IMG/VR virus record: IMGVR_UViG_3300030389_002262
Location: 1 to 32,190 of that record
Strand: one strand, 5' to 3'
DNA: 32,190 nt
Origin: a virus
Part shown: positions 1 to 32,190 of the stretch, piece by piece
Numbering within the stretch: position 1 is the stretch's first letter
Layout: every line of letters begins with the position of its first letter
The notes under the pieces: model-generated
Database searches by the model: none
The model's input: the letters and a program-made list of their open reading frames with translations, nothing else
What the model was told of the DNA's origin: nothing
Position numbers and translations under genes: made by a program

Positions 1-1
1 T

Positions 2-1492
2 GGTCAGGTATTAAAAACATTTCTTAAAGATGATACATTCTTTCGAGGAATAAGAGGTCCAGTTGGGAGTGGTAAATCTGTTGCTTGTTGCATAGAAGTT
101 TTTCGCAGAGCTATTATTCAAAAGCCAAACAAAGATGGCATACGTAAAAGTCGTTGGGCTATTATAAGAAATACAAACCCACAGTTAAGAACAACAACAA
201 TTAAAACTTGGCTTGATTGGTTTCCAGAAAATGAATGGGGTAAGTTTTTTTGGTCAGTACCTTTTACACATCATATCCAAAAGGCAGATTTAGATTTAGA
301 GGTTCTTTTCTTAGCTCTTGACCGACCAGAGGATGTGAAGAAATTATTGTCTTTAGAATTAACTGGTATATGGATTAACGAAGCAAGAGAAGTTCCCAAG
401 AGTATTATTGATGCGTGTACTATGAGGGTAGGTCGTTATCCATCTATGAGAGAGGGTGGACCAAGTTGGTCAGGAGTGATTGCAGATACCAACGCACCAG
501 AAGAGGACCATTGGTGGGCTATCATGGCAGGTGAAGTTCCTATTCCAGATTATATTCCTATTGAGCAAGCACGTATGTTAGTGAAACCAGATAACTTTAA
601 TTTTTATACACAACCACCTGCAATGATAGAAGAGCATTCAGATGATGGTATTGTTATTGGTTATAATGAAAATAAAAATGCTGAGAATAAAAAGAATATG
701 CTAAAGTCTTATTACAGTAATTTAATTCGTGGTAAAACTAAAAGCTGGATAGATGTTTATGTTATGAATCGACTTGGTTCGATACAGGAAGGCAAAGCTG
801 TTTATCCAGAATTTATTTCAGAAACACATATTGCTACAGAAGAAATACCTGTTGCAGATGGTATACCTTTATACATTGGAGTTGATTTTGGATTAACACC
901 TGCTGCTGTTTTCGGTCAGAAAGTTAGAGGTCGTTGGTTAATACAAGCTGAGATTGTAGCAATTGATATGGGTATTGTTCGTTTCTCTGAGCTTCTTAGA
1001 CAAGAAATAGCAACACGTTTTGGTAATCTTGATGTATATATTTATGGTGACCCTGCTGGTGATTTCAGAGCGCAAACAGATGAAAGTACACCATTTCAAA
1101 TTTTAAGAGGTGCAGGTTTACGTGCAACCCCTGCTCCTAGTAATAGTGTTGACCTAAGATTAGAATCTGTAACATTACAACTTACTAAAATGTCTGAAGG
1201 AAAATCTGCATTTTTGATTGACAGAAGATGCCAAACTCTGATAAAGGGTTTTGAAGGTGGTTATTGTTACAAACGTATTCAAACATCTGGAGAACGCTAT
1301 GATGAAAAACCAGAAAAAAATATGTACTCACATATCCATGATGCTTTACAATATTTATTATTGGGTGCAGGTGAAGGTAAAAAACTTATGAACAATCAAG
1401 CACAAGCACAAGTTGTACAAGCAAATACAAGTTTTGATGTTTTTAACAGACGACCATCCATTCAACGTAAACCTTTTTGGAGTAGAGTATAA
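2..1492 (+). CDS. Terminase large subunit (TerL), 5' end cut by window
   Basis: DNA packaging motor: an ATPase plus nuclease that feeds phage DNA into the prohead through the portal. The frame is open from base 2, so the start codon lies outside the window; about 496 residues are present. The Walker A motif GPVGSGKS is encoded near bases 59-82, only about 19 residues into the visible part. A Walker B-like stretch, TGIWINEAREV, follows at about bases 362-394. The RuvC-like nuclease half shows VDFGLTPAA (near 880), YGDPAGDF (near 1045) and a C-terminal HIHDALQYLL, the usual order of acidic residues in T7-like terminases. The first in-frame GTG, at 335, is internal because it would remove Walker A. 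The stop shares one base with the next start (TAATG). Identification is firm; the exact phage family is not. Confidence 0.95.
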   Translation, partial: GQVLKTFLKDDTFFRGIRGPVGSGKSVACCIEVFRRAIIQKPNKDGIRKSRWAIIRNTNPQLRTTTIKTWLDWFPENEWGKFFWSVPFTHHIQKADLDLEVLFLALDRPEDVKKLLSLELTGIWINEAREVPKSIIDACTMRVGRYPSMREGGPSWSGVIADTNAPEEDHWWAIMAGEVPIPDYIPIEQARMLVKPDNFNFYTQPPAMIEEHSDDGIVIGYNENKNAENKKNMLKSYYSNLIRGKTKSWIDVYVMNRLGSIQEGKAVYPEFISETHIATEEIPVADGIPLYIGVDFGLTPAAVFGQKVRGRWLIQAEIVAIDMGIVRFSELLRQEIATRFGNLDVYIYGDPAGDFRAQTDESTPFQILRGAGLRATPAPSNSVDLRLESVTLQLTKMSEGKSAFLIDRRCQTLIKGFEGGYCYKRIQTSGERYDEKPEKNMYSHIHDALQYLLLGAGEGKKLMNNQAQAQVVQANTSFDVFNRRPSIQRKPFWSRV

Positions 1493-2202
1493 TGTGTCCA
1501 GTTGAAATTGCTGTTGCTTTTGTTGTTGGTGGAGCTATTCAAAGAGACCAAAACAAAAAAGCTAGAATAGCTAGAGAAAAAAAAGAAGCCGAAGCTGCTG
1601 CTAAAGCTGCTGAAGAAGAAGCAAAATTAAAGGCAGAATTAGAAGCAGCAAAAAATCCAACAAGCTTTACTTCTGATTTAGCACCTGGGTTGACATTTAC
1701 TTCTGCTGAAGCAAGAGATGCTTATCTTTTACAGTTAGGTAAAGATTCAGTATCTGAAACTACAGATAATACTACTGATACTACTGATGGTACTACTGAT
1801 GATAGAGTTATTATTAGTTATGATGAAGATGGTAACCCAATTTATGCTGATGATTTAACAGAAAATATAGAAACTTTAGAAGGTGAACTTGAATCTGCAA
1901 AAGAACAAATAACAAGCTTAACAGATGAAATTGAAAATCTTGGTGGTGCAGACCAAGTGTCTAAAGATATACAGAATGTTACTTACACAACTGTTATTCA
2001 AAATATTGAACAAGAACAAGAATTAATTAAATCAAAAAAAGCTGAACAATTAAGAAAAACTCTTGCTCAAAGAAAAAGAATTGGTGAAAAAGGTAGGTCA
2101 TCATTAATAACTGGAACTGCTGGTGGTATTGGTTATTCATCAAATCTAGTAGATAGAACAAGAATTACGCCATCTAACATTAAAGTAATGACTAATGTAT
2201 AA
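1492..2202 (+). CDS. Coiled-coil protein between TerL and portal, function unknown
   Basis: 236 residues. The N-terminus is a short hydrophobic stretch (about residues 2-15, CPVEIAVAFVVGGAIQ). A long charged alanine/glutamate/lysine helix follows (about 18-55), then a threonine/aspartate repeat (about 89-104), a second predicted coiled coil (about 125-150), a basic helix, and the C-terminal motif GRSSLITGTAGGIGYSS. Small podovirus proteins near the terminase or portal often end in a similar glycine-rich GR(A/S)S..LTG..G motif, which suggests a virion-associated protein; that is inference. The Met-Cys plus hydrophobic start followed by a helix resembles the T7 gp14-like protein at 9758. It starts in a TAATG overlap with TerL and overlaps the portal gene by 8 bases, so translation is probably coupled. 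Confidence 0.8.
   Translation: MCPVEIAVAFVVGGAIQRDQNKKARIAREKKEAEAAAKAAEEEAKLKAELEAAKNPTSFTSDLAPGLTFTSAEARDAYLLQLGKDSVSETTDNTTDTTDGTTDDRVIISYDEDGNPIYADDLTENIETLEGELESAKEQITSLTDEIENLGGADQVSKDIQNVTYTTVIQNIEQEQELIKSKKAEQLRKTLAQRKRIGEKGRSSLITGTAGGIGYSSNLVDRTRITPSNIKVMTNV
1771..1800 (+). repeat. ACTACTGAT short tandem repeat inside a coding region
   Basis: ACTACTGAT occurs at 1771-1779, 1780-1788 and 1792-1800, the last two separated by GGT. It encodes a Thr-Thr-Asp repeat. The unit is a multiple of three, so copy-number change would keep the frame. Confidence 0.7.
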
Positions 2203-3820
2203 AGATAATAAGTTATTAGATTTAAGTAAAAATATTTCTGAAAAAACAGAAAAGATTAATTCTTTATTGCTTAATTCATTGCTTAGAAAATATCAGAAAG
2301 CGTCTAATCAAAAAGAAAACTATAAAGATTTGTTTGAGGAATGTTATGAATTAGCTTTTCCTCAAAGAAAAGGTTTCTACGATTCAACAGTAGGAGAAAG
2401 AAGAGATGAGAAAATTTTTGATGAAACTTGTGTCGTGGGTGTTCAAGAGTTCGCGTCAAGGCTCCAGCAAGGGCTTGTCCCAAACTTCGCAAGGTGGGCA
2501 GACTTCCAAGCAGGTTCGGAAACCCCCTCAACGCAAAAAGAAAAAATAAATAATCAGCTTGATGAAGTAACAGATTATGTATTTGAAATAATACAGCAAT
2601 CAAATTTTGCACAAGAAATACATGAATCTTTTATGGACTTAGCAGTTGGTACTGCTGTTCTTGGTGTAGAAGAAGGTAATGCAATAAATCCAATTAATTT
2701 TTCAGCAATACCATTAACAGATGTTGTTTTAGATACTGGACCAGATGATAGGATAGACCATGTGTTTCGTGAAAGAGAAATGCGTTATTCCGATATTAAA
2801 ATAGTTTTTCCAAATGGTTTTTATAATGAAGAACTAGAACAACAGATATTAGAAAATCCAGATTCTAAAACAAGAATATTAGAAATAGTTTGTAAAGATT
2901 ATACAAAGAACAATGAAGATGCTTACTACAAAGCAATTATACATGAACCCTCTGAATGTTTTATTGATTATAAAGAGTTTTCTGGTCTTGGTTCTAATCC
3001 TTTTGTTTGCTTTCGTTGGTCTAAATGTGCAGGTGAGGTCTATGGAAGAGGTCCATTAATGAATGCTCTCTCTGCTATTAAGACTTGTAATCTTACAATT
3101 CAATTAATTTTAGAAAATGCACAGATGGCTATCTCTGGTATTTATCAAATGGATGATGATGGTGTTGTTAATCCAGATACAATATCACTTATGCCAGGGA
3201 CTATTATACCAAAGTCACCAACAAGTGCTGGCTTACAACCTATTAATGCAGCAGGTAGATTTGATGTTGCACAGTTAATACTTTCAGATATGAGAATGAA
3301 TATTAAACGAGCTTTGTATAATGATATGTTAGGCAATCCAGATAGAACGCCAGCTTCAGCAACAGAAGTTGCAGAACGTATGGCAGATTTATCAAGACGT
3401 ATTGGTTCTGCTTTTGGTAGATTGCAAGCAGAAATGGTACAACCTGTATTGCAAAGAATAATATACATATTAAAAAAACAAGGTCGTATAGAAGTTCCAT
3501 CAGTTAATGGCAGGGAAGTTAAAATACGTTCTGTTTCTCCACTTGCACAAGCACAAAACCAAGCTGATATAACAGCAGTAGCAAGATGGCTAGAATTAAT
3601 TCAAAGTGTTTTTGGAGAAAAGCTAGTTAATATATTAATTGATACAGAACAAGTTGCTGCTCAATTAGCAAGAAAATTCGGTGTACCAGATAACATGGTA
3701 AGAGATGAAGAAGATAGAAAGAAGCTTGTTGAAATAATGAATGCTCAAATGCAACAACAAGCACAAATGCAAGGTCAACAACCACCTATCCCATTAAATC
3801 CAGAGAATACACCAGCATGA
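2195..3820 (+). CDS. Portal protein (T7 gp8-like head-to-tail connector)
   Basis: 541 residues, close to the roughly 536 of T7 gp8. It should form the dodecameric ring at the unique vertex through which DNA is packaged and ejected. Recognisable portal features are the N-terminal helical segment with YELAFPQR (about 46-53), the block EFASRLQQGLVPNFARWADF, the conserved wing region, NPFVCFRWSKCAGEVYGRGPL (a typical W...GE.YGRGP connector motif), and a glutamine-rich C-terminal tail (MQQQAQMQGQQPP). Position after TerL and before the scaffold is classic. The ATG at 2195 lies inside the previous gene's last codons. Bases 2431-2540 of this gene are unusually GC-rich (see findings). Confidence 0.95.
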   Translation: MYKDNKLLDLSKNISEKTEKINSLLLNSLLRKYQKASNQKENYKDLFEECYELAFPQRKGFYDSTVGERRDEKIFDETCVVGVQEFASRLQQGLVPNFARWADFQAGSETPSTQKEKINNQLDEVTDYVFEIIQQSNFAQEIHESFMDLAVGTAVLGVEEGNAINPINFSAIPLTDVVLDTGPDDRIDHVFREREMRYSDIKIVFPNGFYNEELEQQILENPDSKTRILEIVCKDYTKNNEDAYYKAIIHEPSECFIDYKEFSGLGSNPFVCFRWSKCAGEVYGRGPLMNALSAIKTCNLTIQLILENAQMAISGIYQMDDDGVVNPDTISLMPGTIIPKSPTSAGLQPINAAGRFDVAQLILSDMRMNIKRALYNDMLGNPDRTPASATEVAERMADLSRRIGSAFGRLQAEMVQPVLQRIIYILKKQGRIEVPSVNGREVKIRSVSPLAQAQNQADITAVARWLELIQSVFGEKLVNILIDTEQVAAQLARKFGVPDNMVRDEEDRKKLVEIMNAQMQQQAQMQGQQPPIPLNPENTPA

Positions 3821-4074
3821 CAAATCAATATATTTCTCTTGATGGTTTTCAAAGAAACAAAGAAAATGATGAAAAAATATCATTAGATATTCATGCTTTA
3901 TTTTCTACACCATCTGGTCAACAAGTTTTAAAATATCTTAAAAGTATTACAATAGAAACTGTTAATGGTCCTAATGTAACAGACATGGAACTTAGGCATC
4001 TTGAGGGTCAAAGATATTTAGTAGGTTTAATTGATAGAAGAATACAACACGCAAACAAAGTGAGGACAACATGA
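3817..4074 (+). CDS. Small helical head-module protein (possibly Bbp19-like)
   Basis: 85 residues, between portal and scaffold and joined to both by ATGA overlaps (3817-3820 and 4071-4074). The core ALFSTPSGQQVLKYL followed by LEGQRYLVGLIDRRIQ resembles the layout of the small Bbp19-type structural family found beside portal genes in some podoviruses: a (S/T)P.G..vl..L helix, then a G.R..vg.l helix. This match is by eye and weak. A role in head assembly is inferred mainly from position. No catalytic motif or membrane segment is seen. Confidence 0.7.
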   Translation: MTNQYISLDGFQRNKENDEKISLDIHALFSTPSGQQVLKYLKSITIETVNGPNVTDMELRHLEGQRYLVGLIDRRIQHANKVRTT

Positions 4075-4850
4075 GTGAAGAAAAAACAGTTGAAGATGTA
4101 ACTAAAGAAGATGTTTCACGTGAAACAACATTGCTTGATACAGCAATGGATACACCACCACCTTCTGAAAAAAAAGAAGAAACAACATCTGAAAGACCAC
4201 CGTGGTTGCATGAAAAGTTTGGCAAACCAGAAGATTTAGCAAAAGCATATGATGAATTATCTTCTAAATTATCTGCAAAAGAAACTGATTACAGAGCAAG
4301 ATTTGAAAAAGAATTAGAAACAAAACTTAATGAATCTCGACCAGCAAAACCTTCAGATTATAAAATAAATGAAGATACACAAAAACTTCTTGATATGGGT
4401 GCAGTACCAGATAATAAATTAATTAATTGGTGGGCTGAACACGCACATAAAAAAGGAATGAATCACGAACAATTTAATGAAGGTATTAATATGTACCTTG
4501 AGCAAATTTCAGAAATTGTTCCAACAGCTGAAAGTGAAAAGAAAAAACTAGGCGAAAATGCAGATGCAAGAATAGAATCTGTATCTTTATTTGCAAATAA
4601 ATATTTTAATGAAGATACATTACCAATCGTACAATCAGTAGCATCAACAGCAGATGGAATTAAAATGTTAGAATACATACAAGAAAAAAGTAAAGATATG
4701 AGTATAAGTTCTAATGATAGTGTAACAAGTATTACTAATGAAGATGAATTAAAACAAATGATGTTATCTGAAGAATATTGGAATCGTTCTAAAAGAAATC
4801 CAGAAGTTGTTAAAAAAGTTGAAGATGGTTATAGAAGATTATACAAATAG
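4071..4850 (+). CDS. Capsid scaffolding/assembly protein (T7 gp9-like)
   Basis: 259 residues, very acidic and rich in Glu, Lys and Ser with almost no cysteine, as expected for an internal scaffold that directs prohead assembly and then leaves. The N-terminal 40 residues are low complexity. They are followed by RPPWLHEKFGKPEDLAKAYDEL (about 43-64), a recurring motif of podovirus scaffolds, then a coiled coil (about 65-85) and PSDYKI...LLDMGAVPDNKLINWWAEHAHKKGM, also typical. The C-terminal helix ends ..VKKVEDGYRRLYK and is basic, the usual coat-binding end. Position directly before the capsid cluster agrees. Its 3' end probably overlaps the start of the next gene. Confidence 0.9.
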   Translation: MSEEKTVEDVTKEDVSRETTLLDTAMDTPPPSEKKEETTSERPPWLHEKFGKPEDLAKAYDELSSKLSAKETDYRARFEKELETKLNESRPAKPSDYKINEDTQKLLDMGAVPDNKLINWWAEHAHKKGMNHEQFNEGINMYLEQISEIVPTAESEKKKLGENADARIESVSLFANKYFNEDTLPIVQSVASTADGIKMLEYIQEKSKDMSISSNDSVTSITNEDELKQMMLSEEYWNRSKRNPEVVKKVEDGYRRLYK

Positions 4851-5370
4851 AAATATTTTTTATAAAAACAATAACTTTAAAATGGTTTCAGCATCTATTA
4901 TAGATGCAGAATATATTGCTAATAATATGCGTAAAAGTGATATATATGAGTGTTCAATATTTAATTTTACACCTTATGATGCAGTTACAAAACCTATTAT
5001 TCATTATCCAAATGAAACATATTCAATAATAATAAATAATAAACTTGTTTGTTTATGTGGAACAGCACCTATTCCAGAAACAAATATGGGTTCTATTTGG
5101 GGTTTGGGAACAGATGATATTGATAAATATTTTGTTTCTTGGTTTAAAAATACAAATAAAACAATAGATATTATGCAAAAAAACTATGAACAAGTAACAA
5201 ATTCTATTCCATTATCTAATAAAAAATACATAAGATGGCTAAGAAAAAGTGGTTTTATCTTTGATAAAAAAACATATTTTAGAAAAAATGAAGAGATGGT
5301 GCAATTTTTTCGTTGCAATTCTTTTTATAATGTTATTTATAATGAAGAATCAGAGCCTGTGATACATTGA
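4825..5370 (+). CDS. GNAT-fold protein similar to T7 gp13
   Basis: About 181 residues. The layout matches T7 gp13 and related phage proteins with a truncated GNAT acetyltransferase fold: an N-terminal D.EYIANNMRKSDIYE helix, a YSIIINNKLVCLCGTAP strand pair, an SIWGLGTDDIDKY loop, and the C-terminal YIRWLRKSGFIF, equivalent to the fl...GF end of GNAT proteins. The acetyl-CoA loop (Q/RxxGxG/A) is not obvious, so it may be structural rather than catalytic; T7 gp13 is needed for virion assembly. The start is uncertain. ATG 4825 lies inside the scaffold gene, the next ATG at 4882 (giving MVSASIIDAEY) is where family similarity begins, and neither has a strong ribosome site. Unlike T7, where gene 13 follows the tail tubes, it sits between scaffold and capsid here. 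Confidence 0.8.
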   Translation: MVIEDYTNRNIFYKNNNFKMVSASIIDAEYIANNMRKSDIYECSIFNFTPYDAVTKPIIHYPNETYSIIINNKLVCLCGTAPIPETNMGSIWGLGTDDIDKYFVSWFKNTNKTIDIMQKNYEQVTNSIPLSNKKYIRWLRKSGFIFDKKTYFRKNEEMVQFFRCNSFYNVIYNEESEPVIH

Positions 5371-5390
5371 GTGACCCTCGGACAATCACA

Positions 5391-5421
5391 TTGATATGTT
5401 AATCAGATAACTCAAGATAAT
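5391..5421 (+). promoter_or_regulatory. Possible promoter before the capsid gene
   Basis: The 80-base gap before the capsid gene is one of the few real gaps in the late region. It contains TTGATA (5391-5396) and GATAAT (5416-5421), 19 bases apart. The spacing is longer than ideal and AT-rich DNA yields such matches by chance. A promoter raising capsid output would make sense, since a terminator follows the capsid pair at 6551. Confidence 0.3.
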
Positions 5422-5450
5422 AATTGTAACTTAATATAGGAGGTTTGCTC

Positions 5451-6266
5451 ATGGCAAACACAATTGATACAGCCTTTATTAAGCAGTTTGAATCTGAAGT
5501 GCATCTTGCCTATCAAAGAATGGGTTCTAAATTAAGAAATACTGTTCGTACTGTAGGTAATGTTGCAGGTAGTGTTGTACGCTTCCAAAAAATAGGTTCT
5601 GGTTCTGCTTCAACAAAGTCTAGAAATGGTATGATTACTCCAATGGAACTAGCTCATACTACAGTAGAAGCAACAATGTCTGACTTCTATGCTGCTGAGT
5701 ACATTGATAAATTAGATGAACTCAAGACAAACATAGATGAAAGGCAAGCTGTTGCTACATCATCAGCTGCTGCTCTTGGCAGAAAAACTGATGAGATTTT
5801 AATAACTGCAATGGATGCAGGTGCTAACTCAACTCAATTACATGATACAAATTCAGCTGTTGAAAAAGCTGATTTGTTATCTGCATTTGAAACAATGGGT
5901 ACTGCAAACATTCCTGAGGATGGACAGCGTTATATTGCTATGCACCCAAAAGGTTTTGCTGACTTATTTTTAATTACAGAATTTGCTTCTAGTGATTTTG
6001 TTGGTGACCAGAACCTTCCATATGCAGGTGGTATGACAATGAAAAACTTTCTTGGTTTTAACATCTTTTCTACATCTGCTGTCGCAGCAGGTAAGAGTAT
6101 GGTTTATCATACTTCTGCTATTGGCTTGGGTGTAGGTGCTGATGTTTCAACAGAGCTTAATTATGTAGCTGAGAAAGTATCCCACTTAGCAACTTCAATG
6201 ATGTCTATGGGTGCTGCTGTTATTGATGATAACGGTATCTATGAACTTCTTGATAATAATACATAG
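5451..6266 (+). CDS. Major capsid protein (HK97-fold type)
   Basis: 271 residues. It forms the icosahedral shell. The start is ATG 5451, because a full AGGAGG (5438-5443) lies seven bases upstream; the in-frame TTG at 5445 is too close to it. The protein begins MANTIDTAFIKQFESEVHLAYQRMGSKLRNTV and contains TVEATMSDFYAAEYIDKLDELK (an E-loop/spine-helix-like region) and RYIAMHPKGFADLF (P-domain-like), ending in the ..MGAAVIDDNGIYELL pattern. This is typical of podovirus capsids of about 270-330 residues. It has the strongest ribosome site and visibly fewer rare-looking codons than its neighbours, fitting a highly expressed gene. No frameshifted extension like T7 10B is seen. Confidence 0.92.
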   Translation: MANTIDTAFIKQFESEVHLAYQRMGSKLRNTVRTVGNVAGSVVRFQKIGSGSASTKSRNGMITPMELAHTTVEATMSDFYAAEYIDKLDELKTNIDERQAVATSSAAALGRKTDEILITAMDAGANSTQLHDTNSAVEKADLLSAFETMGTANIPEDGQRYIAMHPKGFADLFLITEFASSDFVGDQNLPYAGGMTMKNFLGFNIFSTSAVAAGKSMVYHTSAIGLGVGADVSTELNYVAEKVSHLATSMMSMGAAVIDDNGIYELLDNNT

Positions 6267-6277
6267 GAGGTTAAAAT

Positions 6278-6541
6278 ATGGCTTATGCAGCAAGTGGTCT
6301 TTGTAGAATAAATGGAGATTCAAATGGGAATCTTTGGACTTACAATACAGCAGATGCAATTGGCGCTGTAAATACTGCTGGTTATTTTAATAATGCAGTT
6401 AATATGTTGAAAGTTCGTGATGTAATTATTGTCAAAGACACTAATACACCAACTACTCATTTTGTTACTGTTCTTTCTAATAATGGAACAGCAGTAGACG
6501 TATCAGATGGTACAGCTATTGCTGAAACAGATGGCGATTAA
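6278..6541 (+). CDS. Small protein after the capsid gene, possible decoration/head protein
   Basis: 87 residues, mainly beta and rich in Asn, Thr and Asp. The motif NLWTYNTADAIGAVNTAGYFNNAVNMLKVRDVIIV recurs in small proteins encoded just after podovirus capsid genes (the T-A-D...V-N-T-A-G-Y-F pattern). These are usually regarded as capsid decoration or minor structural proteins, and I infer the same here. AGGAGG at 6265-6270 overlaps the capsid stop codon and lies seven bases before ATG 6278, so it should be translated strongly along with the capsid. A strong terminator follows. Confidence 0.82.
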   Translation: MAYAASGLCRINGDSNGNLWTYNTADAIGAVNTAGYFNNAVNMLKVRDVIIVKDTNTPTTHFVTVLSNNGTAVDVSDGTAIAETDGD

Positions 6542-6550
6542 TGTGGAGAG

Positions 6551-6577
6551 AGGGGGGATTAACTCCCCCCTTTTAAT
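6551..6577 (+). terminator. Intrinsic terminator after the capsid pair
   Basis: AGGGGGG (6551-6557) pairs with CCCCCCT (6565-6571) around a seven-base loop, followed by TTTT and AT-rich DNA. It is a compact GC stem and U-tract in the 38-base gap between the capsid pair and tail tube A. It probably causes partial termination, giving more capsid than tail mRNA. Confidence 0.85.
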
Positions 6578-6579
6578 AT

Positions 6580-7170
6580 ATGGTAACAAGCACAGCATCA
6601 AATACAGCAGTTGATATATCTAGTAGGGCATTAATTCTTATTGGTGCTGAACCTATTACATCTTTTGGTGATGGTACTACAGAATCACTTGTTACTTCTA
6701 ATTTATATGAAGATATTGTAAGAACAGCTTTAGTTAATGCTCGTTGGAGATTTGCAACTAATCAATCTGTTTTAAATTTATTAAGTGACGCACCAACAGG
6801 TCGTTATGATAAAGCTTATCAATTGCCAGCAGATAATCTAATGGTTCATTCTGTAACTGTTAATGATAACCTTATTGACTATCAACTCTATGGAGATAAA
6901 GTTTTTGCTGATACAACAGATGCTGATGAAGTAATAGCAGATTATACATTTCGTGCAGATGAATCTGCATTTCCAGCATATTTTACTTTAGCTGTTACAT
7001 ACGCATTAGCAATACCTTTGGCATTATCTATTGCAAGAGATGCTTCACTTGCTAATGCAATTACACAACAGGCAAGTCAATTGATGGCAAAAGCAAGAAG
7101 TATTGATGCACAACAACAAACAACAAGGAAATTAGTTACTTCAAGATTTATTACCAATAGGAGAAGTTAA
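6580..7170 (+). CDS. Tail tubular protein A (T7 gp11-like)
   Basis: 196 residues, the same size as T7 gp11. It is the adaptor ring between portal and tail nozzle. Recognisable features are the N-terminal ALILIGAEPITSF (the ..L..iG..pi.sl motif), the LYEDIVRTALVNARWRFATN helix (Y...r...L....W.fat), YQLPADNLMVHSV, and a C-terminal ATYALA..LA.. helical bundle. The ATG at 6580 lies only a few bases beyond the terminator's U-tract and has no visible Shine-Dalgarno, so ribosome entry may need the hairpin unfolded or read-through mRNA. The 3' end forms a TAATG overlap with the nozzle gene. Confidence 0.93.
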   Translation: MVTSTASNTAVDISSRALILIGAEPITSFGDGTTESLVTSNLYEDIVRTALVNARWRFATNQSVLNLLSDAPTGRYDKAYQLPADNLMVHSVTVNDNLIDYQLYGDKVFADTTDADEVIADYTFRADESAFPAYFTLAVTYALAIPLALSIARDASLANAITQQASQLMAKARSIDAQQQTTRKLVTSRFITNRRS

Positions 7171-9758
7171 TGCGTAGAGTAAGAATACCTATTCAAAACT
7201 TTCAATTTGGTGAAGTAAATCCATCTATACTTTCACGTACAGATACACAAATATATGCTAACTCTGCACAAAGATTACAAAACTTTTTTTTAAGAGCAGA
7301 AGGTGGTGTTACCAAAAGGTCTGGTACAAAACATATTTATACATTTGATACAACAATAAATCAGACAGCTTGTACAATTACTGTAACAGATTTTGCAAAT
7401 ATTGTTGCTGGTTCTACAATAACAATTACAAAATCAAATGGAGATAAAGTAACATTTACGTGTTTAGGTACTGGGTCAGCTACCCCTGGCACTAATGAGT
7501 TCTATGTTGTAACAGATAACAATACATCTGCTGATAATATTCAAGCAGCGATTAATGCTCATGCTGATTTTACTGTAGCTAATCCAGCTGCAAATGTTAT
7601 TACAGTTACAGAAACAAATAAATCTACAACAGGTTTTACTTTAGCAACAAGTTCTGATGCAACCAGATTAGCAACAACCTCTGAAGCTTTAGGTAAAGTT
7701 CAACAAGTAAGAATTATTCCATTTATATTTTCTGATGATGAAAGATATATTATTGCTTTAGAGCATGAGAAAATAAGATGTTTTCAAATTTCAACAGCAG
7801 GTGCTGTTTCACTTGTTGCAACATTAACACAAGATACAGATAGTGCTACAATTCCATACACAGATACAATGTTGCATGAAATTGATTTTGCACAATCTGG
7901 TGATTTGATGTTTTTAACACATCAAACAGTACCAATTAAAATTTTAAAAAGAACTGGTTTAACATCTTTTCAATTAGAACCATTTACATTTTCAGTACAA
8001 GGTGATTCAACATCTCCTTCAAATGATTTTACTTCAAATCAACCTTTTGCAAAATTTCAAAGTCAAGGTGTAACACTTGATGTAAATGCAGTAAGTGGTA
8101 CTGGTGCAACTATAACAGCATCAGAAGATTATTTTGTATCTGGTCATGTAGGTTCAAGAATAAGATACTATGGAACTGAAATAATTATAACAGGTTTTAC
8201 AAGTGCAACAGTAGTAACTGGTACAATACAAGGAACTATAAAACAGAAACTTGATATTAATGCTTTAAGAACAATTGAAGGAACTGCTGAAATAGAAGTT
8301 ACTCATGCTAATCATGGTTTAAAACAAGGTGATACTATTATTGTTAGTGAAGCAGCAACTATTGCAACTATTACAGCAGGTAATATAAATGGTACAAGAA
8401 CAATAACAGCAAGAATAGATAGTAATCGTTATAGATTTAACGCAGCATCTGGTACAGCAGATGCAACTGTAGATGGTGGTGGCGCACCTATTATTACAAC
8501 TCATGCTCCAACTACTGAATGGGCTGAACAAGCTTATTCATCTGTAAGAGGTTATCCAGCTTGTGTTACTTTCCATGAAAATAGACTTTGGTTTGGTGGT
8601 ACACCTGCTCAACCAGATACAATATGGTCTAGTAAATCAAATGACTTTTTTAATTTTGATGTTGGTACTGCTGCGCCAGCTGATTCTATAGAACTTGTTG
8701 CTAGTATTGGTGAGATTAATACAATTAGACACATGATAAGCAATAGAGATTTACACGTATTTACAAGTACATCTGAATTTTTTGTACCAGCATTTGCAAA
8801 TACACCAATATCACCAACGAATGCACAAGTAAAAAGACAAACTCCTTTTGGTTCTAATTTTGTAAAACCTATTCTTTTAGATGGTACAACAATATATTGT
8901 TTAGCTTCAAATACATCTGTAGCTGAATACGTATTTGCAGATACACAACAAGCTTATACTTCTAATATTATTTCAACAGTATCTTCACATTTAATTAAAA
9001 CACCACATCAAATGGCAGTATTGCAAGGTGCTTTAGATAGACCAGAAAGCTATGTTTATTTTGTAAATGGTGATGGAAGCATTGCTGTTTTTACTTCTAA
9101 TCGATATGAGCAAAAAGCAGGTTGGACAGAGTTTACTACAAATGGAATTTTTAATTCTATATGTGCAGTTGATACAAATCTATATGTTACAGCTTGGTAT
9201 GATGCAGGTGATGGTACAAAAAAACTTTCTTTAATGGAATTTGATAAAAATAGAAACTTAGATAATAGTAGAGATTATTCTAATACAGCTGTTGCAGAAT
9301 ATACAATACCTACTGCTGATTGGTTAAATGGTGCTGTATTAGATGTTATTACTGACTTAGCTTATGTTGGTCAATTTACTGTTGCTAGTAATAAAATAAA
9401 TACAAGTGCAGCTCAAAACTTAATTATTAATACTAAAGCAGAAATAGGATATACATTCCCTGTTGAACTTAAAACAAATCCATTAGATGTAGGTGTACAA
9501 AGTGGTCCTCTTACAGGACACCCAAGACACTTAAATAAAATTACATTAGATTTAGTTAATGCTAATTCAGTTAGTGTTAATGGTAAAAGACTTACAATAA
9601 GACAAACAACAGATGATATGAGTTTGTCAATTAATCCAGTAACAGAAAAGGTAGAGTTTCGTTTGCTTGGGTATTCAAAAGACCCAACAGTTACTATCAA
9701 TCAAACCACACCATTACCTCTACAAATCAATGGTGTTATAGCAGAGGTTACTTTCTAA
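7170..9758 (+). CDS. Tail tubular protein B / nozzle (T7 gp12-like)
   Basis: 862 residues (T7 gp12 is 794). It forms the hexameric tail nozzle. The start IPIQNFQFGEVNPSILSRTDTQIYANSAQRLQNFFLRAEGGVTKRSGT is diagnostic for this family (the F..GE.sp.l..R.D...Y......l.N......G...rRpGT layout). Residues about 66-170 look like an inserted beta domain with repeated TVTD/TITI/TFTC strands. The centre has W..A.YSSVRGYPACVTFHENRLWFGG and MISNRDLHVFTSTSEFFV, typical propeller-like motifs. The end is beta-rich. It is flanked by one-base TAATG overlaps on both sides. Confidence 0.94.
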   Translation: MRRVRIPIQNFQFGEVNPSILSRTDTQIYANSAQRLQNFFLRAEGGVTKRSGTKHIYTFDTTINQTACTITVTDFANIVAGSTITITKSNGDKVTFTCLGTGSATPGTNEFYVVTDNNTSADNIQAAINAHADFTVANPAANVITVTETNKSTTGFTLATSSDATRLATTSEALGKVQQVRIIPFIFSDDERYIIALEHEKIRCFQISTAGAVSLVATLTQDTDSATIPYTDTMLHEIDFAQSGDLMFLTHQTVPIKILKRTGLTSFQLEPFTFSVQGDSTSPSNDFTSNQPFAKFQSQGVTLDVNAVSGTGATITASEDYFVSGHVGSRIRYYGTEIIITGFTSATVVTGTIQGTIKQKLDINALRTIEGTAEIEVTHANHGLKQGDTIIVSEAATIATITAGNINGTRTITARIDSNRYRFNAASGTADATVDGGGAPIITTHAPTTEWAEQAYSSVRGYPACVTFHENRLWFGGTPAQPDTIWSSKSNDFFNFDVGTAAPADSIELVASIGEINTIRHMISNRDLHVFTSTSEFFVPAFANTPISPTNAQVKRQTPFGSNFVKPILLDGTTIYCLASNTSVAEYVFADTQQAYTSNIISTVSSHLIKTPHQMAVLQGALDRPESYVYFVNGDGSIAVFTSNRYEQKAGWTEFTTNGIFNSICAVDTNLYVTAWYDAGDGTKKLSLMEFDKNRNLDNSRDYSNTAVAEYTIPTADWLNGAVLDVITDLAYVGQFTVASNKINTSAAQNLIINTKAEIGYTFPVELKTNPLDVGVQSGPLTGHPRHLNKITLDLVNANSVSVNGKRLTIRQTTDDMSLSINPVTEKVEFRLLGYSKDPTVTINQTTPLPLQINGVIAEVTF

Positions 9759-10255
9759 TGTGTACATTACCATTATTTATTATGTCAGCTGGAATGTATA
9801 TGCAGTATAAAAGTGCAAATATGTCTGCACAAGCATATGAAGCCCAAGCAGAAGAAGCAAAAAAAACAGCTGAGTTTAATGCAGGTCAAGCTTTAATAGA
9901 AAAAAAACAAAGTGATTTACAAGCTTTATCATTTCAAAATTCAAGACTTGAACAGCTTGATGAAGAAATGCAATCAAATGATGCTTGGTTTGCTTTTCTT
10001 GGAAGAGATGCTCCATCTGAATTATTAGAGTATCAAAAAACAAAAGCTTATAGTGAAATAGGTCGTGGTGATTTAATGGCTTTTTTGCAAGGCAGTAATA
10101 GTATTATGGAAGCAAACCAAGAGATAAGAAGAGGTAATAATGCTGTAATACAAGGTGGTTATGCAGCATCAGCTGCAAGATTAAAAGGATATAGTAATAT
10201 GTTTAGTATGGCATATGGTGGTTATCAAACAGGTATGTTTGCATTAACAGCGTAG
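9758..10255 (+). CDS. Internal virion protein (T7 gp14-like)
   Basis: 165 residues. It starts Met-Cys followed by a hydrophobic helix (TLPLFIMSAGMYMQ) and then a long alanine/glutamine/lysine-rich helix (about 18-60). T7 gp14 begins the same way (MCW, hydrophobic, then helical). In T7 gp14 is ejected first and forms the outer-membrane channel with gp15 and gp16. Position after the nozzle gene and before the two giant internal proteins confirms the assignment. The C-terminus is glycine/tyrosine/methionine-rich (SNMFSMAYGGYQTGMF). It starts in a TAATG overlap. Confidence 0.85.
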   Translation: MCTLPLFIMSAGMYMQYKSANMSAQAYEAQAEEAKKTAEFNAGQALIEKKQSDLQALSFQNSRLEQLDEEMQSNDAWFAFLGRDAPSELLEYQKTKAYSEIGRGDLMAFLQGSNSIMEANQEIRRGNNAVIQGGYAASAARLKGYSNMFSMAYGGYQTGMFALTA

Positions 10256-10264
10256 GATTAGATT

Positions 10265-13200
10265 ATGGCTATAGGACCAATAAGACCAAAAGCAGATACA
10301 TCAAATACTTTTCAACCTGTAAAAGTATTTAGACGAAGTGAACTTGATGTTTCATCTGGAAAGTTAGCTATGGCTAATTCTATTGATACTTTAGGTACAG
10401 CTCTTTATGACGTTGGATATAAAGAAGCAGTAAAGCAATCTAAAAAAACAGGTATTAATGAATATAGAAGTCTTGGTGCTGACCAATTAGTTATTGATGC
10501 AAAAGAATTTTTAGATGACGAAGAAACAAAACCAAATCCAAATTTTGGAAAACCAGTTGCATTAGGTAGAAAATTATCTGGTGGTTCTATTGCACGTGAA
10601 CAATATGAAGAACTTGTAATTAAAGGTTATTTTGATTCTCAAGAAAAAGCCCTTAATAATAAAAATGTAGAACTATATAACAAGGTTGGAAAAGGTGGTT
10701 ATTCAATATCAAAGTATCAAACTGACTTTTCAAATTATGCACAATCGTTAGTTAAGTATGCTTTACCTCAATTCAAAGAACCAATTACAAAAGCAAGCGC
10801 AGAAATTGTAACAAAAAATGTAATTAAATTACAACAAGAGCAAGCTGCAAGAGCAAGAAGAATTGCAATTGAAAGAGAACTTATTGTTATTGATGAACAG
10901 ATAAATAACCTTCAAACAGTTATTGAACAAAATGGTCCTAATAGCAAAATAGTATCAGAAGCTAAAGCTAAAATTCAAGAAAAACTAGATAATGAAAATA
11001 TTAAATCGTATTTAAATAGAAATCCAAAAGCAAATAGAGCTGTTGAAAGAGCGCAATCTGTTGCTATAGCTACTGGTACTTTACTTAACATTAATGAAAA
11101 TATTAATGAAAAATATAGTAAGTCTAATGAAATATTATCATCAGCAACTAATGCTTTTAAACATTTAGAATTATCTAATAATACTAGTAACTTTGTAATA
11201 GAAAATTTTAATAAGCTAACAAATAATGAATTTAAATCACAAATTAATCAAATAACTAAAACAACAAATCCATCAGAAAGAAAAACATTACTTACAAATA
11301 TTCGTCAAACAATTGAATTTACTAAAACAAATACTGCAATTGAACAACAAAACACAGCATTTGAAACTGCTTATAATCCTGCTCTTTCCGATAACATTAA
11401 AGATAGTATAGACACTTTTATTTCTTCAGCATTAGATGGAATTGAACAAGGAAGAGATTTAACTGAAGTTATAACTTCATTAGATAATGTTTCTAGTCGA
11501 GAAAATATTTTAAGAGAATGGAGTAAAGCTGGAGGTAATGCACTCAATCAACAAAATAAAAAGTTTATACAATCGCTTATGCAAACAACAAAGAATGAAA
11601 TTGAAAAATTAAAACCAATTCTTGTAAATCAATCAATTGATAATGTTTCTGATTTTATAAATAATTCAATAGATAATATTGCTAGTGGTGGTAAAGCAAA
11701 CATAAGTGAATTTGCTAATAAATTTATTCCAATGTTAAATGATGCAAAAAACATTACTGTAGACGGTGGAGCAGCAGAATTTCATAGGGACAATATAAGT
11801 GTATTAAAAGTTTTAGCGGCTTATGGTGATGGAACATATAAAAACTCTTATGCGCTTGGTCAAGCAATTGCAAATGTAATGAGTGGAGAATATTTTATAG
11901 GTTCAGATGAGTTAGATATTACACCATTACAAATTGAATCTGGTCAAGATAGATTCGATCAATCAGTAAGAGATGTTCTTAATCAAAACAGAAGCATACT
12001 AGCACAAAACAAAACTAATGAATTAAACGCATCATTAGAAAATAGTATAACATCATTTAAAGAAGATGCTTTTAATATATCAGAAGAAGTATCTGTTGAA
12101 TTAGAAAATTATTCTACTGATGACAAAAGCAAAGCAGTTTTGTTTGGAACATTTTTTGATATATATGATGCACGTAAAAAAAATATAAAGGAAAAAATTA
12201 ATTCAGCTATTGATGCAAGTAAACTCTATGCTACAGAACAAGAAAAAATAGCAGCAAAAGTAAAAGAAGCAAATAAAGTTGAAATAGAAGCAACAAGAGG
12301 TTTACTTAATTATATTTATAAAGATGCTGCTGTAAATTTAGGTGGTCAAGAGTTTGCAAAGAATTTTCATGAATATATGTTATCTGGTTCTACAACAAGT
12401 CTTAATAATTTAACAAGGGGAAGTGAAAGTTTAACTGAGTTTTTTAAAACTACAAAAACTACACTCGATCGTTTTGATGTATTAAGAAATGAATTAAAAA
12501 CTATTTATAGTAATGCTGTAACAACATTTGAACTTACTCAAACAGAACAAGAAATAGAAGCGTTCAACACAGTAATGAACAGTATTTATCAAGGTAAGGC
12601 TACTATATATAATATTGGTTCTGTATTAACATCTAAAGTTAAAAAGCATATGAATGATATTACACCTAATTTAGATTCAGAAGAATTTGCACAAAGTGTA
12701 TATCCTTTAGCACTATTAAGAAATAGTTCAGAATCATTTGTTCCAGATAAAGTTATAAGTGCAATAAAAACTTTAACAAATAACCCAGCAATAATTGGTT
12801 CAAATGAAAAAATGAGTATGGTTTTTAATAATTTAGGAACATATTTTAGCACTTTAAATAACAATACTTCAAGATATAATATTATGAAACGTCTTGCACA
12901 ATCAAATCCAAATTTATCTGTTAATGAAATAAATTTATTTTCAGCACTTCTTACTTATCGAACTCAATTCGATAGAGCTGCTCCAATGCAAATTACTGAT
13001 GCACAAAGATTTATTAATACAGCAAAAGATAAAAATTTAATAGAATATTTTAGAGCAGATGAAACAGAGAAGGATATTTTAGATCAAGCACAAAATATTT
13101 TTAATAATGCAATGGGAAATGAAAATTTATCAGTAACACATTTTGATAATTTTATGTCACAGCATGGTGAATATTTTCAGTTTCTTGTTGCAAATTTTAA

Positions 13201-14026
13201 TTCAGATAAAAAAAATGAAAACATAACTAGTGATTTAAGTAATTCACAATTTTTTTTAAACACAGTTAAAGAATTTATAGATACTAATTTTAAGGCATAT
13301 GATGAAGATGAATATCAAGCATTTGGACCACCTAAAAGTAATAAAAATTTAAATGCTATTGTTTATTCTGAAGCTGAAAAAATAGAGTTTAAAACTTTTA
13401 TGATTGATAATATTAATAAAAATGTAAGTGGTATGCCACAAGTTAAATTTATGCTTGGGGATGAAATGATTATAAGAGGTGATAAACAAGAATTTTTATT
13501 AAGTTCTGATTACGAAAAACGATTAGATGCAATTGGTGAAGATAAAATTAATGAACAAAAAGAATTTGAAGGAAAGTATATTCCAATTAAATTTGCATCA
13601 CTTGGTAATAATACATTTCAAGTTATAAATGCTAGAGATGGTTCAGTTTTAATTGCACCTAATAAAAGTTTTAACAATCAAGCTACCTTGTATGAATTTA
13701 ATATTAATGAAGTTATTTCAGAAAGAGCAGACCCCGATGAAATGTCTGATAATTTAATAAAACAATTTAGAAGTGTTCTTACACAAGAAAAATTTGATAG
13801 AGATTTACAACTTTACTCACAAGGTAAGAAAATAGTTCTTGATTACTTTGAAGATGTAAAACAAGATTCTCCTTTATATCAAGGATATATGAATATGTTA
13901 ACACAAGCTTTAAGAGATAAACAAAATATTTATAAGAAAACTACAAAGCTTAATGAATATTTTCAATATCTAAATTATGAAACTGAAAACATAAGTGAAA
14001 TATTAAATCAAGATAATAAAGAATGA
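10265..14026 (+). CDS. Large internal virion protein (T7 gp15-like)
   Basis: 1253 residues, almost wholly helical and very rich in Asn, Lys, Ile and Glu. No membrane segment or enzyme motif is visible. A strong coiled coil lies near residues 195-235 (LQQEQAARARRIAIERELIVIDEQ). In T7, gp15 (747 residues) is a helical tube protein that with gp14 and gp16 makes the DNA ejection conduit across the periplasm. Position and composition fit, but this protein is about 500 residues longer, which could mean a longer conduit or fused extra domains. The assignment rests on gene order and character rather than on a clear motif. It overlaps the next gene by ATGA. Confidence 0.8.
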   Translation: MAIGPIRPKADTSNTFQPVKVFRRSELDVSSGKLAMANSIDTLGTALYDVGYKEAVKQSKKTGINEYRSLGADQLVIDAKEFLDDEETKPNPNFGKPVALGRKLSGGSIAREQYEELVIKGYFDSQEKALNNKNVELYNKVGKGGYSISKYQTDFSNYAQSLVKYALPQFKEPITKASAEIVTKNVIKLQQEQAARARRIAIERELIVIDEQINNLQTVIEQNGPNSKIVSEAKAKIQEKLDNENIKSYLNRNPKANRAVERAQSVAIATGTLLNINENINEKYSKSNEILSSATNAFKHLELSNNTSNFVIENFNKLTNNEFKSQINQITKTTNPSERKTLLTNIRQTIEFTKTNTAIEQQNTAFETAYNPALSDNIKDSIDTFISSALDGIEQGRDLTEVITSLDNVSSRENILREWSKAGGNALNQQNKKFIQSLMQTTKNEIEKLKPILVNQSIDNVSDFINNSIDNIASGGKANISEFANKFIPMLNDAKNITVDGGAAEFHRDNISVLKVLAAYGDGTYKNSYALGQAIANVMSGEYFIGSDELDITPLQIESGQDRFDQSVRDVLNQNRSILAQNKTNELNASLENSITSFKEDAFNISEEVSVELENYSTDDKSKAVLFGTFFDIYDARKKNIKEKINSAIDASKLYATEQEKIAAKVKEANKVEIEATRGLLNYIYKDAAVNLGGQEFAKNFHEYMLSGSTTSLNNLTRGSESLTEFFKTTKTTLDRFDVLRNELKTIYSNAVTTFELTQTEQEIEAFNTVMNSIYQGKATIYNIGSVLTSKVKKHMNDITPNLDSEEFAQSVYPLALLRNSSESFVPDKVISAIKTLTNNPAIIGSNEKMSMVFNNLGTYFSTLNNNTSRYNIMKRLAQSNPNLSVNEINLFSALLTYRTQFDRAAPMQITDAQRFINTAKDKNLIEYFRADETEKDILDQAQNIFNNAMGNENLSVTHFDNFMSQHGEYFQFLVANFNSDKKNENITSDLSNSQFFLNTVKEFIDTNFKAYDEDEYQAFGPPKSNKNLNAIVYSEAEKIEFKTFMIDNINKNVSGMPQVKFMLGDEMIIRGDKQEFLLSSDYEKRLDAIGEDKINEQKEFEGKYIPIKFASLGNNTFQVINARDGSVLIAPNKSFNNQATLYEFNINEVISERADPDEMSDNLIKQFRSVLTQEKFDRDLQLYSQGKKIVLDYFEDVKQDSPLYQGYMNMLTQALRDKQNIYKKTTKLNEYFQYLNYETENISEILNQDNKE

Positions 14027-17000
14027 CTTTTCTATATAAATCAAGATTACCAGAAAAATATCAAAACGAGATATTAAGAAGTTATTCTAATAATCAATCT
14101 TTTGTTCCAGAGCAAAGACCCACTTGGGGTGATACTTGGGCTGCTCAAATTTCTTATACATATGGTCGTATTAAAGAACGAATATCAGATGTTTATACTT
14201 ATGGTCGTGACCCAACTCGTACAGGTTATTATGCTAAACGTGACAAAAATTATAATGCTTTTGATGATTTATTTGGTTATGAAGATTATGCTGATTACTT
14301 AACAACCAATGCTGTAAATGCAGAACATATGGCAATATTAAAAAATAGAATAGAGTATAATAAAAAAACAAGACAAGTGTTAGCTGATTCAAGTTTGTTA
14401 AACCAATTTACAGCTGGTTTTTTTGACCCTGTTAATTTGGTTGCTCTTCCTTTTGGTGGACCAGCTATAGGAATAGGAAGGTCTGCATTAAGAGTAGGTG
14501 CAGGTGTTGGTGTTATTACAGCTGGTCAAGAATTAGCTCGCGCTCCTTTTGACCCATTAAACCAACCTTACGAGGTAGCAATTAATATGGCTTTTGGTAT
14601 TGGTGCTGGCACTATTCTTGGAGGTTTAACTGGTATAGCACCAACTTTAAAAGCTAAAGCTATAAAAACAGAACAAGCAGAAATGGATTCTTTCTTAGCT
14701 AATGTTGGTGGAATTAAAGCAGATGAATATTTCCCAGGTCCAAATCAAATTGATAGAAGTCCATTTGCAAATGTATCTAATGAAAATTTAATTAAACAAA
14801 AAACTGTTAAAGATGATGAACTAAAAAAACTTACAGATGAACATGAATCTATACGCAAAAGATTTTATAATGGTGAAGATGTTTATAATAAACTTACAAG
14901 TTTAGAAAATAAAATATCAAATCTAAAAACAGAAATTAATCCTCTTAAAATTGAAAGTAAGCTTAGATTAATTGATGATGCAATGTCTGGTAAACAAGAT
15001 TTTAAAATTGCAAGTAATGCTTTAGCAGATGGCTTGTTATATAATCTTGTGTCTGTTCCTCTTAGAAGAGTGATTAATAGTAAAGCTGGCAATAAAACTA
15101 AACTTATGACTATGCGATTAGCTGCTGACAATGGTTTTTTAACAACACTTGAACAGATGGGATTAACAGCTTCAAAAGGTGTCTATCAATTAAGTCAAAC
15201 ACGTATGGGTGAAATGTATAAAGTTATGCAATCTATTACTAATGATTGGAGAAATCATGCAGGTAAACAAGAAGCATTTCAAAAAATGACTTATAACATT
15301 TCTAATACTTCTCAAAGATTAAAAAATTTATACAATAAAGTTGATTCTACAGATTATCTAAATGTTAATCCTAAAGATTTAACATTACAAATGTATATGA
15401 AAAATGTAAATTATCATAGAACTTTTAAAACACCATTAGATGAGCTTACAGAAGCACAACGAAAATCAATAAAAGCATTAGATACTTTCTATGAAACATA
15501 TAATCAAAGATTACAAAGTGTTGGTTTGTTAGGTCAGTTTGATAACATTAATCGTTCTTTGGGTATTAAAGAAAAACAATTATTAAAAGTAAAAAAAGAA
15601 TATAATATACACACAGAAACACAACCAAAAGAAACTGAATTTAAATCAATTTTAGAAAATAGGATTAAAGAACTTAATGAAGAAATAATTGAGTTACAAG
15701 GTTCAGCAAAATTTGTTGATGATGTAACTGAAGATAAAGTTTTTAATCCTAGATTTTATAACAAACAAGCTATACTTGATAATAGAGAAAAGTTTGAACA
15801 AATTATAAAAGATTCTTTTTTACGTGACCCATTTATTTATGTAAAAAAAGGAAATGAATTTGTTAAAGAACCAATGGCAATTGACGAAGAATCATTATTA
15901 AAAAGAGCTAAACAAGTTACAAATAATATACTTGGTGAAAATGATATTGCTAATTTAGATATGACATATAATGGTTCTGGTCGTTCAAAACATTTAAGGC
16001 ATAGACAAATTTCTGCAACTGACCAAGAATTATTTGAGTTTCTTGAACAAGACCCATTAAAAGTAATGAGAGCATATGTATCTAAGGTTGCACCTGCTTA
16101 TGAATTTGCTAGAGCTTTTAATGGTAAATCTATTAAAGATATTAGACATGAAATTTATGAAGATACTTTAAATAATGGTGGTACACTTAAAGATGCTTAT
16201 AAACATTTTAAAGAGTTTAAACATTTATATGATAGAATAGTTGGAGTTACAGTTAAAAATCCAGATAGATTAAGTTATCAAACAGCAAATGTTATTAGGT
16301 CATTAGCACAATTGAATTTTTTAGGTAGAGCTGTTTATTCTACTATTTCTGAACCTGCAAAATTATTCCATGACCATCATTATAAAGATGTATTTAAAGG
16401 TATGTTTACTTTAATAGAAGCAGGTTTTAAAGGAGAGGGTGGTAAGATAGCTCGTATGCAAGCTGATGAAGTTATGAAAGCAGGTGAAGCATTAGATATT
16501 GTTTTGCAATCTACACATCTTAGATTTATGGATGATTTAAAAAGTAATCCTTTGCAAAGTAATATATGGGATAAATCAAGAGATGTATTTTTTACATTAA
16601 ATGGATTGGCTCCTGTTACTAATATGCTTAAACAATTAGATGGTATTATACGTCAGCATACTATCATTGATAATTCTTTAAAAGTTAAACATGGACTAGC
16701 TACAAAAGAAGAAAGACTTTTTTTATTACGATATGGTATTGATGAAGATATGGCTAATCGTATAGCAAAAGCAAAATGGCAAGAAACTGATTCTGGTTTA
16801 TATTTTGCAAATACAGAAGAGTGGCTTAATGCAAAAGAATTTGACCATATTACAAGTGTTAAAGTAATTTCATCTTCAAGTGATGCTCCAGAATGGAAAG
16901 GAAAACAAGGTGTTGCTGCTTTTGCACGAAAAGAAAAAAAATCAGTTAATAAAATAGAAATAAGAAATGTTAAAACAAATGAATTAATAGATTCTTATCA

Positions 17001-18354
17001 AGACCAAAAGAATTACAAAAAAGAAATTATTAAGAAAAAAACTACACAAACAATGGAACTTATAGACCAAGATACAGGTCAAATCTTTCGTACATTAAAT
17101 ACAAAAGATATTAAGGTTGATAATAATAATGTAATTTTTAGTAAAAAAACTGGTGAAATTTTTTTAGACCCACAAAAAACACCTAATGTTGTTGCAATAC
17201 CAAGAACAATAACAAATGTAGATTTCGATACAGTTAGAATTGTTAATAAAGATACTGGTGAAATTGTTTCTGAATACCCATTAGGTAGTGATGTTAATGT
17301 TACTAAAACTTCTTACAGACCTGCTAAAATATACATAGATGAAGAAGCTGTATTTCAACAATTTGAAACAAAAGCATGGTTAAAACCTAGAGTTGAAGGA
17401 GTTAAACCACTTCCAGATATTTTTAAAACAAAAGAAGATTGGAAAAATTTTGTTCAACTACATGAATCTTATCATATTGTTTATCCTAGAAATAAAAAAG
17501 GAAATAAATATACCGAAACATTAGCTGAATATGAAAATAGAATTAATGGTTTAGCACTTAAAGAATTTAATAGACAAACCAAAATACAAACAGAAACACT
17601 TGAAACCTTTAGAGCTTCATTGAATACTGGTGTATTAAATACAGTTCTTATGGGTACACCTGCTGATAAACCAATCATCAATGATGGCATTGTTTATATA
17701 CCAATGAGTGTTGCAAGAAAATTTAAAATGCGTGAAGATGATTTAGTTAAAGGTTATGCTCGTATTGAAAATGGTTTATTAGGTTTGCCATTTCAATTCT
17801 ATTCATATTCTCTTGCAGCAGTATCAAAAATAACAGGTTCTTTTGTACAAGGAACAGTTAAAAATAGAGCAGCTGCAATTTCTGCTGCTTTAGCATTAGC
17901 TTATATGGGACAGAAATTAAGAACAAATGAATATACTTGGGAGCAATTAAGTTATGCTGATAAATTTGCTAGAGCTTTTGATTATTCTGGTTTAGCAAGT
18001 TTACATACTGCAATTCTTTATGAAGCTTTTCATACTTCATTAGCTTTAGATGGACCAGATATAAGTGGAGGATTATTAAAACCAAAATATAATGTAAATG
18101 AGGGTGGACCTGTAGACGCTGTTGCTGGTTTATTTGGAGCAGGTCCATCTATTGCATTTGATTTTGGAACAAACTCCTTTACACTTGCTACAGGAAAGAA
18201 ATTAGACTATGTAGAAGGTGGTATAAACTTTATAGATGGTGACAGGTCAGATGCAGCAGCAGAAATAGTAAGAAGATTACCATTTATGACATTGCCAGGG
18301 GTGTATGGAATATCAAGAGAAATAGCAAATACAATTGAAGATATAGGTGATTAA
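14023..18354 (+). CDS. Giant internal virion protein (T7 gp16-like) with HExxH motif
   Basis: 1443 residues (T7 gp16 is 1318). It is the second giant ejection protein, expected to reach the inner membrane. The T7 N-terminal lytic transglycosylase is not visible. Residues about 125-205 are hydrophobic and glycine-rich (LLNQFTAGFFDPVNLVALPF..), a possible membrane-active part. The central helical region contains SATDQELFEFLEQDPLKVMRAYVSKVAPAYEF, usual for gp16-like proteins. Residues about 977-1090 carry three beta-hairpin repeats of the type (D/N)xxTGEI. A zinc-peptidase-like HESYH lies at 1147-1151, with E1165, E1169 and E1171 downstream (TETLAEYENRIN). The C-terminal part has another glycine/alanine hydrophobic stretch (AAAISAALALAYMG). 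ATGA overlap with the previous gene. Confidence 0.88.
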   Translation: MTFLYKSRLPEKYQNEILRSYSNNQSFVPEQRPTWGDTWAAQISYTYGRIKERISDVYTYGRDPTRTGYYAKRDKNYNAFDDLFGYEDYADYLTTNAVNAEHMAILKNRIEYNKKTRQVLADSSLLNQFTAGFFDPVNLVALPFGGPAIGIGRSALRVGAGVGVITAGQELARAPFDPLNQPYEVAINMAFGIGAGTILGGLTGIAPTLKAKAIKTEQAEMDSFLANVGGIKADEYFPGPNQIDRSPFANVSNENLIKQKTVKDDELKKLTDEHESIRKRFYNGEDVYNKLTSLENKISNLKTEINPLKIESKLRLIDDAMSGKQDFKIASNALADGLLYNLVSVPLRRVINSKAGNKTKLMTMRLAADNGFLTTLEQMGLTASKGVYQLSQTRMGEMYKVMQSITNDWRNHAGKQEAFQKMTYNISNTSQRLKNLYNKVDSTDYLNVNPKDLTLQMYMKNVNYHRTFKTPLDELTEAQRKSIKALDTFYETYNQRLQSVGLLGQFDNINRSLGIKEKQLLKVKKEYNIHTETQPKETEFKSILENRIKELNEEIIELQGSAKFVDDVTEDKVFNPRFYNKQAILDNREKFEQIIKDSFLRDPFIYVKKGNEFVKEPMAIDEESLLKRAKQVTNNILGENDIANLDMTYNGSGRSKHLRHRQISATDQELFEFLEQDPLKVMRAYVSKVAPAYEFARAFNGKSIKDIRHEIYEDTLNNGGTLKDAYKHFKEFKHLYDRIVGVTVKNPDRLSYQTANVIRSLAQLNFLGRAVYSTISEPAKLFHDHHYKDVFKGMFTLIEAGFKGEGGKIARMQADEVMKAGEALDIVLQSTHLRFMDDLKSNPLQSNIWDKSRDVFFTLNGLAPVTNMLKQLDGIIRQHTIIDNSLKVKHGLATKEERLFLLRYGIDEDMANRIAKAKWQETDSGLYFANTEEWLNAKEFDHITSVKVISSSSDAPEWKGKQGVAAFARKEKKSVNKIEIRNVKTNELIDSYQDQKNYKKEIIKKKTTQTMELIDQDTGQIFRTLNTKDIKVDNNNVIFSKKTGEIFLDPQKTPNVVAIPRTITNVDFDTVRIVNKDTGEIVSEYPLGSDVNVTKTSYRPAKIYIDEEAVFQQFETKAWLKPRVEGVKPLPDIFKTKEDWKNFVQLHESYHIVYPRNKKGNKYTETLAEYENRINGLALKEFNRQTKIQTETLETFRASLNTGVLNTVLMGTPADKPIINDGIVYIPMSVARKFKMREDDLVKGYARIENGLLGLPFQFYSYSLAAVSKITGSFVQGTVKNRAAAISAALALAYMGQKLRTNEYTWEQLSYADKFARAFDYSGLASLHTAILYEAFHTSLALDGPDISGGLLKPKYNVNEGGPVDAVAGLFGAGPSIAFDFGTNSFTLATGKKLDYVEGGINFIDGDRSDAAAEIVRRLPFMTLPGVYGISREIANTIEDIGD

Positions 18355-20910
18355 ATGACAATTAGTATTTCAAATAATAATCCAAGAGTTAGTTATTCTG
18401 TAACTGAATCAGACACATTAAACACTTTTACAGTTTCATTTGAATTTTTTGCAGCAGCTGATTTAAATGTTTATGTAGATGGTACATTAAAAACATTAAC
18501 AGCAGACTATACTGTTACTGGTGGTAATGGTTCTACTGGAACAGTAGCAATGTCAGTAACAGGTGCAACAGGTGGTTCAACAGTTGTTATAACAAGAGAT
18601 ATAACTTTAGAAAGAACAACTGACTTCCCTGTTTCTGGTGCTTTTCAAGTAGAAACATTAAATACAGAGCTTGATAGATTCATTGCTATACAAGCAGATA
18701 TTGAAGATGATGTATCACGTTCAATAAAATTAGCTGATAAAGATGCTGCTGCATCAATGGAACTTCCATTAAAAGCAGATAGACTTGGTAAGGTTCTTAC
18801 TTTCCATGAAACTACAGGTGCAGCTCAAGTACAAACATATGCTAGTCCAGCAGCAACAGCAGGTATTGATGGAGTTACAGCAGGTACTGTTACAGCAAGT
18901 AAGTTTTTACAAGTAGATTCAAATCGTGATTTAACAACCATACGTAATCTTACATCTGATGGTACAATTACAGCATCTTCATTTGTTATTGGTTCAGCAG
19001 CCATTAACGAAAATGATTTAGAAGCTTTAGATGATGTAACAGCTGGAATAGTTTCTGCAAGTAAGGCAGTTATTGTTGATACAAATAAAGATATTACAGG
19101 CTTTAGGAATATTACTGCAACTGGTGAATTAGATGCTGTTTCTTTAGATATATCTGGTGATGCAAATATTGCTGGTGAAGTGCAAACAACTAAGATTGCT
19201 TTTACTGATGGTGATGATGCAATGACTATAACTGATACTGGTTTAGTCGAATTTAATACTGGTTTTAATGTAGGTTCAGATGCTTCTGGTGATATATTAT
19301 ATCATAATGGAACTAAATATGTCAGATTACCTAAAGGAAATGATGGACAATCACTTGTTCTTTCTAGTGGAATACCTGCTTGGGTTTCAACTTCAACAAC
19401 TTTATCTGCTGAAACTTTAAATCTTACTTTAAATGATGATTCAAATGCTGTTGGACCAATTTTAGATTTTACACGAAATACAGCTTCCCCAGCTAATAAT
19501 GATTACATAATGAATATTAGAGCTACAAGTAAAGATTCTGGTGGCAATAATACTGAGTATGGAAGAATTGCTGTTTTAATTAGTGACCCTGCTGATGGTA
19601 ATGAAGATGGAGCAATGCAATTTTATAGTTTGAAAGCTGGTTCTTTAAGTGCTTGGCTTACACATACTGGTGGAGGAAGTAATACTTCAATTACTAATTT
19701 TAGTGAAAATGTAGGTTTTTCTGCAAGTAGAACAGTATATGCACATAATGGTATTTTCTTTCCAGATGATAAAACTTTAAAATTTGGCAACAATGAAACT
19801 GACCCTAAAGTAACAGTTACATGGGATGAAGCAGGTACAGATACTTTACACATAGTAGCAGATGATGGTGATGGATTAGGTATTACATTATCAGCAGATA
19901 ATGCTGATGATAATGGTGATAGTTGGAAACTAAATGTAGCTGATGGTGGAACATTTACTCTTGCTAATAATACTTCTGGTTCACAAGTAACTAAATTAAC
20001 ATTAACAACAGGTGGTGCATTAACTACAACAGGTTCAATTTCTGCAACAGTTGGTGAATTTTCTTCTTCAACAAGAGATAACAATTTTAAAATTATTAGT
20101 ACAGATTCAAGTGCAGATTCTGGTCCAAGATTAGAATTAGATAGACAATCTTCATCACCTGCTGATGATGATACATTAGGAATTATATTATTTAAAGGAA
20201 AGCAAGAAATAGGTAGTAGTAATTTTAATGCTACTTATGCACAAATTTTTGCAAGCATAGTTGACCATGAGGGTAATGGTTCATCATCTTTTTGTGAAGG
20301 TTCTTTAACTTTAAGAACTAATGGTAATGCAGCTGGAACAAACACTTCACATGATTATGTTTTTAAATCTGCATCTTTAGGTATTCCTCATAAAACAATT
20401 ATTTTTGAGGGGGAAACAGCTGATGCTCACGAAACTTCTTTTGTTGTAACTGAACCTACTGCTGATAGAACAATTACATTTAAAAATGAAAGTGGTACTG
20501 TAGCATTTACAAGTGACATACCAGCAGGTGGTATAGCTAGTCTTGCAGCAGACACAACTCCAGAATTAGGTGGTAACTTAGATGTTCTTACTCATAGTAT
20601 TGTAACAAGTGCAAGTAATAGAGATATTAATTTAGACCCTCATGGTAATGGTCAAGTTACTTTTAAAGGTAATGCAACAAAAGGCTCTGGTCAGTTTGTA
20701 TTAAATTGCGAAGATAATTCACATGGAATTACTATTAAAGGACCACCACATTCAGCAGGTGCTAGCTATACATTAACTTTACCTAACACAGATGGTAATG
20801 CAAATGAAGTTTTAAAAACAGATGGTTCTGGTAATTTAGATTGGGTTGCACAATCAAGTGGTGGTATAACAACTGGTAAAGCAATCGCAATGGCAATGAT
20901 TTTTGGATAA
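18355..20910 (+). CDS. Tail fibre with T7 gp17-like N-terminal domain
   Basis: 851 residues. Residues 1-150 match the T7 tail-fibre N-terminal domain that docks on the tail (YSVTESDTLNTFTVSFEFFAAADLNVYVDG, ITLERTTDFPVSGAFQVETLNTELDRFIAIQADIEDDVSRSIKL). After this comes a repetitive beta region with two tandem copies of a roughly 55-65-residue unit: VTAGTVTASKFLQVDSNRDL..IRNLTSDGTI, then VTAGIVSASKAVIVDTNKDI..FRNITATGEL. A long beta shaft follows, and a C-terminal segment ending in a glycine-rich tail (DWVAQSSGG...AMAMIFG). No S74 peptidase chaperone is visible. It should bind the host receptor. It starts immediately after the previous stop. Confidence 0.92.
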   Translation: MTISISNNNPRVSYSVTESDTLNTFTVSFEFFAAADLNVYVDGTLKTLTADYTVTGGNGSTGTVAMSVTGATGGSTVVITRDITLERTTDFPVSGAFQVETLNTELDRFIAIQADIEDDVSRSIKLADKDAAASMELPLKADRLGKVLTFHETTGAAQVQTYASPAATAGIDGVTAGTVTASKFLQVDSNRDLTTIRNLTSDGTITASSFVIGSAAINENDLEALDDVTAGIVSASKAVIVDTNKDITGFRNITATGELDAVSLDISGDANIAGEVQTTKIAFTDGDDAMTITDTGLVEFNTGFNVGSDASGDILYHNGTKYVRLPKGNDGQSLVLSSGIPAWVSTSTTLSAETLNLTLNDDSNAVGPILDFTRNTASPANNDYIMNIRATSKDSGGNNTEYGRIAVLISDPADGNEDGAMQFYSLKAGSLSAWLTHTGGGSNTSITNFSENVGFSASRTVYAHNGIFFPDDKTLKFGNNETDPKVTVTWDEAGTDTLHIVADDGDGLGITLSADNADDNGDSWKLNVADGGTFTLANNTSGSQVTKLTLTTGGALTTTGSISATVGEFSSSTRDNNFKIISTDSSADSGPRLELDRQSSSPADDDTLGIILFKGKQEIGSSNFNATYAQIFASIVDHEGNGSSSFCEGSLTLRTNGNAAGTNTSHDYVFKSASLGIPHKTIIFEGETADAHETSFVVTEPTADRTITFKNESGTVAFTSDIPAGGIASLAADTTPELGGNLDVLTHSIVTSASNRDINLDPHGNGQVTFKGNATKGSGQFVLNCEDNSHGITIKGPPHSAGASYTLTLPNTDGNANEVLKTDGSGNLDWVAQSSGGITTGKAIAMAMIFG

Positions 20911-20925
20911 CAAAGGAGGTAACTC

Positions 20926-21345
20926 ATGGGTGCAAGTAATCCAGATATAGTAAGTGTAGCAACAATTAAAGGTGTTAACTGTGGTTTTAATTTATCAGCT
21001 ACAGCTACAGCAACACTTTTTACTGTTAATTCAAATAAGTTAGTAAAAATAAATAGTATTATTTGTGCAAACGTAGATGGTACAAATGCAGCAACATTAG
21101 ATTTATTTGTAAGTGGTGTTGGAACTACAAATGATGATGGTATTACTATAACAGATGGTTCTTCTGGTGCGCCAGCTGGCTCAGATATTTACTTAGCAAA
21201 AACAGTTTCAGTACCAGCAGATGCAACTTTGGTTGTATTAAGTTCACCTATTTATTTAATGGAGGGTGATATTCTTAAAGGTGGTGCTAATGCTGCAAGT
21301 GACTTAGATTTATTTATTTCAATGGACATTATTGATGATGCGTAA
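20926..21345 (+). CDS. Small beta-sandwich-like tail/fibre-associated protein
   Basis: 139 residues, hydrophobic and beta-rich with alternating Thr/Val/Ala. The plan IVSVATIKGVNCGFNLSATATATLFTVNSNKLVKINSIICANVDGTNAATLDLFVS...TVSVPADATLVVLSSPIYLMEGDILKG recurs in many marine phages in virion gene clusters near fibre genes, probably a small jelly-roll or Ig-like virion protein. Its exact role is not known. A clear AAGGAGG seven bases upstream fixes the ATG at 20926. Confidence 0.8.
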   Translation: MGASNPDIVSVATIKGVNCGFNLSATATATLFTVNSNKLVKINSIICANVDGTNAATLDLFVSGVGTTNDDGITITDGSSGAPAGSDIYLAKTVSVPADATLVVLSSPIYLMEGDILKGGANAASDLDLFISMDIIDDA

Positions 21346-21353
21346 GGTGTAAC

Positions 21354-22382
21354 ATGGGAAGATATTTTGGCGGAATTATAAAAAATAGTACCGATTCTTT
21401 ACCAAATACAAATTCTAAAACAGGTGCTGCAAGTGGTGTTTGGACAATAGCAGAAGCAGCTCAATTACATGGAAGTAGTAAGTTTCCACGTGGTGATGTT
21501 ACTGATGGTAGAATAAATACAACAACAGCATGGATTGGTCGTGGTTTTGACAATAATAGAAATAATCATATTGATCAAAAAAGTTTTGATAGTAATGGAG
21601 ATGCTACGCATTGGGCTTATTTTACTTACAGTGGAAATGCTAGGGCAAGAGGTGTGGTTACAAACTATACGATTGGAGTAATTGGAGGTGGATTTTATTG
21701 TTGTGGTGCAAGTGACATATCAACTATAAATAAAATAACTTTTTCTACTCAAGCAAATGCAGAAGATTATGGAGATTTAAATGGTGGAGCAGTTTCAGTA
21801 TCTTGTCATATGAGTGAAACAAAAGGTTTTTGGAATGGTGGTAGAAGAGGTAGTTATTATGATGATATAGAAGAAAAAGATATAACAAGTAGTGGTAACA
21901 CAAGTGACTGGGGAACTCTTGGTACAACAGTTTATGATAGTGGTGCAATGGGTACACCAACTAAAATGATTGTATGCAAAATAAGTCAAACTTCTGATAC
22001 AGATACTATACACTCTGTAGATTTAACATCTGCTTCAAATAGTGTTGATTTTGGTGATTTATTAGCGCAAACAAATCAAGCATATTGTGCAGGTAATGAT
22101 ACAGAAGGAATTGTTCGTGACCACCATAACGGTGATACTAGAACAGCAGCTGATAAAATTGTATTTGCTACAAATTCAGATGCTGTTGACCATGGTGATG
22201 CAACAGGTGATGATGAATGTGGTGTAGTTGGTGATGATGTACGTGTAATGATTTATGGTGGTGGAACTGGTGGTTGGCAAGACCGAATCGAAACAATGAC
22301 TTACGCAAGTGGTGGGAACGCATCAGACTACGGAGATTTAACATCAGGACATGATGGTGGTGGTGGGCAAGCTCATAATTAG
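21354..22382 (+). CDS. Repeat-blade (beta-propeller-like) adhesin candidate
   Basis: 342 residues. Five units repeat every 46-47 residues, each centred on a four-strand-like motif with the core (N/D)xxD(Y/W/F/H)G(D/T): QANAEDYGDL, SGNTSDWGTL, ASNSVDFGDL, NSDAVDHGDA and GGNASDYGDL, with core positions at residues 135, 182, 229, 276 and 322. A degenerate sixth unit lies near 86-100 (WAYFTYSGNARARG). Such spacing is typical of propeller blades. The N-terminus contains SGVWTIAEAAQLH, a motif seen in phage tail proteins. The last unit ends without a second half and could close the ring with the N-terminus. A receptor-binding role is inferred from its place after the fibre. AAGGTG precedes the ATG. 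Confidence 0.8.
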   Translation: MGRYFGGIIKNSTDSLPNTNSKTGAASGVWTIAEAAQLHGSSKFPRGDVTDGRINTTTAWIGRGFDNNRNNHIDQKSFDSNGDATHWAYFTYSGNARARGVVTNYTIGVIGGGFYCCGASDISTINKITFSTQANAEDYGDLNGGAVSVSCHMSETKGFWNGGRRGSYYDDIEEKDITSSGNTSDWGTLGTTVYDSGAMGTPTKMIVCKISQTSDTDTIHSVDLTSASNSVDFGDLLAQTNQAYCAGNDTEGIVRDHHNGDTRTAADKIVFATNSDAVDHGDATGDDECGVVGDDVRVMIYGGGTGGWQDRIETMTYASGGNASDYGDLTSGHDGGGGQAHN

Positions 22383-22390
22383 GAATTAAT

Positions 22391-23197
22391 ATGTTTGATA
22401 TTCAAGAGTATAAAAAAAATACTGACTTAGATAAATGTTATTTAAATATGTTAGATAACATTAATAATAAATTACCAGCAATTAATAGAGATGGAAAAAA
22501 CTTTCACAAATCACATTCACAATTTATGAATGTTACTGTTGATGTAAATGATATTTCACCTATAAGAAGTTTATCTCATATACTTGCTGTTATTGAAAAA
22601 ACTAAATTAGCACTACAAGAAGGAACTATTAATATACAAAAAAGAAAAATTAAACTAAATCATTGTATAGAAAAATTAGAAAAAGAAAAATGTAATTATA
22701 AAAAAGATTTACTTGTTGTTAAAATAAGAAGTTTAGAAACAAAAATAGATAATCAAAAAAACTATATGAATGGTGCTGTAAGAAAAATTAATTTTTTTAT
22801 TAATCAGTATAATAAAGTTTTAGAAAAAAATAATTTAAAAAATATTACAGAAGAAATGTTTGAGAAAGCTGAAGTAAGACACCATATTATGAAAGTATTT
22901 AAACAAGCATTACTTGTTTGTCGTTCTAAAGGTGGTGTTATTGATGAAGGAAATCAAATTTATTTTTTTGATTTAGGTATTAATGGTTTTGTAGCACAAG
23001 CAGAAATTAATATGTATTTAAAATATGAACAAGAAGTTGTTAAAAATGGTGGTATTCCTACACATGAAATGCAGATTAAATGGTTAGAAAGTTGTGCAGA
23101 TAAATATGAAAATATGCCAATAGATTATTTAAAAAGTAGAGGATTTGAAAAATTAGATTATGAAAGTTTAAATCATGGCACAAGTACAGTTAGTTAA
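22391..23197 (+). CDS. Coiled-coil protein of unknown function in the tail/lysis interval
   Basis: 268 residues. The first 50 are polar. Residues about 60-150 form a strong lysine-rich coiled coil (IEKTKLALQEGTINIQKRKIKL..), and residues about 155-260 look globular, with RHHIMKVFKQALLVCRSKGG and YFFDLGINGFVAQAEINMYLKYEQEV. No family is recognised. Gene position after the adhesin and before the lysis genes suggests a virion or tail-accessory protein, but that is only context. AGGAATT precedes the ATG. The end overlaps the next gene by 23 bases. Confidence 0.78.
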   Translation: MFDIQEYKKNTDLDKCYLNMLDNINNKLPAINRDGKNFHKSHSQFMNVTVDVNDISPIRSLSHILAVIEKTKLALQEGTINIQKRKIKLNHCIEKLEKEKCNYKKDLLVVKIRSLETKIDNQKNYMNGAVRKINFFINQYNKVLEKNNLKNITEEMFEKAEVRHHIMKVFKQALLVCRSKGGVIDEGNQIYFFDLGINGFVAQAEINMYLKYEQEVVKNGGIPTHEMQIKWLESCADKYENMPIDYLKSRGFEKLDYESLNHGTSTVS

Positions 23198-23492
23198 ATT
23201 TATTTACACAAGAAAAAAAGATGGCATTATGCCATCAGAAATTAATTTTTATTTAGATTGTAATTATGTTGGCATTCATCCTAACACTATTGATGGAGTT
23301 GAATATCATTTAGGTTTTGTTAATGATGGTGCTTCATTATCAACAGGCACATCAGTAATAGCATCTAAAAATGATTTACTTACTTATTTAAATTCATGTG
23401 ATAGTTTGGTTGATTGTGATGGTAATACAGTTACAGCTTCTAATGAAGCTGATAGACTATGGGTAAGTACAATAGTTCCTATAAGTGAGTAA
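23175..23492 (+). CDS. Small acidic protein, function unknown
   Basis: 105 residues, starting inside the last codons of the preceding gene in another frame (23-base overlap), so probably translationally coupled. It has a mixed, soluble-looking composition: INFYLDCNYVGIHPNTIDGVEYHLGFVNDGASL, then a helical ASKNDLLTYLNS and a threonine/serine-rich end. No motif is recognised. It could be virion associated like its neighbours. Confidence 0.7.
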   Translation: MAQVQLVKFIYTRKKDGIMPSEINFYLDCNYVGIHPNTIDGVEYHLGFVNDGASLSTGTSVIASKNDLLTYLNSCDSLVDCDGNTVTASNEADRLWVSTIVPISE

Positions 23493-23497
23493 ATAAA

Positions 23498-23926
23498 ATG
23501 GTGGACCCAGTATCAGGAATGTTAATTGCTTTTACAGCAGTTAAAAAAGGTATTAGTATGGGGAAAGAACTCCATTCTATGTCTAAAGATTTAAATAATC
23601 TTTTTTCTTTTATTGATGGAGCAAAAGAAGCTAAACAAAAAAACGATAAGTCTGACCCTCTTAGCTCTTACATTGCTTATGAAAAAGCAATGGACTATGA
23701 AAAACAACTTAAAGATATTATTATATCTACACGTGGTATAAAAGGTTGGAATAAGTTTGAGCAGTTTAGAAGAGAAGCTAAGAAGAATGAACGTGAAACA
23801 AGATATGCTGCAATAAGAAGAAGAAATGAAATTTTAAATATACTTAGTATTATCTTTGCAGCTTGTATTGTTATTGCAGGTGCTATTGGTTTATTTTATT
23901 TTGCTTATTATTTAAGAAAACTATAA
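23498..23926 (+). CDS. Membrane-anchored protein preceding the lysis genes
   Basis: 142 residues. An amphipathic N-terminus (VDPVSGMLIAFTAVKKGISMGKELHSMSKDLNNLFSFI) is followed by a charged helical middle (AYEKAMDYEKQLKDIIISTRGIKGWNKFEQFRREAKKNERETRYAAIRRRNEIL). One C-terminal transmembrane helix spans about residues 115-136 (LNILSIIFAACIVIAGAIGLFYFAYYL). Proteins of this plan occur near the end of the late region in many marine phages. The role is unknown; a tail-tip or envelope-interacting protein, or a lysis accessory protein, are possibilities. No strong Shine-Dalgarno is seen before ATG 23498. Confidence 0.75.
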   Translation: MVDPVSGMLIAFTAVKKGISMGKELHSMSKDLNNLFSFIDGAKEAKQKNDKSDPLSSYIAYEKAMDYEKQLKDIIISTRGIKGWNKFEQFRREAKKNERETRYAAIRRRNEILNILSIIFAACIVIAGAIGLFYFAYYLRKL

Positions 23927-23932
23927 TGATGA

Positions 23933-24031
23933 ATGTCGCAAAATTTTATTATGCTTTTAGTTTTAATTGCTTTACTATTGGCTTATTGGGAAGCAATGAC
24001 GTTTGAACCATGGTGGTTGTTTATTAAATGA
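23933..24031 (+). CDS. 32-residue single-span membrane peptide
   Basis: A very small reading frame just after the previous stop: MSQNFIMLLVLIALLLAYWE, then AMTFEPWWLFIK. A hydrophobic helix is followed by a short aromatic tail. The stop overlaps the next ATG as ATGA (24028-24031), the same coupling used throughout this operon. This and its place among holin-like genes argue that it is real, despite no clear Shine-Dalgarno. A part in lysis (small holin, antiholin or spanin-like peptide) is possible but inferred only from context. Confidence 0.6.
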   Translation: MSQNFIMLLVLIALLLAYWEAMTFEPWWLFIK

Positions 24032-24228
24032 ATCCAGAACGATTAGATAAATGGAGAATCATTCCTAGACTTATAATGTTATCATTAATAGTAATGACAT
24101 TTCGTGTTATCGAATGGTTTATATCATTGCCAGACCCATCATTAGAACAAGCAGCTTTACCATCTGTAATGACAGGCGCATTAACTGGTGCGTTTGCTGT
24201 GTTTTTAGGAAGTGGAAAGAAAGAATGA
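24028..24228 (+). CDS. Small two-span membrane protein, holin candidate
   Basis: 66 residues with two hydrophobic segments: IIPRLIMLSLIVMTFRVIEWFI (about 11-32) and LPSVMTGALTGAFAVFLG (about 44-61), and a short basic C-terminus. The W..iPRL......yr...W...LpdPs...a.l.S...Ga......f.lg layout recurs in small phage membrane proteins next to endolysin genes. Holin or lysis-accessory function is inferred. ATGA overlaps join it to the genes on both sides. Confidence 0.75.
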   Translation: MNPERLDKWRIIPRLIMLSLIVMTFRVIEWFISLPDPSLEQAALPSVMTGALTGAFAVFLGSGKKE

Positions 24229-24620
24229 TTAAAGATGTATTAGGTGTTGTATCTGGTGTTGTTGGTGAGTTTGTTGAAGATAAAGATAAGAAGAACCAAC
24301 TGCGAGCAGAGTTAAAAAAGAAACTTATTGATTTAGATTTAGCACAAAGCCAAGCTAATATAGAGCAAGCTAAACATTCTAGCATTTTTGTTGCTGGTGC
24401 CAGACCAGCTATTATGTGGGTGTGTTGTTTAGGTTTGCTTTGTAATTTTTTTATACTACCTATTGGTGAATGGATTGCTATGATGTGGTATCCATGGCTT
24501 AAGTTACCTACCCTTGATAGTAGTGAACTTATGACTTTAACACTTTCGCTTTTAGGATTGGGTGGCATGAGAAGTTTTGAGAAATCAAAAGGTGTTGCAA
24601 GAAATAAATTAAAGGAGTAA
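24225..24620 (+). CDS. Holin of the GTA/3TM type
   Basis: 131 residues from ATG 24225, which overlaps the previous stop as ATGA; an in-frame upstream extension to 24114 lies inside the previous gene and is unlikely. The N-terminal half is a charged helix (VEDKDKKNQLRAELKKKLIDLDLAQSQ). The C-terminal half has FVAGARPAIMWVCCLGLLCNFFILPIGEWI and LPTLDSSELMTLTLSLLGLGGMRSFEKSKG, the R-P...W...........P........l......L....LG.gg.R..EK pattern of the 3TM holins found in gene transfer agents and phages. It should make the inner-membrane lesion that releases the endolysin encoded next. Confidence 0.85.
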   Translation: MIKDVLGVVSGVVGEFVEDKDKKNQLRAELKKKLIDLDLAQSQANIEQAKHSSIFVAGARPAIMWVCCLGLLCNFFILPIGEWIAMMWYPWLKLPTLDSSELMTLTLSLLGLGGMRSFEKSKGVARNKLKE

Positions 24621-24622
24621 TT

Positions 24623-25096
24623 ATGGCATTTAAATTATCTGATAGAAGTTTAGGAAAGTTAGAAGGCGTACATGAAAATCTAATCTCTGTAGTTAAAGAA
24701 GCAATCACACTTACTAAAGTAGACTTTGGTGTTATCTGTGGTGTTAGAACTAAATCAGAGCAAGCAGAATTAGTTAAGAAAGGTGCTTCACAAACTATGA
24801 ATAGTTTACATTTACCACAAGAAGCAACAGGTAAATCTCATGCTGTTGACCTCATGGCTTATGTTGGTTCGAGAGCATCATGGGAGTTAAATCTTTATGA
24901 TGATATTGCAGATGCAATGGCTGAAGCTTCAAGAAATCAAAAGGTAAATATTATTTGGGGTGCTGCTTGGACTATAAATATTTCAAATTGGGAAGGCACT
25001 ATGGAAGAAGCTATGAATGAATATATAGATTCCAGACGTAGAGGTAATCCACCTCGCAGACCTTTTATTGATGGACCTCATTTCCAGTTAAGTTAG
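24623..25096 (+). CDS. Endolysin, M15-family peptidoglycan peptidase
   Basis: 157 residues, a single-domain zinc peptidase of the VanY/L-alanyl-D-glutamate endopeptidase type that cuts peptide cross-bridges at lysis. The zinc ligands are visible as S-H73-A-V-D76 (KSHAVDL) and H153 near the C-terminus (DGPHFQL), with VICGVRTKSEQAELVKKG before them, all in family order. There is no signal peptide, so export needs the holin encoded just upstream. AGGAG lies before ATG 24623. A strong terminator follows, making this the last gene of the rightward operon. Confidence 0.93.
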   Translation: MAFKLSDRSLGKLEGVHENLISVVKEAITLTKVDFGVICGVRTKSEQAELVKKGASQTMNSLHLPQEATGKSHAVDLMAYVGSRASWELNLYDDIADAMAEASRNQKVNIIWGAAWTINISNWEGTMEEAMNEYIDSRRRGNPPRRPFIDGPHFQLS

Positions 25097-25144
25097 GACT
25101 TTCTCAAACCCTCCCTTTCTATAATAATGTCCTAGCTAAAACTA

Positions 25145-25194
25145 CCCCCTCCTACTGTTTAGGCAAACAGGCATAACTAGGAGGGGGGTTTTTT
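25145..25194 (+). terminator. Main late-operon terminator, branched stem
   Basis: CCCCCTCCTA (25145-25154) pairs with TAGGAGGGGG (25178-25187), then G and six T (25189-25194). A second perfect stem sits inside: CTGTTT (25155-25160) with AAACAG (25165-25170). It lies 48 bases after the endolysin stop between convergent operons. Confidence 0.92.
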
Positions 25195-25227
25195 ATCTTG
25201 TCGTGCTGTAAAGGTAAAGGTGACAAG

Positions 25228-25286
25228 ACAAAAATGGTGAGCAGAGAAAACCAAGTTATTTGGAGAACAACACGTTTTGTCTGCTC
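25228..25286 (-). terminator. Hairpin and U-run ending the leftward operon
   Basis: GAGCAGA plus AAAAC (25239-25251) pairs with GTTTT plus TCTGCTC (25274-25286), 12 pairs interrupted by one G-G mismatch, around a 22-base loop. Read on the - strand it begins six bases after the stop of the last leftward gene and is followed by ACCATTTTTG, so it looks like that operon's terminator, although the U-run is short and displaced. A further 7-bp inverted repeat, TCTTGTC/GACAAGA (25196-25202, 25222-25228), lies just beyond. Confidence 0.65.
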
Positions 25287-25292
25287 GTATTC

Positions 25293-25667
25293 TTAGAATG
25301 GTATGTCATCATCTATCGGTTTTGTTGATTGGTCAATAGATTTTGTTTCATCTCTATCAGTAACTGCTAAACTTAAAAAAGATGGTGTGTTTGCTGATTG
25401 TCTTTTCCAAGCAGCAATCTTTTTATTATGTTGTTCTAATTCACCAGACCATGCTGGCGCATTTTCATTGACACTATCATTCTTAAACATGATACCTATC
25501 TCTTGATATATACGTATAATGTGTTTGCCTTTAGCAGTTTCACCTTTGATATAGACACATTGTTTTTCATCTCCATCTATATCTAATTTGCCAGACAAGA
25601 TAAACTCTTGGTCTGGAAATGGTGGAAATGCAGCACCTTTATTTTTATTATCGTATTCTTCTGGCAT
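25293..25667 (-). CDS. Small protein with SSB-type acidic tail, candidate ssDNA-binding protein
   Basis: 124 residues. It ends in STKPIDDDIPF; the DDDIPF tip is identical to the end of E. coli SSB, which recruits replication and repair partners. The N-terminal part (FPDQEFILSGKLDIDGDEKQCVYIKGETAKGKHIIRIYQEIG) is beta-rich and could be a small OB-like fold, followed by a linker. It is the last gene after ERF and YqaJ genes, where an SSB is often encoded. I therefore call it a candidate single-strand-binding protein, but no classic SSB fold signature is certain. The start has GGAGG seven bases upstream and is joined to the ERF stop by TAATG. Confidence 0.75.
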   Translation of the reverse strand: MPEEYDNKNKGAAFPPFPDQEFILSGKLDIDGDEKQCVYIKGETAKGKHIIRIYQEIGIMFKNDSVNENAPAWSGELEQHNKKIAAWKRQSANTPSFLSLAVTDRDETKSIDQSTKPIDDDIPF

Positions 25668-26092
25668 TAGAAACCCTCCGTTTTTTGTTTGATAGGCAAT
25701 ACTTTTCTTGGTTGTTTTGATGCTTCGTTTGCATCATCATCTTCTGGTGCTAGACCTGCCATCTCTAATGCGCCATACCTTCTGGCATAAGTGATGGCTG
25801 AACCTAACCCTTGCATGGTTTGTTTGTCGATTACTAAATAAACTCTTGATGTAAATTCTTGTCCTGTTTCATGTGTAATTTTTGTTTCAACATAATCACC
25901 ATGTTCATCTCTGCCACTTGGTTGCATGAATGAAAAATTATTATTATGAAATGCAGAAAGGCAAGCATCAAGAACATTACCTAAGTCAGCATACTGACTT
26001 CTGAAATGTGGGTTGATTGAATTTTTAATTGCCTTACCCATTTGCTTTTGGGCTTTGATATAGTCAGTTATTGCTTGATTTTTACTGGTCAT
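25667..26092 (-). CDS. ERF-family single-strand annealing protein
   Basis: 141 residues. ERF-family proteins, like P22 Erf, anneal complementary single strands in phage recombination and genome circularisation. Diagnostic motifs are NPHFRSQYADLGNVLDAC (about 27-44), VETKITHETGQEF (about 68-80), LGSAITYARRYGALEMAGLAPEDDDAN (about 96-122, the strongest ERF signature), and a short basic tail. It is shorter than P22 Erf (204 residues), lacking most of the C-terminal domain. The ATG at 26092 follows AAGGAG by six bases. It sits beside the YqaJ exonuclease, its natural partner, and the SSB-tailed protein. Confidence 0.93.
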   Translation of the reverse strand: MTSKNQAITDYIKAQKQMGKAIKNSINPHFRSQYADLGNVLDACLSAFHNNNFSFMQPSGRDEHGDYVETKITHETGQEFTSRVYLVIDKQTMQGLGSAITYARRYGALEMAGLAPEDDDANEASKQPRKVLPIKQKTEGF

Positions 26093-26113
26093 TTTGTTCT
26101 CCTTTGTTAACCA

Positions 26114-26908
26114 TTATTTTACATTAAATCTTAATGCACCTCTTTTATCCCTAGTAATACTAAGAATATCTGAGTACACTTCACGTTCATTAGCAGCAAC
26201 CATAGATTTTAAATCTTTCTTTGCTCTCTCATTTGTTTTAGCAGATGCAATTGAATCAATATAATCATGTGCAAGACTAATAAATTCGTTGTCTGTTGTT
26301 GCATCCCTGGCAATCATATCATCAATTAATATTTTATCTATACATGGTGTATCAATAACTTGGTCCGTTGGTGCTTCTTTATTGATAACACAATCCCAAA
26401 ATATTTTGATAGTTTTATTCATAGAAATAATATAGTTATCATCTCTCTGTACTTTTACACAATCCCACTTTCTATTGCCAAACAAATTAGAAAAATAACA
26501 AAAGTCTACATTTGCTATAAACATATAGAATTGTAATTGTGGCATATAATTATTCAGTTGATTTCTTATCGTATTGTTTTCATATGTATGTTTACATTCA
26601 ACAATAAAAGATTGATCAATTTTTGGTATACCCTCATAGTATCCATCAACAGTACCAATATAAGGTACGTTTCCATTTACATTAGCCAAAGAAAACTCTT
26701 CTTGTTTCCAGAATGTAACTTCATATTCTTTCTCAACTAAACTTAGATTATATTCTTCTGTAGCTATACCAATTTGTACAGCAATAACATTAGATAAATC
26801 TTCTGGTTCTTTTTGACCAGTTTTTTCTAGCCAAAGGTCATGCCAATTACCTTTCATAATTCTAGTGGCATCTGTACCACCAATAAAACCCATGCGATTA
26901 TTTTTCAT
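26114..26908 (-). CDS. YqaJ-type PD-(D/E)xK exonuclease
   Basis: 264 residues. It should resect double-stranded ends to give single strands for the ERF protein. Family signatures: IGGTDATRIMKGNWHDLWLEKTG (residues 9-31, the YqaJ G-(G/A)-(S/T)-(D/E) start), TVDGYY with D88, FIVECKH with E104 and K106 (the ExK), and YMPQLQFYM with Q124/Q126. The C-terminal 60 residues are helical and charged. AAGGAGA before ATG 26908 supports the start. It overlaps the upstream 87-residue gene by 11 bases. Confidence 0.93.
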   Translation of the reverse strand: MKNNRMGFIGGTDATRIMKGNWHDLWLEKTGQKEPEDLSNVIAVQIGIATEEYNLSLVEKEYEVTFWKQEEFSLANVNGNVPYIGTVDGYYEGIPKIDQSFIVECKHTYENNTIRNQLNNYMPQLQFYMFIANVDFCYFSNLFGNRKWDCVKVQRDDNYIISMNKTIKIFWDCVINKEAPTDQVIDTPCIDKILIDDMIARDATTDNEFISLAHDYIDSIASAKTNERAKKDLKSMVAANEREVYSDILSITRDKRGALRFNVK

Positions 26909-27161
26909 TGTTGTTCTCCTTGTTATTACTTAAATCTACTATAATTTGTGGTCTTTGTAAAGGTTCCTTTGCAAAAAAAGCGTGTCGTTCAGCATGAGTG
27001 AAAAAGAAAACATCACTATGATTATGCCATTCACACTCAGCAATAATATCGTGATGTGCATATGGTTTAAGATATTCCAAAGCTACATTACATTCATCAA
27101 AAGAATTAAACTCAAGAAATGCAAACAATAATACTTTTGTACCTGTTGCTACACTACTCAT
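26898..27161 (-). CDS. Small protein upstream of the exonuclease, function unknown
   Basis: 87 residues. The first half is hydrophobic/helical (TKVLLFAFLEFNSFDECNVALEYLKPYAHHDIIAECEWHNHSDVFFF) and the tail is Asn/Glu/Lys-rich. Histidines and cysteines (HH, C..WHNH) could bind metal but form no motif I recognise. It overlaps both neighbours (8 bases upstream, 11 downstream), so it belongs to the replication operon. A role in replication or recombination is only contextual. Confidence 0.72.
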   Translation of the reverse strand: MSSVATGTKVLLFAFLEFNSFDECNVALEYLKPYAHHDIIAECEWHNHSDVFFFTHAERHAFFAKEPLQRPQIIVDLSNNKENNNEK

Positions 27162-27762
27162 AACTTGCTTTCATCCCTTTGATTGTATCAACTAACAATG
27201 TTTTTCTAGATACATACCAGCTTTCGATATGCTGGTAGTATTGACTAAATGAAGTTGGAAAGTTTTTCTCTCTGATTGATAACTCTCTCAATGCTGTGAT
27301 AACAATATCAGCTGGATAAATAGATAATCTTTCTCCCAAAGCTTTTATTCTTACAGACAAATCCTCACCTGTTTCATTGAATGGCTTCTGAGTAAGCGCA
27401 GAAAGGTGTACAAGGCGCTTAACACAATCTTCTATAGGTAGACCTACCATTGTAGAAGCGACAGCTGTATAAGCTTTTTCTGCCATCTCCTTTGATTTAT
27501 AGGTAGCTTCATAAAGATTTATTCTTGAGTCTTTACCAAACGAATAACTAATTCTTGGTGGATAAATGTGATAAGACTTGAGAGTAGAAAGAAGTTCTTT
27601 CTCCGTTTCGAATGGGTTTGCTACTTCCGTTAGTTTTTTGATTGCCAACTCTCTCTGCTTCGAACTTAACTGCATTCCTAATCCAGTTTCTGTAGGCTGC
27701 GTTGACATCAACAAATTTATTTCCTTTGGATTGGTGGTAATCAATGAACTTATCTGTTTCAT
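27154..27762 (-). CDS. Possible helicase-loader-like replication protein
   Basis: 202 residues from ATG 27762. Helical. The region RIKALGERLSIYPADIVITALRELSIREKNFPTSFSQYYQHIESW (about 126-170) has the layout Y...L..yP.d.v..Al.......kfFPs...l of small phage proteins next to replication initiators that are thought to load or modulate the helicase (G39P-like plan). This is a by-eye resemblance, not a firm family call. The start is uncertain: GGGAGG lies 13 bases before 27762, a little far, while in-frame ATGs at 27708 and 27675 have weaker sites. Even the shortest version overlaps the preceding gene by 128 bases. Confidence 0.75.
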   Translation of the reverse strand: MKQISSLITTNPKEINLLMSTQPTETGLGMQLSSKQRELAIKKLTEVANPFETEKELLSTLKSYHIYPPRISYSFGKDSRINLYEATYKSKEMAEKAYTAVASTMVGLPIEDCVKRLVHLSALTQKPFNETGEDLSVRIKALGERLSIYPADIVITALRELSIREKNFPTSFSQYYQHIESWYVSRKTLLVDTIKGMKASYE

Positions 27763-28177
27763 TTTTAAAATCTATCCTCCCATGTTTGATAGTTAGTTTC
27801 TCTTGTAATTCTTTTGTTGGAAAATAATCTTCCTTTATTAATTGCTTTATAGGTTTACTAATAGGTTTGTGTCGCTGTGTGCGAGAGGGGGTATCGCAGA
27901 CTGCGATAGGGGTATCGCTCTCTGCTAGTACCAACTGATACATAGTAGACGTTGCTGGTCGTTGTTGTCTTTTAATGAACCCATTTGTTTCAAGATAGTC
28001 TAGCTTTCTAGCAACTGTAGCTATGTGCATCTCTGTTCTTTTAGCTAATGTATTGAGTGATGGATAGCATTGACCTGTATCTTCATTAGAATAATCTGCA
28101 AGAACTAACAGCAACCATTTAGCTAATGGGTCTTTTACATTTATTTTAATTGTTTGTGCCATTAATAAAAAAGACAT
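27548..28177 (-). CDS. Replication initiator-like protein, N-terminal helix-turn-helix
   Basis: 209 residues. Residues about 15-80 form a winged helix-turn-helix of the HTH_36 type: DPLAKWLLLVLADYSNEDTGQCYPSLNTLAKRTEMHIATVARKLDYLETNGFI. A charged linker follows (about 85-135). The C-terminal part has TDKFIDYHQSKGNKFVDVNAAYRNWIRNAVKF (about 141-172), the F.dYh..kG.....d..aawrnWir motif seen at the end of many phage initiators. This two-part plan resembles lambda O: origin binding plus helicase loading. The linker DNA holds iteron-like repeats (27880-27918). ATG 28177 follows GGAGAAG and shares a base with the upstream stop (TAATG). The tail overlaps the next gene in another frame. Confidence 0.87.
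   Translation of the reverse strand: MSFLLMAQTIKINVKDPLAKWLLLVLADYSNEDTGQCYPSLNTLAKRTEMHIATVARKLDYLETNGFIKRQQRPATSTMYQLVLAESDTPIAVCDTPSRTQRHKPISKPIKQLIKEDYFPTKELQEKLTIKHGRIDFKNETDKFIDYHQSKGNKFVDVNAAYRNWIRNAVKFEAERVGNQKTNGSSKPIRNGERTSFYSQVLSHLSTKN
27880..27918. repeat. Iteron-like repeats and palindrome, candidate replication origin
   Basis: TGCGAGAGGGGGTATCGC (27880-27897) and TGCGATAGGGGTATCGC (27902-27918) are near-identical direct repeats, 22 bases apart, with one substitution and one extra G. Each is itself an interrupted palindrome; the second is perfect, GCGATA-GGGG-TATCGC. Between them TATCGCA-GAC-TGCGATA (27892-27908) is a perfect 7-bp palindrome. A partial GTGTCGC precedes at about 27869. 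The 60 bases 27871-27930 are 58% G+C, and AT-rich DNA flanks the left side (27835-27868). All lie in the linker codons of the initiator gene, as in the lambda O gene. Confidence 0.6.
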
Positions 28178-28500
28178 TACTTCTCCATAAATTTTTCAAA
28201 AGATTCTTGTGTAAATATTATGAGTACACCACTTTCATCTTTTGGTTTTGTTCTACGTTTAAATAATACTAAGTCTTTGTTTTTAAATAAAGAAAAAGGA
28301 TTTGGAAATTTAGATTTATCTCTATATTTTACTTCACAAATAAACTTTTTACCATTGTGATTTATAACTAAGTCACCAATATATTCACCACCTAATGCAC
28401 CAGACATTGGTTGTCGTTTGACATTGATGCCTATTTTTTTGAGCCACGTTTCAAACCACTTTTCATGGTAGATTCCCTTGTTGCGATTTTTATTTGCCAA
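28177..28500 (-). CDS. Hjc-like Holliday junction resolvase (PD-(D/E)xK)
   Basis: 107 residues if started at TTG 28500, which follows GGGAG by eight bases; an in-frame TTG at 28527 lacks a comparable site. With this start the acidic residues fall at E13, D43, E56 and K58 (YHEKWFE, GDLVI, FICEVKYR), in the same order and almost the same positions as the catalytic E, D, E and K of archaeal Hjc resolvases. PMSGALGGEY before the D is also typical. It should cut four-way junctions formed by recombination or replication so that concatemers can be packaged. It overlaps the zinc-ribbon-like gene upstream and forms TAATG with the initiator gene. Confidence 0.82.
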   Translation of the reverse strand: MANKNRNKGIYHEKWFETWLKKIGINVKRQPMSGALGGEYIGDLVINHNGKKFICEVKYRDKSKFPNPFSLFKNKDLVLFKRRTKPKDESGVLIIFTQESFEKFMEK

Positions 28501-28658
28501 TCGTCTTTCTCCCAACAGTTTACACAAATAGTATTATAAACTGGTGGTTGCATATCTACTTGAATATCCAACCACCAAGTTGTTTTTACACCACAAGCAT
28601 AACACTTACGTACTTGGGGAGATTTTTGTGAGAAAATATCTTTTGTATCTTTTACCAT
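28431..28658 (-). CDS. Small zinc-ribbon-like protein
   Basis: 75 residues from ATG 28658, preceded by a purine-rich GGGAAGAGAAAG; a GTG at 28679 in frame is possible. Two CxxC pairs, C19-Y-A-C22 and C45-V-N-C48, separated by about 22 residues, suggest one structural zinc site as in a zinc ribbon. The C-terminus is basic (STMKSGLKRGSKK). A nucleic-acid-binding or regulatory role is plausible but unproven. It overlaps the genes on both sides by 53 and 70 bases, unusually much even for this compact operon. Confidence 0.75.
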   Translation of the reverse strand: MVKDTKDIFSQKSPQVRKCYACGVKTTWWLDIQVDMQPPVYNTICVNCWEKDDWQIKIATRESTMKSGLKRGSKK

Positions 28659-28836
28659 CTTTCTCTTCCCAAGTATCACTAATGGATAATCCTTTTTCCC
28701 ATTTGAGCGTATGTATTACTGCTGCTAATCGAAAAGAACCATACTGATACAAAGCATCAAGTGGTGTAATACTTTTACCATCTTGTAAATGCTGTGTAAT
28801 TTTTTGTATTTGTGTTTCTATTCTGGGTGTTTCCAT
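28606..28836 (-). CDS. Small helix-turn-helix protein
   Basis: 76 residues. IQKITQHLQDGKSITPLDALYQYGSFRLAAVIHTLKWEKGLSISDTWEEKDGKRYKRYFL is the typical small phage helix-turn-helix layout (..L..G.siTplDAl..yg..RLaa.I..Lr..G..I.......gk.y..Y.L), similar to HTH_39. Such proteins are thought to bind DNA and may regulate early transcription; no target is evident here. AAGGAGG about ten bases before ATG 28836 supports the start. It overlaps the upstream gene by 19 bases. Confidence 0.85.
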   Translation of the reverse strand: METPRIETQIQKITQHLQDGKSITPLDALYQYGSFRLAAVIHTLKWEKGLSISDTWEEKDGKRYKRYFLTKISPST

Positions 28837-29126
28837 TGGTACTGCTCCTCCTTATTGGTTTCAATGTCTTGTGATTTGCCACCATATTCAACGACAATTT
28901 TATTAACATCATAATAATTTTCCATTGTATTAGCATCACAACCTATCTCTTGCCCTGCTAATATTGCATGATATTTTAACTGAATTAAATCTCTTAATGC
29001 TATGGCATCAGATAAAATACTTGCACGAAATTGTTGGTAATTAACTAATGTACCACTTGTTTGTAACTCTAATAAAAAAGCATCAAACAATTTAGCTTTA
29101 AAAAAATATATACCCATACTATCCAT
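28818..29126 (-). CDS. Small early protein, function unknown
   Basis: 102 residues, mostly helical: IYFFKAKLFDAFLLELQTSGTLVNYQQFRASILSDAIALRDLIQLKYHAILAGQEIGCDANTMENYYDVNKIV, then a charged tail. No family recognised. ATG 29126 follows GGGAG; a second ATG nine bases on (29117) is possible. It overlaps the upstream gene by eight bases and the helix-turn-helix gene by 19, so it is part of the early operon. Confidence 0.72.
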   Translation of the reverse strand: MDSMGIYFFKAKLFDAFLLELQTSGTLVNYQQFRASILSDAIALRDLIQLKYHAILAGQEIGCDANTMENYYDVNKIVVEYGGKSQDIETNKEEQYQWKHPE

Positions 29127-29319
29127 AGTTATAACTCTCCCATCCTTCTAACATTATTTTTTGTATTACAGATACTGGTGTAGATTGATTGACACCATAG
29201 TGTGTAAAGCAATGAACATCTTCTCCATTACCATGACCACCAATCCAGCTTATATTAAATGTTGCTGAACCATTCCAAGTAACTAAATGATTTTCTATTA
29301 ATAAACTTAATTCACCCAT
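29119..29319 (-). CDS. Small early protein, function unknown
   Basis: 66 residues, rich in Gly, Asn, His and Trp (LVTWNGSATFNISWIGGHGNGEDVHCFTHYG), with a short C-terminal helix ending ..MLEGWESYNYG. No recognised motif. AAGGAT before ATG 29319, and the shared base with the upstream stop (TAATG), argue that it is translated. Function unknown. Confidence 0.68.
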   Translation of the reverse strand: MGELSLLIENHLVTWNGSATFNISWIGGHGNGEDVHCFTHYGVNQSTPVSVIQKIMLEGWESYNYG

Positions 29320-29738
29320 TATATATCCTTTCTAAAACTATATACATTTACGTTTCTACTTTTTTGTTTTGTAAATGTTTTACATTGTTTATAAATCAAA
29401 CCACGTGCTACTGCATGATATAATGTAGACGTAATTTGATTTGCTGTTTGATTAAATTCTTTTCCAATTTCTCTTGCTGTTAATGGACCCATCTTTTTTA
29501 ATAGTTTGATTACCGGTCGAACATTATCAAGATTGTATTGTGCTTTCTTCTGCACCATTGATGGTAAACGACCACGTTTATTTTTTAAATATCTTTGCAA
29601 TTCATCTTCATGCCATTTGTTTCTGAACATAATATGAATTGCGTTTTGATACTCGATAGGTTTCTTTGATAAATATTCTTGAACTTTATTATTATAAAAA
29701 TTATCAAGAAGATATTCTGTTGCTGAACTAACAATCAT
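29319..29738 (-). CDS. Winged-helix-like DNA-binding protein
   Basis: 139 residues from ATG 29738, chosen because AGGAG lies eight bases upstream; a longer version from 29786 would lie inside the upstream gene without such a site. The N-terminal half is helical (FRNKWHEDELQRYLKNKRGRLPSMV). Residues about 75-120, VRPVIKLLKKMGPLTAREIGKEFNQTANQITSTLYHAVARGLIYK, form a clear winged helix of the MarR/DprA-end type. A regulator of early genes or of the control region at 30637-30910 is a reasonable inference. Confidence 0.8.
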   Translation of the reverse strand: MIVSSATEYLLDNFYNNKVQEYLSKKPIEYQNAIHIMFRNKWHEDELQRYLKNKRGRLPSMVQKKAQYNLDNVRPVIKLLKKMGPLTAREIGKEFNQTANQITSTLYHAVARGLIYKQCKTFTKQKSRNVNVYSFRKDI

Positions 29739-29979
29739 TAACTGCACTCCTAATATTGAATGGTATTTGATTTTCTTTATGTTCAAGATATTCTAAAAAG
29801 TTTTTATCTTCCATTTCTTTTAAATGAATATTGATTTTGTTAAGAATAAATACTGCCATTTCGTAACGACCGAAAAGAATACCTTCATCTTTTCTATCTT
29901 CTGGTACTTGATGTTGTTCAGTATATACTTGTGTTTCTGTTACACAAATGTCTTTTAATGTAAGAATAAAATTGTCCAT
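29728..29979 (-). CDS. Small acidic early protein, function unknown
   Basis: 83 residues from ATG 29979, fixed by AAGGAG five bases upstream; the longer frame from 30054 lacks a site and would run through the membrane-peptide gene. Sequence DNFILTLKDICVTETQVYTEQHQVPEDRKDEGILFGRYEMAVFILNKINIHLKEMEDKNFLEYLEHKE is soluble and acidic with no known motif. It overlaps the winged-helix gene by 11 bases. Confidence 0.75.
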   Translation of the reverse strand: MDNFILTLKDICVTETQVYTEQHQVPEDRKDEGILFGRYEMAVFILNKINIHLKEMEDKNFLEYLEHKENQIPFNIRSAVNDC

Positions 29980-29999
29980 GTGTTCTCCTTTCATAGACT

Positions 30000-30113
30000 T
30001 TAAAGATGTGGGTAGATGAATATTAACCAATTGATTCCACCTACTATTAAACAATACGAAATTATTACACCAATTGCAACCATTGTTTTAATAAATAAAA
30101 GTTTAGCCAACAT
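30000..30113 (-). CDS. 37-residue membrane peptide in the early operon
   Basis: A small frame with one strong transmembrane segment (about residues 6-31, VAIGVIISYCLIVGGINWLI), beginning MLAKLLFIKTM and ending IFIYPHL. AAGGAG lies eight bases before ATG 30113, as good as any gene in this operon, and its end is 20 bases before the next start. Early phage membrane peptides can act on the host envelope, for example by excluding other phages or altering permeability, but nothing here shows which. I regard it as real because of its ribosome site. Confidence 0.7.
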   Translation of the reverse strand: MLAKLLFIKTMVAIGVIISYCLIVGGINWLIFIYPHL

Positions 30114-30132
30114 AATTATATCTCCTTTGTTG

Positions 30133-30164
30133 GTCCCAAAACAGAGGGGTTATGGGACTTTTTT
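30133..30164 (+). terminator. Hairpin with + strand U-tract in the early leader
   Basis: GTCCCA (30133-30138) pairs with TGGGAC (30153-30158), followed by six T (30159-30164) on the + strand. It would stop rightward transcription entering the early operon from the antisense side, though no rightward gene precedes it. On the - strand the same hairpin lies just before the AAGGAG of the membrane peptide and might affect its translation. Confidence 0.55.
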
Positions 30165-30190
30165 AAATACGACGTTTTTAAGACGCTTTA

Positions 30191-30235
30191 CCACAAGGCA
30201 GACATTTGCTTTTTGATGGCAATGTCTACCTGTGG
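30191..30235. repeat. Long imperfect hairpin in the early intergenic leader
   Basis: The arms 30191-30209 and 30219-30235 pair almost throughout (CCACA-GG-AGACATT-GC with CCTGTGG on the other side), with two single-base bulges and one mismatch, around a nine-base loop. It lies in a 136-base gap between two leftward genes, an unusually long gap for this operon. No U-run follows on either strand, so a simple terminator is unlikely. An mRNA-processing, stability or protein-binding site is possible. Confidence 0.75.
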
Positions 30236-30249
30236 AAAAGCTGCTGCTC

Positions 30250-30636
30250 TTACTCCTTTCCTAGCTCTTGATTGCTTGTTGGTAATGTAAGGTTAGGCAT
30301 TGGGAACTCTTTTCCAGATAACTCCTTATACAGTTTCCTTGCTGAATCTAATCTCTTGAGATGATGTGCTAGATTAGCTTGCATATCTGCATTGTAATCT
30401 GTGATTTCTTTCCAACGCTTGTCATCTTTCTCTTGTATACCAGCTGACTTTGCATTTGATTCCATCATGTATGCGTTGTTTGCTCTTTCTAGTATACCAG
30501 ACCATCTATTCTCTATTTGAGTTTGAGTAAGAGAACGTACTAGGTGATAACATATGTTTCTCATTTCACCTATTTGTGTAGATGTATTATATCCAGAGAT
30601 TTCTGTTTTGTAGTTATTGTATAATGAATTAGCCAT
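30250..30636 (-). CDS. First early gene: helical protein of unknown function
   Basis: 128 residues from ATG 30636, with AAGGAG six bases upstream; an in-frame extension to 30675 would run into the regulatory repeats. Mostly helical and polar: TSTQIGEMRNICYHLVRSLTQTQIENRWSGILERANNAYMMESNAK, then a second long helix, and a short Pro/Leu/Thr tail. No recognised family. As the first gene after the control region it should be made earliest, so a host-takeover or regulatory role is plausible but unproven. Confidence 0.8.
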   Translation of the reverse strand: MANSLYNNYKTEISGYNTSTQIGEMRNICYHLVRSLTQTQIENRWSGILERANNAYMMESNAKSAGIQEKDDKRWKEITDYNADMQANLAHHLKRLDSARKLYKELSGKEFPMPNLTLPTSNQELGKE

Positions 30637-30847
30637 GTCTAGCTCCTTTTCTATGTTTAAGTTTAAATCAGACAAATCTGATAGGGCGTGACAGCATAAA
30701 GCGACAGCGACCCATTTCCGAAGGATTTATGTTAACGCAAGGCCGAAGAACGCCAGTGTGCCTTGCGATGACAAATGTGGTTATGCGATAACGAACTAGC
30801 AGATTTGTGTGATTTAAACGTATAGATAAGGTGCTTGATATGGTTAA
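30629..30847. repeat. Inverted duplication of the early-gene leader
   Basis: The leftward leader is repeated in inverted orientation on the right. The upper blocks, - strand 30684-30661 and + strand 30796-30819, match in 22 of 24 bases, with core AGATTTGTSTGATTTAAAC. A lower block, - strand 30654-30629 and + strand 30822-30847, matches in 21 of 26: ATAGAxAAGGxGCTxGAxATGG, including the ribosome site and start codon. The left copy also holds the 16-base palindrome ATCAGACAAATCTGAT. The two copies flank CGCAAGGC (30736-30743) with its inverse GCCTTGCG (30760-30767). Confidence 0.85.
30763..30792 (+). promoter_or_regulatory. Operator-like palindrome GTTAT-GCG-ATAAC with possible promoter
   Basis: GTTATGCGATAAC (30780-30792) is a perfect 13-bp palindrome. 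Its right half reads GATAAC and lies 18 bases after TTGCGA (30763-30768), a possible weak -10/-35 pair. The centre contains TGCGATA, the same core as the iterons in the initiator gene. Confidence 0.55.
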
Positions 30848-30864
30848 CCGAGTTATTCGATAAC
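30835..30864 (+). promoter_or_regulatory. Second operator-like palindrome GTTAT-TCG-ATAAC with possible promoter
   Basis: GTTATTCGATAAC (30852-30864) is a second perfect 13-bp palindrome with the same half-sites as the one 72 bases upstream. GATAAC in its right half is 18 bases after TTGATA (30835-30840), giving a better -35 match than the first copy and the same geometry. A repressor bound here would cover the -10. Confidence 0.55.
30840..30863 (+). other. Seven-codon leader frame MVNRVIR
   Basis: ATG 30840 has AAGG about nine bases upstream and reads seven codons to TAA, ending inside the second palindrome. The start region is a duplicate of the leftward gene's start, so this is either the stub of a lost gene or a leader peptide on the rightward transcript. 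Confidence 0.35.
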
Positions 30865-30925
30865 TACACAACAGGAATCACCCCTTGAGTTTGCGTTAAT
30901 ACAACAATGGTTGCGTAAATACATC

Positions 30926-30955
30926 TTGACACGTAATATGCACATAGTGTTTAAG
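30926..30955 (+). promoter_or_regulatory. Possible promoter for TerS
   Basis: A perfect TTGACA (30926-30931) is followed 18 bases later by TTTAAG (30950-30955), four of six to the -10 consensus. It lies 34 bases before the preferred TerS start and would drive TerS, the small genes and, through the map junction, TerL and the late region. Confidence 0.45.
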
Positions 30956-30988
30956 GGGGGTAAGGGGGGATTCCTTTTGAACAAATTG

Positions 30989-31348
30989 ATGAAACTTACG
31001 GATAAACAGATGAAGCTTGTTGATACACTCGTAGCAAATGGCTGTAGTATTACTGAAGCTTCACAAATTGCTGGTTACGCTAAAGGCAATGCAGGTAGAG
31101 TTACTGCTAGCAAGGCACTTAAGCTTCCACACGTTCAAGAGTACATGATGAAATGTGTAGCTGAATCCATTGGCGTTAATGCTACGATTGCTAGCAGTAA
31201 GCTAGTGAAACTAGCTACAGGTGCTAAGAGTGAGTACGTACAGCTTGAAGCTAGTAAAGATATTTTAGATAGAGCTGGTTTTAAAGCACCAGACAAGCAC
31301 CTGCACCTGCATAAAGGTGACATCAAAGTCAGCATTGACTTAAGTTAA
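30989..31348 (+). CDS. Terminase small subunit (TerS)-like protein
   Basis: 119 residues from ATG 30989. MKLTDKQMKLVDTLVANGCSITEASQIAGYAKGNAGRVTASKALKLPHVQEYMM has the L(t).kq..lv..l..g.s.teAa..AGY......a..as..L..p.V..y. layout of phage small terminases, with an N-terminal helix-turn-helix and a C-terminal helical part. It should recognise the packaging site and regulate TerL. TTG 30977 (AAGGGGGG upstream) is an alternative start; earlier ones would contain the candidate promoter. G+C is about 45% in a sampled 60-base stretch, higher than most of the genome, and CTAG tetranucleotides cluster here. A hairpin AGCTAGT-GAA-ACTAGCT lies inside at 31200-31216. Confidence 0.8.
   Translation: MKLTDKQMKLVDTLVANGCSITEASQIAGYAKGNAGRVTASKALKLPHVQEYMMKCVAESIGVNATIASSKLVKLATGAKSEYVQLEASKDILDRAGFKAPDKHLHLHKGDIKVSIDLS
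31200..31216. repeat. Perfect triloop hairpin inside TerS
   Basis: AGCTAGT (31200-31206) and ACTAGCT (31210-31216) pair perfectly around GAA. An outer TAGCA/TGCTA pair could extend it. It has the same small-loop style as the hairpins downstream of the gene. Confidence 0.7.
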
Positions 31349-31366
31349 TACTTCCAGATAGGTGAA

Positions 31367-31529
31367 TTGCTCGCAGAGCAAGAGGACAGCGTTATGTCCT
31401 AAATTGTGCAGCTACGCTGCGCTTATTCATTAGAGTTTGCTACGCAAACACATTTAAACGGTGCAAGCTACGCTTGCGCTGTAGGATATTACCCACCTTA
31501 GTATCGCTGCGCTCAACAAAGGGGTGGGT
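31367..31529. repeat. Array of compact hairpins after TerS
   Basis: This fills most of the 276-base gap between TerS and the next gene. Perfect stems: TTGCTC-GCA-GAGCAA (31367-31381); AGGACA/TGTCCT with a six-base loop (31383-31400); GCAGC-TAC-GCTGC (31408-31420); GTTTGC-TAC-GCAAAC (31435-31449); GCAAGC-TAC-GCTTGC (31463-31477). A longer stem, ACCCACC/GGTGGGT (31491-31497, 31523-31529), encloses GTATCGCTGCGC. Three stems share GCTACGC at the tip while the flanking bases differ but stay complementary. No coding frame of note is present. About 45% G+C in 31381-31440. Confidence 0.85.
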
Positions 31530-31550
31530 CAAAAATTAAGAGGTTAGAAT

Positions 31551-31581
31551 TGCTAGTGGTCTTTCCCTAGCATTATTTTTT
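31551..31581 (+). terminator. Intrinsic terminator after TerS
   Basis: TGCTAG (31551-31556) pairs with CTAGCA (31567-31572), with two further GG/CC pairs toward a short loop, then TTATTTTTT (31573-31581). It lies about 200 bases after the TerS stop and 44 before the next gene. Read-through or another promoter would be needed for the genes leading to TerL. Confidence 0.75.
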
Positions 31582-31624
31582 AAAAAAGCTTTTCAAAATT
31601 ATTTTTTTATTGTAAAGGTAAAAT

Positions 31625-31900
31625 ATGGTTGCTAAGAAACATCAGAATCCTAAAGGTGGTTTGAATGAAGCTGGTCGTCAGCATTTCAAACGTACAGAGG
31701 GTAGTAATTTAAAACGACCTGTAAAGTCTGGTACGAATCCACGTAGAGTTTCTTTTGCTGCTAGGTTTGCTGGTATGAAAGGTCCAATGAAAGATTCAAA
31801 GGGTCGACCAACTAGAAAAGCTTTAGCATTAAAGGCTTGGGGTTTTGGAAGTGTTGAAGCAGCTAGAAACTTTGCCAATCGTCACAAAAAGAAAGGATAA
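31625..31900 (+). CDS. Small basic phage protein, DUF6321-like
   Basis: 91 residues, strongly basic. GGLNEAGRQHFKRTEGSNLKRPV, SFAARFAGMKGPMKDSKGRPTRKALALKAWGFGS and AARNFA match the DUF6321-type plan, in which GGLN..GR..fkr.eG.nLk.Pv is followed by R.SF.ARF.GmkGPmkD.kG.PTR.AlaL..WgF.s. Function unknown; its basic nature suggests DNA or RNA binding, and its place between TerS and TerL suggests a link to packaging. A weak AAGG precedes ATG 31625. Confidence 0.85.
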   Translation: MVAKKHQNPKGGLNEAGRQHFKRTEGSNLKRPVKSGTNPRRVSFAARFAGMKGPMKDSKGRPTRKALALKAWGFGSVEAARNFANRHKKKG

Positions 31901-31904
31901 TGCC

Positions 31905-32051
31905 ATGCCAATGGGAAAAGGAACATATGGAAGTCAAAGAGGTAGACCAAAGAAAAAAGCCAATGGTAAAAAAACTAATGGCAAGAAGCTGACAAAAAAA
32001 CAAATGTCATTACCTGCTTCTCTTAGAAAAAGAATTATGAAAGCTATGTAA
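31905..32051 (+). CDS. 48-residue basic protein next to the terminase genes
   Basis: MPMGKGTYGSQRGRPKKKAN then a Lys/Gly-rich stretch and LTKKQMSLPASLRKRIMKAM. Small basic proteins with this PMG.GTYGS..GRP..K start and a LskkQm.LP..lr..I end are common in marine phages near terminase genes; their function is unknown. ATG 31905 follows AAAGGA by seven bases; an upstream extension to 31845 would lie in the DUF6321-like gene and is unlikely. Confidence 0.78.
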   Translation: MPMGKGTYGSQRGRPKKKANGKKTNGKKLTKKQMSLPASLRKRIMKAM

Positions 32052-32052
32052 C

Positions 32053-32190
32053 TTGGCTAAGAGTACAGTAAACAAAGCTGGCAATTATACCAAACCAACC
32101 ATGCGTAAAAATTTATTCAATAGAATAAAAGCTGGGACAAAAGGTGGTAAAGCTGGTCAATGGTCTGCACGAAAAGCGCAGATGCTTGCC
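32053..32190 (+). CDS. DUF5872-like basic protein, 3' end cut by window
   Basis: Starts at TTG 32053, one base after the previous stop, and is open to the window end (46 codons seen). AKSTVNKAGNYTKPTMRKNL, FNRIKAGTKGGKAGQWSARK and AQMLA match the known small phage protein family with the .TVNKAGNYTKP.mRK.lF..IKag.kGGk.GqWSARKAQ.LA pattern (DUF5872). Function unknown. In other phages it is encoded close to terminase genes, which fits the idea that TerL follows beyond the window edge. Confidence 0.8.
   Translation, partial: MAKSTVNKAGNYTKPTMRKNLFNRIKAGTKGGKAGQWSARKAQMLA

Follow-up and report, generated by a model that had tools for sequence, protein, structure and literature searches.

Where replication of this phage starts is the question raised by a group of palindromes lying within the gene for its own replication initiator, which a first-pass annotation had read as a candidate origin of the lambda type. 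We examined the locus in the window, i.e., the whole 32,190-nucleotide stretch analysed here, which belongs to a 32,857-base virus record, and in the relatives of the initiator gene.

The phage and its initiator gene

The window has a GC content of 32%. Its portal protein has Pelagibacter phage EXVC031P Hodr (OQ414635) as nearest cultured relative, with 57% identity, and we therefore consider that the phage is probably a pelagiphage-like podovirus; this marine phage probably has SAR11-like bacteria as hosts. No match was obtained by blastn against phages, and scanning genome contigs yielded no relative. An exact-pattern scan with one repeat unit returned 16 loci, among which L026 alone was relevant. 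A tRNA search found none, and the GC skew of the window, dominated by the gene strand, is uninformative as to a replication start.

The initiator gene (27548-28177, minus strand) encodes an O-like protein of 209 residues that belongs to the HTH_36 family (PF13730; E-value 4.6e-14, 52.4 bits for a cut-off of 25) and matches the PHROG initiator families phrog_1032 (E-value 4.6e-23) and O-like phrog_391 (E-value 1.5e-16). In an AlphaFold2 model built from 15 relatives, a winged helix (residues about 3-82) is followed by a disordered linker (residues 86-106, pLDDT <50) and a helical C-terminal domain (residues 122-180). Foldseek searches with the initiator returned generic winged-helix matches alone, none of them under an E-value of 0.001.

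Downstream, a 202-residue ORF (27154-27762, minus strand) overlaps the initiator gene out of frame by about 215 bases. It is conserved, being present in every relative examined, and occupies the position of lambda P; it matched no named family, and its product is a candidate helicase loader. Upstream lies a Holliday-junction-resolvase-like gene with a TTG start codon (28177-28527, minus strand; weak match to phrog_23036, E-value 1.3e-4), and a gene of this type is likewise found upstream of the initiator homologue in L026.

Palindromic sites and their AT-rich flank

On the minus strand, the two direct repeats noticed initially are present at 27880-27897 (GCGATACCCCCTCTCGCA) and 27902-27918 (GCGATACCCCTATCGCA), and the perfect palindrome TATCGCA-GTC-TGCGATA lies between them at 27892-27908. 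As proposed, they sit in the linker codons of the initiator gene, matching the disordered residues 86-106. The GC content of 27871-27930 is indeed 58.3%, a value reached by 0.09% of 60-bp windows. The repeat unit was defined differently, however: GCGATA-CCCC-TATCGC is out of register, and what the relatives conserve is a 17-bp unit, TRTCGCA-N3-WGCGAYA, with a spacing of 21-22 bp.

Once the register is set by the relatives, a site missed by the first-pass annotation is recognised at 27870-27886, and the site at 27913-27929 appears weak. Thus, the perfect palindrome, which aligns with the family unit, is the second of three sites. Site 3 (TCTCGCACACAGCGACA, minus strand) has 1 mismatch to the consensus and is centred 22 bp from site 2; its DNA is conserved in relatives, in another frame. 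Site 1 (ACTAGCAGAGAGCGATA, minus strand) lies 21 bp from site 2 on the other side and has one half-site conserved with L027. The array consequently consists of tandem, phased inverted repeats, one perfect, one good and one weak, whose arms give one perfect palindrome, one with 5/7 and one with 3/7 pairs. At up to 2 mismatches to the consensus, the 32-kb window contains just two sites, 27892-27908 and 27870-27886. The array spans codons about 83-106 of 209, i.e., the middle of the initiator gene, as in lambda-type origins.

Could these repeats merely mirror a repetitive, low-complexity linker peptide? When compared with synonymous-codon shuffles of the initiator gene, the direct repeat in the window is not significant and falls within the shuffle range (P about 0.22), because the peptide itself repeats (SDTPIAV-CDTPSRT); we therefore rejected the direct repeat by itself as evidence. 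The tandem palindromes are modestly significant in the same comparison (P = 0.017). Taken alone, the initial observation is thus weak, and the strength of the case for an origin comes from sequence comparison with the relatives rather than from the window.

AT-rich DNA adjoins the repeats, as had been reported: the GC content of 27835-27869 is 22.9%, compared with 58.3% for 27871-27930. The AT-rich stretch (27835-27868, minus strand) contains AAACCTATTA and AAACCTATAA and is a candidate unwinding element, although, when ranked by low stability or low GC, it falls only at about the 8th-9th percentile of this AT-rich genome. A family element, WAACCTATYA, follows directly 3' of the last iteron, and AAC CTA codons are found next to the array in 10/10 lineages checked. 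In L035-L037, 3' of the array, a AACCTATCA element is duplicated beside the iterons (ACTAACCTATCAACTAACCTATCA in L035).

The palindromes could also act in RNA, as a terminator, an attenuator or a structured element of the early mRNA, given that GCGATACCCCTATCGC could fold as a hairpin (6-bp stem, 4-base loop). This seems hardly credible to us, as no terminator-like site is present in 27100-31200, Rfam gave no match, and neither the 21-bp period nor the covariation with the helix-turn-helix (HTH) described below is explained by RNA.

Conservation and covariation among relatives

Alignment-based searches for relatives gave 46 and 80 loci, and the family set comprised 94 extracted genes, representing 22 lineages at <80% identity. 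Linker arrays were observed in 94/94 family genes and all 22 lineages. They contain two or three units, usually with a period of 21 bp, i.e., 7 codons, and the centre of the palindrome coincides with the middle codon.

The initiators of L026 and L027 share 63% protein identity with that of the window. Their linkers contain identical blocks of 25 and 26 bases, although overall identity across the first 327 bases is 78%; L027 carries no perfect palindromic site. We compared the codons of conserved residues between the window and L027. The first-pass reading would have been refuted had the repeats been conserved no further than the protein needs, and this was not what we observed: codons are identical at 18/19 positions in the linker versus 29/52 in the N-terminal domain (Fisher P = 0.0017), and versus 74/105 when all of the gene outside the linker is counted (P = 0.025). 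It should be noted that the C-terminal part of the gene is conserved too, but it overlaps another ORF.

Moreover, the DNA is conserved across a difference in reading frame. As sites 2 and 3 are 22 bp apart in the window instead of 21, site 3 and AAACCTATTA are read in another frame, encoding SRTQRHKPI in the window and, e.g., TVAQCDTNLS in other lineages. Nevertheless, the 35 bases at 27852-27886 match L028 and L049 at 27/35 positions each and L032 at 26/35, although these lineages read them in another frame. Further lineages match at 23-24 of 35 bases. Mononucleotide shuffles (n = 300) gave at most 21-22 matches, a level that L059 and L061, both distant, did not exceed.

The half-site is lineage-specific, TRTCGCA-N3-WGCGAYA being the conserved unit of the window's own lineage, and both halves shift together. 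The pairs observed are TCGCA/TGCGA, TTGCA/TGCAA and GTGCA/TGCAC, with the longer forms GTCGCA/TGCGAC, GTTGCA/TGCAAC and GGTGCA/(T)GCACC, as well as GATGCA/(T)GCATC, CTCCGA/TCGGAG, GTCTC/GAGAC and GTTCGC/(A)CGAAC. In the last unit, 102/132 positions form Watson-Crick pairs, against a mean of 81.1 and a maximum of 96 when right halves are swapped between lineages. Across the 22 lineages, such swaps reached the observed pairing in 0/10,000 trials, whether the last, the penultimate or the best unit was used. A change in the right half alters a residue (Asp/Asn), while the matching change in the left half is often silent, and this is not explained by peptide constraint.

These data bear on the peptide explanation raised above. 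Linker peptides vary widely by lineage (e.g., VAESDT, LRESE, VSHRDE, VRQTN), while the 21-bp palindromic array stays; in addition, half-sites co-vary symmetrically, the DNA is kept across a frame difference and codon identity is in excess. The view that the repeats only reflect the peptide is already contradicted, and we consider it very improbable.

The first-pass annotation had further predicted that the repeats would co-vary with the HTH, and they do. Iteron distance correlates with HTH distance after C-terminal domain distance has been removed (partial Mantel r = 0.59, P = 0.0002), as does the iteron word when residues 1-38 are controlled for (r = 0.58, P = 0.0004), although the test removes shared ancestry in part only. 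In the converse direction, partial correlation is less marked (P = 0.069 for the C-terminal domain and 0.055 for residues 1-38). Such covariation would be expected if the initiator recognises the sites in its own gene. In few lineages, residue 56 (A/S versus T) also varies with the fourth base of the 17-bp site (C:G or T:A).

Reading its own sites would also suit a regulator, and the array could consist of operators through which the HTH protein controls the early operon from its own gene, replication starting elsewhere. The N-terminal fold of the initiator is similar to MarR/ArsR/PerR-type regulators, palindromes fit a dimeric regulator, and conservation alone cannot tell the two roles apart, as conserved in-gene sites could serve autoregulation. 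However, no second cluster of sites lies near any operon start, the two in-gene sites standing alone at up to 2 mismatches, and the combination of two to three phased sites, an AT-rich flank and an O-like annotation favours an origin; binding by the initiator could, besides, serve both roles. We consider a purely regulatory function unlikely. The palindrome array inside the initiator gene is very probably a lambda-type in-gene replication origin; this proposal of the first-pass annotation is supported, on sequence grounds, by the covariation of half-sites with each other and with the HTH and by the frame-independent conservation of the DNA.

Lambda, the wider HTH_36 family and a possible mechanism

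The likeness to lambda extends to several features. Gene O of lambda also carries tandem inverted-repeat iterons in its middle (ori, NC_001416 39034-39118), of about 18-19 bp with a spacing of about 20-24 bp; as in the window, an AT-rich stretch follows the iterons, and the 3' end of gene O is overlapped by a second replication gene (PMC7466680), where the window has the ORF of the candidate helicase loader. In contrast, the window has fewer and more divergent sites with another iteron sequence, and its protein is shorter (209 vs 299 residues). In lambda, the minimal binding site is a 19-bp imperfect inverted repeat, and the minimal unwinding unit consists of two iterons and the AT-rich region (PMC7466680). 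By these measures, the two good sites and one weak site of the window would suffice.

The proteins themselves are another matter. Lambda O matches PF04492 (Phage_rep_O), whereas the window protein falls in HTH_36 and has no PF04492 match. Homology to lambda O was unsupported by profile comparison, which gave no direct match (hhalign probability 2%); both proteins match parts of the O-like PHROGs 391, 345 and 678. Given that the arrangement is that of lambda and the protein is outside the lambda O family, we propose that the locus works like the lambda ori, not that its protein is a lambda O.

We tested for tandem repeats, against synonymous shuffles, a set of 20 HTH_36 initiator genes drawn from the window's family and from cultured phages that infect other hosts. 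In 19/20 of them, the strongest repeat starts within residues 75-125 (combined P about 4e-16), and lambda O, with its annotated iterons, gave P = 0.002 in the same test. Among the initiators tested from Salmonella, Klebsiella, Vibrio, Psychrobacter, Microcystis and SfV phages, too, the linker holds the strongest repeat in nearly all. HTH_36, 'primosomal protein I' and O-like initiators (phrog_270, 1032, 391 and 8540) share the N-terminal domain type of the window, and most of those from Salmonella, Klebsiella, Vibrio, SfV and other phages have linker tandem repeats with a period of 17-24 bp. They differ from the window in repeat words and periods, and show roughly 23-34% identity over best matches. 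Our literature search found no paper presenting the linker repeats of HTH_36 initiators as origins.

When viral contigs were scanned blindly for pairs of GCGAYACC words with a spacing of about 21 bp, HTH-like proteins came up among unrelated matches. In L077, L080, L085, L093, L095 and L097, which are unrelated viruses, proteins that look HTH-like by eye have a linker with GCGACACC-type tandem repeats. A TTTGCGACACCCCTTCGACACCCTTGCGACACCC repeat array, possibly an origin or a regulatory array, recurs in many short contigs, overlapped by short ORFs alone (L075, L076, L078, L079, L081, L088-L091, L094, L096, L102, L103 and L105).

The C-terminal domain of the initiator also stands alone, with about 105 residues, in L001-L009, and in L005 and L006 a segment similar to the window's upstream gene lies in front of it; no HTH_36 match was found in the records of L003, L006 and L007. 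Like the window, Hodr encodes this C-terminal domain in its early region and has an overlapping ORF downstream, but its N-terminal domain looks, by eye, like an XRE-type HTH rather than HTH_36 (L117, 15431-15958). Within the HTH codons of Hodr, an inverted repeat, CTGACTCTC..GAGAGTCAG (15522-15553), is possibly a site of its own. A gene scan of Hodr, L003, L006 and L007 gave no convincing tandem palindrome array, a weak negative, because the strict threshold misses the window's own array too. Given the stand-alone C-terminal domains and the XRE-like HTH of Hodr, the DNA-binding half and its iterons seem exchangeable between phages. We hypothesize, giving it an even chance, that the whole HTH_36 family encodes cognate iterons in the linker, as a co-evolving module of binding domain and target that is swapped while the C-terminal loader domain is retained.

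In the most likely mechanism, initiation at the array would proceed as follows. The winged-helix N-terminal domain would bind the palindromic sites as dimers and, the sites being 21-22 bp or about two helical turns apart, an O-some-like complex would form inside the initiator's own gene. This complex would open the AT-rich stretch that follows the sites directly on their 3' side. Recruitment of the host replicative helicase would fall to the C-terminal domain, perhaps aided by the product of the downstream ORF that overlaps the initiator gene. With the iterons placed in codons of a disordered linker, their sequence and copy number could evolve with the HTH at a small folding cost. A single stretch of DNA would thus answer to two constraints, as linker peptide and as binding sites, one element being kept even across a change of frame.

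For uncultured marine phages, the replication origin is hardly ever known. If our reading is true, the origins of this phage and dozens of relatives could be located from sequence, and their natural variation would provide matched protein-DNA pairs for decoding how winged-helix initiators read iterons. Should the broader hypothesis on the HTH_36 module also be true, both the origins and the HTH-to-iteron recognition code would become readable from sequence in many uncultured phages.
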